Origin: Alphaproteobacteria bacterium
GTDB lineage: Bacteria > Pseudomonadota > Alphaproteobacteria > RF32 > CAG-239
Reading direction: 5' to 3'
DNA length: 64,000 nucleotides
Assembly (NCBI GenBank): GCA_017480745.1
Contig: JAFUSA010000019.1
Span: 1-64,000 of the forward strand
Shown: in pieces, positions 1 to 64,000 of the stretch
Layout: each line of letters starts with the position of its first letter
Position numbering within the stretch: the first letter of the stretch is position 1
Notes under the pieces: model-generated
What the model saw: the letters and a program-made list of their open reading frames with translations, nothing else
Told to the model about the DNA's origin: nothing
Database searches by the model: none
Made by a program: the position numbers and the translations under genes

Positions 1-3
1 CAT
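1..3 (-). CDS. Start codon of a gene running off the left edge
   Basis: The reverse complement of the first bases gives an ATG preceded by a good GGAGG ribosome-binding site at 10-15. Only the start codon lies inside the window, so nothing can be said about the product. A coding start here would make the neighbouring 16-bp inverted repeat part of its 5' untranslated region. Confidence 0.4.
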
Positions 4-6
4 TTT

Positions 7-75
7 AAAACCTCCTTTATATTATTTTGTTACTCAGTGGTCAGACTGTCTAACTCTTTATATAAAGGAGGTTTT
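7..75. repeat. 16-bp perfect inverted repeat carrying an RBS on each strand
   Basis: Bases 7-22 and 60-75 are exact reverse complements (AAAACCTCCTTTATAT). Each arm supplies a GGAGG on one strand: the left arm sits before the minus-strand ATG at 3, the right arm before ATG-ATG-TAA at 76-84 on the plus strand. The repeat could form a hairpin that hides the RBS, or mark a recombined junction. Confidence 0.6.
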
Positions 76-101
76 ATGATGTAAAGCTGTAAGCTTTCCG
101 G

Positions 102-130
102 AACCCCCAGACTATCTGGGGGTTTTCTTT
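102..130 (+). terminator. Rho-independent terminator
   Basis: An AACCCCCAG / CTGGGGGTT stem is followed by a T-rich run. It lies downstream of the 16-bp inverted repeat and upstream of the first copy of the 80-bp repeat. No plus-strand gene ends here, so it probably ends a short transcript or belongs to a decayed gene. Confidence 0.75.
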
Positions 131-134
131 TTAC

Positions 135-214
135 AAAAATTATGGCGCTTATGAACAAGCGCCACAATAACCGGCGGAACGCACCTTACCGCCAGCGGAT
201 GTTTTTTATAAAAT
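135..214 (+). repeat. 80-bp dispersed repeat, copy 1
   Basis: This stretch recurs almost base for base at 1861-1940, and its first 40 bp recur at 3391-3430. It contains two hairpins: TGGCGCTT...AAGCGCCA and a GGCGG...CCGCC stem. All copies lie in the phage-derived island and have the same orientation. Read on the minus strand, the first hairpin is followed by a T-run and could act as a terminator or attenuator. Confidence 0.8.
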
Positions 215-296
215 TGTCTCAATACATAACTTTTAGTTTACTTATTTTTTTCAATTTTATTATTGACATATTTAAAGTATATGTTATATTTAAACT

Positions 297-500
297 ACCT
301 TAAGGTACTCTTTCCGATGGGAATGAAAGGTCTAATCGCCTGTCGCGTATCTCTGTTTGGAGAGAACTGTCAAACAGAAGACAAAGAGGCACTTTTCGGT
401 GATAGGAATTAAAGTTTTTTTAATCTCCTGTTACTGGTATATTAGTTTCTGCTAAAAAACGGCGAAAAGTGTGAGCCCTCTTGTGAGGGCTCTTTTCTTC
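297..500 (+). ncRNA. Candidate structured small RNA with its own promoter and terminator
   Basis: A promoter (TTGACA at 263-268, TATATT at 285-290, 16-bp spacer) precedes about 200 nt with no credible reading frame. Several stems can be drawn: a CTTTC/GAAAG hairpin near 310-335; CTGTTTG/CAAACAG near 352-378; CACTTTTCG near 391 with CGAAAAGTG near 463, enclosing a nine-pair GTGATAGGA/TCCTGTTAC hairpin. It ends in a GAGCCCTC-TTGT-GAGGGCTC terminator at 473-492 followed by T-rich sequence. I see no 4.5S, tmRNA or RNase P hallmark; 6S was considered but the ends do not pair. The terminator may also serve the convergent nuclease gene ending at 502. Confidence 0.55.
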
Positions 501-501
501 T

Positions 502-1824
502 CTATCTTTCAATATAGTACATTGAAGAAATGATATTATCGCCATCTTTAAGAGATGTTACTACTTTTAATTCACCGTTTTTGCTTCGCACTAAATAAAC
601 ATTTTGCCCGTAATTATTTGTTTCAACTGGTTGTTTTCTAACAATTCTCGGAATTCTTTGTGCATCAACACGACTGATATCATGTTTATAAATTCCCTTA
701 TCTAACCCATAATTACGTTTGGTTCCTGTGGCTAATTTTAAATCTTTACCATAAACAATAGGAGTACCACTTTCACTTGGTAGAGCTTCACCACGTTGTA
801 ACACAACAGATTCACCATTATGGTTCTTCATTTTTGCAATCACATCACCGCCACTGCCTTGAAACGGATTTTCTTTTAGTTGGTCATAAGCCTTACCTAT
901 TTTATGCCCTTGATATAGCATATTTCCTTGTTCATAACCAGCTTTTGCTAAATTTCCGACACTCATTGCTGCTCCGCCATACTCAGCCACATTTCCAGCT
1001 GAGCGAATCGCATCTCCTTGCCCCTGAGCATCTTGCATTTGCAAATAATCATTCATCTGCGTATCAATGCCTTTTTTACTGCCAAACCAATCTAAAGCAC
1101 CAAATGTTATACCATTAATTGCACGATTAGCTCCATACAACGTATTAAGTGCATCTTCCAACAAACTATTTTCTGCTGCTCGTTGCGATTGAGAGCTAAA
1201 TACATCTCTTCCATTTTGCTTGTTGTTATCGCTTAAACTACCATCCGTTGCAAAAGAATTATTTGTTTTAAGGCTGTTGACATCAGAAAAACTACCCGTG
1301 CCGAAACTGCTGCTACCAAATGTATTATTATTCTCGTTTACACCATTATCCGACACACTTTGACTTGCCGGCGTCATTGTGCCACCATAAAGTTGCGGGC
1401 TGGTGCTTTGGTGCATTTCGTTGTAGTGCTTTACAAAATCATTAATTTTATCTATATTATCGCTGCTGGAAGAGCCGCTCGGTTGACCGAACACAAAATC
1501 TTCATCGGCAACAGTTGCGCTCTGGTTATCGGCAGCAGTTTCTTCATCTTCCGCCAGACTTTCCTCCTCTTCTGCTACGCTCTCTTCGTCTTCTTCCTCC
1601 TGTTCTGCCGAGCGCTCTTCTTCCCGTTCTTTTATTTTGCGCCAGTTGGCTTCCAACTGTTCGCGCAAGGTCGGGCGATTTTCGCTTGTGCCATTGACAT
1701 TTCTCTTTTTACCGTAGGCTTCGGCAAACGGTACTCCGCCATTTGCTCTGCCGTATGCTTCATCGCTTGGCACTCCTCCATACGCCGCATATTCCGGCAT
1801 ATGATTATTTCTATAATAACTCAT
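502..1824 (-). CDS. Phage-island effector with candidate C-terminal BECR-fold nuclease domain
   Basis: This is a 440-residue protein in three parts. Residues 1-70 are nearly identical to the N-terminus of the lysozyme-like protein at 2458-3354 and include TLREQLEANW followed by KIKEREEE. A long acidic, then Ser/Asn/Gly-rich linker follows to about residue 210, then an alanine/glycine-rich stretch. The last 80 or so residues (YGLDKGIYKHDISR...IPRIVRKQPV...GDNIISSMYYIER) resemble the phage-borne Barnase/EndoU/ColicinE5/RelE-like nuclease (PBECR) families in their KH, IP and terminal SMYY pattern. That assignment is from memory of the family and not proven. The start is supported by AAGGAGAATATAAT before ATG. 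Neighbours and the shared module suggest a virion-associated or delivered toxin. No cytoplasmic immunity gene is obvious. Confidence 0.6.
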   Translation of the reverse strand: MSYYRNNHMPEYAAYGGVPSDEAYGRANGGVPFAEAYGKKRNVNGTSENRPTLREQLEANWRKIKEREEERSAEQEEEDEESVAEEEESLAEDEETAADNQSATVADEDFVFGQPSGSSSSDNIDKINDFVKHYNEMHQSTSPQLYGGTMTPASQSVSDNGVNENNNTFGSSSFGTGSFSDVNSLKTNNSFATDGSLSDNNKQNGRDVFSSQSQRAAENSLLEDALNTLYGANRAINGITFGALDWFGSKKGIDTQMNDYLQMQDAQGQGDAIRSAGNVAEYGGAAMSVGNLAKAGYEQGNMLYQGHKIGKAYDQLKENPFQGSGGDVIAKMKNHNGESVVLQRGEALPSESGTPIVYGKDLKLATGTKRNYGLDKGIYKHDISRVDAQRIPRIVRKQPVETNNYGQNVYLVRSKNGELKVVTSLKDGDNIISSMYYIER

Positions 1825-1860
1825 ATTATATTCTCCTTAAAAAGATTAATTTAGTGCATT

Positions 1861-1940
1861 AAAAATTATGGCGCTTATGAACAAGCGCCACAATAACCGG
1901 CGGAACGCACCTTACCGCCAGCGGATGTTTTTTATAAAAT
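1861..1940 (+). repeat. 80-bp dispersed repeat, copy 2
   Basis: Near-perfect second copy of the repeat at 135-214, lying immediately upstream of the nuclease-like gene on the other strand. The adjoining 30 bp toward that gene are also shared with the lysozyme gene at 3354, so the duplicated unit is longer than the repeat. Confidence 0.8.
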
Positions 1941-1944
1941 CATC

Positions 1945-1975
1945 TTGACATATTCCATGCGCTGATTATTATAAA
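1945..1975 (+). promoter_or_regulatory. Sigma70-type promoter for the 2005 gene
   Basis: TTGACA at 1945-1950 is followed by TATTAT at 1967-1972 (16-bp spacer) or TATAAA at 1970-1975 (19-bp spacer). It points at the only plus-strand gene of the phage-derived island. Confidence 0.55.
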
Positions 1976-2004
1976 ATTAGTTAAACACACCCATAGGTTC
2001 AAAC

Positions 2005-2472
2005 ATGCGTAAACTTCTCTTCATCATCGCCTTACTTTTTCTCTCCACTCCTGTTATGGCGAGGAAAGATAATAGTACTTCTAAAGAACAAAAGTTCGTT
2101 AACCCTATTTTTTACCAACCTCTAAGGCCTTTAAGTAGTACTGTAGGCTGGGCATACTTGACTCCAACATCAATAGATTTTAGAACACCTTTGGATAAAA
2201 ATATTGTTAATGCCACAGGGCAATGTGAGCTTGTTGAAAATGAACAAGATCACATTACGTTTTTATGTGATATTACTTGGTTAAATATTGCTTGGCTCAA
2301 TGAAAAGGTTAAAAAGTACTACACATATGTTATCAAAGACCTCTTTTCACCGGATTGTTTACGTATTTGGGAATTTACCTATAAGAATGTTGAAGATTTT
2401 TCACAAGATGCACAGCACGCATCAAAATATTGTGTAACCCCTCTCAGTAATATATCATCAGAAAACTATTGA
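2005..2472 (+). CDS. Small exported protein of unknown function between nuclease and lysozyme genes
   Basis: This 155-residue protein starts with a clear Sec signal peptide (MRKLLFIIALLFLSTPVMA, cleavage likely after the ALA/MA-type site near residue 19). The mature part has four cysteines (GQCE, FLCD, PDCL, KYCV), which fits two disulfides in the periplasm. I do not recognise the family. It is transcribed convergently with the lysozyme-like gene and their 3' ends overlap by 15 bp. Its position between two effector-like genes and its export make a periplasmic inhibitor of the lysozyme conceivable, but no sequence feature shows that. Confidence 0.65.
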   Translation: MRKLLFIIALLFLSTPVMARKDNSTSKEQKFVNPIFYQPLRPLSSTVGWAYLTPTSIDFRTPLDKNIVNATGQCELVENEQDHITFLCDITWLNIAWLNEKVKKYYTYVIKDLFSPDCLRIWEFTYKNVEDFSQDAQHASKYCVTPLSNISSENY

Positions 2473-3354
2473 TGCAGCTGTTTGTTGTGCCCAATCGTTA
2501 CGTTCGTTCGCAATATCTCTACGATGAATATGCTCAATAATCTTATCGATATCATGATCTTCTATCGCCTTGTATAGTTTTGGCCAATTATATCGATTTA
2601 CACCTCCTGCAACATTGTACTGAATATCCAATAATACTTCTTTTAGTGGTAAGGGAAAACTATCAAAATCAGCAAATTCTCTACGTAAGTGTGCCAGATC
2701 TTCTATCATGTGTGTTTGAGCCAAATTTCGAGCCTCTGCATCGGATATTCGAACATTTGTTTTATTTTCAAAAGCATCTGCTTGTGTATTACGGTTTACA
2801 TAATTTCCGCCAGCATCCTGTTGATTACTAAGACGGTGTAAATAACTGTAAGCTTCTAATTTTTGCGCCTCAGTGGCTGGAATACCATTAACTGTAAGGT
2901 TTAACTGCCTAAAATCATCCCAATTATTTACGTTAGCACCAGCTCCAATTGTGATATTTCCGGTAGTATCTATATAAGGGTAAGGTATAACTCTTTCAAA
3001 TTGTTCTATATTATCCCACATTTTTGCATACAAATCTTCATCAGATATGCTATCGCTATCAGAAGTATAATCCGCATCCGTTGCCGTAGTGGTATAAGTA
3101 TTTTCTGCATATTGCGTGCCGATAGCATCATCGTCAGCTGCGTTTTCTTCTTCCCGTTCTTTTATTTTTTGCAAATTAGCTTCCAACTGCTCACGCAAAG
3201 TCGGGCGATTTTCTCTTTCGTTATTGACGTCTTTCTTTTTGCCATAGGCTTCTTCATAAGGTACACCGCCGTTTGCTCTACCGTATGCTTCATCGCTTGG
3301 CACTCCTCCATATGCCGCATATTCCGGCATACGATTATTTCTATAATAACTCAT
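2458..3354 (-). CDS. Phage-type lysozyme (GH24-like) with shared N-terminal module
   Basis: Residues 1-70 match the nuclease-like protein at 502-1824 (YAAYGGVPSDEAYGRANGGV, TLREQLEAN, IKEREEE). From about residue 105 the protein looks like a T4-type muramidase: FERVIPYPYIDTTGN-TIGAG supplies the Glu, Asp and Thr expected of the GH24 catalytic triad, and LLDIQYNVAGG corresponds to the later helix of the family. Muramidases of this family cleave the MurNAc-GlcNAc bond of peptidoglycan. There is no signal peptide or holin nearby, so release would need lysis, or the enzyme is carried in the virion. RBS is AAGGAGAGTATAAA. The 5' region is a duplicate of that of the nuclease gene. Confidence 0.75.
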   Translation of the reverse strand: MSYYRNNRMPEYAAYGGVPSDEAYGRANGGVPYEEAYGKKKDVNNERENRPTLREQLEANLQKIKEREEENAADDDAIGTQYAENTYTTTATDADYTSDSDSISDEDLYAKMWDNIEQFERVIPYPYIDTTGNITIGAGANVNNWDDFRQLNLTVNGIPATEAQKLEAYSYLHRLSNQQDAGGNYVNRNTQADAFENKTNVRISDAEARNLAQTHMIEDLAHLRREFADFDSFPLPLKEVLLDIQYNVAGGVNRYNWPKLYKAIEDHDIDKIIEHIHRRDIANERNDWAQQTAASIVF

Positions 3355-3390
3355 TTTATACTCTCCTTAAAAAGATTAATTTAGTGCATT

Positions 3391-3430
3391 AAAAATTATG
3401 ACGCTTATGAACAAGCGCCACAATAACCGG
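3391..3430 (+). repeat. 80-bp dispersed repeat, truncated copy 3
   Basis: The first 40 bp of the repeat at 135-214 recur here and stop at CCGG, where the sequence switches to a fragment of the gene found at 12112-12342. In that gene the same junction also follows CCGG. Confidence 0.75.
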
Positions 3431-3472
3431 AATAATTACTTCCTCCTAAAACTGTTTGCTGAAATTACTCAT
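3431..3472 (-). pseudogene. Remnant of the phage operon's first gene
   Basis: Reading 3472 down to 3431 gives ATG and the codons for MSNFSKQF, nearly identical in DNA to 12342-12301. A TCG to TAG change then stops it at codon 9, and similarity ends at the CCGG joint with the truncated repeat. It shows the island once held, or recombined with, a second copy of the structural operon's 5' end. Confidence 0.65.
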
Positions 3473-3573
3473 CACAATTTTCCTTTCATAGTTTGCAATA
3501 AAAAGTCAACGATAAAAATAATCCCCGTTTACCTCCAAACAGGGATTACGAAAACAAATGTAAACTTTAATTT

Positions 3574-3882
3574 TTAATAAGAACAGCGGAAGATAAGTTC
3601 GCGGTTGATGCTGGTATAAGTATCGTTTTCCTTGGTCACATGATTATACTCTGTATATGTGCGGGAATCTTGCCCTTTATCCACCACTTGCACACGATAT
3701 CCCATACATTGCTGATTAGCCAGTTTATAACAGGTAGATAGAGCATATCCACCATTGCAATCAGCGGAATAAACCGGACCGTAAGAATCGCTGTATAAAT
3801 ATCTTACCGAGGGTTCGTACCCTTTAAAAAGCGAGCATCCGCTCAGTAAAATACATGTTGATAATATTATTATTTTTTTCAT
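3574..3882 (-). CDS. Small lipoprotein of unknown function
   Basis: A 102-residue protein with a lipobox signal (LLSGCSLF, lipidated Cys at residue 16), so it should be anchored in a membrane by lipid. The mature part is short, Tyr- and Cys-rich (DCNGG, STCYK, QQCMG, FRCSY), with no family I recognise. It is the only non-prepilin gene in the window with the structured leader described at 3883-4123. RBS is GAGGAAGTAAAAA before ATG. Confidence 0.7.
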   Translation of the reverse strand: MKKIIILSTCILLSGCSLFKGYEPSVRYLYSDSYGPVYSADCNGGYALSTCYKLANQQCMGYRVQVVDKGQDSRTYTEYNHVTKENDTYTSINRELIFRCSY

Positions 3883-4123
3883 TTTTTACTTCCTCTCTAC
3901 TAACTGATTTTACAACTAAAATGCCACCTCTGTGAGGCGGCTGGAAGCTAATAACTATTTCATTCTAAATAGCGCGACATATTCACCTAAGTTTATTTTG
4001 CCGCCTTCCAGCCCCGCTGGAACTATTTTACGCCTCTGTAAGGCGAGAATGAAAGAGGTTATTAGACCCCAGATGAGCTACCTCATCTTGGTTTTAATTT
4101 AGCATAAAAATTCCCAAAGTCAA
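3883..4123 (-). promoter_or_regulatory. Promoter and structured leader (type A) of the lipoprotein gene
   Basis: On the minus strand TTGACT (4123-4118) and TAAATT (4101-4096) form a promoter with a start near 4089. A 5' hairpin (GATGAG/CTCATC) and a CTGGGGT box follow. Long-range pairs are 4065-4058 with 3955-3948 (CTAATAAC) and 4054-4046 with 3966-3958 (AGAATGAAA), separated by the conserved CTC/TAGT internal loop. The stem sequence differs from every other copy but is fully complementary. Confidence 0.75.
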
Positions 4124-4150
4124 ACTATTTTTGCCTCATGTAACAATTTT

Positions 4151-4498
4151 TCATATTATTTGAAGAAAAACAGCTAAAAAATAAAAAGAAGATAAAAAAA
4201 TCAATTTGGCTATTAAAGGATGATTACGCATATTGCTTGTACCCAGCAAAAATAATAATGCAAATATCATTAACATCAACTTTGTTATTTCTAAATATAT
4301 TTTTTTATCATAATGATACCAGATTTCATTGTTCCACATACAATAGTTTTTAGGGGAAGGTATTATATAATTAACGCCTAAATAAAAATAAAACAGCATA
4401 TATGGCACCACATACCACTTAAACTGCCACAACAATTTAAATGTTTCCATCATATTATGCTTCAAACTGATTGCTATATACCGCATCTTCCTATACAT
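4151..4498 (-). CDS. Tandem paralogous membrane protein 3
   Basis: This 115-residue protein is the most divergent of three tandem copies, sharing ETFKLLWQFKWY near the N-terminus and GTSNMRNHPLIAK near the C-terminus. Two hydrophobic stretches flank a central polar part, so a small inner-membrane protein with two or three segments is likely. I chose the ATG at 4498 because AAGGATAATA precedes it and this start avoids overlap with the gene upstream. Function unknown. Confidence 0.65.
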   Translation of the reverse strand: MYRKMRYIAISLKHNMMETFKLLWQFKWYVVPYMLFYFYLGVNYIIPSPKNYCMWNNEIWYHYDKKIYLEITKLMLMIFALLFLLGTSNMRNHPLIAKLIFLSSFYFLAVFLQII

Positions 4499-4509
4499 TA
4501 TTATCCTTG

Positions 4510-4851
4510 TTATAATATACTTAACCACCCTATATACAATGGAAATAAAAAAACTAATTTGGCTATCTTGGGATTGTAACGCATATTACTAATTCCAAGT
4601 AAAATAAATAATAATGAAATTACTAAACCATATTTACAACTTTGTATATAAACTTCTTGATTGATATAATTCCAATAACCAGCCATTGCTTCCGAACCCC
4701 AAATAGGTGAATCTTTTGCCGGAGGATCAAAGTATTCTATCAACAAAATTAAAATGAACACAAAATCTAAACAAACATACCACTTAAACTGCCACAGCAA
4801 TTTAAATGTTTCTACTGCACTTTGTTTAGCTTGTTGAATTATTTTTAACAT
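4510..4851 (-). CDS. Tandem paralogous membrane protein 2
   Basis: A 113-residue membrane protein with the family core IIQQAKQSAVETFKLLWQFK, a central WNYINQEVYI motif and GISNMRYNPKIAK. The ATG at 4851 is used rather than the TTG one codon earlier. It lies in an apparent three-gene transcription unit with copies 1 and 3, and is part of a recent local duplication: the N-terminal DNA is nearly identical to copy 1. Function unknown. Confidence 0.7.
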   Translation of the reverse strand: MLKIIQQAKQSAVETFKLLWQFKWYVCLDFVFILILLIEYFDPPAKDSPIWGSEAMAGYWNYINQEVYIQSCKYGLVISLLFILLGISNMRYNPKIAKLVFLFPLYIGWLSIL

Positions 4852-4862
4852 CAAAATATATC

Positions 4863-5231
4863 CTATAAAAAGTCCGCTATTATCAATACCACTGTTCCCA
4901 ATATTAGTGCCACCAGTGGAAATAAAAATATGAACTTTGCCAACAGCGGATGATTCCGCATATTACTGGTTCCGATTAAAAATAACAGTAACAATTCAAT
5001 CAATACATTTTTCATGCTTCCGATATAAACTTCCTGATTGATATAATTCCATGCTCCGCGTGTATATTCATAATTCAAAATAGGATCATCTGCATCAGGA
5101 GGATTTAATATTTCATGTGTAGGAGCCAAAATAACAGGCATATAAGCTAATATATACCACTTAAACTGCCACAGCAATTTAAATGTTTCTACTGCACTTT
5201 GTTTGGCTTGTTGAATTATTTTTTTAAACAT
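4863..5231 (-). CDS. Tandem paralogous membrane protein 1
   Basis: A 122-residue small membrane protein and first of the triplet, with RBS GAGGATATATTCAG before ATG. It contains the AKQSAVETFKLLWQFKWY core, WNYINQEVYIGSM and GTSNMRNHPLLAK, with hydrophobic segments after the core, around LIELLLLFLIG and at the C-terminus. The family is not one I recognise. Conservation of the N-terminal core and of the N-M-R motif with variable hydrophobic parts suggests a shared partner or topology. Confidence 0.7.
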   Translation of the reverse strand: MFKKIIQQAKQSAVETFKLLWQFKWYILAYMPVILAPTHEILNPPDADDPILNYEYTRGAWNYINQEVYIGSMKNVLIELLLLFLIGTSNMRNHPLLAKFIFLFPLVALILGTVVLIIADFL

Positions 5232-5284
5232 CTGAATATATCCTCACAGTTGTGTTTTAATGATATATAATAGAAAAAATTTTT

Positions 5285-5827
5285 CTACATAACTTTCGCT
5301 GCAAGCGTATAATACCCTAACAAATATAATGCAAAGCACACCGCCGTATAAATATAGCGATGTTTTAACAACGGACTTATTAATGTAATGTCCTTACGCT
5401 TTGCACCAGGGTAAAAAATTAAAATTAATTGCAATACAAAATATATAATTAAATTAATAACGAAAATATATTTATTTGCAGAGTCCATCAGTGTCTTAAA
5501 ATAGGTAAAATAACACATTACCGGAAATGTAAATGAAAAAAGAAATATAAACAATGTTCCCTTAATATTCATATCACGGCATCTCTTTTGAACTGTTATA
5601 AGAAATACATACAACATCATCAGATACATAGAAATATTCAAATACACAATATTCAATTTTGATGTATAATTTATTAACAGGTATATAGCCACCATAATAC
5701 TCCAATAGTCGGTGCGATTATATGTTCCGGCAAAAGAAAAAAAATAATCCGTCTTGCCGTTTTCATCTTCCGGATTAGAAACATTTTGATGTTTATTATT
5801 AACTTTTGTAGCTATCTTTTTTTTCAT
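5285..5827 (-). CDS. DUF805-like inner-membrane protein
   Basis: A 180-residue protein with a charged N-terminus, then FSFAGTYNRTDYW and a later QKRCRDMNIKG motif. These match the family pattern of an aromatic-glycine-x-R-x-x-Y-W start and an RxRD-type loop in DUF805 membrane proteins. Four or more hydrophobic helices follow. DUF805 proteins have no firm function. RBS AAGAGAAAATAAG precedes the ATG. It lies between the phage operon and the three small membrane paralogues. Confidence 0.65.
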   Translation of the reverse strand: MKKKIATKVNNKHQNVSNPEDENGKTDYFFSFAGTYNRTDYWSIMVAIYLLINYTSKLNIVYLNISMYLMMLYVFLITVQKRCRDMNIKGTLFIFLFSFTFPVMCYFTYFKTLMDSANKYIFVINLIIYFVLQLILIFYPGAKRKDITLISPLLKHRYIYTAVCFALYLLGYYTLAAKVM

Positions 5828-5908
5828 CTTATTTTCTCTTGAACAACTTATGGGTATTTAACAGAAAGCTATCAAATACCCATCTATTTGTCAAGTCTAA
5901 AGTACTTT

Positions 5909-6055
5909 TTAATATAATTTTTTCAATATTTTTTTCACATTCCTGCCTCCAACTTTTAATAGCTTATTTGCAACTTTACCTCCTGTTCCTGCTTCAATTA
6001 TATAATTTGCAAATTTATTATATCCACCCAATCCATTATCTTCTGCTAATTGTTG
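5909..6055 (-). pseudogene. Orphan coding remnant downstream of the phage operon
   Basis: On the minus strand an open frame of 48 codons reads like real protein (EDNGLGGYNKFANYIIEAGT then GGKVANKLLKVGGRN, ending KKILKKLY-stop). It has no ATG and an in-frame stop directly upstream. It begins just after the operon terminator. The likely explanation is the surviving C-terminus of a deleted phage gene. Confidence 0.35.
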
Positions 6056-6065
6056 TTATTAAATT

Positions 6066-6097
6066 AAGACGGGTGCGAAAGGATAAACACCCGTCTT
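6066..6097 (-). terminator. Terminator of the phage structural operon
   Basis: A ten-pair AAGACGGGTG / CACCCGTCTT stem lies 23 bp past the stop of the internal-virion-like gene and is followed by AATTTAAT on the minus strand. It sets the end of the operon that starts near 12500. Confidence 0.65.
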
Positions 6098-6119
6098 TCA
6101 TAATATTCAATAAATAATA

Positions 6120-6797
6120 TTAACCTCTTCCTATGTTGCCTCCTCCATACATTTTAGCACTGTCATCAATTGCTCTTCTCAAATTATCCCAACCGGAATT
6201 TTCTACTGCTGTTTTGCGCTCCTGAACTCCGCTTTGTGTATTATACAAATTAGCCTGATTATTATAACCGGAAATAGAACCGTCGAGCAAAGATTTTATC
6301 TGATCAATGTAGCTTTGTCGCGCATCATTACTGAATTGTGCCGCACGCAAACTATCACCGAATGCTTGCGAATAGGCATTTTGTCCGTTCAAAACACTTT
6401 GATATGCTGCTTGATTGAGAGCGGCATTTTGACTGTTTTGCAAATTTTGCATTGCTTGTGAATAAGCTTCGCTTCCAACCGGTATTCCCTGATTTATAAG
6501 GCTTGTTTGCAAATCGCTAACCTGTTGTTGATATTGCGGAATTAATTTATCAACATACGATTGATAAGTGGCATACTCTGCTCTTTGACGTGCATCATCG
6601 TTATTTTCTACCGAAAATTGATAATCCGGCAAAGCGGCAAAATCTCTGCTCATATCATCTGCATACGATGTCATGTTATGCAAAGTATTGTCATAATTTG
6701 TTGTATCGTAATTTTTTAAATAATTAATATAATCGTTTTCGTAACCATAAGTTCCCATTGAACCTGTCCCTAATACTCTTCCTATTGATTTACTCAT
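6120..6797 (-). CDS. Phage internal-virion-like protein
   Basis: A 225-residue hydrophilic protein, Gln/Asn/Ala-rich and predicted helical (QQQVSDLQTSLINQG, SQAMQNLQNSQNAALNQ), with a Gly-rich start and end. Position after the two tail-tube-like genes and a GNAT-like gene matches podovirus internal (ejection) proteins such as the T7 gp14 position; sequence alone does not prove it. The start is taken at MSKSIG because AAAGGATTAAAAAT precedes this ATG and the upstream extension overlaps the preceding gene. Confidence 0.55.
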   Translation of the reverse strand: MSKSIGRVLGTGSMGTYGYENDYINYLKNYDTTNYDNTLHNMTSYADDMSRDFAALPDYQFSVENNDDARQRAEYATYQSYVDKLIPQYQQQVSDLQTSLINQGIPVGSEAYSQAMQNLQNSQNAALNQAAYQSVLNGQNAYSQAFGDSLRAAQFSNDARQSYIDQIKSLLDGSISGYNNQANLYNTQSGVQERKTAVENSGWDNLRRAIDDSAKMYGGGNIGRG

Positions 6798-6801
6798 ATT
6801 T

Positions 6802-7227
6802 TTAATCCTTTTTAATCCACGGGCATTCTTCTTTAAGCATACCCAAAATAAAACAATCTTCGCCATTGTCGCGAAAACTGCGCAACAAGCCTTCAACATG
6901 AAAACCTAAACGGCGCACAAATCGCAAACAATGACGATTACTTTTACTGACTAAAATGCTGATACGTTGACAATCTAAATCCTTAAACGCCAACGTAAAC
7001 ATTTGTGTCAGAGTTGATTTGTTACACCACGTTTTGTCAGTAGAATAAATAGTCCACCAAACGTCGCGGTGCGGTCGAATGTTATGAAAGATCAAACCTC
7101 CGACCATACGATTTCGGAAAGAAAATCCGAAAGTTAAAGGAGAGTTGATACTGTTCAAACTCTCCCCCAAACCTTTACAAACCCACTTTGCTATGTCACC
7201 ATTGATATCAGGTAATATTTTATACAT
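6802..7227 (-). CDS. GNAT-like acyltransferase in the phage operon
   Basis: The 141-residue product ends with the GNAT-type pattern SNRHCLRFVRRLGFHVEGLL (the motif around the acetyl-CoA-binding helix and the following strand), preceded by a strand-like VWWTIYST region. GNAT-like genes are common next to tail-tube genes of podoviruses, where the protein may be structural rather than enzymatic. The classic Q/RxxGxG/A loop is not clear, so activity is uncertain. Its ATG overlaps the upstream TGA by one base, suggesting translational coupling. Confidence 0.65.
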   Translation of the reverse strand: MYKILPDINGDIAKWVCKGLGESLNSINSPLTFGFSFRNRMVGGLIFHNIRPHRDVWWTIYSTDKTWCNKSTLTQMFTLAFKDLDCQRISILVSKSNRHCLRFVRRLGFHVEGLLRSFRDNGEDCFILGMLKEECPWIKKD

Positions 7228-8783
7228 CACAGCACCCCCGTTCCCACTTCATAACGAATACCCGTTTCATACCATTCAATGGTTATTCCGACGGTTTTAG
7301 TCTTAAACACAATACTTGCCTTATATCCGGTGGAAGAATTGGCTATCCATTGGCCGCGAACAGATGTATTGTTGCTAAACCATTTCAAATTTGTAGGAGA
7401 AACCGTAGTTGACCATTTTACCTTGTTCCACCGAGTATTGTGATATGTTTCAATATATTCCTCCGAATCGCTGCTGCGTTTTTCCATATCCATATTGGTA
7501 TAAATAACCAACGCATAATCACTGCTTGACTTTGTGCGCGGATTTAGTAACTGAATTTTTTTCAGTAAATTTGTTCCAAAATCATTATAAGCCTGTTCCA
7601 CAACTCCGTTTATCGGATTTCCGTTATCCGAATTACCTTCATCAAACAAATATATACCGTTTTCGGCGCCAAAATAGGCTCGCTGTTCAAATTCACACCA
7701 GCACAAAGCGTTAATGCCACTGAAACGACACCATGCTCCGGTATTAAGATTGATAACATGTTGCTCGTAATTTTTTTGCAAAGGCACATTGAAAACAGCA
7801 TAGCCTCCACGTCCATAGATAAGCCCTTGCCACCCTTTTTTATGTGCGTATTTTGCGGTGCGTTCCAAAACTAATCCGCGAATGGCATCACTAAACGCTA
7901 TTTGCGAAGAATTTGCCTTATCAAGTGGCAAAGCCGAAGAAAGCGGCAAATATCCGTCTTCTGTTATAATAACCACATCCCCCTGATATGATACTGTAGC
8001 TTTATAACCTATCGGACGACTTATTTTATAAGAACCGCGTAATTTCCAGTCATTACTATTGCTTATATCCGAACCGGAATAAACCAACACTTCGCCTTCT
8101 GAGGTTATAAAAACGGTTAAGTCATCAATTCCTTGACCTCCGTCTTGTGTCCAGTTAGCCACCGCCACCAAATAGCCGCCGAAACGACTTACTTGTGCAA
8201 AATCAAAGCATTTTAATTCTCCGGAAATATTGCCTGCGGTTTGAGGGTACCAAACTTTGAGGCTCCCTTTTTCCACAAACCATAAGCGTTGCTTGGAGAC
8301 GCTGACATTTACCATAGATGCCGCCGGTAAATTATTACCTGAAAATCCCCAATTTTCCAAATGCTCTTCTCCGTTATCATCAATATAATATACTTTGGGA
8401 ATATCTATACCGTTTACAAAATAAAGGCGATTTTTATATTGAGCCCAACAACAATAATCTTCGCTGAAAGTCATATCAGATATATTATAAACATTTTTAG
8501 CGGAACTGACATTTAAAAATTTATGCCCGCATACAGCCAACATTTTGGAGTCTGCCCCATGATTGTAAACAGCCAAAGTCGGAACCGAGTGTTCCGTTGC
8601 AACATATTTCACATATCCGTTACGTAGTGCAACTTTTGTATCTTGCGGCAAATAATTATCCATTTCTATAGCATATCCGGCATCCATATCTGCCAAAGAA
8701 TCGCGTTTATTCAAACCTTTAAGCGGTGCCGGCAAATTATAGCTTACAGATTTATTAGTTCGCTGTATCGGCCTTAATTTCAT
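7227..8783 (-). CDS. Phage tail-tube B / stabilisation-like protein
   Basis: A 518-residue beta-rich protein. The N-terminus (PAPLKGLNKRDSLADMDAGY...AIEMDNYLPQ...VALRNGYVKY) is typical of podovirus tail proteins that begin with a 'gene products attach, list of positions' type domain, as in P22 gp10 and T7 gp12 relatives. The remainder has repeated short strands with W and Y residues, in keeping with a propeller. It is shorter than T7 gp12. It overlaps the upstream neck gene by 29 bp, which fits a co-translated neck complex. Confidence 0.65.
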   Translation of the reverse strand: MKLRPIQRTNKSVSYNLPAPLKGLNKRDSLADMDAGYAIEMDNYLPQDTKVALRNGYVKYVATEHSVPTLAVYNHGADSKMLAVCGHKFLNVSSAKNVYNISDMTFSEDYCCWAQYKNRLYFVNGIDIPKVYYIDDNGEEHLENWGFSGNNLPAASMVNVSVSKQRLWFVEKGSLKVWYPQTAGNISGELKCFDFAQVSRFGGYLVAVANWTQDGGQGIDDLTVFITSEGEVLVYSGSDISNSNDWKLRGSYKISRPIGYKATVSYQGDVVIITEDGYLPLSSALPLDKANSSQIAFSDAIRGLVLERTAKYAHKKGWQGLIYGRGGYAVFNVPLQKNYEQHVINLNTGAWCRFSGINALCWCEFEQRAYFGAENGIYLFDEGNSDNGNPINGVVEQAYNDFGTNLLKKIQLLNPRTKSSSDYALVIYTNMDMEKRSSDSEEYIETYHNTRWNKVKWSTTVSPTNLKWFSNNTSVRGQWIANSSTGYKASIVFKTKTVGITIEWYETGIRYEVGTGVL

Positions 8784-9471
8784 TTATGATAACTCCCTGT
8801 CCTAAATTTTCCGGCGTTGATGCCAAACAAATATTTTTAGTTGCTCGCTCTGCTCCGTAACGTTTTTTCAATTCACGTTCATATTCTCCGATTTCTTCAC
8901 TATAATCCAAACCGCTACGTTTAAGCCAACGCCATAAAATACCTAATTTGACCAAATACTCATCAAAAATCGGTACATCAGTATTGGCAGTAAGAATGTT
9001 TTTTTCCTCATAAGTTTTAAAATCCCATACAATATTATTGGAGCGATATTGAAAAACAATCTTTACTCGCGCCGGCGGTTCACGCAAAAAAACAAAACGT
9101 CCGTTTTGAATTTTGAATTTAATATCTGTGGAGGAACTGTAAAAATATTTATCTTTCATCCATTGCTGCGGTGTAATTGCGCCAATAATATGCTCATGAG
9201 TATCCTTGATATAAATCGTATTCGGTAAAAGTGAATAAAAATCCGGCGCCACATCGGCTATGGCATATTGTTTTTGCCCTGCAAAAGTAAACAGACACCC
9301 TTCTTTGGTTAATTCTTGCCAATCACCATATCGAAGCAAACTATCAAGTGCAGATTTGGCAACACTAAGAAAAATACTATCTTGTTGGCTGGCGATGTTA
9401 AACAAATTTTCAGGGCGTTTTGCCGCGGCCAAATCAGCTGCTTCACGGCAAATTTCCAAAATTGTTTTCAT
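8755..9471 (-). CDS. Phage head-tail adaptor / tail-tube A-like protein
   Basis: This 238-residue protein begins with a helical ICREAADLAAAKRPENLF segment and carries YGDWQELTKEG and a LPNTIYIK-type strand region. Later come FDEYLVKLGILWRWLKRSGL and YERELKKRYG. This layout matches podovirus adaptor proteins (T7 gp11, P22 gp4 type), which sit below the portal and bind the tail. The assignment is supported by its place between capsid and the larger tail protein. No portal gene is visible, which leaves it without its normal partner. Confidence 0.65.
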   Translation of the reverse strand: MKTILEICREAADLAAAKRPENLFNIASQQDSIFLSVAKSALDSLLRYGDWQELTKEGCLFTFAGQKQYAIADVAPDFYSLLPNTIYIKDTHEHIIGAITPQQWMKDKYFYSSSTDIKFKIQNGRFVFLREPPARVKIVFQYRSNNIVWDFKTYEEKNILTANTDVPIFDEYLVKLGILWRWLKRSGLDYSEEIGEYERELKKRYGAERATKNICLASTPENLGQGVIINEIKADTAN

Positions 9472-10073
9472 TATTTACCTCCTTGTTTATAGGTATTTTT
9501 TTTCAAAGCTCTAAATTTACTTTGCATCTTGATTTGTTGTTTTAGTTCCGCAATTTCATCTTTTAGTTTTTCTATTTCATCTTTATAATTTTGTTCTTTG
9601 CGGGCAAACTCAGCAACCATATTATTTTTTCGCGCCTGTTGCACAAACATAACCGCCATATTGTGTTCGTTCTGCAAACCAAGGTTTTTAACGTGATTTT
9701 CATCTAAATCTGCCAATTCTTCCACAGTAAATATACCGCGATTTTTGCAAGTTGCCACTTCGGCTGCGCTCAAAAAAGCAAATTGTTCTATCGGAGTTCC
9801 GCTCTTTACTTTTTCTTTGGCCATTTTATACAAACTGTATTCACGCGGAAAACGCAAAATTTTCTCCTTTGTTGCCGGCTGATTAAATATTTCCGAACTA
9901 TTATCTTTGAGTCTGATTTCCACATAAGTTACATTTTTAAAAATGGGCAAACCGTTTGGTGTAACATTTTGAGTTTTTACCGCTTTGTCATAAAAACGAG
10001 CCACCACATTACGTTCATCATTAACATTATCTGCTACTTGACGAAACAGTGCAAAATCAATATCAATATCCAT
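9471..10073 (-). CDS. Phage structural-operon protein with C-terminal coiled coil
   Basis: A 200-residue protein, with an N-terminal strand-rich half (NVTYVEIRLKDNSSEIFNQP), a middle resembling a short helix-hairpin (GIFTVEELADLDENHVKNLG), and a C-terminal coiled coil (YKDEIEKLKDEIAELKQQIK). Proteins of this kind often follow capsid genes in podovirus-like operons, but I do not recognise a function. Stop and downstream start overlap by one base (9471). Confidence 0.6.
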   Translation of the reverse strand: MDIDIDFALFRQVADNVNDERNVVARFYDKAVKTQNVTPNGLPIFKNVTYVEIRLKDNSSEIFNQPATKEKILRFPREYSLYKMAKEKVKSGTPIEQFAFLSAAEVATCKNRGIFTVEELADLDENHVKNLGLQNEHNMAVMFVQQARKNNMVAEFARKEQNYKDEIEKLKDEIAELKQQIKMQSKFRALKKNTYKQGGK

Positions 10074-10106
10074 ATTACAATCCTTTCATTTTATTTGTTG
10101 ATATAG

Positions 10107-10141
10107 CGAAGAAAGGCGGTATATATACCCGCCTCTCTTCG
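10107..10141 (-). other. Strong hairpin between capsid and downstream genes
   Basis: A long imperfect stem with AGGCGG/CCGCCT at its core and CGAAGA/TTCTTCG outside lies 40 bp after the capsid stop. No T-run follows, so partial termination or an mRNA-stabilising 3' end that raises capsid output is more likely than full termination. Confidence 0.55.
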
Positions 10142-10180
10142 TATATTAATTAAGTTTTATCTAATTTAGCAATAGTGGAA

Positions 10181-11203
10181 TTACTCCTCACTTCCATTAG
10201 TATCATCTGCGGAATTATCATTTTCCGAAACTAAATTTTCTTCGTTTGGAGTATTAATCAACACACCTTGTAAAGCGGCATTACTCATTGTCATATTACC
10301 AGCCCAACCGATAATGCGATATAAAGCATCCTGATTAACAGATAAACGATCGCCTCCGATAACAACCATATCACGATCTCTATGTGTGCGCAAATAGAGA
10401 TAATCGGTGTTTAAGAAATACATATGATTTTCCGGACAATTTCCGCCATGACCACCATCATATATAACATCTGCACCTTTAAACTTTACGCTTAAAAATC
10501 CGGAATCAGCCATTTTCGGATCCGAAAAGCGTTGCAGCTGCATTAGTGTATCTTCATACATAGAATATAAGGTGTCGTCGCACACAATTAAATCCGGTTT
10601 TTCACTGCCGCGACTACATTTAAAATACAAGCTATTCATCATTTGCTTGATATTATCTTTGGTTATTTCGCCGCTGACAGATTGGTTGCGCCAAAATTCG
10701 TTACCGGCAGTTGAACGGTCTATTGAACCCACTGTTCCGGAAGTAGGATCATCTGCCACCAATAAAGCCAAACCACCGATTTCTTTTCCAGAAGAGCCTG
10801 TTCCATCGCCATAAACAGCGGCAGCCATTTTGTTGACCAATGTTTTTTCGGCATTACTGATACGTTTTTCCAACAAATCCATAACCATTGCTTCACCGCT
10901 ATTCATCAAAAGTTCTTCACCGGAAATGGCAACCGGAACAGCGCAAAGTTTCAATGCGTATTCGGCAGCCGTAAATAACTGCTTTTGATTATAAGAAATC
11001 GTGTCATAACCGGAATACCACACAATATCGCCTTCACCATATTCCAATTCTTCCAATATTTTGGAACCGCCATTAATCGGTTTCATTTTTCCTTTTTGTT
11101 GCAAACGCCACAATAATGCGCTGTTTTTAGACATATTATCGTGTAAATCCTTGGTCCGACCGGCCAATGTAGTTGTTAAGACATCATTATATTTTAAAAC
11201 CAT
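10181..11203 (-). CDS. Phage major capsid protein
   Basis: The 340-residue protein has features of HK97-fold coat proteins of podovirus type: a KILEELEYGEGDIVWYSGYD region, AAEYALKLCAVPVAISGEEL in the E-loop/P-domain part, an A-domain-like DLIVCDDTLYSMYEDTLMQL, and a C-terminal LNTDYLYLRTHRDRDM. It is preceded by a scaffold-like gene 22 bp upstream, as expected. RBS is AAAGGATAATAAAA. The C-terminus is acidic (SENDNSADDTNGSEE), which may be surface exposed. The frame is intact, with no sign of decay. Confidence 0.8.
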   Translation of the reverse strand: MVLKYNDVLTTTLAGRTKDLHDNMSKNSALLWRLQQKGKMKPINGGSKILEELEYGEGDIVWYSGYDTISYNQKQLFTAAEYALKLCAVPVAISGEELLMNSGEAMVMDLLEKRISNAEKTLVNKMAAAVYGDGTGSSGKEIGGLALLVADDPTSGTVGSIDRSTAGNEFWRNQSVSGEITKDNIKQMMNSLYFKCSRGSEKPDLIVCDDTLYSMYEDTLMQLQRFSDPKMADSGFLSVKFKGADVIYDGGHGGNCPENHMYFLNTDYLYLRTHRDRDMVVIGGDRLSVNQDALYRIIGWAGNMTMSNAALQGVLINTPNEENLVSENDNSADDTNGSEE

Positions 11204-11225
11204 TTTTATTATCCTTTATAAAAAA

Positions 11226-12119
11226 TTAATCCCTGAAAGCCGCCATATTTTTTTCAAGCTGCTCTCTTAAAGTCAAACGTCTTTCCGGCGCTTGAGCTTT
11301 TCCCTTTGGAGCAAACGAAGCCTTACGAGCTTTTTCTGCTTCCTGTGCTTTTGAGCTGATCTTTTCATCAATCAACTCTTCTCTTATACGTGGATTCAGC
11401 CATAACGCTCCGTTATAGGCATCGGCTATATCGGACAGACCGTTTCCTTGTAAAATTTTTTGCAGTTGAGGCAATACCTCATAAAAATGCGGATGAAGCA
11501 AAGCACCTTTTTCATCCTTCTGATTAGCAAAAATATGCATCAAATCACCTAATTGTTTGGCACGCATATATTGCAAATCAGATATTACTTTATGAAAATT
11601 ATGTTCTAATTTATGAACACGCGCCAACATTTCTTCCGACACCGGTTCATTTTTATTTTGTGAAGTATTCAAATTGACTCCGTATAAAACTGCTAAACAA
11701 CGGATTACTTCTGCCGGTCGCGTTTCCATATTTTCATCAATCCAAGCCAGCCCTTCAATCCATTCTTGCAAAGAACGAATCCCTTGATTATTAAGGCTTG
11801 CCTTGCGTGTGTTAAACATATTTTCAATACCTTGAAAAGTTTGCAAATGTTTGGCATTATCATCCAATTTTTGTTGCAAATTTTTTTCGCGTTCACTCAA
11901 AAATTTTTGCCAATTATGCGGTAAATTTTTAAAATCATTTGCAAACTCTTCTTGGTAATTTTGCGGAGCCGTAAAAACATCAACCTCCGATTTTTGCTCT
12001 GTTGAAGGTTGTGTTGCGGCTACATTATCTTCCGTTTTGGGAGTTTCCTTTTTAGAATCCCCCGTAAACAAACCATAGGCTTTGAATTGACGTTCAAGTT
12101 CTTCTCTTAATTTACTCAT
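11226..12119 (-). CDS. Phage scaffold-like protein
   Basis: A 297-residue hydrophilic, mostly helical protein directly before the capsid gene, where podoviruses encode the scaffold. It has a low-complexity Lys/Thr/Glu segment at 20-45, a long central helical part, and a basic C-terminus ending RRLTLREQLEKNMAAFRD. In P22-type scaffolds the C-terminal helix binds coat protein. The same LREQLE motif lies in the N-terminal modules of the lysozyme-like and nuclease-like proteins, and a related LREELERQFKAYG opens this protein. The start overlaps the upstream gene by 8 bp. Confidence 0.65.
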   Translation of the reverse strand: MSKLREELERQFKAYGLFTGDSKKETPKTEDNVAATQPSTEQKSEVDVFTAPQNYQEEFANDFKNLPHNWQKFLSEREKNLQQKLDDNAKHLQTFQGIENMFNTRKASLNNQGIRSLQEWIEGLAWIDENMETRPAEVIRCLAVLYGVNLNTSQNKNEPVSEEMLARVHKLEHNFHKVISDLQYMRAKQLGDLMHIFANQKDEKGALLHPHFYEVLPQLQKILQGNGLSDIADAYNGALWLNPRIREELIDEKISSKAQEAEKARKASFAPKGKAQAPERRLTLREQLEKNMAAFRD

Positions 12120-12342
12120 TCCATATTATCCTCTTATAGTTATACAAAAAGTCGGCGAACAGAGAATTGCGCCGATTTTGTTCTTGTTTAAAATGAATAT
12201 TTTTAATATATTCGGTTGAATAGTCGCTGGTCAGAGCTTGACCTGTTTTTTTTAAATAACGATCAACATCGGCGACTGACGATGCAACCGTCCCATCCGG
12301 AAGAATTACTTCTTCCGAAAACTGTTTGCTGAAATTACTCAT
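12112..12342 (-). CDS. Small protein opening the phage operon
   Basis: A 76-residue protein of unknown function (MSNFSKQFSEEVILPDGTVA start). The ATG at 12342 is preferred because AAAGGA lies eight bases upstream, whereas an in-frame ATG nine bases earlier overlaps that RBS. Its 3' end overlaps the scaffold gene. In complete podoviruses this place would hold the portal gene; no portal is present. A broken copy of its first codons lies at 3431-3472. Confidence 0.6.
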   Translation of the reverse strand: MSNFSKQFSEEVILPDGTVASSVADVDRYLKKTGQALTSDYSTEYIKNIHFKQEQNRRNSLFADFLYNYKRIIWNE

Positions 12343-12509
12343 ACAAGCCATCCTTTTACTGATTAACCTTAAAATGATTGAGCATAAGAAAAATCAAAAA
12401 CCGCAGACACTAAGTCTGGCGATTTTGGAGTTTAAAACTAAAAGAACGAAGTTTAACAACCTCGCCCAACAATCAAATGTTTTAAATACAAAAACTCATT
12501 CTAATAAAT

Positions 12510-12538
12510 TTCTTAGCACAAAAGTTACATAATGTCAA
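12510..12538 (-). promoter_or_regulatory. Candidate promoter of the phage structural operon
   Basis: On the minus strand TTGACA (12538-12533) is followed after 17 bp by TAAGAA (12515-12510), about 170 bp upstream of the first gene. The leader between them shows no gene. The rest of the 12343-12707 gap holds only the terminator at 12661-12690. Confidence 0.45.
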
Positions 12539-12660
12539 GCAATTTTTCAGCGTGTTGTTGATAATTTTATATATTTGTGTTTTTAATTTTTTAGCAGAAT
12601 ATAAGATATTTCGTATATCGCATTGTGCCAAAATCATTGGAGAATAACATTCGAAAAATG

Positions 12661-12690
12661 AAAATACCCACTACGCAGCGTGGGTATTTT
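12661..12690. terminator. Terminator after the first prepilin gene
   Basis: A perfect AAAATACCCAC / GTGGGTATTTT stem with an 8-nt loop lies just beyond the prepilin stop at 12708. Its T-runs on both sides allow it to work in either direction. Confidence 0.75.
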
Positions 12691-12707
12691 ATTAAATGTC
12701 TTTATTT

Positions 12708-13439
12708 TTAATCATCGTATGTTGTTAAGCCGTCCGACCACCAAGAATAATCGACATCAAACATAAACTCGATGTATCTACCTTCTGCTTCTGACTCAAA
12801 CATATCTGCACAGAATTTAACGGCATTATCTACCGATAGCGGAACTTTGGCTATTATTTCTCCGGATTTTGCCACATCGGTATAAACAGCCACAACTCCG
12901 GCTGATGTCCAATCTTGACTCAACAGTTCAATACATGCTTCTTCATTATCTCCAATAGTATAATCGATATAAAACGCCTGACTATCACCGTATTTGGCTT
13001 TATCCTGTGTTCCTAACCCAACCCCACCACCAAAAGGATTGGTAATAGACATAATCTTGCCATCAGTTACGGTAATCATTTCATCAGGGAATATTTTGGC
13101 TTTTTTAACTATCGGGCAGCCATCGCCGTAAGATTGCCCATGGCAACCTAAGGCGTTGCCAGTGCCATCACTAAAACTAGTGCAACGCACTCCGATATAG
13201 TTCTTCTGTGGTCCCCAAAAGGCACGAATATTACCGGCAATAAGAGTTATTTGTTCTATCGTTTTGTTAATACGATACTTCATCATCGCTTTTGAATATC
13301 CGGCGATTCCACCAACCGAAAGCACGCCGATTATGGCCAACACACCAAGCATCTCAATCATTGAACGACCGCTCTGCACGCTTTTCGTCATTGCGAGCGC
13401 AGCGTGGCAATCATTATTTTTTATTTCTAAGTTTCTCAT
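12708..13439 (-). CDS. Type IVb-like prepilin 1 (with REP-derived leader insertion)
   Basis: A 243-residue prepilin. The cleavage site is SG|RSMIE, with Glu at position 5 of the mature protein, followed by the hydrophobic helix EMLGVLAIIGVLSVGGIAGY. The C-terminal domain has cysteine pairs (RCTSF, GCHG, DGCPIV) and the family motif EEACIELLSQDW, then PLSVDNAVKFC, a pattern seen in all seven copies. The leader peptide carries a 13-residue insertion encoded by a REP-like palindrome. This is a single-gene unit without any pilus assembly gene nearby. The most acidic C-terminal tail of the set ends it. Confidence 0.8.
   Translation of the reverse strand: MRNLEIKNNDCHAALAMTKSVQSGRSMIEMLGVLAIIGVLSVGGIAGYSKAMMKYRINKTIEQITLIAGNIRAFWGPQKNYIGVRCTSFSDGTGNALGCHGQSYGDGCPIVKKAKIFPDEMITVTDGKIMSITNPFGGGVGLGTQDKAKYGDSQAFYIDYTIGDNEEACIELLSQDWTSAGVVAVYTDVAKSGEIIAKVPLSVDNAVKFCADMFESEAEGRYIEFMFDVDYSWWSDGLTTYDD
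13386..13412 (-). repeat. REP-like palindrome inside prepilin 1
   Basis: The 27-bp unit (ATTGC...GCAAT core) is identical to copies at 40150-40176 and 47561-47587. It is read in frame as DCHAALAMT within the leader peptide that prepilin peptidase removes. Confidence 0.8.
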
Positions 13440-13684
13440 AGTAAACTTCCTTTCACTTAACTAAATCACTAATAAAAACGATACCGCCCGATAAAGGCGG
13501 CCGGAAGTTAACGACTACTTTGTATAATGTAGTGTGATCTATTAGATTACTCCTATTCAACCACCCTCCGACCAAAGCCGGAAACATTTTAACGTCATAC
13601 ACGACGTATACAAAAGAGGTCGTTACACCCCAGACAAGTTACCTTATCTTAGTTTTACTATATCATAAACAGCTTAAATGTCAA
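13440..13684 (-). promoter_or_regulatory. Promoter and structured leader (type A) of prepilin 1
   Basis: TTGACA (13684-13679) and TATAGT (13662-13657) drive a leader starting near 13650. It has a GATAAG-GTAA-CTTGTC hairpin, a CTGGGGTGT box, then long-range stems 13625-13619 with 13515-13509 (TAACGAC) and 13614-13607 with 13526-13519 (TATACAAA). Inside are an ACGTC hairpin and a TCCGG hairpin; outside is the CTTCCGGCCGCC hairpin next to the gene. The whole gap 13440-13715 is this element. Confidence 0.8.
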
Positions 13685-13715
13685 ATATTTTTTACCTTGC
13701 GGCTTCAAAAGTAAA

Positions 13716-13742
13716 AAAGCCTCACATTTGCGAGGCTTTTTG
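13716..13742 (-). terminator. Terminator of ettA
   Basis: AAGCCTCG / TGAGGCTT stem six bases after the ettA stop codon, followed by TTTTTT on the minus strand. Confidence 0.85.
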
Positions 13743-13747
13743 CTTTT

Positions 13748-15427
13748 TCATCGTTCTAATTTTTTGTAGCGAATACGGTGCGGATTGCAGGCATCTTCAC
13801 CTAAACGGGCTTTTTTATCCTTTTCATAATCCTCAAAATTACCCTCAAACCACTCCACGTGTCCGTTATCCTCGTATGCTAAAATATGTGTAGCCAAACG
13901 GTCTAAAAACCAGCGATCGTGCGATGTTACCAACACACATCCCGGATATGTGCTAATCCCCTCTTCCAACGAACGCAGAGTATCAACATCCAAATCGTTG
14001 GTCGGCTCATCTAACAGAATTACATTCGCCCCCTTGCGCAACATTTTTGCCAAATGCACACGATTACGCTCTCCGCCGGAAAGCTGACCGACTTTCTTTT
14101 GCTGATCGGCACCCTTAAAATTAAATTGTCCGACATAGGCACGCGAAGAAACCTCATTTTTGCCCAACTCAATCATATCCAAACCGTCAGAAATTTCTTC
14201 CCACACATTTTTATCCGGATTCAATTCATCTCGAGATTGATCCACATAGCCTAAATCTACACTATCTCCCAAACGTATTGTTCCCGAATCCGGTTTTTCT
14301 TGCCCGGTAATCATACGGAATAAAGTTGTTTTGCCGGCACCATTCGGGCCGATAATTCCCACAATAGCTCCCTTAGGAATTTTGAAAGATAAGTCATCAA
14401 TTAAAACTTTATCACCAAAAGATTTGCTGATGTGTTCCGCCTCAATCACCAAATCTCCTAATCTTTCCGTCATTGGAATATTGATATGTGCCGTAGTAAT
14501 TTTTTCTTTTCCGGCTTGCGATAGCAACTCATCATAGGCATTAATACGCGCTTTTGATTTTGCCTGACGGGCTTTCGGATTTTTATGAATCCACTCCAAC
14601 TCACGAGCCAAAGTGCGTTGACGGGCATTTTCTTCGCGAGATTCCTGTTCCAAACGTTTTTGTTTTTGCTCCAACCAAGAAGTGTAGTTGCCCTCGTATG
14701 GGATTCCCTGACCACGATCAAGTTCCAAAATCCAACCGGTAACATTATCTAAGAAATAGCGATCATGAGTTACCATTACCACAGTGCCGTTATAATCACG
14801 CAAGTGATGTTCCAGCCACGCAACAGACTCAGCATCTAAGTGATTAGTAGGTTCATCAAGCAACAGCATATCCGGCTTTTGCAAAAGCAAACGGCAGAGT
14901 GCAACTCGACGCTTTTCTCCGCCGGAAAGTTTACTCACATCTGCTTCGGCAGGCGGACAACGCAAAGCATCCATGGCAATTTGCACCGTGCGTTCAATAT
15001 CCCAACCGTTGACCGCATCAATTTTTTCCTGCAACTCTGCTTGTTCGGCAATTAACTCGTTCATTTCATCATCGCTAAGCGGTTCGGCAAAACGCGCGGA
15101 CACTTCCTCAAAACGTTGCAACAATGCTTGCGTTTCCCCCAATCCGTCCATAACATTTTCCATAACATTTTTAGACGGATCCAATTTTGGCTCTTGTTCC
15201 AAATAGCCTACTTTAACCCCTTCGGCAGCCCAAGCTTCGCCATTAAACTCTTTATCCACTCCGGCCATTATTTTCAACAAAGTAGATTTACCGGCGCCGT
15301 TAACACCTAAAACTCCTATCTTGGCTCCCGGCAAAAACGACAATGTAATATCCTTGAAAAGCTCTCTTCCTCCCGGTAGAACTTTGGTTAAATTTTGCAT
15401 AACAAAAATATACTGGTATGCAGCCAT
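13748..15427 (-). CDS. ettA: Energy-dependent translational throttle A (ABC-F ATPase)
   Basis: A 559-residue ABC-F protein with two nucleotide-binding domains. The first Walker A is GVNGAGKST, signature [11 protein letters not shown], Walker [13 protein letters not shown]; the second is [32 protein letters not shown]. Opening residues ([30 protein letters not shown]) match EttA rather than other ABC-F members. EttA binds the ribosomal E site and gates the first peptide bond according to ATP/ADP level. Two ATGs are adjacent; the second (15427) has better spacing from AAGGAG. Length is normal for the family. Confidence 0.95.
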
Positions 15428-15453
15428 CATTTACTCCTTACAAATAATTAATA

Positions 15454-16014
15454 TCAACGATTGAATTCCCGCGCAAAATTCTCATAGTTTGCATCTTTTA
15501 ACGGGATTTTTTTAGCATTTTGCCCTAATTGTTGGGCGCGAGCAACTGCCTTTTTGTAGGCTGCGTCCGCTTTTAGGAAGGCTTCCCTATCTTTAACGTA
15601 TAGTTTTGAGGCATCATAAGGTTTGCGAGGGGTAATCATAGTCCCATCATACATTTTGATACGCCCGTCTGAATATAATACACTTTGAAAAATCTTTTGG
15701 TTATCAAATTGCCTTATAACCTCGGCACAATCGGCAAAATTTGAGGCTTCCATTGCCATAAAGGCTTCTACTTTTCCGGTGTTATAACTTATAATTCCAT
15801 CGCGCTCAACTTGATCACTTGTGGCTTTGCTGACTAAAATTGCACGCGCTAAAAGCTCATATTTATGGTATTTTTGCGATTTGCAAGCCAACCCCTGACC
15901 GGATACCGACCCCAAAGCGTTCATCTCATCTAAATATGTGATTTTACGAGCCTGCACGGAACTTGAAAAGTTCATTGCCAAGAAAAATATTAATATCCAT
16001 AGCCGATTTATCAT
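15454..16014 (-). CDS. Exported protein of unknown function
   Basis: A 186-residue protein with an N-terminal signal segment (WILIFFLAMNFSSSVQA). The mature protein begins RKITYLDEMNALGSVSGQGLAC and has one further Cys (ADCAEV), which could form a disulfide. The C-terminal third is helical and Lys/Ala-rich. I do not recognise it. It lies upstream of ettA on the same strand, 26 bp apart, so the two are likely co-transcribed. Confidence 0.65.
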   Translation of the reverse strand: MINRLWILIFFLAMNFSSSVQARKITYLDEMNALGSVSGQGLACKSQKYHKYELLARAILVSKATSDQVERDGIISYNTGKVEAFMAMEASNFADCAEVIRQFDNQKIFQSVLYSDGRIKMYDGTMITPRKPYDASKLYVKDREAFLKADAAYKKAVARAQQLGQNAKKIPLKDANYENFAREFNR

Positions 16015-16157
16015 TTATTTATTCTCCAAAACGCTGTGTTTACTCATGATATATGGCATAATAATAAAATATATCTTAATTTTTGTGCATTTTACACAAA
16101 AAAATAAAAAATAGTATTGACAAGCATAATTTTACGTAGTAATAATCACCTTGTTTT

Positions 16158-16234
16158 GGCGGGGTAGCTCAGTTGGTTAGAGCGGTGGAATCATAATCCA
16201 TGTGTCGTTGGTTCGAATCCGACCCTCGCTACCA
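16158..16234 (+). tRNA. tRNA with CAU anticodon, probably elongator tRNA-Met
   Basis: A full cloverleaf can be drawn: acceptor GGCGGGG with CCTCGCT (two G-U pairs), D arm GCTCAGTTGGTTAGAGC, anticodon loop ATCATAA, T arm GTTGG-TTCGAAT-CCGAC, and an encoded CCA. The anticodon CAU allows elongator Met, initiator Met or lysidine-modified Ile. The first pair is G-U, not the C-A mismatch of initiators, and the overall sequence resembles alphaproteobacterial elongator tRNA-Met. Confidence 0.9.
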
Positions 16235-16246
16235 CCAAATAGAAAG

Positions 16247-16270
16247 ACGTCCTGAAAGGGCGTTTTTTTG
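16247..16270 (+). terminator. tRNA terminator
   Basis: A CGTCC / GGGCG stem followed by seven T residues lies 13 bp past the tRNA. Between it and the MerR gene (16271-16434) I see only AT-rich upstream sequence. Confidence 0.75.
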
Positions 16271-16434
16271 TTTTTTGCGATTCATTGTTTCAATCTGCTT
16301 TATTTTCTCAACCGTAGCCAATAAAATTTTCCACAACTAAAAAAACACAAACCCATTTTGTGCTATCCTTTAAAATAAAAACCTTGACTCAACTATAATT
16401 TTAAATATTAAATAACTGAAAAATGGAGAATATA

Positions 16435-16869
16435 ATGATAAAAACATATAGTATCGGCGAAGTTGCCAAGCAAATAGGTGTTAGCACTCATACATTGCGC
16501 TTTTATGACAAAGAGGGTTTGTTGCCAGATGTTCATAAAAATTCTGCCGGTTTGCGTCGTTTTACGCAAGAAGACGTTAATTGGCTAAAAATTATGGAAT
16601 GTCTGAAATCCACAGGTCTGCCGTTAAAAGAAATAAAACATTATCTACAGCTCAGTAAGCTTGGAGATGCTACCTTGCAAGAAAGATTACAGATTTTTCA
16701 AAAACAAAAACAACGTTTGGAAGAGCAAATCAAAGAGCTTAAAAATAATATGGAGCGGATTAATTTTAAGATTAAATACTATAAAGCGGCTCTTCACGAC
16801 GGTGAAGCCGACGTTTTTTCAAAAAATGATGAATTACAACAGGAACGTGAACGTTTGTTCAAGATATAA
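16435..16869 (+). CDS. MerR-family transcriptional regulator
   Basis: A 144-residue regulator. Residues 1-70 form a winged helix-turn-helix (YSIGEVAKQIGVSTHTLRFY-DKEGLLPD, RRFTQEDVNWLKIMECLKSTGLPL) and the rest is a dimerising coiled coil (KQKQRLEEQIKELKNNMERI). No cysteine cluster for metal binding is present, so it is of the small-molecule or unknown-effector kind rather than MerR/ZntR. The ATG at 16435 has GGAG six bases upstream. It is 14 bp from the J-domain gene and probably co-transcribed. Confidence 0.85.
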   Translation: MIKTYSIGEVAKQIGVSTHTLRFYDKEGLLPDVHKNSAGLRRFTQEDVNWLKIMECLKSTGLPLKEIKHYLQLSKLGDATLQERLQIFQKQKQRLEEQIKELKNNMERINFKIKYYKAALHDGEADVFSKNDELQQERERLFKI

Positions 16870-16883
16870 TTTGAGGTAAACGG

Positions 16884-17855
16884 ATGTCTTTTCCTGAATA
16901 TTATGGTATTTTAGGTGTTGATGTAAAAGCTTCTCCTGATGAAATTAAATCGGCTTATCATAATTTAGTAAAGAAATATCATCCCGATGTTAATAAAAAC
17001 AAAAAACAAGCAACCGAAAAACTAAAACAAATCAACGAAGCCTATGGCGTTTTAGGCAATTTGGCAAGACGCGCCGAATATGATTATATTGGACACATTG
17101 AAACCCAAGAATATGATCAGACAGAAACAATTAATCCACAAACAACAGCTGAATCGTATCAATCAACGCTATATACTGAAAAATCAGAAAAAAAACATGG
17201 TTTCAGATTTACGCTTAGTAAGGTAATTTTATCATTATTTCTTTTTGTGTATGTTTGTTTTGTTTACTCTCACATTGATAAAAAAGATCCATTGAATCTT
17301 GTCAAAACTTCAAACAATATTTTAGACAGCGTCATACAAACCGGACAGCAAGTAAAAAATATTTATAAAAATAAGACTTGGTTGCTATATTTGGTGGAAA
17401 ATGATTATACATTTACTATAAAGTTTTTGCCTAATTCGATCGATTTAGCCGCGTTTTATGATGAAAATAAATATAATTTGTTGCAAAAAACGCAAAACAT
17501 CGCCATGGCGAAAGTTCTGTTAAATAAAGGAATTGATGTTAATTATCGCGCACCGGACGGTAATACGGCTTTATCTTTGGCTGTGAAAAATAACAATGTG
17601 GCATTAACAGAACTATTTTTACAAAAAGGAGCCGACGTTAATATTGTTTTCGGAATAAATAATTATAACTTGTTGATGATGACCGATAATCCGCAAATAG
17701 CAGAAATATTGATAAAATATGGAGCAAAAATCAACTATTTGGCGAAGGACGGAATGTCGCCTTTGCGCTTGGCGGCACACAGGCATAACAACGCCATGTT
17801 AAATATTTTACATAAAAGCAAAAAAACGAATCGGTTTGAAAGGCACAAAAGGTAA
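16884..17855 (+). CDS. Membrane-anchored J-domain protein with ankyrin repeats
   Basis: A 323-residue protein in three parts. Residues 5-70 are a DnaJ domain with the HPD tripeptide at 33-35, needed to stimulate DnaK. A hydrophobic helix at about 109-131 anchors it. The C-terminal half holds two or three ankyrin repeats (DGNTALSLAVKNNNVALTEL, then KGADVNIV, NPQIAEILIKYGAKI and DGMSPLRLAAHRHNNAML). The J domain faces the cytoplasm if the N-terminus is inside, which would put the ankyrin repeats in the periplasm. A role in recruiting Hsp70 to a membrane client is an inference. Confidence 0.8.
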   Translation: MSFPEYYGILGVDVKASPDEIKSAYHNLVKKYHPDVNKNKKQATEKLKQINEAYGVLGNLARRAEYDYIGHIETQEYDQTETINPQTTAESYQSTLYTEKSEKKHGFRFTLSKVILSLFLFVYVCFVYSHIDKKDPLNLVKTSNNILDSVIQTGQQVKNIYKNKTWLLYLVENDYTFTIKFLPNSIDLAAFYDENKYNLLQKTQNIAMAKVLLNKGIDVNYRAPDGNTALSLAVKNNNVALTELFLQKGADVNIVFGINNYNLLMMTDNPQIAEILIKYGAKINYLAKDGMSPLRLAAHRHNNAMLNILHKSKKTNRFERHKR

Positions 17856-17872
17856 GTAGTGTTCGCAATTTT

Positions 17873-18616
17873 TTATTTTTCTATTCTTTCTTTGGCAATG
17901 GCAAAATATTCTTTGTTAAGCTCGATACCTATAAACTTGCGTCCGGTATTTTTGCAAGCAATTCCCGTTGATCCGCTTCCCATAGTAAAATCAAGCACCG
18001 TATCGCCGGAATTGGTAAAAGTTTTTATTAAATATTCCATCAGGGCAACAGGCTTTTGCGTCGGATGTAAATTGGAAGAAAGTATATCGCGCTTGAATGA
18101 AACTATTTGCAACGGATAACGTTCTCCTGTATCAACATATTCATAAGGAGAGCGATTTTGCGAATCCACTAAAACACCTAATTTACCGTTTTTTATTTTG
18201 TTAGTCCTTTTGGGCCCGTCATACAACATCATTTGCGGATTGTAAACCGGTTGTTTTTTATAAAAAACACTGATTGTTTCAATAACCTTTCCCGGCCTCT
18301 TTTTCAGTTGAAAAATGTTAGTAGCTCGCTCTTTTTGCCAATATATATCGTAACGATATTCGTCAATGTTTGATACACGTAAAAAGCTACTAAACGGTTC
18401 GTTGCCAAACAACAAAATCGGCGAATTATCATAACGCAAAGCTTTTATGCGCGACCACATCTGTGCAAACGGAATAATGCTATCCCAAGTACAAGCGGTT
18501 GTTCCGTATGGAGGATCGGTAATTATGGCATTTACTTTAATATTTTCGGCAATCAACTTATCCATAACTTGCCGACAATCACCGCAAAATAATTGATAAT
18601 CTGCTTTTTTAAACAT
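17873..18616 (-). CDS. Orphan DNA methyltransferase (beta-class amino type)
   Basis: A 247-residue protein with motif IV DPPYG at 34-38 and, near the C-terminus, motif I VLDFTMGSGSTGIA plus an FIGIELN motif, the order typical of beta-class N6-adenine or N4-cytosine methyltransferases. HPTQKPVALMEYLI lies in between. No restriction enzyme is adjacent. Similar small enzymes occur in prophages. The start at 18616 follows AAAGGATTTGTT; seven codons upstream are in frame but poorly supported. It ends 17 bp from the convergent J-domain gene. Confidence 0.85.
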   Translation of the reverse strand: MFKKADYQLFCGDCRQVMDKLIAENIKVNAIITDPPYGTTACTWDSIIPFAQMWSRIKALRYDNSPILLFGNEPFSSFLRVSNIDEYRYDIYWQKERATNIFQLKKRPGKVIETISVFYKKQPVYNPQMMLYDGPKRTNKIKNGKLGVLVDSQNRSPYEYVDTGERYPLQIVSFKRDILSSNLHPTQKPVALMEYLIKTFTNSGDTVLDFTMGSGSTGIACKNTGRKFIGIELNKEYFAIAKERIEK

Positions 18617-18755
18617 AACAAATCCTTTCTCTTGCAAATTAAAACATCAAAACCATTTATGCAAGTATAAAAAAATCTTATATGTATGCAAAAAAGCTTT
18701 ACTTTTGTTCCATAATAAATTATAATGTTGAAGTTGCTTTGAGAACGGAACAATT

Positions 18756-19463
18756 ATGTCAGAAACGCAAGATATTTATAGCAAATATGCAGAAAAAGAA
18801 AAACTGTTGCGTCCGCGTTATGTGCGTAACGCAGATGGGGGATATTATGAATCCGCCCTGCATAAAGCTGTCTTGCTATCTATGACAGATTCAAAAGAAA
18901 ACACGCTAACTGTTGTTAATGGAATAAGTGAAAATTTGTTCGCTACCAAGCCAGAACACACATCCGCCGAATTATCGGCTTTGGTTGAAGTGATAAAACG
19001 AAACGCCGATGACAATACTATTGTGCAAAGAGCGTTTAATTGTATGGAAAAAGTGATAACAGCAGCATCTATGCAAATTTCGCCTAATAAAAAGACAACC
19101 ATAGATAATTATTTTTTAATTGATTTAGCTGATTTGAAAGAGCGAGAACCGCTTTTCGGCAGCAGAATAGATAATATTTTTATGGAATATCAGTGGTTGA
19201 AAGAAACTTTTTGGGCTTTTGGTGAAAATACTCCGACTAATAATTCAGAGGAAGTTGCAAACTTGGCAAAAGGTAATATTGCAGATGATTTTCTGCAAAT
19301 ATCAACACATAACACCAAAGATGTGAATAATCGGCTGACAGAAATTCGTCAACGCGTTAAAATCGGGCAAAAAAATTTATCCAGAATAGTAAAAAATGCT
19401 GAACAATCAGGAAAACAAATAACCCAAGATTTATTGGCTAATAATAAAATCAATCGGCGATAA
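18756..19463 (+). CDS. Protein of unknown function
   Basis: A 235-residue soluble, helical protein without signal peptide or membrane segment, starting MSETQDIYSKYAEKEKLLRP. The C-terminal 60 residues look like an amphipathic helical region with many Asn and Gln. It is divergent from the orphan methyltransferase gene with a 139-bp shared promoter region. I see no known domain. Confidence 0.6.
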   Translation: MSETQDIYSKYAEKEKLLRPRYVRNADGGYYESALHKAVLLSMTDSKENTLTVVNGISENLFATKPEHTSAELSALVEVIKRNADDNTIVQRAFNCMEKVITAASMQISPNKKTTIDNYFLIDLADLKEREPLFGSRIDNIFMEYQWLKETFWAFGENTPTNNSEEVANLAKGNIADDFLQISTHNTKDVNNRLTEIRQRVKIGQKNLSRIVKNAEQSGKQITQDLLANNKINRR

Positions 19464-19619
19464 TATGGAGAATATATTTCAGGCAACCGCTGCCCACTGG
19501 AAAGAATCGACAGCGATTTTCTGACTTTTTGACAGGGGAATAAAAAACTCTTGCATTTAAATAAAAAATGGTTAGATTAAACACAAATTTGATTAACATT
19601 TTTTTTAAGGAGAATAATA

Positions 19620-19853
19620 ATGCCTTCCGTAATTAACGATTCTTGTATTAAATGCGGTACTTGTGCCGGTATTTGTCCGGTTAGCGCTATGCACCTTTGC
19701 GATTCGCAAATGGTTATTGATCCGGATACATGTATTGACTGCGGTGCTTGCATCGCCGAATGTCCGGTTAGTGCTATTGCCAATGATGCCGACGCTTCGG
19801 CCGAAGCCATTGCATTCAATGCCGAACAGGCAAAAATTTGCCCTTCCGCATAA
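19620..19853 (+). CDS. 2[4Fe-4S] ferredoxin
   Basis: A 77-residue ferredoxin with two CxxCxxCxxxCP motifs: CIKCGTCAGICPVSA and CIDCGACIAECPVSA. Each should ligate a [4Fe-4S] cluster, giving a small low-potential electron carrier of the bacterial (clostridial) type. RBS is AAGGAGAATAATA. It is monocistronic, with a strong terminator 16 bp beyond the stop. Codon use is less AT-rich than its neighbours, as for a highly expressed gene. Confidence 0.95.
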   Translation: MPSVINDSCIKCGTCAGICPVSAMHLCDSQMVIDPDTCIDCGACIAECPVSAIANDADASAEAIAFNAEQAKICPSA

Positions 19854-19869
19854 TTAAAAATTTCGTGCA

Positions 19870-19907
19870 AAAACTCAGGGCTTGTTTCCTGAGTTTTTGT
19901 TTTTTTC
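19870..19907 (+). terminator. Ferredoxin gene terminator
   Basis: AAACTCAGG / CCTGAGTTT stem followed by a long T-run. It excludes the in-frame ATG at 19882 as the start of the next gene. Confidence 0.85.
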
Positions 19908-19917
19908 GGATAAAAAA

Positions 19918-20682
19918 ATGCTTTGTAATCATACCGCAGACTATCTGCTTGATAAAAAAGTAGAAATTTTTCAGCCCGTAAACGGTTACCGTGCTTCAAG
20001 TGATGCTGTGTTACTGTCAGCGGCGATTCCCGAAAGCTTTAAAAAAGGAAAAATTAAAATACTTGATGTAGGAGCAGGAACGGGAGCAATTTCGTTATGT
20101 TTGGCTGCTCGCTTAGCCGATACGGCCTGTATATACGGGATAGAAATTCAGCCGGAATTGGCTGAACTTGCTAATTATAGCGCTCAACAGAACGGATTTA
20201 ATAATCTATCATTTATAACAGCTGATATTCGTGCTAAATTGCCTGAAAATACTTTATCGCCTTGTTCATTTGATATTGTAGTAAGTAATCCGCCGTATAG
20301 CGAACACGATATGCCCTCTCCTAACCAAAGCAAAGCCACCGCACATAATCATCAAAATTTCGGTTTAACCGAATGGTTGAATTTTTGTTTGAAAATGTGC
20401 AAACCGTTTGGTTATATTTATATGGTAAATCGTGCCGAATCTCTGCCGCAAATATGCACCTCTTTACAGAATAAAGCCGGAGGAATCACTGTTTTGCCGA
20501 TTTATTCAAAACAAGGGCAAAACGCAAAAAGAATTATTTTGCGTGCACAAAAAGATTCTAAGGCTCCGTGTGTGTTTTTACCTCCGTTTTATATGCATCA
20601 AAATGACGGACAATACAGCGATTTAGCACAAAAAATATTGCGACAAGGCCTAAGTTTCGGCAATTTGGGATTTAGTATTTAA
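19918..20682 (+). CDS. tRNA1(Val) adenine-37 N6-methyltransferase-like (TrmN6/YfiC family)
   Basis: A 254-residue SAM-dependent methyltransferase. It has GYRASSDAVLLSAAIP near the N-terminus, motif I ILDVGAGTGAISLCLA, and catalytic motif IV VVSNPPYSEHD. This order (GYR-S-DAVLL, then glycine-rich loop, then NPPY) is that of the YfiC/TrmN6 family, which methylates N6 of A37 in tRNA1(Val). The start at 19918 lies after the preceding terminator. Function is inferred by family; other NPPY methyltransferases are possible. Confidence 0.8.
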   Translation: MLCNHTADYLLDKKVEIFQPVNGYRASSDAVLLSAAIPESFKKGKIKILDVGAGTGAISLCLAARLADTACIYGIEIQPELAELANYSAQQNGFNNLSFITADIRAKLPENTLSPCSFDIVVSNPPYSEHDMPSPNQSKATAHNHQNFGLTEWLNFCLKMCKPFGYIYMVNRAESLPQICTSLQNKAGGITVLPIYSKQGQNAKRIILRAQKDSKAPCVFLPPFYMHQNDGQYSDLAQKILRQGLSFGNLGFSI

Positions 20683-20737
20683 AAAGTGCTTTACATTTAT
20701 AAAATTATGAGATAACTTTGTTCAAAAGAGGTGTGTC

Positions 20738-21973
20738 ATGTTTAAATTTGTTTTGTTAATTATTTCCGCTTTCATAATAAATTTCAATGCGTATGCTTGG
20801 ATGCCAACATACGATGATGATCAAGAGTTTGAAAGTTGCACAAAATCCACAAAAGATTGGAGTTTTTGCGCTCAGGAAGAGGGGCTTCGTGTTCTTAATA
20901 ACGTAAAAAAACAATATAGAGCAATACTTACCAACCCGAAAATAGTTGATTGGCACAGCAAACTTGATGAAAACACTGCCGTTATGCGGGATATGTACGA
21001 GAGTTGGACTGCTTTCAGAAACAGAATCTGCTCGCTTTCAGCTAAAGCTGCGGAAAATTTGCAACCGCTTGTTGACCCGAGAGCCGCTTGCGATTTGTTT
21101 CATATACAGCATCATCAAGACCATTTAGATAAGGTGTTATTACTATTGCAGGGCAATATTCCTGACGATTATAATGAGTTTGAATTTCTGCAAATTATAG
21201 ATCATGATAAAGAATATCAGCAATGTCTAAAATCCGAAGATGAACCGGAAGATACCATAAAATCAAAAGAAGAAGTATTAAACGAACAGTCCGCCGAATC
21301 TACCAAAGAGGAGGAAACACAAGTCAATGCGCAAGATCGTAAAGAGAAGTGTGTAGAAGAAGAACTAAAACGTTCCATCCGCAATATTAAAAATTATTAC
21401 AAAACATTTGTTAACGATGAACTTGTTGGTAAATGGAATAACGGCGACGGCCTGAAACAGGGAAATTATCGCGATATGTATGACAGCTGGATTGCTTATC
21501 GTAATAGGATGTGTGCATTAGCCGTTTGGGCTTATCAATCTCATTACGGCACAGAATCTATCTCCTCAAATGACTGTATTCTGTTTTATAATTTAGAAAA
21601 ATTTGAAATCATGCAAAATACACTAATTGGGGCTCATTCATTTTTGGATGAAGAAGATATTCCGGATATGAATGCAAATGACGGTGGTGAAGCAGAGGGT
21701 AAAACCATCACACCGCTGAAAAGGCGCATTGCTGTTGAAGAACAAACCGAAGATGAACGTTTTTCGGAAGAAGATAAAGAAAACACGGAAAATAATAAAG
21801 AGGAAAAATCAACAGATAACACCAACGAAAGCTTAGCAAAACAAGAAGTATCACCGCAAAACAATGTTCCTTCTTGGGCAAATCCGCAAAGAAATATTGA
21901 GCTAAAACAAAATAGCGAGGGCAAAAAACCTGATGATAGCAAAAAAATTCCGGCATGGGCGGATAAAAAATAA
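20738..21973 (+). CDS. Exported protein with two LprI-like domains
   Basis: A 411-residue protein with a signal peptide (VLLIISAFIINFNAYA). Two related domains follow, each with the Cys, W-x-x-(F/Y)RN-R-(I/M)C pattern of LprI/DUF1311 proteins: residues ~25-135 (YESWTAFRNRICSL) and ~200-305 (YDSWIAYRNRMCAL). A Glu/Lys-rich linker separates them, and the C-terminal 100 residues are acidic and disordered with two copies of a (S/P)WA(N/D) motif. LprI-type proteins include lysozyme inhibitors, so an envelope-protective role is possible but not shown. Confidence 0.7.
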   Translation: MFKFVLLIISAFIINFNAYAWMPTYDDDQEFESCTKSTKDWSFCAQEEGLRVLNNVKKQYRAILTNPKIVDWHSKLDENTAVMRDMYESWTAFRNRICSLSAKAAENLQPLVDPRAACDLFHIQHHQDHLDKVLLLLQGNIPDDYNEFEFLQIIDHDKEYQQCLKSEDEPEDTIKSKEEVLNEQSAESTKEEETQVNAQDRKEKCVEEELKRSIRNIKNYYKTFVNDELVGKWNNGDGLKQGNYRDMYDSWIAYRNRMCALAVWAYQSHYGTESISSNDCILFYNLEKFEIMQNTLIGAHSFLDEEDIPDMNANDGGEAEGKTITPLKRRIAVEEQTEDERFSEEDKENTENNKEEKSTDNTNESLAKQEVSPQNNVPSWANPQRNIELKQNSEGKKPDDSKKIPAWADKK

Positions 21974-22027
21974 TTATACATACTAAAAAGTATAAAAAAA
22001 TTGTTGCATTATTAATTATTAGTTATA

Positions 22028-22047
22028 TACATACTTGAATGTATGAA
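22028..22047 (+). promoter_or_regulatory. AcrR-like operator upstream of the TetR gene
   Basis: TACATACTTGAATGTATGAA is an imperfect palindrome similar to the Escherichia coli AcrR operator as I recall it (TACATAC...GTATGTA). A second half-related site lies at 21975-21994. Both are within 100 bp of the TetR start, so the regulator probably represses its own efflux operon. Confidence 0.55.
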
Positions 22048-22065
22048 TATTTTGAGCGGTAAATT

Positions 22066-22698
22066 ATGCGTAGAAAAAAAGAAGATGCAGAGCAGACCAG
22101 AAAAGCTATTTTAGCTTCGGCGATGGATATCTTTTATGAAAAAGGCTATTCCAAAACAACATTTGATGAAATAGCTAAACGTATTAATTTAACCAAAGGC
22201 GCTGTATATTGGTATTTTCGCAACAAGCCGGATATTGTCGCAGCTTTAATTAATGAATATATTTCCGGCCATTTACAATCATTAAAAAATTTTCAGCCGG
22301 AAGAAATAGTTGAATTTTCCGATATTATTGACATGGCTTTGCATAATAATCGCCAAATTAAAGAAAATACACAAATATATAAATATTTGTTTTTCATTAC
22401 TTGCCAAATGGAATGGAGTGAAGCAATTATCAATAAAATTCAGCCATCAATAGAAGAAACTAAGCAAATTACGCGCAGTCTGTTTTCGGAAATATTGCAA
22501 AAATTGCAAAAATCACATAAAATACGGCCGGAAGTTGATGTAAATATGATTTGTGAAATTTTAATGTGCATGTATGGCGGAATGATGGAAGCATATTTTA
22601 CCAAAAGGCTTAATCACGATTTTGACGATGTGGTTAAAAACGGTTTCAATTTAATTTTTAACAGTATAAAAACAGAGGATGTAAAAGATGAAAATTAA
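22066..22698 (+). CDS. TetR/AcrR-family repressor of the efflux operon
   Basis: A 210-residue regulator with an N-terminal helix-turn-helix (RKAILASAMDIFYEKGYSKT, FDEIAKRINLTKGAVYWYF) followed by a helical ligand domain. It is the first gene of the operon and overlaps the adaptor gene by 11 bp, which fits local control of the RND pump. Ligand unknown. Confidence 0.9.
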   Translation: MRRKKEDAEQTRKAILASAMDIFYEKGYSKTTFDEIAKRINLTKGAVYWYFRNKPDIVAALINEYISGHLQSLKNFQPEEIVEFSDIIDMALHNNRQIKENTQIYKYLFFITCQMEWSEAIINKIQPSIEETKQITRSLFSEILQKLQKSHKIRPEVDVNMICEILMCMYGGMMEAYFTKRLNHDFDDVVKNGFNLIFNSIKTEDVKDEN

Positions 22699-23860
22699 AT
22701 ATCCTGATTTATGGGAACTTTCTAAACGTATTTTAATTGTGGCTCTTTTTATAGCCTTCGGATGGTATTTGAAGGGTCGTTTATCTCCGCAAGCAGGTAT
22801 GAATTATGCTATGGGAGAAGTGTATATTTTGGCGCATCAGGCAGAAAATAAGGATATATCATCTTTTAGCAATAAAATATCTTATATTGAAGCCATAAAT
22901 GATGTAAATATTTTAGCACAAGTCAGCGGAACAGTAGAAAAAGTTTTGTTTAAGGAGGGTAGTATTGTTAAAGAAGGAGATGTTTTGTTTGAAATAGATT
23001 CTTCTAAATACAAAGCTGCTTATGATTTAGCAAATGCAAAATTGGACAGCGCAAAAGCAAACTATGTTAAAGCAGAAAGAGATTATAACCGGCAAGTTAA
23101 ATTAAGTAGTGAAAAATTTGCCTCAAAAGCAACTTTTGATATGGCTGAAAGTGCTTATTTACAAGCAAAGGCAGCCGTTGAAGAAGCTCAGGCAAGCTTA
23201 GATGTCGCCACCATTGATTTAGAACACACAAAAGTTGTGGCTCCTATTAGTGGAAAAATTGGTAAAGCTTTAGCAACAAAAGGTAATTATATTGTAGCAT
23301 CCGGCGCCGTTATGGCTAAAATAGTGCAAATAAATCCGGTTAGAATAAGTTTTTCGCTAACAGATAGAGAATTTGCATCTTTGCAAAGTCGCGACAATAA
23401 AATAGAAGAGTTAAATGCACGTATCACTCTGCCAAATGGAGAAATAATTAATGAAAAAGTGGTTGACATTTTTTATGATAACGCGGTAAACAGCAATACT
23501 GCGACTCTGTCTGTTTTTGCAGATGTGGCTAACGTAAATTATCGCCTGATTCCGGGAAATTATGTTCAGTCTTCTGTTTCTGACAATAAACCTGTTTACG
23601 GGATTGTTATTCCGCAGACGGCTATTGCCTATGATAAAGAAGGAGCCTATGTCTATGTCGCCCGTATAAATGACGAAAAAAGCAAAGAAAATGATTTGCA
23701 CGGAATAGCCGAACAACGTCGTGTAACCTTGGGTGATGTAGTCAACGGTAGTGAACAGGTTGTGGAAAAAGGCTTAAAACCGGGTGAATTAGTGGTTGTT
23801 CAGGGAACGGTAAAAATTCAAAATAATTCTCCGATTAAAATCGGTGTGGTAGAAAATTAA
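22688..23860 (+). CDS. RND efflux periplasmic adaptor (AcrA/MexA type)
   Basis: A 390-residue membrane-fusion protein. A single N-terminal hydrophobic segment (RILIVALFIAFGWYL) without a lipobox Cys anchors it. The lipoyl halves (ILAQVSGTVEKVLFKEGSIV...VAPISGKIGKALATKGNYI) flank a helical hairpin, then come beta-barrel and membrane-proximal domains (VYGIVIPQTAIAYD, LKPGELVVVQGTVKIQ). It links the pump to an outer-membrane channel; no TolC homologue is in this operon, so the pump must borrow one. Confidence 0.9.
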   Translation: MKIKYPDLWELSKRILIVALFIAFGWYLKGRLSPQAGMNYAMGEVYILAHQAENKDISSFSNKISYIEAINDVNILAQVSGTVEKVLFKEGSIVKEGDVLFEIDSSKYKAAYDLANAKLDSAKANYVKAERDYNRQVKLSSEKFASKATFDMAESAYLQAKAAVEEAQASLDVATIDLEHTKVVAPISGKIGKALATKGNYIVASGAVMAKIVQINPVRISFSLTDREFASLQSRDNKIEELNARITLPNGEIINEKVVDIFYDNAVNSNTATLSVFADVANVNYRLIPGNYVQSSVSDNKPVYGIVIPQTAIAYDKEGAYVYVARINDEKSKENDLHGIAEQRRVTLGDVVNGSEQVVEKGLKPGELVVVQGTVKIQNNSPIKIGVVEN

Positions 23861-23876
23861 CAGATGGTAGAGAAAA

Positions 23877-26800
23877 ATGTTTTCTAAATTTTTTATTGAT
23901 AGACCTCGTTTTGCCGTAGTTATAGCCATTGTTATGGCCTTGGCAGGCATTGTTTCGGTATTATCCATGCCGATAGGCATGTATCCGGAAATTGCTCCGC
24001 CGGAAATCCGTGTTTCAACAAATTATATCGGAGCCAGTGCCGAAACAGTTGCTAACAATGTTGGTATTCCGCTGGAAAAAGCAATCAACGGTATTGAAAA
24101 TATGCTGTACATGTCCTCCAACTCTTACAATTCCGGTGCATATCAGCTTTCTATTGCCTTTGAAACCGGAACTGATCCGGATTTGGATCAGGTAAAAGTA
24201 CAAAACCGTATTCAACAGGTTTTGAGCACTTTACCATCCGAAGTTCAAGATGTCGGAGTTACGGTACAACGTAGGTCTTCTGATATTTTAGCATTTTTAC
24301 AAGTTACTTCGCCAAACGGAACATACGACAGTAATTTTTTGAATAATTATGTTGAAAACAACATAAAAATTGCTTTAAGCCGCGCTTATGGAGTTGGCGA
24401 AGTTAATGTAATGGGTGCCGCAACAAGTATGCGCGTGTGGATAGATGCCGATAAAGCAACGGCTTTGAATATTCCTTTGGATACAATAAAAAATGCCATT
24501 CGCAGTCAAAATGTTCAGCCGTCTTTGGGCTCTATTGGTTCGGCTCCGGGCGATGGCAATCAAGTGTTGGTTTATTCATTAGAAACCAAAGGACGTTTGA
24601 ATGAACCGAAAGATTTTGAAAATATTATAGTGCGAACGGCGGAAGAAGGAGGTCTTGTTCGTTTAAAAGATATTGCACGTGTTGAATTGGGATCAGAAAA
24701 TTATTTAATAAGTTCTCGTGTTGACGGTAAGCCGGCCGTATCAATCATCATAAATAAATCTTCCGGTGCGAATGCCGTAAATGCAATGAAAGCCGTGAGG
24801 GCAGAGCTGAAAAAATTAGAACGCTTTTATCCGGAAGATTTGGAAGTAAAAATATTTGTAGATACTACCGACTTTATTTTGGCTTCTATTGAAGAAGTAT
24901 TTTTTACCCTGTTTCTTACTTTTGGTTTGGTTGTTTTGGTATGCTACGTATTTTTGCAAGACTGGCGAGCAACTTTGGTTCCATCGATAGCCATTCCGGT
25001 TTCCATTTTAGCCACATTTGCCGTTATGAAAGCCTTAGGTTTCAACTTAAATATTTTAACTTTGTTCGGGTTGGTTTTGGCTATCGGTTTAGTAGTTGAT
25101 GATGCCATTGTGGTGGTTGAACGAACTCTTTACTTAATGCAATCGGAAAATCTTAATTCCAAACAAGCAGCAACCAAAGCTATGGAACAAGTTTCAAGTG
25201 CAGTTATCGCTACAACACTGGTATTGTTGGCAATTTTTGTGCCGATTGCTTTTATGGGAGGTATTACCGGAAAAATTTATCAGCAATTTGCTATAACAAT
25301 CAGCTTTGCCGTAACCTTTTCTTCTATAAATGCGTTAACACTATCTCCGGCACTGTCGGCAACTTTTTTGCGACCTTTTGAAATTAAAAAAACAGGTTTC
25401 TTAGGATTCTTTAACCGATTTATAGAAAATACCACTAATAAATATTTGATAGTTGTAGGTTATATCGGCAGAAAGATCAGTATCATCGCTTTTATTTTGG
25501 GTGTATTGATTCTGTTAATCGGTTTAGGGTTGAAAGTAACATCAACTTCATTTTTGCCGCCGGAAGATCAAGGTGTTATAATGGTTAACGTTCAACTACC
25601 GGAAGGAGCCTCAAATGTGCGCACAAAAGCAGTTAATCAAAAAATTCTTGAAGCTGCCAAAACCGAACCGGCTATTAAATCTGTTATGAATCTTGAAGGT
25701 TTCAGTATTATGGCCGGACAAGGTGAGAATGTCGGATTTGGTGTTTTAGGATTAAAAAATTGGTCAGAAAGAAAGAGTGATGACGATTTCTCTACAAATA
25801 TTTTAAAGAGAATGTCCGCCATAACCTCTAATTTTTCCGAAGCAAAAATTCAGATGTTTGAATTACCAGCCCTTCCGGGGTTAGGAGCCACAAACGCCAT
25901 GGATTTTAAAATTCAATCAGTAGAGAGCACTGATATGAATGAATTAGAAGCAGTAATTCAAAACTTTACTGCTCAAGCCATGGCTCTGCCGCAAATAATG
26001 TTGGCGTATTCCACCTATAATGCGCAAACCCCGCATGCCTATATTGAAATTGATCGTGAAAAGGCCGAGTCTTTGGGTGTTGCCATTGGTAGCATTTATT
26101 CATCATTGCAAACTTACGTGGGTTCAAGTTACATAAACGATATTAACATCGGCACTCAGGTTAATAAGGTAAAAATGCAGGCAGATTGGAAATATCGCAA
26201 AGATCTGAACAGCTTGAACAATATTTATGTTTACAGCAACAAAGGACAAATGGTTCCTTTGGGAAGTTTAATTAAAGTAAAAACAGTTCTGTTACCTCGC
26301 GGTATTGAGCGATATAACCAATATCCGAGTGCCACTGTCAATGCTTTGGCAAATCCGGGGTTCAGCACAGGTGAAGCTATGCAGGCTTTGGAAGATTTGG
26401 CTAATCGTATTTTGCCGAAGGGATACAGTTATGCGTGGTCCGGTGCAAGCTTGCAAGAAAAAAACAATCAAGGGCAGATTTTTTATATCATCGGTTTTGC
26501 CATATTGTTCGCTTATTTATTCATGGTGGCGCAATATGAAAGTTGGATGATTCCGTTGTCTGTTATGCTTTCTGTTTCCGCAGCCATGTTAGGAGCTTTA
26601 ATAGGTTTATTTATAACTAAAATGTCATTGAGTATTTATGCCCAGTTAGGCTTGGTATTATTAGTCGGATTAGCGGCCAAAAATGCCATTTTGATTGTTG
26701 AATTTGCCCGAGATTCTCATAACAGCGGCACACCTATATTGAAAGCAGCGTTGTATGGCACAAAAGAACGTTTCCGCGCCGTATTGATGACTGCGTTTAC

Positions 26801-26978
26801 TTTTATTTTAGGTGTTGCTCCGTTAGTATGGGCCAGTGGTGCTTCTGCCGGAAGCCGCGTTGCTGTGGGAGTTCCGGTATTCAGTGGAATGATAATCGGC
26901 ACATTTGCCGGTTTGGTATTGATTCCGTTAATGTATGTCCTTGTTCAAAATATCAGCGAAATAAGAGGTAAAAAATGA
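23877..26978 (+). CDS. RND multidrug efflux pump, HAE1 family (AcrB type)
   Basis: A 1033-residue inner-membrane proton-drug antiporter of full family length. Its N-terminus FIDRPRFAVVIAIVMALAG is typical, TM4 carries the adjacent Asp pair for proton relay (AIGLVVDDAIVVVER), and the second half repeats the layout (LLVGLAAKNAILIVEFA, with the lysine of TM10). Porter subdomains lie between. The stop overlaps the start of rsmB by 4 bp, an unusual link with an rRNA methyltransferase that may be co-transcribed. Confidence 0.95.
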   Translation: MFSKFFIDRPRFAVVIAIVMALAGIVSVLSMPIGMYPEIAPPEIRVSTNYIGASAETVANNVGIPLEKAINGIENMLYMSSNSYNSGAYQLSIAFETGTDPDLDQVKVQNRIQQVLSTLPSEVQDVGVTVQRRSSDILAFLQVTSPNGTYDSNFLNNYVENNIKIALSRAYGVGEVNVMGAATSMRVWIDADKATALNIPLDTIKNAIRSQNVQPSLGSIGSAPGDGNQVLVYSLETKGRLNEPKDFENIIVRTAEEGGLVRLKDIARVELGSENYLISSRVDGKPAVSIIINKSSGANAVNAMKAVRAELKKLERFYPEDLEVKIFVDTTDFILASIEEVFFTLFLTFGLVVLVCYVFLQDWRATLVPSIAIPVSILATFAVMKALGFNLNILTLFGLVLAIGLVVDDAIVVVERTLYLMQSENLNSKQAATKAMEQVSSAVIATTLVLLAIFVPIAFMGGITGKIYQQFAITISFAVTFSSINALTLSPALSATFLRPFEIKKTGFLGFFNRFIENTTNKYLIVVGYIGRKISIIAFILGVLILLIGLGLKVTSTSFLPPEDQGVIMVNVQLPEGASNVRTKAVNQKILEAAKTEPAIKSVMNLEGFSIMAGQGENVGFGVLGLKNWSERKSDDDFSTNILKRMSAITSNFSEAKIQMFELPALPGLGATNAMDFKIQSVESTDMNELEAVIQNFTAQAMALPQIMLAYSTYNAQTPHAYIEIDREKAESLGVAIGSIYSSLQTYVGSSYINDINIGTQVNKVKMQADWKYRKDLNSLNNIYVYSNKGQMVPLGSLIKVKTVLLPRGIERYNQYPSATVNALANPGFSTGEAMQALEDLANRILPKGYSYAWSGASLQEKNNQGQIFYIIGFAILFAYLFMVAQYESWMIPLSVMLSVSAAMLGALIGLFITKMSLSIYAQLGLVLLVGLAAKNAILIVEFARDSHNSGTPILKAALYGTKERFRAVLMTAFTFILGVAPLVWASGASAGSRVAVGVPVFSGMIIGTFAGLVLIPLMYVLVQNISEIRGKK

Positions 26979-28255
26979 GAAGTTTACGACTAAACAGTGC
27001 TTTAATTATTCAAAAAATAATAGAAGATAAGGTATTTTTTTCTGATTTAAAATCAAGAATCGATCCGCGTTGTATATCTACTACCAATATGATAATTTTA
27101 ACAACATTGCGAAATTGGGTAGGTTTGCGTAAAGCTTTATATAGTTTTTTAGACAATAAAATTCCTAACAAATACCGCTTAGCCGAGTATTTATTGATAC
27201 AGGGAATGGCCGAGCTTCTGTTTATGGGAACTGCTCACTATGCGGTAATAGACGAAACTGTTGATCAAGTTAAAAGAAATTGCGGAAAATCACTTTCGGG
27301 CTTGGTTAATGCTGTTTTACGCAACGTTATTGCTCACAAAGCAGAGTTGCGCACAAGAGTTCATAAATCAGATCTTATGCCGGAAGAGTTTAGAGCCATT
27401 TTAAAAGATTACGGTAAAGTCCAAATCAAAAAAATAAATGGTAGCATTGCGTGGCAACCTTGGTTAGATATCAGCGTAAAAGATAATGCTCGCTATTGGG
27501 CAAAAAAACTGAGCGGTGATTTATTACCTAACGGCAGTCTGCGGATCAAAAGGCGCACAAAAATAGAACGACTCCCTGGTTATGAAGAAGGGCAATGGTG
27601 GGTGCAAGATGCGGCTGCTGCCATGCCGGTACAAGTCATGGGGTGGATAAACGGCTTGAATGTTATTGATTTATGTGCGGCTCCGGGCGGCAAAACAGCT
27701 CAACTTTTAGCCCGAGGTGCTCGTGTTACGGCTTTGGATGTTTCGCAAGAACGTATGGAAACTTTGCAACAGAACATGAATCGCTTGGGATATCATAATT
27801 TGCGCACAAAGGTAATTGACGCCGCCGAGTATATGCAGACGACAAAAGAAAGCTATGATGCAGTTTTGCTTGATGCTCCTTGTTCGGCTACCGGAACTCT
27901 GCGCCGTCATCCGGAAGTAATTCATATTAAAACACAAGATGATGTGGACCGACAAATACAAACTCAAAGGAAATTACTTTCTTTGTGCTCAAATATTTTG
28001 CGAGTAGGCGGTATTTTGGTTTATAGCGTTTGTTCCATCAGTAAAGACGAAGGTGAAAAACAAATTGAATGGTTTTTGCAGGAACACAAAGAATTTAAGA
28101 TCGTTCCGATAACCTTAAAAGAAATTTCCACTTATGGTAAATGGCATGAAAATCCTATATTGCCAAACGGAACTATTCGCACATTACCTTATTTTGAAAG
28201 AGATAGAAGCGGTATAGATTCTTTCTTTATTTGCAAAATGCAAAGAATAATTTAA
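26975..28255 (+). CDS. rsmB: 16S rRNA m5C967 methyltransferase
   Basis: A 426-residue protein with an N-terminal NusB-like helical domain (about 1-140: LAEYLLIQGMAELLFMG, HYAVIDETVDQVK, LVNAVLRNV) and a C-terminal SAM domain with motif I VIDLCAAPGGKTAQLL, DAPCSATGTLRRHPEV (motif IV, with the PC cysteine) and VYSVCSISKDEGE (catalytic TC/SC-type cysteine). This is the RsmB/Fmu layout. The start overlaps acrB-like stop. Confidence 0.9.
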   Translation: MRSLRLNSALIIQKIIEDKVFFSDLKSRIDPRCISTTNMIILTTLRNWVGLRKALYSFLDNKIPNKYRLAEYLLIQGMAELLFMGTAHYAVIDETVDQVKRNCGKSLSGLVNAVLRNVIAHKAELRTRVHKSDLMPEEFRAILKDYGKVQIKKINGSIAWQPWLDISVKDNARYWAKKLSGDLLPNGSLRIKRRTKIERLPGYEEGQWWVQDAAAAMPVQVMGWINGLNVIDLCAAPGGKTAQLLARGARVTALDVSQERMETLQQNMNRLGYHNLRTKVIDAAEYMQTTKESYDAVLLDAPCSATGTLRRHPEVIHIKTQDDVDRQIQTQRKLLSLCSNILRVGGILVYSVCSISKDEGEKQIEWFLQEHKEFKIVPITLKEISTYGKWHENPILPNGTIRTLPYFERDRSGIDSFFICKMQRII

Positions 28256-28298
28256 TAATTTGCATTTATAATAACAAAAAAAATTGAGGAGAAGCGTA

Positions 28299-29369
28299 AT
28301 GAGTTATAGCTTGTTGGTTGTCTTTATTTTTGTTATTTTAGCTTTTATGGCAATGTATATGATGTATTTGCCTCGCTGTAACGAATATTCTAACAGTTTA
28401 AGTTTTAAGATGAATATGCTGGCATTTCCGTATATTTATTTTATATATGCGTTGGGTGCTGCCGGAGCATATTTTTCGCTTGCCAACAATGACTTTGTGG
28501 AAGATTTAACACTCCATAGATTTTTGTTACCTTTATTACTCAGCGCAATTATATACGGAGCCAGCCTGATATTTTATACGTTTTCATTCAGCATTGTAGT
28601 AATTGCCTGTATAGCAGCTACAGTTTGGATTCAGCCGATAGGTGTCGGCAATGTGTTCCCTGATATACCTGTATGGGCTTTTCGTTTGTTATTGGTTGTA
28701 TTATTTTCCGTGTATTGTTTGGGAATTAAAATTCTTAACATGTTACCACATACATTCATAGTGCCGCAAAGCATTGTCTGCGTCGGGTTGATTTTTTTGG
28801 GAATCATAGGTGCGGCGCCCTTATATACATCAGCATGCGCCGGTCTTCTGCTGGGAACCATGTGCGCATATATGATAATGAACTATTACTCTGTTAAAAT
28901 AGATTTGGATGATGGTGCCTGTGTTGGCATAACTTATTTAATAAGCAGCTTACTTCTGATGAATGTCGGGGAGTTTAATTTTGTTTCCTGTATCATGTTT
29001 ACGCTGGTATTTTGGGCAGAATTAACTGTTGCTGTTTTCAACAAATTTATAGGAGAAAGACGGCAAAATTTAGCCGAAAATACAAATTATTATTTAGCGG
29101 CGGAAAAATACAATGTTACGGTTTTAACTACCGGAATGATTAAAATAGGCTTGGTTGTTTGCCTTTTAGCGTTGTTTCAACTATTTTCCGTTAACATGTA
29201 TTCATTAATTATCGTTTCTGGTATAATCACTATTTGGTTAAACGGATCTATTGGTAAACCATTCCGCGGACTACGCTCCATAAAAGATATAAATAAAGAA
29301 TTTGTCAGTGATTTAAAGAAAAACATTGAAGATACAAAAAATATTTTCAATCCAAAGGACAAACAATAG
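28299..29369 (+). CDS. Multi-pass membrane protein of unknown function
   Basis: A 356-residue protein with about nine or ten hydrophobic helices and a charged cytoplasmic C-terminal tail (RSIKDINKEFVSDLKKNIED). A DDGACVGI motif lies in one loop, but the flanking sequence does not match MraY/WecA enzymes. I could not place it in a family. The start at 28299 has GAGGAG upstream. The next gene begins directly after the stop, so the two form an operon. Confidence 0.7.
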   Translation: MSYSLLVVFIFVILAFMAMYMMYLPRCNEYSNSLSFKMNMLAFPYIYFIYALGAAGAYFSLANNDFVEDLTLHRFLLPLLLSAIIYGASLIFYTFSFSIVVIACIAATVWIQPIGVGNVFPDIPVWAFRLLLVVLFSVYCLGIKILNMLPHTFIVPQSIVCVGLIFLGIIGAAPLYTSACAGLLLGTMCAYMIMNYYSVKIDLDDGACVGITYLISSLLLMNVGEFNFVSCIMFTLVFWAELTVAVFNKFIGERRQNLAENTNYYLAAEKYNVTVLTTGMIKIGLVVCLLALFQLFSVNMYSLIIVSGIITIWLNGSIGKPFRGLRSIKDINKEFVSDLKKNIEDTKNIFNPKDKQ

Positions 29370-30707
29370 ATGCCCTTTAATGACTGTTTGACCAATATTC
29401 GCAAATTTATTCGTTCCCCTCAACAAAACGATAAAGAAGGTATTTTTAAGATAACCGTTGTCGCTTTTGAAGACCGTTGCAACACAAATTGCGGAAAAGT
29501 ATTGGTTGATTTGCTAAAACAAAGCAATTTGTTTACGGTGCAATTTTTTGATGAAATGTTTCCCAAAGGATTTTTAAATTTACAAGGGCGTAATTTTTTT
29601 GATTTTATAGATTGCGGAACGCGTATATTGAGTAGCTCAAAATCAGACATATTAATTTGGGGATATGAAGAAAACGGCAAAATCAGACTTAATTTTCAGG
29701 TCGCAAATCAATACATTATTCCCAATGCACTATCTTTTTCTTTATTAGATAGTCTTTATGTTCCACTTAATTATTTTACCGAATATGAAAAATTTTCCGA
29801 GTCCTTGTTATTATTGATATATGGCATAGTTATTGCGGCCATCATACCTTCAACAGATGCGCAAATAAAAAATCAACCACACTTACTGAAAGAAATAATA
29901 TCTTTACTTTCATCCGATGTTTCGCGAAAAGATATTTCACGTGAATTTATGCCATATATCATGAATATGTTGGCTAAAATATATCTAAATAGTGTAAAAG
30001 GTAATTTAACACCGGATAACATAGAAATAATAAGCTCATTATTTGAAAATGCACTGAAAAATAAAGAATATATGAGATTACCAATATATTACGGCTGTAT
30101 TTATAATAACTTAGGACAACTATACGAAGCAGCACTAACCGACAATACGGAAAATAATTATGATTATTTAAAAAAGGCTATTTCAAACTACACAACAGCA
30201 CAAAAATATTTAAATCGCAGTTATCCTTACGACTACGGACTTATTTCATATCATTTGGCAGTTTTATATTTTGAATTTTGGAAGTATACAAATGATTTAC
30301 AAGCTCTGCGTGATTCGGTTGCACAACTGCGTGAAGCGGAGAAAGTTTATACATGGGCACAATTTCCGCAGTCTTGGTGCCATATACAAGGACTCTTAGG
30401 TTATTATCTGACATCTCTCGGTACAAATACTATCAGCCGAGAAATTATGCAATTAGCTATAATAAGTTATAAAAACCAACAAAAAGTTTTTGAACAATAT
30501 ACACATCCGTTGGAATGGGCAAAAGTTCAAGAAGACATAGGTAATATTTATTATTTACTCGGCAAGCAAGATGAAGACGAAAATCTAATGTTAGAAGCCC
30601 GCAACTATTACCTTTCCGCTCTTGATATTTATGACGAATTAAAAGATAAAGATGCTGCCGCAAAAACACACAATTTGTTAAAAAGAATTGGCAATTATAT
30701 TGATTAG
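29370..30707 (+). CDS. Tetratricopeptide-repeat-like protein
   Basis: A 445-residue soluble protein. The N-terminal 150 residues form an alpha/beta domain (ITVVAFEDRCNTNCGKVLVD, DILIWGYEENGKIRLNFQVA). The C-terminal half holds several TPR-like helical pairs (YGCIYNNLGQLYEAAL, AISNYTTAQKYLNRS, VQEDIGNIYYLLG, LMLEARNYYLSALDIYDE). It may scaffold the upstream membrane protein, to which it is coupled without any gap. Function unknown. Confidence 0.7.
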   Translation: MPFNDCLTNIRKFIRSPQQNDKEGIFKITVVAFEDRCNTNCGKVLVDLLKQSNLFTVQFFDEMFPKGFLNLQGRNFFDFIDCGTRILSSSKSDILIWGYEENGKIRLNFQVANQYIIPNALSFSLLDSLYVPLNYFTEYEKFSESLLLLIYGIVIAAIIPSTDAQIKNQPHLLKEIISLLSSDVSRKDISREFMPYIMNMLAKIYLNSVKGNLTPDNIEIISSLFENALKNKEYMRLPIYYGCIYNNLGQLYEAALTDNTENNYDYLKKAISNYTTAQKYLNRSYPYDYGLISYHLAVLYFEFWKYTNDLQALRDSVAQLREAEKVYTWAQFPQSWCHIQGLLGYYLTSLGTNTISREIMQLAIISYKNQQKVFEQYTHPLEWAKVQEDIGNIYYLLGKQDEDENLMLEARNYYLSALDIYDELKDKDAAAKTHNLLKRIGNYID

Positions 30708-30758
30708 ACTTGAAATTGCCCAAAATGTTTATATCTGTTAAATCAGAGGAGAAATAAA

Positions 30759-31358
30759 ATGCATTGTATTGAACAGGACAGTTTAAGCCGTCGCCGTTCT
30801 ATTTATGGTTTGGGTGATGAAATATCGGTAACAGAAGCTTGTTTTTTGGAAACAATAGAAGCTTGTGTCAAGCATTCTCCGAGTGCGTTTAATGTGCAGT
30901 CTGCGCGTGTGGTTGTTTTGTTAGGAGAATATCATAAAAAGTTTTGGGATATTGTATGGCAAACTGTTAAAAAGGTAACTTCTAAGGAGCGATTAGCCGC
31001 AAGTAAAGATAAAATAACTTCCTTTTCTGACGCATACGCTACAATTTTATTTTATGAAGATAATAAAGCCGTCAATGAATTAAAAAAGAAATTCCCCCTA
31101 TATAAAAAAAACTTTCGGATTTGGGCAGAACAAGCTAACGGAATGTTGCAATATGCCGTGTGGCTAACTATGGCAGAAAATGAAATCGGTGCATCATTAC
31201 AACATTATAACGAACTTATAGAGTCGGAAGTTAGGCAATGGCTCAATTTGCCACACTCTTGGAAAATGGTGGCACAAATGCCATGCGGAAGTATTGATAA
31301 AGAACCGGCCTCCAAAACTTTTCTTCCCTTAAAAGATAGAATTAAAATTTTTAAGTAA
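30759..31358 (+). CDS. Nitroreductase-family protein
   Basis: A 199-residue FMN-dependent oxidoreductase-like protein resembling the HBN1/YdgI-like group: RRRSIYGLG start, HSPSAFNVQSARVVVLLGE (the SPSSxNxQPxR-type FMN-binding segment), FRIWAEQANGMLQYAVWLT and GASLQHYNELI. NAD(P)H-dependent reduction of nitro or quinone compounds is the usual role. RBS GAGGAG precedes the ATG. It stands alone, followed by the gene-less leader locus. Confidence 0.85.
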   Translation: MHCIEQDSLSRRRSIYGLGDEISVTEACFLETIEACVKHSPSAFNVQSARVVVLLGEYHKKFWDIVWQTVKKVTSKERLAASKDKITSFSDAYATILFYEDNKAVNELKKKFPLYKKNFRIWAEQANGMLQYAVWLTMAENEIGASLQHYNELIESEVRQWLNLPHSWKMVAQMPCGSIDKEPASKTFLPLKDRIKIFK

Positions 31359-31418
31359 CTTATGTCAGTACTTTTTATGAGTATTGACAAATGTTATTTG
31401 CCGATGTGTAAAAAATAT

Positions 31419-31630
31419 TTGACTTTTTTATTTTTTGTGATACCATAACAACAGAACTTCGGTTCGGAGCTCTGATAGGCTCTTACGTTATACGGTGTGT
31501 AACACATCGTCATAGATGAAGTTATAAATTTGTGTAGTAAAGTTATAGGTGGTAATAAGATTACATTTTACTTCGATATTAATTCTAATTGTTTTGATAC
31601 AAAAAAAGGTAATACATGTTCTTAACATAC
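31419..31630 (+). promoter_or_regulatory. Gene-less relic of a type B structured leader
   Basis: TTGACT at 31419-31424 and a weakened TACCAT at 31441-31446 precede CAGAAC-TTCG-GTTC, GGAGCTCTGATAGG and CTCTTACG, the opening of the type B leader at 47304 and 54136. After about 60 nt similarity fades, the long-range partners are largely lost and no prepilin follows before the terminator at 31631. It is probably the remains of a deleted prepilin gene. It fills the 31359-31630 gap. Confidence 0.6.
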
Positions 31631-31659
31631 TATGCCGGCTCAATTACAGAGCCGGCATA
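31631..31659. terminator. Terminator between the leader relic and fabZ
   Basis: A perfect TATGCCGGCTC / GAGCCGGCATA stem with a 7-nt loop. It lies 22 bp beyond the fabZ stop and can end transcription from either side. Confidence 0.75.
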
Positions 31660-31680
31660 ATGTTTTAATGATAATTAAAA

Positions 31681-32133
31681 CTATTCTTCTACAATCATGG
31701 CGGTTAATTCTGCTTCTGAAACAACTTGATCATCAACCATAGAAACACCTTTGAAAACAAAGATGTTACGACGTTCCTTAATTTTTTCCAAGTGCATTTT
31801 CAGCTGATCGCCAGGACGCACTGGTTTACGGAATTTAACGCCATCAACCGACATAAACAAAACGCTACGTTTTTTTTCGGAATAATTTTCATCAGCACTC
31901 ATTACCACACAACCGGCAGTTTGTGCCATTGCCTCAATTTGCAACACCCCAGGCATAATCGGATTGTTAGGGAAATGCCCTTGAAAAAACAACTCATTCA
32001 TAGTCAAATTTTTCAAACCTACACCTTTTACACCAGGTTCTTCCACTTCCAACCGATCCACCAACAAAAACGGATAGCGGTGTGGTAACATTTTCATAAT
32101 TTCGTTAATGTCATAAATTTTATTTTCAGCCAT
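31681..32133 (-). CDS. fabZ: 3-hydroxyacyl-ACP dehydratase
   Basis: A 150-residue hot-dog-fold enzyme with LPHRYPFLLVDRL (catalytic His), GHFPNNPIMPGVLQIEAMAQ (catalytic Glu) and a C-terminal AELTAMIVEE. It dehydrates beta-hydroxyacyl-ACP in fatty acid synthesis and competes with lipid A synthesis for the C14 substrate. It is last in the visible envelope operon; lpxA, which usually follows, is absent here. Confidence 0.95.
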   Translation of the reverse strand: MAENKIYDINEIMKMLPHRYPFLLVDRLEVEEPGVKGVGLKNLTMNELFFQGHFPNNPIMPGVLQIEAMAQTAGCVVMSADENYSEKKRSVLFMSVDGVKFRKPVRPGDQLKMHLEKIKERRNIFVFKGVSMVDDQVVSEAELTAMIVEE

Positions 32134-32141
32134 TTTATCCT

Positions 32142-33155
32142 CTATTTTTTTGAATTTTTTTGCAAAAACGCTACTTGGCGCATAAAGTCTTTAAACGGAA
32201 CACAAGGTGATCCCATCATTACATTGCCAGGTTCAATATCTCGCATAACACCGGATTGTGCAGCTATTTGCACCCCGCTGCCGATATTCAAGTGATCGGC
32301 CAAACCGACCTGCCCACCCAAAACAACATAATCACCAAGTGTGCAACTGCCGGCAATTCCAACTTGTGCCACAACCACACAGCCGCGTCCCAATTTATCA
32401 TTATGCGCAATTTGCACTAAATTATCAATACGCGAACCATCGCCGATTACAGTATCATCAAGCGCGCCACGATCAATACAGCTGTTCGCCCCGATTTCCA
32501 CATCATTACCGATAATAACCCGGCCAATTTGCGGAATACGGTGATGTTGTCCGTTTATCAGTTGAAAACCGAATCCATCCTGCCCGATACGCGCACCTGT
32601 ATAAATGTAGCAATTATTGCCGATAATACTGTAAGCAATGGAGGCGCCGTTGCCTATCCGGCAATTGTTGCCGATTTTGCAATCATGTGCAATTACCACA
32701 TTGGCCTCAATCCGGCAATTATCACCAATAACAACATTTTCATCAATAACCACATTAGCACCAATAAAGCAATCTTTACCTATTTTTGCGCTTGTGGCAA
32801 TTTTTGCGCTAACATCTATTCCGTTTTCTGCGACCTTCTCCGCATACATAAATTCATTTAATTTAACGAAAGCAACTTTCGGATCATCACAAGTTAAAAT
32901 AATCACCTCAGGCGCCACAAATTGCTTTAAATCTTCGGTGGTAACACAGGCTTTTGCTTTGATTTCTCCGGCTTTCGCTTTGTTTTTGCGATCATAGAAA
33001 AAGCAAAGTTCATCGCCTGTTGCACTTGCCATTGTGGCAATGTCATTGATTATTTCATCTGCTTTGCTGGAATCCGTCAAAACGGCTCCCGTAACTTCGG
33101 CAACTTGTGCCAAAGTTACGTTTTCCTTTACATTGTAAAAGTTTTTATCAACCAT
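32142..33155 (-). CDS. lpxD: UDP-3-O-acylglucosamine N-acyltransferase
   Basis: A 337-residue left-handed beta-helix enzyme of lipid A synthesis. The N-terminal uridine-binding domain is followed by many hexapeptide repeats ([20 protein letters not shown], then [13 protein letters not shown]), the catalytic His region ([20 protein letters not shown]) and a C-terminal helix. RBS AAGGAGCC precedes the ATG. It lies 8 bp from fabZ. Confidence 0.95.
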
Positions 33156-33165
33156 TTTAGGCTCC

Positions 33166-35424
33166 TTACAAACTTGTTCCGAAATTCAAACGGAATACTT
33201 CTTTTTCATCATATCTTTCCTTAACAATCGGGAAACCGAAATCAATATTGATTTTTCCCATCGGAGACATCCAGTCAAATCCGAAACCGATAGACTGTCT
33301 GATTTTAGAAGAATAGTAAACTTTTTCAGAGTTAAAGTTATCCGGTTTACCCAAAGCACCCAAATCCCAGAATGTTCGGCCTTTAACACCTAACTCATCC
33401 AAACCGATAGGAAAAGTCATTTCAACACCTGAATACATCATCCAGTTACCACCCAATGCATCATTTGTGCGCTTATCACGCGCGCCAATACCGGCAAACT
33501 CAAAACCGCGCATGGTTTGTCCGCCAATGTAATAACGGTCAAACAAACGAACATCTTTGCCACCGTATCCGGCAATGTAACCACCTGTGGAGAATAGCTT
33601 AAATGTAAAATAATCGGCTACGGTATAAAACTTGTAGGCTTTAACATCAATACGGTTATATTTTGTATCTCCGCCAACACCGGCAAAATCATACCCACCG
33701 GATAAGTAATATCCTTCTTTTGTATTTATCGCGCTGTCACGCTTGTCATATACCAAAGTTTGGCCAATAGAAGAAGTTACTGCACTCCCCTTTTCAGCTT
33801 TAATATATTCAGAAGCATAATCTTTTACGTTCTTAACTTTATTATCGCTGTATGTATAGCGGGCATAATGATATAAATCATCGGTATATTTCCAACCAAA
33901 ACGCGGACGGATACCTGTTGTGCGAGTATCATAAGAAGCTTCGTCTTCATAATCTTGATCCTGCATAAACAAATCAATACCTGCACTCAAACGACGACCT
34001 AAGAAATATGGTTCCGTAAAGCTTATATCATAATCCTTTGTTCTCTGTGAAATACCCACATTAAATCCTACTTCTTGTCCGCGACCACGAAAATTGGTTT
34101 CCGTCACACCGGCACGGATTAACGCACCGTTGGTAGTAGAATAACCTATACCTACATTAAAATATCCGGTAGATTTTTCTTCAACATTAACGTTAACATC
34201 AGCTTTGTTATCTCCCACCATATCAGTTTGAATATCAACCTTGCTGAAATAGTTTAAATTTTCTACATTACGACGCGAATCACGTAGTTTGGATACATTC
34301 AACGCATCCCCCTCGTCTATTCTGAATTCACGGCGAATAACTTCGTCCAATGTGCGGTCATTCCCGGTAATATTGATACGGTTTACAAACAAACGTTCGC
34401 TTTCATCAATATTAAACACCACATCAATTTTGTTATTTTCCGTATCACGAATAAATTCAGGATTTACATCTACAAAGGCAAAACCTTTCTTATTCAATGT
34501 TTCGGTAATTTGCGCAACAGATTTTTCCACATCATCGGCTTTATACCAATCACCGCTTTCTACTTCCAAATCGTCATAAAGAGTTTTGGTGTCAATTCCT
34601 TCAATATTGGAGTTTATTTTAACATCTTTCACTTCATAACGAGGTCCTTCCTCTAAGGTAAATGTTAATATAAACGATTTGCGATCTTCACTCAATTCGG
34701 CAACAGCAGACTGCACATTGAAGTCGGCATAACCACGATTGGTATAAAAACGACGTAACATTTCTTTGTCATAGTCCATTTTTTCAGCATCGTAATTTTC
34801 GGCCGAACTGAAAATGCGGTACCAGCGGCTTTCTTTGCTCATAATCTCTTCTTGCAATTCCGAACCGGTATAATGGGTATTGCCCAAAAAATTGATTTTA
34901 TCAATTTTTGCGGCTGATCCTTCATCAATTTCATAAATCAAATCCACCCTGTTTTCAGATCGCTCAATAATTTTCGGTTCCACCGTAACCGAGTAACGAC
35001 CTGTTTTGCGATATACATCCAAAATACGCTGAACATCTTGCTGAACTTTGGCTTTATCATAAACAGAGCGTGGCGCTAACTGAACTTCTTTTTCCAAAAT
35101 TTTATCGTCTATTTTATCGTTACCGTCAAATGCACGCTGCCCGATGATAGGATTTTCCTTAACATTTATCTTCAAAACATTGGCTGTTGATGTATCAAAA
35201 TTTATATCACTGAATAACCCTGTATTATAAAGACTTTTAAATGACACATCCAAATCATCTTGGCTAACATTGGAATTTTGGCGCAAGTTCAAATAAGAAA
35301 GAACTGTCGCTTTTTCCACACGTTGCAGACCGTCTACTTCAATATTTTTAATATACAGACCGTCAGCATTGGCTTGAAAAGAAATCAAACTCCCCAACAA
35401 TCCGCAATATATAAGTTTTTTCAT
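33166..35424 (-). CDS. bamA: Outer-membrane protein assembly factor BamA
   Basis: A 752-residue Omp85 protein with a signal peptide ([17 protein letters not shown]), five POTRA domains to about residue 400 and a 16-strand beta-barrel. The barrel carries the conserved [19 protein letters not shown] (the RGF motif of loop 6) and ends in a C-terminal ...FRLNFGTSL. It folds outer-membrane proteins as core of the BAM complex. The usual skp/ompH gene between bamA and lpxD is missing. Confidence 0.95.
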
Positions 35425-35439
35425 AGTTTTTTCCTTATA

Positions 35440-36831
35440 TTAATCAAACCAACGACTTATCAGGTGTGTAATATCATTCCATGTTGCCAACACCATCAAA
35501 GCCAAAACAATAAATAAGCCGAATTTAAAGATATAATCTTTTATTTTGGCATTAAGTTCACGACCGATAACAAGCTCAATTAAATAAATAACCAAACTTC
35601 CTCCGTCAAGCACCGGAATCGGAAACAAATTGAGCAAGCCCAAATTGACTGACAACAGCGCCATAAAATAAATAAAACTCAACAAACCTCCACTTTTGCT
35701 AACATCTCCGGACATTTCAGCAATCCGGATAATTCCGCCAACATCTTTGCTGGCACGTGCCCCCGTTAGCATTTGTCCGATACCGCGTAAAGAAGATTCC
35801 GTTAAGTCGTATGCTTCGGCAAAACCTGCCACAACTGCTTCGGAAAAACTCATCTCTTCGGCAACCGACAATTCAGGTGTTGAAACAACGCCTAACATGC
35901 GACGCTTGACTTTTTGCCCGTTCTCATTCTCATATTTAGTGTCACGCAGCATCACTTTGAGCGTCAGATAGCAATAAACTTGCATCTCATAAACTTCTTT
36001 ACTGTTATCGGACACATAATCAAACAGGTCCTCCGCTGTATTAACCTTAGTACCGTCTATGGTATAAATTTTATTAAATTCGGTCAATCCGGCTTTGGCT
36101 ATATTGCTTTCTGCATCATGTTTTTCAATGCGGACAAAAGGCAAACAAGATTTACCGTTTATTTCTTCAGCACATTTAAGCTGATCGGTAGTAACTTGCA
36201 GATTTTCAATTTCTTCCTTACTCAAATTAAGCTTAATCAATCTTTCAACATTGACTTCAACCTCATCTTGTTCAGCCAAAGCAACTTCGTTACCTAATGC
36301 TTGAAAATCCGGCGTTTCTCGACCGTTTATATTCAATATTTTATCACCGGCTACGATTCCGGCTTCGGCTGCCGCCGTATCAGGCATCACCTGTCCTACA
36401 ATCGGAGGAATAACCATTTTACCGAAGCTATAAAACAAACCGATAAAAAGCAAAATAGCAAATAGATAGTTAAACAGCGGACCGGCAACAACTATACAGA
36501 TTTTTTTCCATGTTTTTTGCAAATGAAAAGCGCCTTTTTTCGCTTCTTCCGGTAAATCTGCAACACTTTCGTCAATTGTTGATGAAGATGCATCGGCATC
36601 GCCCAAAAACTGGCAATATCCACCCAACGGAATTGCCGATATTTTCCATCTCGTCCCCTTTTTATCAACCGTACTCCATAATTCTTTACCGAATCCGATA
36701 GAAAAAGCTACCACGGTTACACCTAACCTACGAGCCACAATAAAATGCCCGAATTCGTGAACAAAAACCAAAATGCCTAAAAGAACAATAAAAGGAATTA
36801 CGTAGTATACGATATTTGACAATATTTCCAT
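35440..36831 (-). CDS. rseP: Site-2 intramembrane zinc metalloprotease
   Basis: A 463-residue protease with HEFGH at residues 25-29 in the first membrane helix and the second metal-binding motif LNLFPIPVLDGGSLVIYLIE near the C-terminus. The PDZ region in between (VGQVMPDTAAAEAGIVAGDK) is present, with a second, less clear one. It cleaves anti-sigma factors and leftover signal peptides within the membrane. 15 bp from bamA. Confidence 0.95.
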   Translation of the reverse strand: MEILSNIVYYVIPFIVLLGILVFVHEFGHFIVARRLGVTVVAFSIGFGKELWSTVDKKGTRWKISAIPLGGYCQFLGDADASSSTIDESVADLPEEAKKGAFHLQKTWKKICIVVAGPLFNYLFAILLFIGLFYSFGKMVIPPIVGQVMPDTAAAEAGIVAGDKILNINGRETPDFQALGNEVALAEQDEVEVNVERLIKLNLSKEEIENLQVTTDQLKCAEEINGKSCLPFVRIEKHDAESNIAKAGLTEFNKIYTIDGTKVNTAEDLFDYVSDNSKEVYEMQVYCYLTLKVMLRDTKYENENGQKVKRRMLGVVSTPELSVAEEMSFSEAVVAGFAEAYDLTESSLRGIGQMLTGARASKDVGGIIRIAEMSGDVSKSGGLLSFIYFMALLSVNLGLLNLFPIPVLDGGSLVIYLIELVIGRELNAKIKDYIFKFGLFIVLALMVLATWNDITHLISRWFD

Positions 36832-36840
36832 TTTTGCCTC

Positions 36841-37749
36841 TTACAAAATATAAATAAAGAATAGATATACCAACGGTGCCGCAAAAATCAATCCGTCTAT
36901 ACGATCAAAAACACCGCCATGCCCAGGAATAAGTTTAGAAGAATCTTTTACTCCGACACGACGCTTAATCGCTGACTCTATCAAATCCCCAATCTGCGAT
37001 ATTAAAGCTATAATCATGGCCAATACAGCATAAAACATCTGACCGTCGATATTCCAATGACGGTGTATTTGTAATGTTTTGTAAGAAAAAGAGATATAGC
37101 GGAAATGAGTAAAATCATAAAAAGGAACATCCATAATTTTAGTCCAAAAATACATATATATTATGCTGACAGACATTGCAAGCAACATACCGCCACATAA
37201 TCCGGACCATGTTTTATTAGGGCTTATTTTAGGAGCCAATTTTGGGCCTTTAAGATTGCAACCAACAACCAAACCACCAATATCCATACTCCAAACCATT
37301 AGGAAAAACCACATAGTCATCACAAAGCTATAATTGTAACGCGGATCAAAATTTCCCTCACTCGGGTCAAACGAACGATAAATCCAAATTAATGACGCAA
37401 TTCCGATTGATATATAAGGCACACCCAAAGTCAGCAATTTGCGATACTTTTCCTTTTCTGCCAGCACATAAACCAGCAAAGACACTATACATATTATCGG
37501 AATAATCAGAGAAAAATTATATCCCCATATAGATACTGCTAATGTTATCATATAAGCCGTAACATAATGTGAAGCTTTTTGCGGAGAAGATAGCATATTT
37601 GCCCATTCCCAAGCCAGCAATCCGCCCACCATAACTGCCAGAACTTCCACATACGGACTACCGACATACAAAGTTATTACCGCAATAGGAATCATTACCA
37701 AAGCTGCTAAAATTCTTTTTATCATTGCTCCCATTTTACGACTTACCAT
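36841..37749 (-). CDS. cdsA: Phosphatidate cytidylyltransferase
   Basis: About 303 residues and eight or more membrane helices. The CDP-alcohol signature is near the C-terminus (GDLIESAIKRRVGVKDSSKL, then IPGHGGVFDRIDGLIFAAP), preceded by SPNKTWSG. It makes CDP-diacylglycerol for phospholipid synthesis. The ATG at 37749 follows GGGAGAGACGAT and overlaps uppS by 14 bp; a longer in-frame start at 37779 is less well supported. dxr, often found downstream, is not here. Confidence 0.9.
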   Translation of the reverse strand: MVSRKMGAMIKRILAALVMIPIAVITLYVGSPYVEVLAVMVGGLLAWEWANMLSSPQKASHYVTAYMITLAVSIWGYNFSLIIPIICIVSLLVYVLAEKEKYRKLLTLGVPYISIGIASLIWIYRSFDPSEGNFDPRYNYSFVMTMWFFLMVWSMDIGGLVVGCNLKGPKLAPKISPNKTWSGLCGGMLLAMSVSIIYMYFWTKIMDVPFYDFTHFRYISFSYKTLQIHRHWNIDGQMFYAVLAMIIALISQIGDLIESAIKRRVGVKDSSKLIPGHGGVFDRIDGLIFAAPLVYLFFIYIL

Positions 37750-38443
37750 ATCGTCTCTCCCTTGTTTTATAGTTTTCAATAATCTCTTCCAATTCTTTTA
37801 CGGAAAAATCAGGCCACAGCGTTGCAGAAAAATAAAATTCCGTATAAGCAAGTTGCCACAGCAAATAATTACTTACACGCATTTCTCCGCTGGTGCGAAT
37901 CAATAAATCCGGCTCCGGAATATCCGCAGTGTATAAATTTTCCGATATTATTTTTTCATTGATATCATCTACTGCCAACTCACCGCAACAAACTTTTTCG
38001 GCAATTTTTTTGGTGGCGGCAATAATTTCCTGACGTGAGCCATAGCTTAAAGCCACACAGAGCGTAACCGATTTATTATCCCGCGTGTCAGCTTCAATTT
38101 TATCCATCTTGGCAACAATATCTTCTGCCAACATATCGCGCTCGCCAATAAAGCGGATACGCACATCATTTTCTTGTAATTCTTTAAAGCTTGTATCCAA
38201 ATAATGACGCAATAAATCCATAAGTGCATCAACTTCGGCTTTTTCTCGTTGCCAATTTTCGGTTGAAAAAGCATAAACGGTCATATATTTAAGGCCTATT
38301 TTTTTAGCGCCCTTTGCCACTTCAATCAATGTTTCCGCACCTTTTTTATGTCCCATAGCAATGGGCAAACCCCGCTTTTTGGCCCAACGACGATTGCCGT
38401 CCATAATAAAAGCTATATGCGATAAACCGGTCATATCAGTCAC
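37736..38443 (-). CDS. uppS: Undecaprenyl diphosphate synthase
   Basis: A 235-residue cis-prenyltransferase with the catalytic Asp and P-loop in FIMDGNRRWAKKRGLP, ALSYGSRQEI in the middle, and the C-terminal LIRTSGEMRVSNYLLWQLAY-EFYF. It makes the C55 lipid carrier for peptidoglycan and LPS. Length is typical. Confidence 0.95.
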   Translation of the reverse strand: MTDMTGLSHIAFIMDGNRRWAKKRGLPIAMGHKKGAETLIEVAKGAKKIGLKYMTVYAFSTENWQREKAEVDALMDLLRHYLDTSFKELQENDVRIRFIGERDMLAEDIVAKMDKIEADTRDNKSVTLCVALSYGSRQEIIAATKKIAEKVCCGELAVDDINEKIISENLYTADIPEPDLLIRTSGEMRVSNYLLWQLAYTEFYFSATLWPDFSVKELEEIIENYKTRERRYGKS

Positions 38444-38452
38444 AACGTCTTC

Positions 38453-39016
38453 CTACACCTGCATAATATCTTTTTCTTTATTTTCATACTGCTCATCAAC
38501 CTTTTTGATGGCGTCATCTGTCCATTTTTGAATATCGTTATTATACTTTTTTTCCTCATCTTCGGAAATCAACGAATCTTTTTTCATTTTTTTCACATCA
38601 TCCATAGCATCACGACGAATATTACGAATAGCAATTTTGCTTTGTTCAGCATATTTTCCGGCAATTTTTACCAACTCACGACGACGTTCTTCACTGAGTG
38701 GCGGAATCGGAATACGAATAAGTTGGCCATCTGACATTGGATTTAAACCCAAATCACTTTCACGTAAAGCTTTCTCCACACTTTTTGCCAAACCCTTATC
38801 CCATACGCTTACCGATAAAGTGCGAGCATCGGGTGCACTAACGGTCCCGACTTGACTAATCGGGGTCAAACTACCGTAGGCCTCCACTAACACTCCATCT
38901 AATAGGCTAACATGTGCACGACCGGCGCGCAAACCGCCAAAATCAGATTTTAGTGCATCCAAAGTTTTATCCATTCTTTCCAAAGTATCATTTTTTAATG
39001 AATTATAATCTGTCAT
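38453..39016 (-). CDS. frr: Ribosome recycling factor
   Basis: A 187-residue RRF: LERMDKTLDALKSDFGGLRAGRAH start, PISQVGTVSAPDARTLSV in the middle and IRIPIPPLSEERRRELVKIA. It splits the post-termination ribosome with EF-G. ATG at 39016 has GGAG nine bases upstream; an in-frame TTG twelve bases earlier overlaps it. Confidence 0.95.
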   Translation of the reverse strand: MTDYNSLKNDTLERMDKTLDALKSDFGGLRAGRAHVSLLDGVLVEAYGSLTPISQVGTVSAPDARTLSVSVWDKGLAKSVEKALRESDLGLNPMSDGQLIRIPIPPLSEERRRELVKIAGKYAEQSKIAIRNIRRDAMDDVKKMKKDSLISEDEEKKYNNDIQKWTDDAIKKVDEQYENKEKDIMQV

Positions 39017-39031
39017 CTTTATCTCCAACTT

Positions 39032-39742
39032 TTATTTTATTACTGTGCATTTCACTTTACCGCAAACTGCCTCAATAATTGAATTATCTGTGCTTTGTTT
39101 AAATATCATAACCGGCATATTATTATCTCTGGCCATTGCAGCAGCTGTCATATCCAATACATTAAGCTGCTTTTGCAAAACTTCGGCAAAACTTATCTCA
39201 TCAAAACGTTTGGCTTGTGGATTTATACGCGGATCAGAATCATAAACGCCATCCACCTGAGTTGATTTAAGCATAATATCGCAGTGCATTTCCACCGCTC
39301 TCAAAACCGCACCGGTATCAGTTGTAAAATACGGATTTCCCGTTCCACCGGCAAAAATCACCACACATTCATCATTTAGAGCTTTATAGGCTTTATTAAA
39401 ATTATAGTTTTCACACATTTGCGGAATTGACAAACCGGAAAAAACTTCAGCCTTGCAACCGCTATTTTGTAAAACAGATTTCAAAGCAACCGCATTCATA
39501 ACCGTTGCCAACATTCCTATTTGGTCGGCCTGACTACGATCCATAACTTTACTAACATTTTTAGCACCACGGAAAAAATTTCCACCGCCGACAACCACCC
39601 CAACTTGCACGCCTAAGCGATTAATTTCAGCGATTTCACCAGCAACTTTACACACTGCCGACATATTTATTCCACTGCCGTCATCACCGGATAATCCCTC
39701 GCCGGAAAGTTTTAATAAAACTCTTTTGTATATAGGTTTCAT
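39032..39742 (-). CDS. pyrH: UMP kinase
   Basis: About 236 residues; YKRVLLKLSGEGLSGDDGSG, VVVGGGNFFRGA, GNPYFTTDTGAVLRA and STQVDGVYDSDPR match bacterial UMP kinases, which phosphorylate UMP to UDP. The start at 39742 agrees with homologues (MKPIYKRVLLKLSGE), but an ATG nine codons upstream (39769) has a slightly better RBS. It begins the pyrH-to-fabZ run. Confidence 0.95.
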   Translation of the reverse strand: MKPIYKRVLLKLSGEGLSGDDGSGINMSAVCKVAGEIAEINRLGVQVGVVVGGGNFFRGAKNVSKVMDRSQADQIGMLATVMNAVALKSVLQNSGCKAEVFSGLSIPQMCENYNFNKAYKALNDECVVIFAGGTGNPYFTTDTGAVLRAVEMHCDIMLKSTQVDGVYDSDPRINPQAKRFDEISFAEVLQKQLNVLDMTAAAMARDNNMPVMIFKQSTDNSIIEAVCGKVKCTVIK

Positions 39743-39880
39743 TTGCCAATCTCTGTTTAAACTACGCATATTTTACTCAATTTCTACGCATTGTCATCAA
39801 TATTTTAATCGGTTTCAACAGGATTTTTACGCTAAATAAAGACTTAATGTTTTTTCATACGCCTTTTGCAAAAAAATAGT

Positions 39881-40122
39881 TTGACTTTTAGTTTTTTTAT
39901 GATATAGTAAAAATATGATAAGGTAACTTGTCTGAGGTGTCGAAACCTCTCACGATCGTCGTAAAAGACGTAAAATTCTCCGACTTTATGGTTGGAAGAT
40001 GAGTAAATAAGATAAGTCAAATAGCTCATACTATTTATCGTGATAGTTTCGAACTTCCGACCGCCTTTATTTGGCGGTAATTTTAATGTAATGTCAATAA
40101 GTTAACAGAAAGGAAGTTTGTT
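39881..40122 (+). promoter_or_regulatory. Promoter and structured leader (type A) of prepilin 2
   Basis: TTGACT (39881-39886) and TATAGT (39903-39908) with a 16-bp spacer. The transcript opens with GATAAG-GTAA-CTTGTC (39917-39932), a GNRA-type loop, then CTGAGGTGT. Long-range stems pair 39940-39946 with 40046-40052 (TCGAAAC/GTTTCGA) and 39950-39956 with 40037-40043 (TCACGAT/ATCGTGA). An ACCGCC/GGCGGT hairpin at 40060-40078 ends the element before the RBS AAAGGAAG. Confidence 0.8.
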
Positions 40123-40821
40123 ATGAAAAACTTAGAAATTAAAAATAATGATTGCCACGCTGCGCTCGCAATGACGAAAAGCGTGCAGAGCGGACGTTCA
40201 ATAATAGAGATACTTGGCGTTCTTGCCATAATCGGTGTATTATCGGTTGGCGGAATCGCCGGATACTCGAAGGCAATGCAAAAGTATCGCATCAACAAAA
40301 CAATTGAACAGGTTACGCAAACTGCTGCCAACATACAAACATTTTTTACGAACCAACGCAATGGTTCAATCTCAGGTAAATACGCCGGATTAAACTATAA
40401 TGTTATTCGAAAAGCTAAATTAGCACCTGATGAAATGTGGAACAGCGATAAAAGTAAATTAATCCATTCGTTTGGCGGTGAATTATTTATTGGAACGTCA
40501 GTAAAAGATTCACAAGGTATAATAGATTCTGCTTTTGCACTACAAATTAATGGTCTTGACGAAGAAGCTTGTATTACTTTAGCCACATACGATTGGCGCT
40601 CAATGGGAAATTTGATTGCCGTTGGTATAGTAAAAGATTTACTATTGGCTTTTGATGAAGGAATCAATTTAGATAATTGTAGCGGACAAAATTCCGATAT
40701 GCTATCTTTTTTCTGCCCGAATAATACTGCTAATCCTGTGCCGATACCATTGGATAAAGCAGTTCAATCATGTGAATGTATTGATGATGGTTATTGCGCC
40801 ATCGGTATAACTATGTATTAA
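40123..40821 (+). CDS. Type IVb-like prepilin 2 (with REP-derived leader insertion)
   Basis: A 232-residue prepilin. The conserved core is SG|RSIIEILGVLAIIGVL with Ile replacing Met and Leu at two sites of the helix. The C-terminal domain has the family EEACITLATYDW motif, then PIPLDKAVQSCECIDDG, with two neighbouring cysteines that differ from the other copies. The leader has the 13-residue REP-derived insertion, identical at DNA level to prepilin 1. Confidence 0.8.
   Translation: MKNLEIKNNDCHAALAMTKSVQSGRSIIEILGVLAIIGVLSVGGIAGYSKAMQKYRINKTIEQVTQTAANIQTFFTNQRNGSISGKYAGLNYNVIRKAKLAPDEMWNSDKSKLIHSFGGELFIGTSVKDSQGIIDSAFALQINGLDEEACITLATYDWRSMGNLIAVGIVKDLLLAFDEGINLDNCSGQNSDMLSFFCPNNTANPVPIPLDKAVQSCECIDDGYCAIGITMY
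40150..40176 (+). repeat. REP-like palindrome inside prepilin 2
   Basis: Identical 27-bp unit to 13386-13412, in frame in the leader peptide. Confidence 0.8.
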
Positions 40822-40840
40822 ACAATTTTTTCAGTTATGG

Positions 40841-40866
40841 CAAAGCCTCGCATACACGAGGCTTTG
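40841..40866 (+). terminator. Terminator after prepilin 2
   Basis: CAAAGCCTCG / CGAGGCTTTG stem with a 6-nt loop, followed by T-rich sequence. It lies 20 bp after the stop and 40 bp before the convergent gpsA end. Confidence 0.8.
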
Positions 40867-40906
40867 TTAAATTTTATTTTTTTGAAAATAAATGCCGATA
40901 CTAAGT

Positions 40907-41872
40907 CTAAAATTCTTGTTTCAGAGAACGGTCAAACAATCCTCGAATAGTAGATTTTATATCTGCATTTTCATAAATTACCTTATACAATGCTTGGCAA
41001 ATCGGCATATCTATATTTTCTCTGTCTGCAATAGCTTTTACTGCTTTAAGAGTAGCCACTCCTTCCGCTGATTTCATATATTTTTCGCCTTTGGCAAACA
41101 TTTCGCCATACATACGATTGTGGCTATTGCGTGAAAATAAGGTCGCTTCATAGTCGCCCAAGTGTGCCAAACCATAAACCGATTTCGGATTACCACCCTT
41201 AAAAGCAATCAAACGTCCTACTTCTATTGGGGCTCGTGTCATCAACGCACCTTTTAAGCCATACCAACCCAAACCGTCTAATATACCGGCGGCCAAGCCG
41301 ATAACATTTTTCAAAGCCGCACCAACCTGATTGCCGATAATATCGGTTCCATAATAAAAACGTATTAAATTACTCTGCATAAACTTAATAACACGATCCT
41401 GTGTTTCCGGCTCATAACTGTCTATAACCGCAGCAGAAGGAACTTTGCGCATATAATCTTCCACATGTCCCGGACCACCCAAAGTTGCTACATGAATTTT
41501 TTGTTTAATTTCTTCAATAAACACATCTGCCAAAATCTCTGCTGATGGCTCTTCTAAACCTTTCATTGCCAACAAAAATGTTTTACCTTCAACATTATAC
41601 TCGTTAATTTGTTTAGCAAGTCCGCGCAAATTTTGGCAGTTGATGGAAATAATAATAAAATCATTTTCCAAAGTTTGCGCCAAGTCTGTGGTTAACAACA
41701 TATTATCGCTCAACGAAAGATATTCGTTTTTGCGTTCGTTTTTTAACTGTTCATAAGTTTTGTCATTGGGAATACCATACATCAAAACAGTATCCGCCTG
41801 ACAATAATTTGCCACATACCAACCTAAAAAAGTTCCCCAACGGCCGCAACCGATAACCGAAACCTGTGTCAT
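40907..41872 (-). CDS. gpsA: Glycerol-3-phosphate dehydrogenase [NAD(P)+]
   Basis: A 321-residue enzyme with an N-terminal Rossmann motif (VSVIGCGRWGTFLGWYVA), the substrate region GNQVGAALKNVIGLAAGILDGL with the catalytic Lys, and a C-terminal helical domain (GLAHLGDYEATLFSRNSHNR). It makes sn-glycerol-3-phosphate for phospholipids. The Rossmann motif reads GCGRWGT rather than the more common GAGxWGT. Confidence 0.9.
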   Translation of the reverse strand: MTQVSVIGCGRWGTFLGWYVANYCQADTVLMYGIPNDKTYEQLKNERKNEYLSLSDNMLLTTDLAQTLENDFIIISINCQNLRGLAKQINEYNVEGKTFLLAMKGLEEPSAEILADVFIEEIKQKIHVATLGGPGHVEDYMRKVPSAAVIDSYEPETQDRVIKFMQSNLIRFYYGTDIIGNQVGAALKNVIGLAAGILDGLGWYGLKGALMTRAPIEVGRLIAFKGGNPKSVYGLAHLGDYEATLFSRNSHNRMYGEMFAKGEKYMKSAEGVATLKAVKAIADRENIDMPICQALYKVIYENADIKSTIRGLFDRSLKQEF

Positions 41873-41959
41873 ATTGCACCTCTCAATAATTGTTTATATT
41901 ATGTTTTATAATAAACAAAAGAAGTTTATATGCAACAAAAACTCAAATCAATGCACAGC

Positions 41960-42316
41960 TTACTTTATTTTAGGCTTGTGCAAGCGGTTGCGAATGGTTT
42001 GCATATAATTGTAATCGCAAAAAGAATTATAAGCTTTGCTAAAACTCTCTGTTCCAAAAGTATAGAACACCTTATTTGCTACATCGCGCACGGCATCGTC
42101 TATGGCATTATAGGCAATTTTATAATTATCTTCCAAATTATTACGCCGACGTTTCTGTTGAATATCATGATATGCTGCAATCACCTCTATGGTTTTATTG
42201 GCATAATCGGCATCTCCGTTTTCAGCAAACAAGTCCATTATCTTTATCATTGTTTGATAAAAGCATTTATTTATCAAAATATTTCTTTGCCTTGCATTAT
42301 TACCGTCAACAATCAT
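41960..42316 (-). CDS. Small protein of unknown function
   Basis: Up to 133 residues in frame from 42361; the ATG at 42316 (MIVDGNNARQRNILINKCFY) seems more natural, giving 118 residues. Helical and charged, no signal peptide. It lies upstream of gpsA with an 87-bp gap. I do not recognise it; the start is uncertain. Confidence 0.5.
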   Translation of the reverse strand: MIVDGNNARQRNILINKCFYQTMIKIMDLFAENGDADYANKTIEVIAAYHDIQQKRRRNNLEDNYKIAYNAIDDAVRDVANKVFYTFGTESFSKAYNSFCDYNYMQTIRNRLHKPKIK

Positions 42317-42429
42317 GTAAACAATATTCCCTAACACAAACCGAAGGTATATATAACACATTTTGTTTTAAATAGCAATAGTTATTTTTGCAACCCACCT
42401 TTTACTTTTGATTTTGCTGCATAAGATGA

Positions 42430-42477
42430 GCGCCAAGAGGAGATAACCGACGAATTAATCGACGTTATCTCCGGCGC
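42430..42477. repeat. Long near-perfect palindrome
   Basis: GCGCC (42430-42434) pairs with GGCGC (42473-42477) and GGAGATAAC (42439-42447) with GTTATCTCC (42464-42472), around a 16-nt centre that is itself nearly symmetric. No T-run follows on either strand, so it is not a classical terminator. It sits just beyond the stop of prepilin 3. Confidence 0.65.
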
Positions 42478-42497
42478 CGAAGCTATGAAAAAGTAGG

Positions 42498-43082
42498 TTA
42501 TTTTTTAAATACAAAGTATAAAGATTTATTACCACCACTGCAAGCCGTAACAACTTTATCTACCGCAACCGGAATATCTTTGGCACAGAATATTGTTGAA
42601 GTTGATTCGGAACATATACCATCATATTTAAAATCATATTTGTCTGTATTAATTCCGCCCAAAGAAATCCCCGCCAGATTAAGATTTGTCCAATCTTGTG
42701 TTCCTAATTCAATGCAATCACTCTCAGAAATTTCCTCTAAATTGATATAAAAAGACGGTGTTTCTCCATGCATATACAACGTATTACCCCAAACATCTTT
42801 AATATAATTTCCATCCCACATTTCATCGGGCACAAGCTTGGCTTTTTTTATAACACTATCATCATTCAATCCACTATAATTTCTCTGGTTTGCAAAAAAT
42901 GTCCTCACATTTCCGGCAATGAGGGTTATTTGCTCAATAGTTTTGTTAATGCGATATTTTTGCATTGCTTTTGAATATCCGGCAATACCACCGACACTCA
43001 AAACACCAATAATAGCCAACACGCCAAGCATTTCTATCATCGAACGTCCGGATTCATTATTTTTTATTTTTAAGTTTCTCAT
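42498..43082 (-). CDS. Type IVb-like prepilin 3
   Basis: The shortest of the set at 194 residues. The leader lacks the REP insertion: KIKNNESG|RSMIEMLGVL, which shows the ancestral spacing. The C-terminal half carries SDCIELGTQDW and PVAVDKVVTACSGGNKSLYF, with cysteines at both motifs. The single gene has its own promoter and leader. Confidence 0.8.
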   Translation of the reverse strand: MRNLKIKNNESGRSMIEMLGVLAIIGVLSVGGIAGYSKAMQKYRINKTIEQITLIAGNVRTFFANQRNYSGLNDDSVIKKAKLVPDEMWDGNYIKDVWGNTLYMHGETPSFYINLEEISESDCIELGTQDWTNLNLAGISLGGINTDKYDFKYDGICSESTSTIFCAKDIPVAVDKVVTACSGGNKSLYFVFKK

Positions 43083-43325
43083 AATAAACTTCCTTTCATT
43101 TAATTAATCACTAATAAAAACAATACCGCCCAATAAGGCGGCCGGAAGTTGAGAACTACTTTACACGAAATAGTGCAGTCTATTAAATCACTCTTATTCA
43201 ACTGCCTTCCAGCCAAAGCCGGAAATATTTTACGTCTGTATGCGACGCGTGTAAAAGAGGTTCTCACACCTCAGACAAGTTGCCTCGTCGTAGTTACATG
43301 TTATCATAAAAAATTAAAAAGTCAA
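43083..43325 (-). promoter_or_regulatory. Promoter and structured leader (type A) of prepilin 3
   Basis: TTGACT (43325-43320) with a weak TAACAT (43303-43298). GACGAG-GCAA-CTTGTC hairpin, then CTGAGGTGT. Long-range stems: 43265-43260 with 43156-43151 (GAGAAC) and 43255-43248 with 43167-43160 (TTTACACG). It occupies the whole gap between the prepilin and the divergent ccrM. Confidence 0.8.
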
Positions 43326-43415
43326 ATACTTTTTGTAAAAGTTCGCAAACACTTAAAAGAAAAAATTTCCAAAATTAACAAAATTATAACCTTATTTACT
43401 GTATGTTGACGGTAA

Positions 43416-44531
<1,116 letters not shown>

Positions 44532-44533
44532 AA

Positions 44534-45655
44534 GTGCAAGACAAACGTGTGCCATTTGATAGAGAAAAAACAAAAGTAAAACCGCTGAACGAAAAAACAG
44601 AAACAGAACCGAACAGCGGTTACTATGCGGCTATTGATTTAGGCACAAACTCTTGTCGATTGGTAATTGCCAAGCCAACTCCAAGTTCTTTTCATTTAGT
44701 GGAGACATTTTCAAGAATAACGCGCTTGGGCGAAGGAATCATCAATGGTAATATGCTCTCCAAACAAGCCATACGGCGCACAATTTCTGCCCTAAAAGTA
44801 TGTCGTGCCATAATTGAAGAATATACTCCTTTGGTGCGTATGCGCTTTGTGGCAACTGCCGCTTGTCGCCGTGCCGTAAACTGTAATGATTTTGAAAGAA
44901 TTGTCAGTAAGGAAACCGGCCTCAATATGGAGGTCATTACATCTAAGGAAGAAGCGCGATTGGCAGTGGTCGGATGTATGCCCTTGCTTAACCGAATGAT
45001 TAAGCGTGCGCTTGTTTTTGATATAGGCGGCGGATCAACTGAGATTTCTCTGGCTCGTGTTACGGAAAGCGGAAGAACTTTTATTGAAGGGTTTGTTTCT
45101 TTGCCCTATGGAGTAGTAACAATTTCCGAAGCTTTTCCTGCCAAAGATATGACCAAGCTTGCTTATGATACTATTGTAGAACGCACACAAAAAATTTTAC
45201 AGGAATTTGAAGATAAATACAAAATACGTGAAGCCATACAAAACCAAGAAATACAGGTAATCGGAACTTCCGGCACCGTAACGGTTTTAGGGGCGGTACA
45301 CCTCAATTTACCGCGCTATAATCGGGCAGCAGTAGATGGCCTCTCCATGTCGGGTGCGGAAATTGATAAAGTCATCTCACGGATTAAAAATATGGGCTAT
45401 GAAGGACGTTGCCGCAATTCTTGTATTGGCAAACAAAAGGCCGATTTAACCATTGCCGGTTGCACCATTATTGAAGCTTTATGTTCATTTTGGCCAATTT
45501 CAGAAATCACCGTTGCCGATAGAGGTATTCGTGAAGGTATGCTTTTAGATATGATGCACCATCAAAAAAACAACTATTTCCATAAAGACGGTAAATATCG
45601 TCATAAACGTAAAAGAGGAAAAAAATATGGCAGGGAAAAATTTGGCAGCCATTGA
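44534..45655 (+). CDS. Ppx/GppA phosphatase, paralogue 1
   Basis: A 373-residue protein with an actin-like ASKHA fold: YAAIDLGTNSCRLVIAKP (phosphate 1), VFDIGGGSTEISLARV (phosphate 2) and RGIREGMLLDMM near the C-terminus. The family includes exopolyphosphatases and pppGpp phosphohydrolases. A GTG start is used two bases after the ccrM stop. The basic C-terminal tail (KYRHKRKRGKKYGREK) overlaps the next gene by 29 bp. Confidence 0.85.
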   Translation: MQDKRVPFDREKTKVKPLNEKTETEPNSGYYAAIDLGTNSCRLVIAKPTPSSFHLVETFSRITRLGEGIINGNMLSKQAIRRTISALKVCRAIIEEYTPLVRMRFVATAACRRAVNCNDFERIVSKETGLNMEVITSKEEARLAVVGCMPLLNRMIKRALVFDIGGGSTEISLARVTESGRTFIEGFVSLPYGVVTISEAFPAKDMTKLAYDTIVERTQKILQEFEDKYKIREAIQNQEIQVIGTSGTVTVLGAVHLNLPRYNRAAVDGLSMSGAEIDKVISRIKNMGYEGRCRNSCIGKQKADLTIAGCTIIEALCSFWPISEITVADRGIREGMLLDMMHHQKNNYFHKDGKYRHKRKRGKKYGREKFGSH

Positions 45656-46559
45656 TTTGGGCACAAACTCTTGTCGATTACTAATTACCGCAGACAACGG
45701 AAAAGAAGTTTATCGCGAAGCAATCAGCACTCGCTTGGGCGAGGGTATGAGCGAAAAAAACTGCTTTACCGATGCGGCGATTGAACGTGGACTGCAAGCC
45801 TTGGGCAAATTTGCCAAAATCATACGTCAAAATGATGTCGAATCATATCGAGCAATCGCCACAGCTGCTTGTAGAACTGCTGAAAACGGATACAAATTTG
45901 TGGCAATGGTTAAAGAAATTTGCGGTATTAACTTGGAAATTATTGACGGTGAGGAAGAAGCGTTGCTAACTTTGCACGGTGCCGTGCTGAATGCCGATAA
46001 AAATTTTCCTTACGTAATTGTTTATGACTTAGGCGGTGGCTCAACCGAAATAACTTTGGCAACTAATACCACCCACCCGCAAATATTATACACTATTTCC
46101 ATTCCGTGGGGGGCCCGCACTGCGGCGGAAAAATTTGATTTAATTGAATACGATGCCCCAAAAGCGCAAAAATTAGCGGCAGAAATTAAAAAATATACTG
46201 ATATTTTTGTTAAAGAGAGTAATTTAGCGCGCTATCTTCCGGAATGTTGTTGTGTTGCAACATCAAGTCCGGCTTTGCGAATGATGAGTATGATAAAAAA
46301 TACGAAGACTTACGATCGCTATTATGCCGACGGTTTGAGTGCCGACACAGAAGATTTTGACAAAGTCATTGCCGATTTATTTAAAATGAACTTCGCACAA
46401 ATGAGTGAAAGTCCGTATATTGGTGAAAATCGAGCAGCAATTTTTGTCGCCGGAGGAATAATTTTTCAAACTATTTATAAAAATCTGCACATCAAAAAAA
46501 TAACATCCTCGTTAAAAGGAGCGATGGAAGCCGTTTGTGCTGAATTGAGGGAACAATGA
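45627..46559 (+). CDS. Ppx/GppA phosphatase, paralogue 2
   Basis: A shorter 310-residue paralogue with LAAIDLGTNSCRLLITAD and VIVYDLGGGSTEITLAT. It ends after the first ASKHA pair and keeps a variant C-terminus. Only about the first half is clearly alignable with its neighbour. Two overlapping family members suggest a duplication with divergence of substrate, for example polyphosphate against pppGpp. Which is which cannot be told from the sequence. Confidence 0.85.
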   Translation: MAGKNLAAIDLGTNSCRLLITADNGKEVYREAISTRLGEGMSEKNCFTDAAIERGLQALGKFAKIIRQNDVESYRAIATAACRTAENGYKFVAMVKEICGINLEIIDGEEEALLTLHGAVLNADKNFPYVIVYDLGGGSTEITLATNTTHPQILYTISIPWGARTAAEKFDLIEYDAPKAQKLAAEIKKYTDIFVKESNLARYLPECCCVATSSPALRMMSMIKNTKTYDRYYADGLSADTEDFDKVIADLFKMNFAQMSESPYIGENRAAIFVAGGIIFQTIYKNLHIKKITSSLKGAMEAVCAELREQ

Positions 46560-47245
46560 GTAAATTAACACAATCAGCAAAACAAGTGCGCGGGCGTAAA
46601 ATGTTGGCGGTAAAAGTAAAAAACGCCAAATACAACACCGTTTCATCAAATCGTTGGTTGCAACGGCAATTAAATGACCCGTATGTGGCAGAATCTAAGC
46701 GGTTGGGATATCGTTCACGAGCCGCTTTCAAGCTTATTCAGCTTGATGAAAAATATCATTTTTTGGGCAAAGGAAAACGAATTATAGATTTAGGTTGCGC
46801 CCCCGGCGGATGGACTCAGGTTGCCGCTATGCGCAATAAGGGCAGCGGAGAAATTGTCGGAATGGATTTATTGCCGACAGAGGCGATTGACGGGGCTATT
46901 TTATTGCAACAGGACTTTACTTCCGAGGGAGCGGCCGATAAAATAAAAGAATTATTGCACGGTCCTGCCGATGTTGTAATGAGTGATATGGCGGCAAACA
47001 CAACCGGAGTGCAGAACATAGACCACTTACGTACAATTGGTTTAGTGGAAGCGGCATACTATTTTGCCAAAGAAGTTTTGGCATCCGGCGGTATTTTTAT
47101 TGCCAAGGTTTTCCAAGGCGGGACCGAAGCGCAGTTGCTTAGCGATATGAAACAACACTTTGATAAAGTTACACATTTTAAACCCGATGCCAGCCGTCAG
47201 GATTCGGTAGAAATGTATGTGGTAGCGCAGGGCTTTAAGGGGTAA
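46556..47245 (+). CDS. rlmE: 23S rRNA 2'-O-ribose U2552 methyltransferase
   Basis: A 229-residue FtsJ-type enzyme: YVAESKRLGYRSRAAFKLIQ, motif I IIDLGCAPGGWTQVA, VVMSDMAANTTG and FIAKVFQGG with the catalytic K-D-K-E set. It methylates the A-loop of 23S rRNA. It overlaps the preceding gene by 4 bp. The order gppA/ppx-rlmE occurs in several alphaproteobacteria. Confidence 0.95.
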   Translation: MSKLTQSAKQVRGRKMLAVKVKNAKYNTVSSNRWLQRQLNDPYVAESKRLGYRSRAAFKLIQLDEKYHFLGKGKRIIDLGCAPGGWTQVAAMRNKGSGEIVGMDLLPTEAIDGAILLQQDFTSEGAADKIKELLHGPADVVMSDMAANTTGVQNIDHLRTIGLVEAAYYFAKEVLASGGIFIAKVFQGGTEAQLLSDMKQHFDKVTHFKPDASRQDSVEMYVVAQGFKG

Positions 47246-47269
47246 ATTAAGCTCATAAGAATTTTTTAT

Positions 47270-47533
47270 TTGACTTTTAGTTTTTTTGTGATATAGTAAA
47301 ATCAGAACTTCGGTTCAGGGCCTTAGTAAGCTCTTATGAAACTCGGCATATTCTATGTCGTTATGTGTATTGATTTATCTCCGACTTGGTTGGGGAGCGT
47401 TTTGCGGATGTACAGGGACTTTGTTCTAAAGGTAAAACGGATCATCGAGTTTCATATGATTTACTAACTTCCCGGCCGCCGTTTGGCGGTTAGATTTTTA
47501 TTAATAGATAATTTTAACAGAGGAGATAAAATT
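47270..47533 (+). promoter_or_regulatory. Promoter and structured leader (type B) of prepilin 4
   Basis: TTGACT (47270-47275), TATAGT (47292-47297). The transcript opens with GAAC-TTCG-GTTC. Long-range stems: 47323-47329 with 47461-47467 (TTAGTAA/TTACTAA) and 47336-47345 with 47446-47455 (ATGAAACTCG/CGAGTTTCAT). A CCGCC/GGCGG hairpin ends the element near 47490. The 5' end differs from type A, the architecture is the same. Confidence 0.8.
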
Positions 47534-48202
47534 ATGATAAACTTAGAAATAAAAAATAATGATTGCCACGCTGCGCTCGCAATGACGAAAAGCGTGCAGA
47601 GCGGACGTTCAATGATTGAGATGTTGGGCGTGCTGGCTATAATCGGTGTGTTATCGGTTGGCGGCATCGCTGGTTATTCCAAGGCAATGCAAAAATATAG
47701 AATCAATAAGGCTATTGAGCAAATTACTCTCATTGCCGGTAATGTGCGGACTTTTTTTGCTTCACAAGGAAATTATGAAGGAGTGAATGATGATAAAGTA
47801 ATTAAAAAAGCAAAACTTGTGCCTGATGAAATGTGGGATGGTAATAATATAAGAAATGTGTTTGGGGATACGGTTCTTTTACACTCAACAGGTAAATTTA
47901 AAAGGGGAGATGCGAAGGCTTTTGTTATTGAATACGTTACACCTACAGACAATGAGGAAGTTTGCATAGAATTATTTACTCACGATTGGAGTGATGCCGG
48001 AATAAGATCCATATTAGCGCATCCTGTTTATACCAAAGCTAAAAAATTACCAATTGACATAAATGATGCAGTGACCATGTGTTCTAATATAAGTGAAGCT
48101 GGAAAACAAGGATTAGGTTCTTCATTTGCCATGCTTTTATCATTTGAAACTAATGATGAATGTCTTAAAGGGTACGATGGGTATGGTGTATGCGGATTAT
48201 AA
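47534..48202 (+). CDS. Type IVb-like prepilin 4 (with REP-derived leader insertion)
   Basis: A 222-residue prepilin; the ATG at 47534 follows AGGAGATAAAATT, so an in-frame upstream ATG in the leader is rejected. SG|RSMIEMLGVLAIIGVLSV core and the REP-derived insertion are present. C-terminal NEEVCIELFTHDW, PIDINDAVTMC and NDECLKGYDG give the Cys pattern. KAIEQ replaces the usual KTIEQ. Confidence 0.8.
   Translation: MINLEIKNNDCHAALAMTKSVQSGRSMIEMLGVLAIIGVLSVGGIAGYSKAMQKYRINKAIEQITLIAGNVRTFFASQGNYEGVNDDKVIKKAKLVPDEMWDGNNIRNVFGDTVLLHSTGKFKRGDAKAFVIEYVTPTDNEEVCIELFTHDWSDAGIRSILAHPVYTKAKKLPIDINDAVTMCSNISEAGKQGLGSSFAMLLSFETNDECLKGYDGYGVCGL
47561..47587 (+). repeat. REP-like palindrome inside prepilin 4
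   Basis: Identical 27-bp unit to 13386-13412, in frame in the leader peptide. Confidence 0.8.
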
Positions 48203-48280
48203 GTCAGATAATTTACTTATAGTCGTTAAATCAATTTAGTATTTTCATATGCAATTCCGCCGGCTATAAAGTCGGCGAAG

Positions 48281-48309
48281 TTGACACAGGTATTCTATCT
48301 AAACATAGT
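48281..48309 (+). promoter_or_regulatory. Upstream promoter candidate of cpoB
   Basis: TTGACA (48281-48286) and CATAGT (48304-48309) with a 17-bp spacer. A GCCGGCTATAAAGTCGGC hairpin just before it (48260-48277) may end the prepilin 4 transcript. Confidence 0.45.
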
Positions 48310-48358
48310 AAGGTTAATTCTGTTACAATATAAACCGGCTAAAACCTTTAAAACCCTC

Positions 48359-48410
48359 TTGCACTTTTGATTAAAACGCTGTATAAAAAACGCAGTGTTT
48401 TAATCAAAAG
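48359..48410 (+). promoter_or_regulatory. 14-bp inverted repeat framing a second promoter of cpoB
   Basis: CTTTTGATTAAAAC (48364-48377) is exactly complementary to GTTTTAATCAAAAG (48397-48410). TTGCAC (48359-48364) and TATAAA (48382-48387) lie at a 17-bp spacing, so the repeat brackets the -10 box; it also ends 11 bp before the cpoB start. It can be an operator, or if transcribed from upstream a hairpin just before the RBS. Confidence 0.6.
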
Positions 48411-48421
48411 AAAGGTATACG

Positions 48422-49354
48422 ATGAAAATATCTTGTTTCAGCGGAGTTGTGGTTGGTGTTCTATTGCTCACCGGCACGGCAAATGCGGCTAATTTAGAAC
48501 GTGAATTACAAAATCTGCGCGAAGATGTTATGGTGTTGCAGCGTCAGGTTTATCGAGGCACAGAAAAGGAAAACAAAGCAACCTCGGCAGAAAATGCCGG
48601 CGTGCAGGTTAAAATAGGCGAATATGATGAGGCTATTCGCAAAATCAATGGTAGGTTGGACGAATTAGAATATAAAGTTAAGCAAAGCAATGACAAAGTT
48701 GATAAGCTAAACCGCGATATTGAAATTCGTATGAAAATTTTGGAAGGTCGCCCAATACCGGCTAATTTGAGTGCACCGGCGCCAACTTTGCCAACAACAT
48801 ACGACGCCAAAGTAGCCAACAAAGCTTCGCGCGCTGTGGTTGGAGATAAAATCCACGGTGATGATTTGGCACCCATTGACGGCGCTCCACAACCGATAGT
48901 GCCGGATAACATAGCCGAACCATCGGCCGGCACTCCTCCTCCGCCACCGGCTAACACCATTAACGCAAACAAGCCGGAAGATATGTATTCTAATGCCATG
49001 CAGGCCTATAACAGCGGATTTTATGACGAAGCCGAACTGGCATTTGGCGATATATTACAACAATTTCCCAAACATAATTTAGCCGGCAATGCGCAATATT
49101 GGTTAGGAGAAGTTTATGTAAAACAGGGTAATTTAAACAAAGCTAAAATTGCCTTTAAAGACGGTTACGAAAAATATAAAAACGGCAACAAAGCTCCTGA
49201 TAGTTTATATCGTTTAGGCGTAACTTTGGAAAATTTAAAAGACAACCAAAAAGCATGCATTGTTTTTATGAGTTTTGCCGAGACATTTCCCAAAGCAAAT
49301 GCTGATTTAACTCAAAAAGTTCAAGCCGAAGCCAAAAAATTAGGGTGTAAATAA
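48422..49354 (+). CDS. cpoB: Tol-Pal system protein, cell division coordinator CpoB (YbgF)
   Basis: A 310-residue periplasmic protein with a signal peptide (VVGVLLLTGTANA), an N-terminal coiled coil (ELQNLREDVMVLQRQVY, KINGRLDELEYKV), a Pro/Ala-rich linker and three TPR-like repeats from about residue 185 (PEDMYSNAMQAYNSGFYDEA, AQYWLGEVYVKQG, DSLYRLGVTLENL). CpoB links Tol-Pal to peptidoglycan synthesis during constriction. tolB and pal are not in the window. It is directly followed by tilS. Confidence 0.9.
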   Translation: MKISCFSGVVVGVLLLTGTANAANLERELQNLREDVMVLQRQVYRGTEKENKATSAENAGVQVKIGEYDEAIRKINGRLDELEYKVKQSNDKVDKLNRDIEIRMKILEGRPIPANLSAPAPTLPTTYDAKVANKASRAVVGDKIHGDDLAPIDGAPQPIVPDNIAEPSAGTPPPPPANTINANKPEDMYSNAMQAYNSGFYDEAELAFGDILQQFPKHNLAGNAQYWLGEVYVKQGNLNKAKIAFKDGYEKYKNGNKAPDSLYRLGVTLENLKDNQKACIVFMSFAETFPKANADLTQKVQAEAKKLGCK

Positions 49355-50413
49355 TTGCAAGAGTTTTTAGCCAAACACCATATAAAAGACAAAGTTTTGG
49401 CAGTTGGCGTTTCCGGTGGAGCGGATTCGCTGGCATTGGTTATTATGGCAAATGAAGAGCTTAAAGTTTACGGCTACAAAATTGTTGCGTTGACCGTTAA
49501 CCATAAATTACGCTCTGTCGCTGATAAGGAAGCCGAATATGTTGCCGAAATTATGCAAAAATACAATATCGAGCATCATATTTTAGTCTGGAACGGGGAA
49601 AAACCACAAAATGGAATAGAAGAATCAGCACGGGCAGCACGATATGAATTAATGCGCAACTGGTGTGTGCAAAATGGTATAAAAAATCTGTTGGTAGCCC
49701 ATCATTTACGCGATCAGGCAGAAACTTTTTTGATACGTCTGCAACGCGGCAGTGGCTTAGATGGTTTGAGTAGTATGCGTGAAGTGAGTTCTTGGTGCGG
49801 GCTTAATATTTTGCGACCTCTCTTATATTGCGAGCCACAAGCTTTACGTAATTACCTGAACAAAAAAAATATCGCTTGGCAGGAAGACGAGTCTAATAAT
49901 GATACACATTTCCTGCGCAACCGCATACGGCAATTTTTGCCTGAATTGCAACAAAAAACCGGCATATCTTTACAAAAAATCGCCACAGCAGTGCAAAATC
50001 TGCAAAGTGCGGAAGATTATATTGAACAACAGGTTGATCAGATTTGGCAACAATACATTACCACTTACGCTACCAATGTTTTTTGCTTAAATTATACGGA
50101 TTACCTTTCATTGCACAAGGAAATAAAGTTTCGTCTCATTTGCCGAATGTGCAAAAAGGATTATATCCCGCGTGCGGAAAGTGTTTTACATATTATAACA
50201 TGTTTGAATAAATTACCGTTTGGCGGAGCAACTCTTGGCGGTAAAGAAATTTTTATTGCCGATAAACAAATTTGGTGTGTACCTGAAATATGTGCAAAGC
50301 ATAAATCTTCACGCGAAGAGTGGAAAAAATTTATTGAACATAATCCGCACTATAAAAATATTCGCATACCGCATAAGGTTCGCTTGGCACTTTTACAAGG
50401 AGAAAAGCCGTGA
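49355..50413 (+). CDS. tilS: tRNA(Ile)-lysidine synthetase
   Basis: A 352-residue N-type ATP-pyrophosphatase with the P-loop SGGADS at 20-25, VNHKLRSVADKEAEYV, VAHHLRDQAETFLIRLQRGSG and WQEDESNNDTHFLRNRIR. It puts lysidine on C34 of tRNA-Ile(CAU), so it reads AUA codons. A TTG start directly after the cpoB stop is likely. The C-terminal domain is short. Confidence 0.95.
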   Translation: MQEFLAKHHIKDKVLAVGVSGGADSLALVIMANEELKVYGYKIVALTVNHKLRSVADKEAEYVAEIMQKYNIEHHILVWNGEKPQNGIEESARAARYELMRNWCVQNGIKNLLVAHHLRDQAETFLIRLQRGSGLDGLSSMREVSSWCGLNILRPLLYCEPQALRNYLNKKNIAWQEDESNNDTHFLRNRIRQFLPELQQKTGISLQKIATAVQNLQSAEDYIEQQVDQIWQQYITTYATNVFCLNYTDYLSLHKEIKFRLICRMCKKDYIPRAESVLHIITCLNKLPFGGATLGGKEIFIADKQIWCVPEICAKHKSSREEWKKFIEHNPHYKNIRIPHKVRLALLQGEKP

Positions 50414-51390
50414 TATACAACGGATTGCTTGATATAGCCGATAGCTATGATGTTTTTTTATTTGACGCTTATGGAGTATTTTGGGAGGGAAACGGATTTT
50501 ACCCCAACAGTCGTGAGGTTATGGCTGAGTTAGTGCAACAGGGTAAAACCGTGGTGATTATATCGAACACAACGATATTACATGATGATATTGTAAAAAG
50601 TTATGTTAAACGCGGATTATTGCCGAACAGAGATTATAATTATATCTATACTTCCGGAAACTTGTTACGTAAAAATCTACGCGCCGGAAATATCCGTTTT
50701 AATTCTTGCCCCAATCCCCATAAATATTACGTTATAGGTTTGCCTCACAAAAAAGCTTTTGCCGATACGAATTATAAACAGGTAAATACGCCGGAAGAAG
50801 CTGATTTTGTGTATTGCGGAGTGCCTTTTATGTTTGCGCCTGATGTGGAAAAATATCCGCAATATGCCAATGAATATTGGCCGATTTGCTTGGATGAAAA
50901 TGGTGAAGTTGAACGTTGGGACACCTTAACACCGGCACCGTTCGCCGAAATTGTGCAAAAAATTGCCGCGCTCAAATTGCCTGCTCTTAATGCTAATCCT
51001 GACTTTACCGCCAAAGAGGGGCATGAGTTAGTTAAAGATTCTGCCGCGGTTTTTGTGGTGCGTAACGGCACAATAGCCCAAATGTTGCGCACAGCCGGAA
51101 ATGAAGTTTTAGAATATGGTAAACCACATAAAAATATTTATGACTTTGTGTTTGCCGATTTAGTCGCGCAAAATGTAACTATTGATAAAAGTCGAACTTG
51201 TATGATTGGGGATACGGTGCGTACCGATATTAAAGGTGCCGTAAATGCCGGAATTACCCCCGTGTTATGCGTTAATACCGGAGTAACTGCCGAAGAAATT
51301 AACAATGGAAATAGTGTGGAAAACCTTTGCAAAGCGCAAGATATTGCGTTACAACAAGTTATACAGATAAAAAGCGTAGGAGGAAAATAA
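50410..51390 (+). CDS. NagD-like HAD hydrolase
   Basis: A 326-residue HAD phosphatase of the type found in alphaproteobacteria (TIGR01459-like): motif I VFLFDAYGVFWEG has Asp-x-Tyr in place of the usual DxD, motif II IISNTT, motif III K in GKPHKNIY and motif IV MIGDTVRTDIKGA. The DAYG motif is family typical. The GTG start overlaps the tilS stop; the stop overlaps the HIT gene start. Substrate unknown. Confidence 0.85.
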   Translation: MIYNGLLDIADSYDVFLFDAYGVFWEGNGFYPNSREVMAELVQQGKTVVIISNTTILHDDIVKSYVKRGLLPNRDYNYIYTSGNLLRKNLRAGNIRFNSCPNPHKYYVIGLPHKKAFADTNYKQVNTPEEADFVYCGVPFMFAPDVEKYPQYANEYWPICLDENGEVERWDTLTPAPFAEIVQKIAALKLPALNANPDFTAKEGHELVKDSAAVFVVRNGTIAQMLRTAGNEVLEYGKPHKNIYDFVFADLVAQNVTIDKSRTCMIGDTVRTDIKGAVNAGITPVLCVNTGVTAEEINNGNSVENLCKAQDIALQQVIQIKSVGGK

Positions 51391-51821
51391 TGGCGTTTCA
51401 ATTAGTTTCAGGTTTGGCTGTCAAAGATTATGTTATGGATTTAAAGTTATGTCGTGTTTTGTTTGAAGATAACAAATATTATCCATGGATTTTTTTGGTA
51501 CCCATGAAAGAGAACACCAAAAATATGACTGCTTTAAGCATGGAAGAACGTTTCCAGCTTATGCGTGAAATTGCATTAGCCGAAAAAGTTATGTTTAAGC
51601 TTTTTCCATGCGATCAAGATAATGTGGCAATGATAGGAAATATGACCCCGCAACTGCATGTTCATGTTGTATGCCGCAAACAAGGAGATCCTGATTGGCC
51701 GGGAACGGTTTGGAACTCCGCCACGGCAAAATATGAGCCGAAAGAAAAGCAAAAAATTATTGCTGCAATAGCCGCGGAAATGCGTCGCGAAATGCAAAAT
51801 CCGCAATATGAAATAATTTAA
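51390..51821 (+). CDS. HIT-family protein with Q-x-H-x-H motif
   Basis: A 143-residue histidine-triad protein. The motif reads PQLHVHVVCR, so the first His of the His-x-His-x-His triad is Gln, as in several bacterial HIT members. The last His should be the nucleophile. HIT proteins hydrolyse dinucleoside polyphosphates or AMP conjugates. The ATG overlaps the HAD stop (TAATG), indicating coupling; a longer in-frame start at 51327 is not needed. Confidence 0.85.
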   Translation: MAFQLVSGLAVKDYVMDLKLCRVLFEDNKYYPWIFLVPMKENTKNMTALSMEERFQLMREIALAEKVMFKLFPCDQDNVAMIGNMTPQLHVHVVCRKQGDPDWPGTVWNSATAKYEPKEKQKIIAAIAAEMRREMQNPQYEII

Positions 51822-51838
51822 CTGAAAGGACTTTAAAT

Positions 51839-52612
51839 ATGAGCAGAGTTATAACATTAATGCCAGTGCGTTTGGCTGCCACTCGTTTACCAAACAAACC
51901 TTTGCGTGTAATTAACGGCAAAACACTGGTGCAACGCGTTTATGAAAACGTTAAAAAAGAGCTAAATACGGATATTGCTATTGCTGCCGGAGATCAGGCT
52001 ATTGTTGACGAATGTAAAAAATTCGGAGCAACTGCCATTTTGACAGACCCGAATTTACCGAGCGGAACCGACAGAATCGCCGCCGCGCTTAAAGTTCTTG
52101 ATCCTGATGGCTCAAAATACGATATTGTGGTAGATTTTCAGGGCGACAACATTAATGTAGACCCCAAAGTTACACTGCCTTTGGTAGAAATGGTTGAGCG
52201 CACAGGTTGTGATATTGCCACTTGCGGAATGTTGATTGATAATGAGGAAGATAAAAACAATCCAAATGTAGTAAAAATAATTATGGGTTTGAAAGAAGGC
52301 GAAAAAGAAGCGCGCTGTTTATATTTCACTCGCGCCACCGCACCATACACCCGCAATCCGGAAAAATGCCCTAATCAAGATTTATACTATCATATAGGAA
52401 TTTATGTGTTTAAGGCAAAATCATTGCACAAAATGGTATCTTTACCAACCGGTGTATTGGAAAAACGCGAAGCATTGGAACAACTGCGTGCACTGGAAAA
52501 CGGTATGGAAGTTCGCGCCATGTTGGTAGATAACATTAAGTTGGTAAAAGAGGCTCCGGCAGATATAAATACCGAGGAAGATTTAGCCAACGCTTTACCA
52601 TATATCAAATAA
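51839..52612 (+). CDS. kdsB: CMP-Kdo synthetase
   Basis: A 257-residue cytidylyltransferase: MPVRLAATRLPNKPLRVING, PSGTDRIAAAL, VVDFQGDNINVDP, FTRATAPYTRNP and YHIGIYVFKAKSL. It activates Kdo for the inner core of LPS. Length is normal. RBS GAAAGGACTTTAAAT. It fits with the lipid A genes at 31.7-35.4 kb. Confidence 0.95.
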   Translation: MSRVITLMPVRLAATRLPNKPLRVINGKTLVQRVYENVKKELNTDIAIAAGDQAIVDECKKFGATAILTDPNLPSGTDRIAAALKVLDPDGSKYDIVVDFQGDNINVDPKVTLPLVEMVERTGCDIATCGMLIDNEEDKNNPNVVKIIMGLKEGEKEARCLYFTRATAPYTRNPEKCPNQDLYYHIGIYVFKAKSLHKMVSLPTGVLEKREALEQLRALENGMEVRAMLVDNIKLVKEAPADINTEEDLANALPYIK

Positions 52613-52632
52613 TTCATTAAAGGAACTTACTT

Positions 52633-53139
52633 ATGCCGTCATTACATCAAATAAAATCTGATATGAATTATACCGGAAAAGATGGTTATAATCCGGTGGA
52701 TAAAAAATCACCCTTAGTTACCATCGCACAAATCATGACAGTTGTTGCAATCGGCTTGGGATGGTATGCTTATTCCATACGACCTAAAATATATAATATT
52801 CCCACCGAGATAATGACGGCACAAAACAGTGATAAATTTTTAAATTTATTTGCTACAAACTCCAAAAAGATTATTTGGTTTGGAGCCGACTGTCCGATTA
52901 GTGCGCAAAGAAAAAGCATAATAGACTCTGTCATGAAATTCGCAAAATTAGACGGATTTTATGAGCATCGTCCTTTTTTGCAAAATAGCTTGAGGATTCA
53001 CTGTCAAAATTGTTTGGATTCCTATATTATGGAAAATTGCAATGACGGCATTTGCATAATTATTCCGTCAAGACACCAAATTATAAAAACAGATGAAAAA
53101 AGACTTATTAAAAATCTGCAAAAATATGCAAATTATTAG
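52633..53139 (+). CDS. Membrane-anchored thioredoxin-like protein of unknown function
   Basis: A 168-residue protein with one N-terminal membrane helix (LVTIAQIMTVVAIGLGWYAY) and a periplasmic domain starting KIIWFGADCPISAQRKSI. WFGADCP resembles a thioredoxin-fold start with one cysteine in place of CxxC. Four further cysteines are in IHCQNCLDS and ENCNDGICI. A redox or thiol role is possible. It follows kdsB by 20 bp and is probably in its operon. Confidence 0.6.
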   Translation: MPSLHQIKSDMNYTGKDGYNPVDKKSPLVTIAQIMTVVAIGLGWYAYSIRPKIYNIPTEIMTAQNSDKFLNLFATNSKKIIWFGADCPISAQRKSIIDSVMKFAKLDGFYEHRPFLQNSLRIHCQNCLDSYIMENCNDGICIIIPSRHQIIKTDEKRLIKNLQKYANY

Positions 53140-53164
53140 CGGATAGTTTTATATATCCATAACC

Positions 53165-53192
53165 CTGCCGGCGCTTTTTACAGCGCCGGCAG
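53165..53192. terminator. Strong bidirectional hairpin between convergent genes
   Basis: CTGCCGGCGCT / AGCGCCGGCAG, 11 perfect pairs, between the kdsB-operon end and prepilin 5. No T-run of note on either side. Confidence 0.6.
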
Positions 53193-53210
53193 TAGATTTC
53201 TGTATAAGAC

Positions 53211-53900
53211 TTATTTTTTAAACCCGATAGCAAAGTAATTATTATTGCCATCTGCACAAATTTTGGTTGCTTGCTCTAAAGATATTTCCGTAATCGGACT
53301 GTTTGGTCCGGCGGTAATGTAAGTAGAGTTATCGGTAGTGCCTAAACCTACTTTTGGACCATCATATAGACCGATCACTAAATCTGCATCAGTTGTCACA
53401 GCTACATAATAAAAGCCGGCGCCGGTGATTGAACTCCAATCCTGTGTTGCCAGTTCAATACAAGCCTCTTGCGGAAGATGGTCGTATCGTTGATAAAATA
53501 CCTTATTATCTGTTCCGCTTAATGTTCCTATATCTCCTACACCTCCAAATTCATTATTTATGGTAACTCCACCTTGTTTTGAAGTAAGCATTTCGTCTGG
53601 AACTAATTTTGCTTTTTTGATAATAGAGCAACCGCTTCCGTTACAATCATTCAACGTACCACTACTACCTAAATTACAACTACATTCAATTCCATCATAA
53701 TTTTTCTGCGAACCGAAAAAAGCTTGCACATTGGCGGCAATCAAACTGATTTGTTCAATGGTTTTGTTTATGCGATATTTCATCATCGCCTTTGAATATC
53801 CGGCAATTCCACCTACCGATAAAACGCCGATGATAGCCAGCACGCCCAACATTTCTATCATTGAACGACCTGTTTCATTTTTTAGATTTAAGTTTTTCAT
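53211..53900 (-). CDS. Type IVb-like prepilin 5
   Basis: A 229-residue prepilin without REP insertion: NLKNETG|RSMIEMLGVLAI. Thr precedes the Gly where others have Ser. The C-terminal domain has EACIELATQDW and EISLEQATKICADGNNNYFA, plus ECSCNLG and NGSGCS near the N-terminal third. The ATG at 53900 follows GGGAGATAAAATT; the in-frame TTG upstream is less likely. Confidence 0.8.
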   Translation of the reverse strand: MKNLNLKNETGRSMIEMLGVLAIIGVLSVGGIAGYSKAMMKYRINKTIEQISLIAANVQAFFGSQKNYDGIECSCNLGSSGTLNDCNGSGCSIIKKAKLVPDEMLTSKQGGVTINNEFGGVGDIGTLSGTDNKVFYQRYDHLPQEACIELATQDWSSITGAGFYYVAVTTDADLVIGLYDGPKVGLGTTDNSTYITAGPNSPITEISLEQATKICADGNNNYFAIGFKK

Positions 53901-54170
53901 AATTTTATCTCCCAAATTAGAGGTTAATACACTAAAACAAACTGACCGCTAAACAGCGGTCGGGAGAGCTGACAAATCATACTAAGTGAAACGATTTTCG
54001 CAAATCTTTAAGCTAAAGCTCTGAACATCCATTTGCGACTCCCCGACCCAAATCGGAGATATTTATCATATCAATAACGATGTTCTAACAACACCGCACT
54101 TAGTAAGAGCCTGTCAGAGCTCCGAACCAAAGTTCTGATTCTATTATAACATAACCTTCTTAAATGTCAA
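53901..54170 (-). promoter_or_regulatory. Promoter and structured leader (type B) of prepilin 5
   Basis: TTGACA (54170-54165) and TATAAT (54148-54143), a consensus promoter. GAAC-TTTG-GTTC hairpin, then GGAGCTCTG. Long-range stems: 54117-54112 with 53974-53969 (CTGACA/TGTCAG) and 54104-54097 with 53988-53981 (ACTAAGTG/CACTTAGT). The terminal hairpin is GACCGCT/AGCGGTC. Confidence 0.8.
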
Positions 54171-54215
54171 ACATTTTCTACCAAGTTGTTTGCCCAAAAT
54201 CTAAATACAACAATA

Positions 54216-54929
54216 CTAAACAGCCTGTTTTATCAAATCTTTGATAATTTCACCGGCCATGAGCAAACCGACAACCGGCGGCACAAACGACACACTTCCC
54301 GGAGTTTGCCGCTTTCCGTTTTCACCGGAGCAAACCGATGGTTTCAAAGGCGTTTCTTTTGAATAAACTACCTTAATATGTTCAATTCCACGTTGTCGCA
54401 ATTCTTTACGCATAACTTTTGCCAAAGGACAAACCGTTGTATTACTTATATCGGCAACCTCAAACGCAGCGGCATTTAATTTATTGCCTGCACCCATGGC
54501 ACATATAATCGGAGTGTTGGCCTTGTGCGCCTGTTCAACCAAAGCAATTTTACCGGCTACCGTATCAATAGCATCGGCCACATAATTATATTGTTTAAAG
54601 TCAAATTGTGCCGCATTTTCCGGTAAATAAAAGCATTGATAGGTATTAATAACAATTTCCGGATTTATATCTTGCGCCCGAGCTTTGGCAACCTCAACTT
54701 TCGGTAATCCTATTGTTGAATGCAAGGCAATTATCTGCCTATTGATATTGCTTAAACTCACAACATCATTATCCACCAAATCCAAAGTACCGACACCGGC
54801 ACGAGCCAGCGCTTCAACCACATATCCGCCGACACCGCCGACACCAAAAACAGCAACTCGGGATTCTTTTAATTTTTTTAGTGCCGATTTACCTAACAAT
54901 AACTCACTACGCACAAATTGATCAGTCAT
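54216..54929 (-). CDS. tcdA: tRNA threonylcarbamoyladenosine dehydratase (ThiF/MoeB-like)
   Basis: A 237-residue E1-like enzyme with VAVFGVGGVGGYVVEALARA (ATP site), DLVDNDVVSLSNINRQ and a conserved VGLLMAGEIIKDLI C-terminus. The TcdA/CsdL branch dehydrates t6A37 to its cyclic form. The CxxC zinc pairs of MoeB are absent, which favours TcdA. It overlaps anmK by 8 bp. Confidence 0.85.
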   Translation of the reverse strand: MTDQFVRSELLLGKSALKKLKESRVAVFGVGGVGGYVVEALARAGVGTLDLVDNDVVSLSNINRQIIALHSTIGLPKVEVAKARAQDINPEIVINTYQCFYLPENAAQFDFKQYNYVADAIDTVAGKIALVEQAHKANTPIICAMGAGNKLNAAAFEVADISNTTVCPLAKVMRKELRQRGIEHIKVVYSKETPLKPSVCSGENGKRQTPGSVSFVPPVVGLLMAGEIIKDLIKQAV

Positions 54930-56205
54930 TTTTTTGTTCCTCTTGCCACCCTTTTGCCGCTCGGCAGATACAGTCTATGTATTTTCCTTTTTCTGCGTTA
55001 GGTTTTGCAATTACGCCACAAATTATTGTTTTACCTTTCTCAATAATTTCCGGAATTTCCCAAGCCTTATTTTCCAACCTGTAACGGGCCAAATCGGCAA
55101 AAAGCCTCGCTTCCATATAATTTCCCAATTCAGACAGTTTAATTATAGGTTGATAGGCAAATCTGTTTCGCAGGGCTGCAAAACTTTCTTGATGTTCCGG
55201 CAATATTTCTCCTTTCCCGATTAATAAATCAGCAAAACTTTCTCTCACAAGTGGATTTTTCCATCCGCCTCCAAACAAAATCAGCCGATGCGGTAAAGAG
55301 ACATTTGCCGGAATCAAACTAAGTGCCTGAACCGCGATATAAGCAGCAGCATATTCAAATGTGTGAATTACATCTACCGGCACCAGAGCTTTATTTTCAA
55401 CATATTGAAAAATATGTTCTTTATGGTAATAAGCCGGATCTCCTGATTTTGGCAAAGAATGTTCATAAAAAGCTCGGCTGGAATCAAAAATTTCTTGCAA
55501 TAAATCCATATTTAACTGACCTTTTTTACCCCAAATACCGCCTTTATCAAAACTTTCTCCGCAATAGCGGCGCACATAATTATCAGTATATTCGTTAAAC
55601 GGACCGGCGTCAGCACCTATTTGAGCAACTCCGTGATTTATCACAGCAAAATTAGATGTATTTCCGCCATTATAATAAATACCATCACCCTCCGTGGCAG
55701 CAATATGCGCATTATGCGGCGGAACCAACGGAGCTCCGTCAAAGCCTGCCATTAAAGGATCGGAACGAAAATCATACACCACCGCTATGTCGGTTAAATC
55801 GGCTAACATTTGTCCGGAACCTATTTGCAATGTATATGGTTGCGACCCATCCGTATGCGCCTTGGAGGGTGGATTATGATCAAGTGTTTTGCCATGAAAA
55901 CCGATGGCGTCAACGCTTTTTTTATCTATACCGTTTAACGCGCACATTTCATTTATGCAAGTGGCAATCTGCTGCACGTATTCATCGTGAACAGGGCGAA
56001 ACTCCGGCAATGCTTCAATTTCCGCTCGCGTTTTATTAAAAACTTTGCGGCGCAACTGCTCTATTTTTACCTGCATATCTTGTTCATATGGTCGTGTAAA
56101 AGTGCAAACATCTGTCATTTTATCGCCATCAAACTCTGTTAATACAAGATCTATGGCATCCATTGAATTACCAGTCATATTACCTATAATTCTGTATTTG
56201 CTCAT
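54922..56205 (-). CDS. anmK: 1,6-anhydro-N-acetylmuramic acid kinase
   Basis: About 427 residues. GNMTGNSMDAIDLVL at the N-terminus is the ATP/anhydroMurNAc-binding signature, and GFHGKTLDHNP, YYNGGNTSNFAVI and DAGPFNEYTDN follow. It phosphorylates anhydroMurNAc recovered from cell-wall turnover. ATG at 56205 agrees with homologues. Confidence 0.9.
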   Translation of the reverse strand: MSKYRIIGNMTGNSMDAIDLVLTEFDGDKMTDVCTFTRPYEQDMQVKIEQLRRKVFNKTRAEIEALPEFRPVHDEYVQQIATCINEMCALNGIDKKSVDAIGFHGKTLDHNPPSKAHTDGSQPYTLQIGSGQMLADLTDIAVVYDFRSDPLMAGFDGAPLVPPHNAHIAATEGDGIYYNGGNTSNFAVINHGVAQIGADAGPFNEYTDNYVRRYCGESFDKGGIWGKKGQLNMDLLQEIFDSSRAFYEHSLPKSGDPAYYHKEHIFQYVENKALVPVDVIHTFEYAAAYIAVQALSLIPANVSLPHRLILFGGGWKNPLVRESFADLLIGKGEILPEHQESFAALRNRFAYQPIIKLSELGNYMEARLFADLARYRLENKAWEIPEIIEKGKTIICGVIAKPNAEKGKYIDCICRAAKGWQEEQKND

Positions 56206-56318
56206 TGTGCTGCATTCCCACATTTCATAAGTAACCTATCCCATTGTTACAACACTTTTTAATAAATTACAATAAGTTTTTATGTAAGTGAAAATATTTT
56301 AACTCTATAATTAACAAA

Positions 56319-58142
56319 TCATCGTGTAGCTAAAATCAACGCAATAACGGATATCACAAACAATATTTCCCATCTCTTTTTAATCTGTAAATTTTTACGT
56401 TTAAACTCAAACATTTTTATGTGTTTACTGATAAAAATAATCCATAAAAAAGTCGTATATACAATACAAACGACATAAGCCGGATTTTCAGCATAATACA
56501 TCGCCAAACTCTTGAATATCATAACAGACAATAATAACACAAATATCAGACTTTTACTAAGCATTTTACAATCAAATAAATCCTTTAATCGCAATTTTTT
56601 TCTGATATATATAATTATATGCACCAAACCAATAATCAAACTAAGTATCCAAGTGCGCCAGACAGCACAAATAAGCTGATTTTCTCCGGAATAAGACATA
56701 ATCATTTTATTTAAAACAGATATCCCGGAACTTAAAAATAAAACCGGAATAAGAAGAATAAATGCCTTCCTGCTTAAATCAGTTTTACGATAATTGAACA
56801 AAGCGTACATAACTCCGCATAGAGCCAACAATATCATTAAAGTATTTAAAGGATTTTCCGTATATTTTTCAATGATTGATGTATCAATAAGACACCATGC
56901 AAAGAAAATTATAATAACCGAAAACGGCGTAATTGAACTTACAGTCTCACTACCATATGTTCTATTTATACGAAAAGAAAGATAATCCGTATATGCTACA
57001 ATACCCCCCTGTAATACTGACATGATATAAAAATTCGTTGGAAACAGCACCGGATTGAACAATAGAAAGGGTAATAATATAATTGTTATACTCCACCCCC
57101 TATACAACATAAATACATTGGCATTGATTTTAACATTTTGGGCAGAAAGATAGTAAAACGCACTTATTATTGATGCAAATAAGGCAAAGACAATCCATAT
57201 AGATGATTTTTCCTCATCGCTATATTGAATTTTAATATGAGAAATAGGAGATATTTTATAATATTTTTTCCAAAGTTCGTATCCGTAAGCATTTCTATAG
57301 TGCCATGGTTTTTTTTGATTGGTTAAATGCACTATTGCAGCGTTTTGCATATTAACATCTTCATCTAAATCAAAAAATGATTTTATTTCATCTGCACTGA
57401 ATTTTAATAAATTGCTTCCCATCCAATTATATTTAGGACTAAGAAACAAAACATTGTCATTAAATATGGCGTTCAGACAGTCTTGATCCATAAATGCGCG
57501 TCTGTCTTTATATTCTTTGTATTCATATAATTTTTGCACAACATTATCTTCACGCATTTTTTTGAGATTCAATAGCATCATTCCGGAATTAAAATATTTT
57601 TTTAATCCAACTTTCCCTTGACAATCATCCACCATGCAAGCCATATCTTTTACAACTGCTGCATAGTGATTTTGTAAATCTGTTTCCAATAATTCCGTCA
57701 AATCACTTTGGATAATCATATCAGCATCAAGATATAATATTTTATCTTCTTTTTTAAAAATATCCGGTAAATCAAATTTTGAAAGAGCGGCCGCACTTAC
57801 ATAATGATGCGTTTTATCATATCTTTTTAAAGCATTTTTATGCTCTATTAATTTGCAACCGGTCTTTGATAATAAATTTTTATTTTCGTCTGTAAGATTA
57901 TCGAAGACTACATAAATTTTTTTTACATTGGTGTTCTTTTTCAGAGATGTTATAGCTACAACTGTCGGTAAAACGTAATTATTATCGGTAATAAACACAA
58001 CATCAGTCTCAGAAGGATATTCCTGCTGCGAGAGCGGCATAAAATGTGTGTGGGGGGAGGTAAAGCTATCGGAAGAAATCGCCGGCCAAGCAAACAGCGA
58101 AAAAACAACCGATAAAATCCACATAAAAAATTTTTTTATCAT
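56319..58142 (-). CDS. GT8-like glycosyltransferase fused to a DMT/EamA-type membrane domain
   Basis: A 607-residue protein in three parts. Residues 1-24 are a signal peptide or signal anchor (FFMWILSVVFSLFAWPAIS). Residues ~35-295 form a GT8 domain: VVFITDNNYVLPTVVAITSL, the metal-binding DADMI (DxD), FNSGMMLLNL, DQDCLNAIF and VHLTNQKKPWHYR (the HxxxxKPW site). From ~305 there are about ten hydrophobic helices like DMT-superfamily transporters (EamA/NST type). By the signal the GT8 part would be periplasmic, where nucleotide sugars are normally lacking. ATG at 58142 follows AGGATACGGAT. A single gene between anmK and ileS. Confidence 0.7.
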   Translation of the reverse strand: MIKKFFMWILSVVFSLFAWPAISSDSFTSPHTHFMPLSQQEYPSETDVVFITDNNYVLPTVVAITSLKKNTNVKKIYVVFDNLTDENKNLLSKTGCKLIEHKNALKRYDKTHHYVSAAALSKFDLPDIFKKEDKILYLDADMIIQSDLTELLETDLQNHYAAVVKDMACMVDDCQGKVGLKKYFNSGMMLLNLKKMREDNVVQKLYEYKEYKDRRAFMDQDCLNAIFNDNVLFLSPKYNWMGSNLLKFSADEIKSFFDLDEDVNMQNAAIVHLTNQKKPWHYRNAYGYELWKKYYKISPISHIKIQYSDEEKSSIWIVFALFASIISAFYYLSAQNVKINANVFMLYRGWSITIILLPFLLFNPVLFPTNFYIMSVLQGGIVAYTDYLSFRINRTYGSETVSSITPFSVIIIFFAWCLIDTSIIEKYTENPLNTLMILLALCGVMYALFNYRKTDLSRKAFILLIPVLFLSSGISVLNKMIMSYSGENQLICAVWRTWILSLIIGLVHIIIYIRKKLRLKDLFDCKMLSKSLIFVLLLSVMIFKSLAMYYAENPAYVVCIVYTTFLWIIFISKHIKMFEFKRKNLQIKKRWEILFVISVIALILATR

Positions 58143-58258
58143 ATCCGTATCCTGAAGAAATAAAAATAGCAAAAATATCTACCACATCACAGATATTATG
58201 AAACCGATTTAATGTAAAGATTAAAGTAAAAAATATGCAATTTTTGCCTCATACCCTC

Positions 58259-58287
58259 TTGACCTTTATGTTAAACTGTTATAAATT
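58259..58287 (+). promoter_or_regulatory. Promoter of the ileS leader
   Basis: TTGACC (58259-58264) with TAAATT (58282-58287, 17-bp spacer) or TATAAA (58280-58285, 15-bp). The expected transcript start near 58293 gives a 140-nt leader before ileS. Confidence 0.5.
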
Positions 58288-58316
58288 GTCCAAAGTTTAT
58301 TAAAAAAGAGGAATAA

Positions 58317-58361
58317 ATGACCGCATTTTACATATATTCAATTTCCATCATTATCCCTTAG
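58317..58361 (+). CDS. Isoleucine-rich leader peptide of ileS
   Basis: A 14-codon reading frame (MTAFYIYSISIIIP) with RBS GAGGAATAA has five Ile codons (ATA, ATT, ATC, ATT, ATC), three in a row before the end. It lies 72 bp before ileS. The message can form ATCCC-TTAG-GGGAT (58353-58366), which spans the last codons and stop, or a stem CCGCAT (58321-58326) with ATGCGG (58365-58370). These share bases, so a ribosome stalled at Ile codons could choose between them. No T-run follows the stem, which argues against plain transcription termination. Confidence 0.6.
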   Translation: MTAFYIYSISIIIP

Positions 58362-58433
58362 GGGATGCGGCATTTATAACATAAAAAAACTCTTTAACAA
58401 ATTTTTTTCAAATAAAATAGCAGGTATGAAAAT

Positions 58434-61400
58434 ATGACAAAATATTACGCTGAAGTAAAGGCAAAACCGGACTTTGTGGAATTAGAGAAAGAAGTCCTTA
58501 AATTTTGGGAAGAAGATAACACTTTTGAAAAATCGGTGCACAATCGTGATGGTGCAGCTGAATTTGTATTTTATGACGGGCCTCCGTTTGCCAACGGAAC
58601 ACCGCACTACGGCCATATTATGGTGAGCTATGTGAAAGATGTGGTAGCACGTTTCCAAACCATGAACGGCAAAAAGGTTGAACGCCGTCTTGGTTGGGAT
58701 TGCCACGGTTTACCGGCAGAAATGTCGGCCGAAAAACAACTTGGTGTTTCCGGACGTAAGCAAATTGAAGAATACGGAGTGGAAAAATTTAATGATTTTT
58801 GCCGTTCCGATGTATTGAAATATTCCGGTATATGGGTTGAATTATTTAAGCGTATCGGCCGTTGGGTAGATTTTAACAACGATTATAAAACCATGAACTT
58901 ACCATTTATGGAATCAGTTATTCATAACTTCAAAGAACTTTACAATAAAGGATTGGTTTATGAAGATTATCGCGTGTTGCCATATTCTTGGGCGGCGGAA
59001 ACTCCGCTTTCTAACTTTGAAGTTAACTTAGGCTATCGCGACAAAACTGACAATGCCATTACCGTTATGTTTAAGTTAGAAAACGGGCAAAAAATTCTCG
59101 TTTGGACCACTACTCCGTGGACTTTGCCTTCTAACTTGATGTTGGCAGTAGGTAAAGATATTGACTATGCCGTTATGGAAGAAGACGGTCAACAATATAT
59201 TATAGCCAAAGCCCGTTTAGGTAGCTATAAAAAACAGTTGGAAAACGCCACTCAGATTGCCACCATAAAGGGAAGCGATTTGCTGGGAATGAGCTATGAA
59301 CCGATGTTCCCGTATTTTGCTAACTTAAAAGATAAAGGTGCGTTCAAAGTGCTTTCCGGTGAATTTGTTTCCACCGAAGACGGAACCGGTGTTGTGCACA
59401 TTGCTCCTGGTTTCGGTCAAGACGACTTTGAGGCTTGTCGCGCATACGATGAGAACTTTCCGGTAGTTTGTCCGGTAGATGAAGCCGGTAAATTTACAGC
59501 CGAAGTCAGCGATTATGAAGGCAAACAAGTATTCGAAACTAACGAACCTATTATGCAATGGCTGAAAACAAACGGTCTGTTGGTTAAAAAAGAGCAATAT
59601 ACGCACACTTACCCATATTGTTGGCGCACAGATACTCCTCTGATTTATAAAGCGATGTCATCGTGGTTTGTTAAAGTTACCGATTTTCGCGATGAAATGG
59701 TGGCTAATAATCAACAAATTAACTGGATTCCGGGGCATATAAAAGACGGTCGCTTCGGTAAATGGCTGGAAGGCGCACGTGATTGGTCTATCTCTCGCAA
59801 CCGCTTTTGGGGAACTCCTATTCCGGTTTGGAAATCGGAAAATCCAAACTTTCCGCGTGTTGATGTTTTCGGTTCGGTAGAAGAAATTAAGGAAAAGACA
59901 GGTATTACCGTTGATAATTTGCACAAACCTTATATTGACGATGTAGTTTATCCTAATCCGGATGATCCATCCGGCAAAACAATGATGCGCCGCGTCAGTG
60001 ATGTGTTTGATTGTTGGTTTGAATCAGGCTCTATGCCATATGCGCAAATTCACTATCCGTTTGAAAATAAAGAGTGGTTTGAAAATCATTTTCCGGCTGA
60101 TTTTATTGTGGAAGCTATTGATCAGACGCGTGGCTGGTTCTATACATTAACCGTATTATCCACGGCCTTACACAACCGACCGGCGTTCAAAAATTGTATT
60201 TGCACCGGTTTATTGATGGCCGAAGGCGGACAAAAACTTTCCAAACGCTTGAAAAACTATCCTGATCCGAACGAAATTTTAGATACGGTCGGTTCAGAAG
60301 CCTTGCGTTGGTTCTTGGTTTCTTCTCCGGTATTAAAAGGTGGTAATGTGGCAGTTGATAAAGAAGGCAAAGAAATTGCCAAAGCTTCACGTGCCGCAAT
60401 GATTCCTTTGTGGAATGCTTTTTATTTCTTCACACTCTATGCCAATGCCGAAGACTATAAAGCTAAAGAAATTTATTCTTCCACAGAAGCTATGGATAAT
60501 TATATTCTATCTAAGCTCAAAAATTTGGCACAAAAAGTTAAACACGGATTAGAAACTTATGATGTGGCAGAAGCTTGTGCAGAAACCACAGCTTTTATGG
60601 AGATTTTGAACAACTGGTATATTCGCCGCACTCGCGAACGCTTTTGGAAAGGCGATTTACAGGCATTTGACACTCTTTATACCGTATTGGTTAACATCTG
60701 TAAGTTGGTTGCTCCGCTTATGCCGTTTATCAGCGAGTATATGTTCAAAAATTTAACCGGTGAGGAGTCCGTTCACTTGTGCGATTATCCGACTTTGGAA
60801 GCGATCAAAGCCGATAACAACTTGATGAATGAAATGGATTTTGTACAAGATTTGTGTTCAACCGGAAAATTCATCCGTGAAGAAAACAACTTGCGTAACC
60901 GCTTGCCACTTAACAGCTTAACGGTTATCGGAGCCGAACTTTCTCCGGAATATCAAGAAATTGTTAAAGATGAGTTGAACGTAAAACAAGTTAAATTTGA
61001 CAATAATTTAGCCAATTATGCCAGCAAAAACATCTATCTTTATACTCCTCTGCTGGGAAAAACTTTGGGCAAAGATATGGGACCGGTTATGGCGGCATAT
61101 AAGCAAGGCGCATGGCAGTTAAATACTGATGGCACTTTGGAAATTGGAGGTAAAACACTTACTTCTGATTTGTTTGAAGTTCGTTTAGAAATGAAAGAAG
61201 GTGTTGCCGGATTGGCTTTTGCCGATAACCGCGCAGTGTTGACTTTGGATACTAATGTTACAGACGAGCTTAAGCGTGAAGGTATGGCGCGCGACTTTGT
61301 GCGTTTGGTGCAAACTTTGCGCAAGGATAAAGACTTTAACATTTCCGACCGCATAGAACTTTGCTACCAAACCAATAATGAAGAATTGGCAAAAGCACTG

Positions 61401-61526
61401 GATGAAAATTCTGCCTATATTGCCGAACAAGTTTTGGCGGTTAAAGTTTTGCCAAATTGCGCTGAGGGTGGCACCGAAGGCGAAATTGAAGGTGCCAGTG
61501 TTACCTACAACGCCAAAGTAGCGTAA
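58434..61526 (+). CDS. ileS: Isoleucyl-tRNA synthetase, type 2 (eukaryote-like)
   Basis: A 1030-residue class I synthetase. HIGH motif is HYGH at 58-61 in PPFANGTPHYGHIM, KMSKS motif is KLSKR near 600 (GGQKLSKRLKNYPDP). These are features of type 2 IleRS, close to the eukaryotic and some bacterial forms, which are often naturally resistant to mupirocin. The editing domain (WTTTPWTLPSNLMLAVG, VSTEDGTGVVHIAPGFGQDD) and C-terminal anticodon region are complete. The start follows AGCAGG with a second ATG in between. Confidence 0.95.
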   Translation: MTKYYAEVKAKPDFVELEKEVLKFWEEDNTFEKSVHNRDGAAEFVFYDGPPFANGTPHYGHIMVSYVKDVVARFQTMNGKKVERRLGWDCHGLPAEMSAEKQLGVSGRKQIEEYGVEKFNDFCRSDVLKYSGIWVELFKRIGRWVDFNNDYKTMNLPFMESVIHNFKELYNKGLVYEDYRVLPYSWAAETPLSNFEVNLGYRDKTDNAITVMFKLENGQKILVWTTTPWTLPSNLMLAVGKDIDYAVMEEDGQQYIIAKARLGSYKKQLENATQIATIKGSDLLGMSYEPMFPYFANLKDKGAFKVLSGEFVSTEDGTGVVHIAPGFGQDDFEACRAYDENFPVVCPVDEAGKFTAEVSDYEGKQVFETNEPIMQWLKTNGLLVKKEQYTHTYPYCWRTDTPLIYKAMSSWFVKVTDFRDEMVANNQQINWIPGHIKDGRFGKWLEGARDWSISRNRFWGTPIPVWKSENPNFPRVDVFGSVEEIKEKTGITVDNLHKPYIDDVVYPNPDDPSGKTMMRRVSDVFDCWFESGSMPYAQIHYPFENKEWFENHFPADFIVEAIDQTRGWFYTLTVLSTALHNRPAFKNCICTGLLMAEGGQKLSKRLKNYPDPNEILDTVGSEALRWFLVSSPVLKGGNVAVDKEGKEIAKASRAAMIPLWNAFYFFTLYANAEDYKAKEIYSSTEAMDNYILSKLKNLAQKVKHGLETYDVAEACAETTAFMEILNNWYIRRTRERFWKGDLQAFDTLYTVLVNICKLVAPLMPFISEYMFKNLTGEESVHLCDYPTLEAIKADNNLMNEMDFVQDLCSTGKFIREENNLRNRLPLNSLTVIGAELSPEYQEIVKDELNVKQVKFDNNLANYASKNIYLYTPLLGKTLGKDMGPVMAAYKQGAWQLNTDGTLEIGGKTLTSDLFEVRLEMKEGVAGLAFADNRAVLTLDTNVTDELKREGMARDFVRLVQTLRKDKDFNISDRIELCYQTNNEELAKALDENSAYIAEQVLAVKVLPNCAEGGTEGEIEGASVTYNAKVA

Positions 61527-61546
61527 TTTCTGCTTTTTCTGAATTT

Positions 61547-61571
61547 CCGCCAATGTATTATACATTGGCGG
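61547..61571. terminator. Bidirectional terminator between ileS and prepilin 6
   Basis: CCGCCAATGTA-TTA-TACATTGGCGG, a perfect 11-bp stem between the two convergent 3' ends. Confidence 0.8.
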
Positions 61572-61604
61572 ATTTAGTTTGAATATAATAACTTTGAATA
61601 TATT

Positions 61605-62225
61605 TTAGTAGAATTTAAACCAAATGGTATTGCTGCCACTTATACAAGCATTTGTTGCAATATTAATCGGCATTGGTATTGATAATTTAGATCCTCCTAA
61701 ACATGCAGTTGCCATATTAGTACCTATCATTCCCTTGCAACCAGTATATTGATTCCGATTGTAAGAATTTATCCCCATAGCAAATAACCCAGAATCAGAA
61801 CTCCAATCATAGCTTGCAATCGCAATACAAGCTTCCTCCGGTATATCTCTGATGGTTATAGAAAATGCTTTATAATCAGAGTATTTCTCCTTCTCTGCCC
61901 AAGCAACTTCAAAATATCCGTCAAATGAATGTTTAATAAACCCATCCTCATCAAATTTCATTCCGTTCGGTAGTAAATGAGCTTTTTCAAATACATTCTT
62001 GTTCATTTTACTCCAACCAACATGATAATAGCTTGGTTGGTTATGAAAAAAAATACGAACATTTTGCGAAATATGTGTAATCTGTTCTATGGTCTTGTTA
62101 ATCTTTATTTTCATCATTGCTTTAGAATAGCCGGCGATACCACCAACACTAAGCACTCCGATAATAGCCAATACTCCCAGAATTTCTATCATTGAACGTC
62201 CGCTTTGATGAGTATAATTTTTCAT
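61605..62225 (-). CDS. Type IVb-like prepilin 6
   Basis: A 206-residue prepilin with a short leader (MKNYTHQSG|RSMIEILGVL), the shortest of the set, and no REP insertion. The helix ends KAMMKIKINKTIEQI rather than KYRINK. The C-terminal part has EEACIAIASYDW and PMPINIATNACISG, with an added Cys pair (YTGCKG, TACLGG). Confidence 0.8.
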   Translation of the reverse strand: MKNYTHQSGRSMIEILGVLAIIGVLSVGGIAGYSKAMMKIKINKTIEQITHISQNVRIFFHNQPSYYHVGWSKMNKNVFEKAHLLPNGMKFDEDGFIKHSFDGYFEVAWAEKEKYSDYKAFSITIRDIPEEACIAIASYDWSSDSGLFAMGINSYNRNQYTGCKGMIGTNMATACLGGSKLSIPMPINIATNACISGSNTIWFKFY

Positions 62226-62477
62226 AGTAAACTTCCTTTCGTAAAAATTATTATTAAAGACTAAAAGACAACCACCTAATGAGGTGGCTGGAAGCTCACA
62301 ACTATCTATAACAATAGCGTTGCATATTCAGCACATAACTTTATTTTGCAACCTTCCAACCATAAACAGCCGGAAGAATTTTAACGTCATTCAAGACGGT
62401 TATAGAGAGGCTGTGAGACCCCAGATGAATTTTACCTCATCATATTTTTATAATACCATAAAATTCGCGAATGTCAA
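62226..62477 (-). promoter_or_regulatory. Promoter and structured leader (type A) of prepilin 6
   Basis: TTGACA (62477-62472), TATTAT (62455-62450). GATGA...TCATC hairpin, CTGGGGT box, long-range stems 62417-62412 with 62300-62295 (CTCACA) and 62406-62399 with 62312-62305 (TCTATAAC). The terminal hairpin is CCACCT/AGGTGG. Confidence 0.8.
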
Positions 62478-62497
62478 ATATTTTTTGTCAGTGCATT

Positions 62498-62521
62498 AAA
62501 AAACCCCGTATTTATACGGGG
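62498..62521 (-). terminator. Terminator of the DUF378 gene
   Basis: CCCCGTAT / ATACGGGG stem followed by TTTTTT on the minus strand, 118 bp beyond the DUF378 stop. The 62522-62638 gap shows no gene. Confidence 0.75.
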
Positions 62522-62638
62522 GTAAATGTTATGACGTTATAATAACGCTACTCTGCACTGAATATGCGGTCAAATCAAAAAGTTTATAGTGTTGATAATA
62601 CAACCTGTTTATTAGTTGATATCTATACTATAATATAT

Positions 62639-62824
62639 TTATCTCATTAAGTATGCATAAGCCGTGTAACAAGCGGCAATCCCAACAAGAATATAAACAA
62701 TTGAAGCGACAATCGGTGCAAAGGCAAAAATAAATTGCACTAAGTTAAAATCGAAAGCTCCTACTAACCCCCAATTCAAACCGCCGATAATAGTTAACAA
62801 TAAAGCAGTCTTATCCCAAAACAT
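62639..62824 (-). CDS. DUF378 small membrane protein
   Basis: A 61-residue protein with two membrane helices (LLLTIIGGLNWGLVGAF and FAFAPIVASIVYILVGIAA) and the GLNWGLVGAF motif of DUF378. No function is known. RBS AAGGAGAAAGATA. A monocistronic gene between two prepilins. Confidence 0.85.
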   Translation of the reverse strand: MFWDKTALLLTIIGGLNWGLVGAFDFNLVQFIFAFAPIVASIVYILVGIAACYTAYAYLMR

Positions 62825-62994
62825 TATCTTTCTCCTTAATTTAACTCAGGTCATATAACCTGCATACCAATTAGATAATAGCCATCTCTAAAATTACAAC
62901 AGCCGAAAGAAAAAATAATTGTTTTACATGGAAATTTACTATTTTTCTACAAATCTCCAAGTAATAGAAACTTTATTACTCACACTACAAATGC

Positions 62995-63708
62995 TTATTC
63001 ATAATACAATGTAAAGGCATTGGTGTCAGCGCACCAATTTGTTGCAACATCAATAGAAACAGGCATAGAAGTTGAACTATAAAGATTAGCTTTATTTCCA
63101 GTTGTAGCCGCGGAATGAGAACCTAACATCAAACCAACAACTCCTGCGCTTACAGAACTCCAATCCTGAGTTACTAAATCAACACAAGCCTCTTGAGGTA
63201 TTCCTCGCAATCTAATGGCAAATATCGCACCACTTCCTTGTATATTAATTTCCCCGCCAAATAAATTTCCCATGCCATTAATAGGTTTGTTAGCTGTATT
63301 ATTAATTGCCAAAGGGTCCTCAGACCTAAAAGAAGAATCTATCATATCATCAGAAACTAATTTAGCCTTTCTTATTATATGAGCTCCCTCACAAGGTTTA
63401 TTATTACTTCCTGCCAACACACCCCAACAAGCCCCTTCACTATTAAGGCTGCTATATCTTGTTGAACTGGGTTGATTGGCAAAAAACGAACGAATATTTT
63501 GTGATGTAATAGTAATTTGTTCAATAGTTTTATTAATTCTGTACTTCATCATTGCTTTTGAATATCCGGCGATTCCGCCAACGGATAACACACCGATGAT
63601 AGCCAACACGCCCAACATTTCTATCATAGAGCGTCCGGTTTGTGCATTTTTTGTATCAATTACGAGTGCAGTGCGACAATTTATATTTTTAATTTCTAAG
63701 TTTTTCAT
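62995..63708 (-). CDS. Type IVb-like prepilin 7 (with decayed REP insertion)
   Basis: A 237-residue prepilin. The leader holds NINCRTALVIDTKNAQTG|RSMIEM, whose DNA at 63657-63682 is a diverged copy of the REP unit. The C-terminal domain has QEACVDLVTQDW and PVSIDVATNWC, with GACWGV and PCEGAH cysteines. The closest neighbour in style is prepilin 6, though the C-terminal domains differ. Confidence 0.8.
   Translation of the reverse strand: MKNLEIKNINCRTALVIDTKNAQTGRSMIEMLGVLAIIGVLSVGGIAGYSKAMMKYRINKTIEQITITSQNIRSFFANQPSSTRYSSLNSEGACWGVLAGSNNKPCEGAHIIRKAKLVSDDMIDSSFRSEDPLAINNTANKPINGMGNLFGGEINIQGSGAIFAIRLRGIPQEACVDLVTQDWSSVSAGVVGLMLGSHSAATTGNKANLYSSTSMPVSIDVATNWCADTNAFTLYYE
63657..63682 (-). 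repeat. Diverged REP-like element inside prepilin 7
   Basis: The bases align with the intact unit with several transitions (for example TTGCGAGCGCAG against TTACGAGTGCAG). The palindrome is weaker but the frame is kept. Confidence 0.6.
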
Positions 63709-63951
63709 AATAGACTTCCTTTCATTTAATTAATTCACCAACAAGACATAACCGCCCGATAAGGGCGGCCGGAAGTTCACAACTATCCAAATTAAATAGT
63801 GTAGCCTATTGGAGTTCTCTTATTCAGCTACCTTCCAGCCGACACTGGAAACATTTAACGTCTATAAAAGACGAATTTGGAGAGGTTGTGACACCTCAGA
63901 CAAGTCACCTCATCATGCTTTTTATTATATAACATAAAATATAAAAGTCAA
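63709..63951 (-). promoter_or_regulatory. Promoter and structured leader (type A) of prepilin 7
   Basis: TTGACT (63951-63946), TATAAT (63929-63924). GATGAG-GTGA-CTTGTC hairpin, CTGAGGTGT box, long-range stems 63891-63886 with 63782-63777 (TCACAA) and 63881-63874 with 63793-63786 (TCCAAATT). Beyond 63951 only AT-rich sequence is left in the window. Confidence 0.8.
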
Positions 63952-64000
63952 GCATCTTTTGCAAAAGTGCTCAAACCTTTGCATTTAGCACCGAAAACAC

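Follow-up and report, generated by a model that had tools for sequence, protein, structure and literature searches.

The leader at 39881–40122, which precedes a prepilin gene in the 64,000-nt stretch of DNA analysed here (the window), is best read as a cis-acting, self-specific attenuator RNA of the sRNA-Xcc1/C4 type that has expanded across prepilin genes. We give this sequence-based reading a probability of about 60%. The leader folds into covarying helices, some of which compete for the same strand, and its two long-range strands pair specifically within each copy. Its relatives carry terminators, its 3′ half is akin to sRNA-Xcc1, and the ribosome-binding-site target found beside that RNA has been lost.

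Leader copies and the genes behind them

The initial annotation had described eight such leaders (at 3883, 13440, 39881, 43083, 47270, 53901, 62226 and 63709). All are present (Table 1), and they proved to be a small sample of the more than 120 copies, of two types, seen in the same genome (G000; 1.6 Mb, 34 contigs, 98.9% complete), whose close relatives by prepilin sequence are metagenome-assembled genomes of rumen and gut Alphaproteobacteria. With the 39881–40122 leader as blastn query, 40 scored matches were obtained in its own genome, and a covariance model built from 43 own-genome copies (R1) returned 109 matches, among which the scores show a distinct gap at about 78 bits. A profile search, made after the surroundings of the matches had been fetched, gave about 94 strong type-A leaders, and at least 88 of them precede prepilin genes (83 by a pattern test, with L022, L191, L199, L223 and L231 added by eye); a contig end truncates the type-A leader L205. 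The others stand before the lipoprotein-like gene at 3574–3882, a small protein and an ankyrin-repeat-like protein, among others. When 20 prepilin genes without an upstream R1 match were checked, 19 had a type-B leader, two of which were read only in part owing to the start codon chosen, and one had a deleted remnant; with 12 more from a type-B profile search, type B has at least 31 copies. Type B has the architecture of type A with a UUCG 5′ hairpin. Hence the eight annotated leaders do share one architecture, as had been claimed, but those at 47270 and 53901 form a type of their own. Such a leader precedes almost every prepilin gene examined, and the genome holds at least 150 prepilin genes among 182 first-look candidates, about one per 10 kb. 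In the literature available to us, we found no papers on leaders of prepilin genes or on the expansion of prepilins in this bacterial group.

The N-termini of these prepilins are near-identical (GRSMIEMLGVLAIIGVLSVGGIAGYSKAM, for example in 40123–40821). In many of them (for example 12708–13439, 40123–40821 and 47483–48202) the cleaved pre-sequence also contains in-frame, repeat-like inserts such as NDCHAALAMTKSVQSGRS or IKSHPSQSLAKANASRDLQINFNQAEDALTIPAESRHDYKCGSATQSGRS, which resemble repeats inserted into the leader peptide. The window further contains an orphan type-B 5′ module at 31408, a probable relic; its role as a trans decoy was considered and dropped, and no cognate 3′ strand is present elsewhere in the genome.

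The family is not restricted to the species: blastn with one leader as query was almost empty in 25 genomes of the genus, but R1 had matches in 21 of the 21 same-genus genomes searched and in one order-level relative. Across the class, 21 of 289 genomes had matches, the own genome included. In related genomes the genes behind the leader encode prepilins, lipoproteins, outer-membrane proteins and small proteins of unknown kind, so that the leader is not tied to pili. A Pfam-less small protein family (MSEDKIDFDGNISICHTIEYYE...) repeatedly follows it there (L177, L179, L263, L267, L270 and L276), and at L183 and L281 it stands before a signal-peptide-bearing, exonuclease-like protein (RNase_T, PF00929).

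Table 1. Positions of the leader elements and of other copies in the window
Feature	Position	Strand	Evidence or remark
Sigma-70-type promoter	TTGACT 39881–39886, TATAGT 39903–39908	+	sequence
H1, 5′ hairpin GATAAG-gtaa-CTTGTC	39917–39932	+	all cells paired; predicted transcript start
H2, hairpin GAGGT-GTCGAA-ACCTC, loop is the a1-like strand	39934–39949	+	43/43 paired
P2 5′ strand (a1-like) TCGAAAC, partner 40046–40052	39940–39946	+	two-sided changes, all 5 core pairs
P3 5′ strand (b1-like) TCACGAT, partner 40037–40043	39950–39956	+	two-sided changes, all 8 pairs
H4, hairpin CGTC-GACG	39957–39970	+	99.4% of cells paired, 3 pairs with two-sided change
Attenuator segment 1 (TCTCCGAC), partner segment 2	39977–39984	+	three-way covariation in relatives
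Attenuator segment 2 (GGTTGGAAG), common to 1:2 and 2:3; closing stem 5′ strand	39990–39998	+	
sRNA-Xcc1-like domain	39990–40070	+	Rfam 32.0 bits, sub-threshold (gathering score 53)
P6, hairpin with AAUA/AAUA internal loop	39999–40029	+	all 6 pairs with two-sided change; Rfam alignment
P7, hairpin ACTAT...ATAGT, loop contains P3 3′ strand	40030–40047	+	95.8% of cells paired
P3 3′ strand (b′-like) ATCGTGA	40037–40043	+	covariation scan, alignment, exact complement
P2 3′ strand (a′-like) GTTTCGA	40046–40052	+	covariation scan, alignment, exact complement
Attenuator segment 3 (CTTCCGACC), closing stem 3′ strand, overlaps terminator base	40054–40062	+	
Terminator-like hairpin CCGCC-GGCGG (segments 3:4), then T-rich stretch	40061–40077	+	
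Shine-Dalgarno AAGGAAG	40110–40116	+	alignment; nearly constant among copies
Prepilin gene	40123–40821	+	Pfam Bundlin PF05307, E 6.4e-06
Type-A leader of lipoprotein-like gene 3574–3882	3883–4127	-	R1 144.2 bits at 3923–4087
Type-A leader of prepilin 12708–13439	13440–13689	-	R1 164.1 bits
Orphan type-B 5′ module (promoter, H1, H2, b1, H4) without 3′ module	31408–31517	+	
Type-A leader of prepilin 42498–43082	43083–43330	-	R1 166.1 bits
Type-B leader of prepilin at ~47.5 kb	47267–47530	+	nhmmer 246.5 bits, type-B profile of which it is a seed
Type-B leader of prepilin 53211–53915	53903–54199	-	nhmmer 275.2 bits, type-B profile of which it is a seed
Type-A leader of prepilin 61605–62225	62226–62482	-	R1 126.8 bits
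Type-A leader of prepilin 62995–63708	63709–63955	-	R1 161 bits

Covariation and mutually exclusive helices

The promoter common to the leaders that the initial annotation had proposed is indeed there, with TTGAC or TTTAC in 87 of 88 copies. In 73 of 88 copies, 36 nt separate the start of the -35 element from the 5′ hairpin, and because this spacing is fixed, transcription should start at H1. Downstream of it, an unbiased scan of column pairs over 43 copies placed two long-range helices first, with a best APC-corrected G score of 88 against at most 21 in column-shuffled nulls, and P2, P3 and P6 were ranked highest by this structure-free scan, far above those nulls. When the full structure was laid over the own-genome copies, 96.6% of cells paired, two-sided changes occurred in 31 of 54 pairs, and the covariation score was 0.438, compared with 0.181 for shuffled columns and at most 0.085 for slid partners. 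Type B was aligned separately and again P2 and P3 headed the list, with four pair types and most pairs intact in 27 of 27 copies. For related genomes, 57 distinct sequences were aligned, with 97.0% of cells paired, two-sided changes in 44 of 47 pairs and a score of 0.691 (0.238 shuffled, at most 0.109 slid); the counts lean towards the model structure because this alignment (A4) was fitted to it. The eight pairs of stem halves listed earlier were all located, each half with its exact reverse complement on the other side, and the argument built on them, that compensatory change reveals a selected structure, is fully supported by the covariation in the own genome and by its recurrence in the 57 sequences. 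P2 overlaps the tops of H2 and P7, and in six copies a change of A31 to G together with U161 to C keeps P2 at the cost of the P7 pair 142–161, so the long-range duplex is under selection in its own right.

The competing pairings, namely the closing stem, the second hairpin and the terminator, had been overlooked in the initial annotation. The closing stem, GGYYGGAAG:CUUCCRRCC, is paired at all nine positions in 43 of 43 copies. Segment 2, which forms its 5′ strand, can instead pair with segment 1, making up the 3′ half of a local hairpin. Thus the 1:2 and 2:3 helices are mutually exclusive and have a strand in common; when one column was taken from each of segments 1, 2 and 3, the three covaried jointly in relatives (GCG 18, AUA 10, GUA 9, UAU 6), which is a hallmark of attenuators. 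Segment 3 in turn provides the base of the terminator hairpin, so that this base is common to the closing stem, the putative antiterminator, and to the terminator. In relatives this hairpin is a canonical intrinsic terminator, with a helix that is 99.6% paired and covaries, and with T at an average of 8 of the 10 nt after it. Own-genome type A has a poorer T-run, with 6.8 T in 10 nt and a longest run of 4.2 on average, so that termination could be weak there, or the hairpin could act on translation instead. The two alternative folds, built by hand, are near-equal in energy (-38.4 and -37.2 kcal/mol on average).

Attenuators of the trp and erm type have mutually exclusive 1:2, 2:3 and 3:4 helices that end in a terminator. 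The pilin leaders have the same exclusive helices with the terminator at the end, but differ from trp and erm in an additional self-complementary a1/b1 module; a leader peptide was not noticed in an unsystematic look.

Relation to sRNA-Xcc1 and C4

A scan of the window at Rfam gathering scores returned only STnc490 and tRNA, and nothing on the leaders, which agrees with the earlier remark that no known riboswitch core could be recognised. At relaxed thresholds, sRNA-Xcc1 (RF02221) was the only repeated match and always fell in the same register. Its model gave 36 full-length matches (positions 1–87) in the own genome, nearly all in leaders, the best at 34.7 bits (E 1.6e-4), below the gathering threshold of 53 bits. 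The proposal of a new class without an Rfam match has therefore to be withdrawn, because the 3′ half matches sRNA-Xcc1 at 32–35 bits in many copies; no match in the own genome reaches the gathering score, although one relative found with R1 does. That relative is L321, at 56.2 bits, and other R1-found loci in alphaproteobacteria had 44.1 (L323), 51.7 (L325) and 39.7 bits (L317). Since L321 lies above the RF02221 threshold, the leaders are connected to sRNA-Xcc1 through intermediates. In the direct comparison, R1 did not detect the bona fide gammaproteobacterial sRNA-Xcc1 loci (best E 0.28).

The likeness extends to the whole layout of the 3′ half, where closing stem, AAUA/AAUA-loop hairpin, second hairpin and linker follow in identical order. 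Rfam models only this 3′ half (87 positions), as an sRNA, and the pilin leader further comprises the partner strand on the 5′ side, segment 1 as competitor, and the terminator. However, 30 sRNA-Xcc1 loci collected from Pseudomonadota mostly also have, upstream, a hairpin with complementarity between its loop plus the following strand and the 3′ part of sRNA-Xcc1. In a test of cognate against non-cognate duplexes, these bona fide loci gave p=9e-12 with the upstream partner, p=3e-6 with the next gene's ribosome-binding site and 0.29 with a control region. Their neighbours include the phage antirepressor-type Bro-N, KilA-N, P22_AR_N and pRha, and DNA similar to these loci was found in Vibrio, Escherichia and other phages. 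At the phage-type loci L067–L096, a hairpin resembling an intrinsic terminator, with a T-run, lies between the a1/b1 module and the sRNA, and a short a1/b1 RNA may be made there, placed as isrK (RF01394) is in C4 loci; in the pilin leader H4 sits at the place of this mid-leader terminator.

C4 RNA, for which the c4-a1b1 motif (RF03163) is found upstream, has the same organisation: the loop of an upstream hairpin and the strand after it (a1, b1) find their complements (a′, b′) in the linker and in a hairpin loop of a closed three-helix RNA on the same transcript as the gene. Both motifs were listed by Weinberg et al. 2010 (PMC2864571). The position of H2 is that of c4-a1b1 in C4 loci, and Rfam c4-a1b1 matches lie upstream of C4 in all three loci scanned. 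The C4 model itself (RF01695) had no match in G000 and matched 20 of 150 genomes. On 25 C4 loci the duplex test was significant for the upstream partner (p=6e-13) and the ribosome-binding site (8e-7) but not for the control (0.55). The layout of C4 plus a1b1 is thus common to sRNA-Xcc1 and the pilin leaders; in those parts of the literature that name both and that were available to us, sRNA-Xcc1 and C4 are given as separate annotations.

In the pilin leaders, too, a′/b′ are complementary to the upstream a1/b1, and the 3′ strand pairs best with the 5′ strand of its own copy in 40 of 43 own-genome copies (p=8e-26) and in 54 of 58 copies from relatives (p=3e-38), p-values that count related copies as independent. 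At C4, gammaproteobacterial and phage loci a′/b′ also match the ribosome-binding site of the next gene, whereas in the pilin leaders this complementarity gave no signal in the own genome (p=0.44) or in relatives (p=0.16). C4-style antisense control of the ribosome-binding site was accordingly rejected for them; that target is lost, the element leads prepilin genes, and a terminator overlaps the closing stem instead. The group-1 C4-like family of Acinetobacter baumannii resembles the pilin leaders in its many genomic copies and variable a′ sequences (PMC5320573), but its copies are proposed to act in trans, whereas those described here are more numerous and are leaders of protein genes. These comparisons suggest that an antisense module of phage type became a cis attenuator and was amplified more than 100-fold in one genome, before pilus-subunit genes. 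They also redefine an Rfam family, because sRNA-Xcc1 becomes the 3′ half of a larger C4-type RNA whose 5′ partner is absent from the present model and whose alphaproteobacterial form is a terminator-bearing leader.

Proposed control and alternative readings

In the attenuator that we propose, the transcript would begin at H1. In each copy the 5′ module (the H2 loop a1 with strand b1) pairs with the linker a′ and the hairpin loop b′ of its own 3′ module, which is closed by the GGYYGGAAG:CUUCCRRCC stem and carries the conserved AAUA/AAUA hairpin. Segment 2 pairs either with segment 1, as the local hairpin, or with segment 3, as the closing stem, and segment 3, when free of the closing stem, would supply the base of an intrinsic terminator that lies immediately ahead of the gene. 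A formed closing stem would then act as antiterminator and allow read-through, whereas the 1:2 hairpin with the terminator would lead to a stop, so that termination would be truly controlled by these exclusive helices. The a1/b1 pairing is possible in both proposed states and could favour either the stop, by nesting with the 1:2 hairpin and the terminator, or read-through, by forming a pseudoknot stacked on the closing stem. A common trans-acting factor may read the conserved core. If this holds, the control of a giant prepilin repertoire becomes testable. In addition, a single cell provides more than 100 self-pairing RNAs as a natural set.

A possible but rather doubtful alternative is that the leader is a ligand- or protein-binding element, a riboswitch or operator, in which one factor binds a core made of the H2 stem and the AAUA/AAUA loop and controls all prepilin genes, with P2, P3 and P6 varying because any complement suffices. 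The invariant core of many copies and the terminator platform, typical of riboswitches, would fit this, and P6 is as variable as P2 and P3, so that variability alone proves no function in specificity. However, the genes downstream (prepilins, lipoproteins, outer-membrane and small unknown proteins, and in relatives phage antirepressors) have no metabolite theme, and pairing of a hairpin loop with a linker serves antisense recognition in C4; a ligand-binding riboswitch is neither shown nor needed. The leader could instead be an antisense RNA acting in trans, as Rfam and the literature describe sRNA-Xcc1, with its 3′ module being cut out to repress other mRNAs. In favour of this, sRNA-Xcc1 was seen as an 88-nt RNA (PMC2996969), and bona fide sRNA-Xcc1 loci have a matching target at the ribosome-binding site. 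For C4, cleavage by RNase P at the base of the closing stem and pairing of a′/b′ with the mRNAs that it targets are reviewed together with the many C4-like sRNAs of A. baumannii, a family with variable a′ (PMC5320573). We nevertheless regard this reading as improbable for the pilin leaders, because their own ribosome-binding site is not a target and because every 3′ strand would be held by the 5′ strand of its own copy, to which it is complementary.

The initial annotation had left it undecided whether the selected structure is RNA or single-stranded DNA. The fixed-distance promoter, RNA-type tetraloops, terminator and Shine-Dalgarno sequence mark it as RNA, and they make it very unlikely that the element is a single-strand recombination or cassette site, either attC-like as in integrons or for pilin variation, even though sRNA-Xcc1 sits in integron cassettes of Xanthomonas (PMC12444791) and prepilin genes are massively amplified in the own genome. 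An integron attC site was moreover rejected on its boxes: RYYYAAC/GTTRRRY is not kept, and the P2 pairs beside the AAC/GUU core are of several types. That the leader is a passive stability element, or duplicated baggage carried along as the prepilin genes multiplied, is hardly credible; nearly all own-genome copies precede prepilins, which makes joint copying possible, but compensatory changes occur throughout, three segments covary together, and in related genomes the leader precedes unrelated genes. The cis-acting attenuator thus remains our preferred reading.

A further and unlikely role of a1/b1 would be that of a per-copy identity tag, with leader RNAs of the same tag repressing each other by silencing in trans. 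If so, a freshly duplicated prepilin gene would be silent until its tag diverges, and of its more than 150 prepilins the cell would express a chosen set. Between nearest leader pairs, P2 has changed more than the unpaired spacers (p about 1e-3, 15–20 independent pairs) even though any substitution in P2 calls for a matching one some 130 nt away; this pattern is a hint that distinct tags are selected for. Over all pairs, the local hairpin P6 varies roughly as much as P2 and P3 do, and the 86 distinct P2/P3 combinations compare with 84.4 expected if the two were independent. A specificity barcode was hence dropped as a proven feature.

Two other features of the window lie outside the leaders. 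A structured transcript with GAGCCCTCTTGTGAGGGCTCTTTTC at its end may arise from about 290–505, where Rfam gave no match. On the minus strand, 14–124 matches STnc490 (RF01405) above threshold at 65.1 bits, in sequence that has a 16-bp inverted repeat, AAAACCTCCTTTATAT...ATATAAAGGAGGTTTT.

Follow-up and report, generated by a model that had tools for sequence, protein, structure and literature searches.

The window, the 64,000-nucleotide stretch of DNA that was analysed, contains on its reverse strand a gene (56319–58142) that encodes one protein of 607 amino acids plus stop, consisting of a signal-like N-terminus, a GT8 glycosyltransferase domain and a ten-helix domain predicted to have the DMT fold. 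The gene is a single frame that runs from an ATG at 58142 to a stop at 56319–56321 and has no internal stop. An AGGA (58150–58153, reverse strand) lies 7 nt 5′ of the ATG and, judged by its sequence, probably serves as a Shine-Dalgarno-like site. The next in-frame ATG, M35, lacks an AGGA-type site, and a start there would drop the signal. The protein begins MIKKFFMWILSVVFSLFAWPAISS, which is signal-like by inspection. K3 and K4 precede a hydrophobic core, the 15 residues that follow the core include no K or R, and hydrophobicity over 15 residues is 2.13; this segment (residues 1–23, 58074–58142, reverse strand) also has an A-x-S and is presumably cleaved. The GT8 domain follows at residues 48–282 (57297–58001, reverse strand). 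Within it, alignment to LgtC locates a DxD motif, D139-A-D141 (57720–57728, reverse strand), which we take to be the metal/nucleotide-diphosphate site, as DxD is in GT8. Residues 283–312 (57207–57296, reverse strand), between the Pfam match and the helices, make up the GT8 tail and the linker to the first helix. The ten-helix domain, delimited by its hydrophobic segments and a structural model and N-out/C-out by charge, takes up residues 313–607 (56322–57206, reverse strand), with the ten hydrophobic segments at about residues 316–606; R348 and K479 are among its invariant residues. The halves of the fusion have G+C contents of 31% and 30%, each of the flanking genes 41%, and near-equal halves that differ from their flanks argue against a chimeric assembly. 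This one-chain anatomy of signal, GT8 and ten helices in a gut alphaproteobacterium is well supported. Elsewhere in the window, two genes (53211–53915 and 61605–62225, both reverse strand) encode pilin-like proteins with the near-identical N-terminus GRSMIEMLGVLAIIGVLSVGG. Proteins of this kind also occur at L060, L214 and L221, these genomes having several such paralogues.

PF01501 matches residues 48–282 with an E value of 8.1e-44 and 150.5 bits against a curated cut-off of 24.3. In an alignment to LgtC (1g9r, 8.8e-21), the DxD, FNSG, DQD and KPW regions are conserved. The GT8 domain proposed in a first-pass annotation of this DNA is therefore confirmed by its Pfam match and looks active by its motifs, and the N-terminal signal proposed alongside it is supported, as a signal-like start, by K3 and K4, the hydrophobic core and the AGGA before M1. 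We class the N-terminal part as a GT8, for which retaining transfer from a nucleotide sugar is the predicted activity; GT8 enzymes use nucleotide sugars as donors. The fused protein is the sole GT8 in its genome, and the nearest GT8 relatives among those read have no N-terminal signal. Since this is so, and since the membrane part has stand-alone relatives, we do not consider the fusion to be chance. The same genome has nine GT2 matches. Six of them begin at the domain, without an anchor, and a seventh, L296, has membrane segments followed by an internal domain; the other two are L294 and L295.

For the membrane domain, an AlphaFold run on 11 sequences gave one good model out of five (pLDDT 74.5, pTM 0.65), the other four being poor. 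With the good model, the best Foldseek match was LicB (2.4e-4) and nucleotide-sugar transporters came next, at about 3e-3. VIA-align returned Z scores of 23.4 for TPT, 23.2 for LicB, 23.1 for SLC35B1, 19.8 for Vrg4, 18.4 for CST and 17.9 for YddG. DMT structures occupy the ranking down to Z 17.4, followed by a drop to 8.9 for the next unrelated fold. TPT, LicB and SLC35B1 tie at about 23, and the match is to the DMT superfamily as a whole. The membrane part is accordingly modelled as a DMT fold with ten helices. Because DMT structures top the matches of the model, the earlier guess at this superfamily was right at the level of the fold. The fold does not favour its narrower description, a nucleotide-sugar-transporter-like domain, over other members of the superfamily, and this description has no counterpart in sequence. 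None of 20 members of the family gave a convincing Pfam or NCBIfam match, and the DMT families of Pfam (EamA, TPT, UAA and Nuc_sug_transp) had no match in any of the 20. The family profile, A1, had no matches among PDB sequences and no significant hhalign match to four E. coli EamA-type proteins, four sequences making a thin profile. Across the Pfam, NCBIfam and PDB-sequence searches, no sequence relationship to any nucleotide-sugar transporter was found. As its DMT fold comes with an inverted pattern of charges and without any match in sequence, we do not class the membrane part as a nucleotide-sugar transporter. The label EamA family was rejected as well, as there is no Pfam match and the charge orientation is opposite.

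To predict orientation, a script set ten segments by dynamic programming and counted K+R per loop according to the positive-inside rule. The count covered 64 relatives of at least 285 aa, with six of the 70 carrier loci (<285 aa) left out. In the family, loops 1-2, 3-4, 5-6, 7-8 and 9-10 hold a mean of 16.9 K+R versus 4.0 elsewhere, and the N-out pattern occurs in 64/64. In the fused carrier, the odd loops have 23 and the even loops 5. The same script assigned N-in to all four E. coli control proteins, RhtA, YddG, EamA and YedA. From this distribution, the carrier family is predicted to be N-out/C-out, the reverse of the EamA type. A carrier oriented in this way would place the GT8 domain in the periplasm and fits signal-led export. 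The signal-like start and the carrier charge, which lie in separate regions of the chain, predict the same topology. The claim that the GT8 lies outside the cytoplasm finds support in predicted charge topology, and we consider a periplasmic GT8 domain likely from the charge pattern, the N-terminal sequence and the start site, although the Cys content of this GT8 does not speak for it.

The membrane family is present in 62 of 153 genomes of the order, which we take to be RF32, including that of the window (E ≤ 1e-25), and in 23 of 385 genomes of the class (E ≤ 1e-10). The other matches listed in the order all fall in open frames of 254–350 aa and hence stand alone, as do those in the class in all but the window. 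A search for homologues of the fusion therefore yielded stand-alone relatives and, among the 153 order and 385 class genomes, no second fusion, so that the fusion is seen in one genome only. Those relatives that have names come from MAGs of Alphaproteobacteria, in several cases of ruminant origin. Most carriers have a context without a glycosyltransferase, several of them in a suf operon; the names anmK, ileS, tcdA and suf are presumptive, given by eye from sequence. Many stand-alone carriers (L095, L096, L098, L100, L107, L116 and others) have a sufS-like gene on one side and a DUF59-like gene on the other. At L093, L097, L099 and L114, a stand-alone carrier is directly 3′ of a same-strand gene for a sulfatase labelled EptA-like, a label that rests on a Pfam sulfatase match. 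Enzymes of the EptA class use membrane lipids as donors, and the adjacency is a hint that the carrier family may take part in transfer reactions in the periplasm. In four genomes of the same genus (L087, L089, L091 and L124), a stand-alone carrier adjoins a ThiF-like gene, and a ThiF-like gene (54216–54929) also lies two genes downstream of the fusion. With this neighbour in common, the fusion may have taken the place of a carrier that was resident there.

In a tree of 70 family members, the window groups with G185 and G191 (support 100/99), the former being 63% identical to the window. In G185, a TOD1/MUCI70 glycosyltransferase-like gene with an N-terminal helix (PF04765, 3.4e-12) is 25 nt upstream of the carrier. 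In G191, a GT2 gene, again with an N-terminal helix (PF00535, 4.3e-36), is 7 nt upstream. The enzymes linked to this clade are thus a fused GT8, a TOD1/MUCI70 and a GT2, each with a signal or anchor segment, a grouping that was noticed post hoc and comprises few cases, three. At the other 67 carrier loci, a glycosyltransferase adjoins in one (G002), on the opposite strand; seven query proteins were used in this neighbour check, so families unlike them could be missed. The G002 neighbour is a GT2 that has an N-terminal helix and is free of Cys over its 397 aa. For TOD1/MUCI70, the analysis covered 30 loci from 35 matching places. Hydrophobicity before the domain is 3.08 in G185 and at most 1.86 in the other 29 (L197, possibly non-coding), making the G185 partner the only homologue among the 30 with a clear N-terminal helix adjoining the domain. 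In both G191 and G096, the gene 5′ of the anchored GT2 encodes a protein of about 104 aa that bears a signal (L060 4593–4904 and L214 592–900), and that of L060 has no Pfam match.

GT8 and GT2 enzymes that are anchored and poor in Cys turn up repeatedly in related genomes, not all of which have this carrier. An N-terminal anchor was found in 8 of 60 GT8 places, a hand-picked set with the match near the domain start that leaves out at least four fitting ones and partial matches. An N-terminal helix was present in 15 of 30 GT2 loci listed from a much longer match list, and 12 of these 15 come from one genus (g3). Net charge favours N-in for 19 of 22 anchored glycosyltransferases, often by a small margin, in a count that left out five similar GT2s (L160–L164) and the G002 GT2. 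Cys content of the catalytic domain is 0.39% in anchored versus 1.65% in other GT8s (p 2e-5) and 0.16% versus 1.46% in GT2s (p 3e-6), p values that are too small because relatives were treated as independent. The TOD1 domain of G185 has two Cys, the fewest of 30. A pair of Cys is common to four of the eight anchored GT8s, in two alignment columns that contain no Cys in the 52 other GT8s. Tandem pairs of anchored GT8 genes occur at L282 (3702–5662) and L283 (3747–5659), and in each the first member has a stem-like region together with the Cys pair at the columns that are Cys-free in the 52 non-anchored GT8s. A general poverty of Cys in the exported proteins of the lineage was considered and rejected (14 signal-like versus 230 other proteins of these stretches, p 0.15). 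As these control proteins show no significant difference, the contrast among the glycosyltransferases is only suggestive. Anchored glycosyltransferases are also found in genomes that have no carrier at E ≤ 1e-5 (G024, G102, G104, G106 and G184).

The computed observations are the fusion, a GT8 with its motifs, a DMT fold, a charge pattern opposite to the EamA type and the linkage of the sister carriers to anchored glycosyltransferases. The best explanation, which we adopt tentatively, is a two-part inner-membrane protein that combines an exported GT8 with a carrier for its own donor. The N-terminal signal would export the GT8 domain to the periplasm, and the C-terminal ten-helix carrier, N-out/C-out, would move the donor from the cytoplasm to the periplasm. 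The donor would most likely be a UDP-sugar, exchanged for a nucleoside monophosphate or phosphate, and the tethered GT8 would then transfer the sugar to a glycan or protein of the envelope. In this explanation, we infer signal cleavage, the identity of donor and acceptor and the direction in which the donor is carried. That the fused carrier would supply the donor is the most economical reason for both the fusion and the three different linked glycosyltransferases, a suggestion we again make with reserve. Against donor export, the GT8 of the window is not Cys-poor, with 4 Cys (1.56%), as in non-anchored GT8s; anchored glycosyltransferases also occur in carrier-less genomes; and most carriers have no linked glycosyltransferase, some being in a suf operon and four beside EptA-like genes. 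A search of the 5_nucleotid_C family found no exported 5′-nucleotidase, the only such protein in the genome having no signal.

The GT8 could instead be periplasmic and act on a lipid, with the membrane part serving, like ArnE/ArnF or GtrA, to flip a donor or acceptor that is a lipid or is linked to one. The four stand-alone carriers 3′ of EptA-like genes fit this reading, as do a GtrA-like protein in the G185 operon, close to which a GT2 gene runs in the opposite direction, and another in the genome of the window, which suggests that lipid-linked sugars probably exist there too. GT8s use nucleotide sugars, however, the DxD is conserved and the fold matches at Z 17–23 are carriers of solutes, phosphate esters and nucleotide sugars, which leaves lipid flipping rather unlikely. 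Alternatively, the membrane domain of a periplasmic GT8 could be an anchor or a carrier of an unrelated metabolite, and the donor would be obtained otherwise or the enzyme would act outside the cell. This would agree with a family found mostly in contexts free of glycosyltransferases and with anchored enzymes that have no carrier. It is unlikely in view of the three closest carriers, each tied to a different anchored glycosyltransferase, which an incidental anchor does not need, and of the single helix that is enough to anchor other glycosyltransferases. A cytoplasmic GT8, with an N-terminal segment that is no signal or a start at M35 and a carrier that is N-in like EamA, would account for the Cys content of the domain and for a donor that is generally cytoplasmic. 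The N-out charge (23 to 5 in the window, 64/64 in the family), the AGGA that precedes M1 and is lacking before M35, and K3 and K4 before a hydrophobic core that is followed by 15 residues without K/R make it improbable. We found neither a cytoplasmic N-terminus nor a flippase of lipid-linked sugars with its glycosyltransferase on the cytoplasmic side, the arrangements that would have spoken against the first reading. Its occurrence in one genome only would suit a fusion that arose recently and may have no function, or one produced by misassembly, but both are very improbable, given an in-frame junction, halves of equal G+C, intact motifs and a contig of 124,955 bases.

Taken together, our results support the first-pass annotation in part: they favour the signal-like start, GT8 motifs, DMT fold and topology, whereas the membrane part is a putative transporter of nucleotide sugars. 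They go beyond it in the inverted orientation, the anchored glycosyltransferases linked to sister carriers and an order-wide repertoire of anchored enzymes. The two-part protein, an exported GT8 with its own donor carrier, raises the possibility of a wider Golgi-like scheme, in which periplasmic, type-II-anchored GT-A enzymes (GT8, GT2 and TOD1/MUCI70) would be fed nucleotide sugars by inverted DMT carriers, the window being the single-chain case; we regard this scheme as somewhat doubtful. In textbook bacterial glycan assembly, nucleotide sugars stay in the cytoplasm and lipid-linked sugars are used outside. If a carrier is indeed joined here to an exported enzyme that depends on nucleotide sugars, the fusion would break this rule and be a bacterial counterpart of Golgi glycosylation. 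It would also make periplasmic nucleotide sugars directly testable on one protein of 607 residues. We found no precedent for such a fusion in open-licence PMC papers, a scope in which absence is weak evidence.

Among known systems, LgtC and other GT8s have the same Pfam family and the same DxD, FNSG, DQD and KPW regions as the fusion, whereas the signal-like N-terminus and the fused ten-helix domain are found only in the latter. LgtC is an enzyme of the cytoplasmic side. EamA-type exporters (YddG, EamA and RhtA) have the ten helices and fold in common with the fused carrier (Z 17.9 for 5i20, presumably YddG) but the opposite charge orientation. The choline importer LicB, the best Foldseek match (2.4e-4, Z 23.2), has no glycosyltransferase domain, and the likeness observed is one of fold. 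SLC35 proteins (Vrg4, CST and SLC35B1) and TPT have the ten-helix DMT fold in common with the fusion at Z 17–23 over most of the domain, but no detectable sequence similarity. Their known members are N-in, whereas the fusion is N-out/C-out by charge, and in contrast to SLC35 only its carrier is joined to a presumed client enzyme. The type II glycosyltransferases and nucleotide-sugar transporters of the Golgi resemble the fusion in an N-terminal signal or anchor, a predicted non-cytoplasmic catalytic domain and a DMT-fold carrier. In the Golgi, transporter and glycosyltransferase are separate proteins, whereas the fusion is bacterial and has the carrier, with its putative transport, in the same polypeptide; it may be likened to the Golgi system in its working, not counted as a member.
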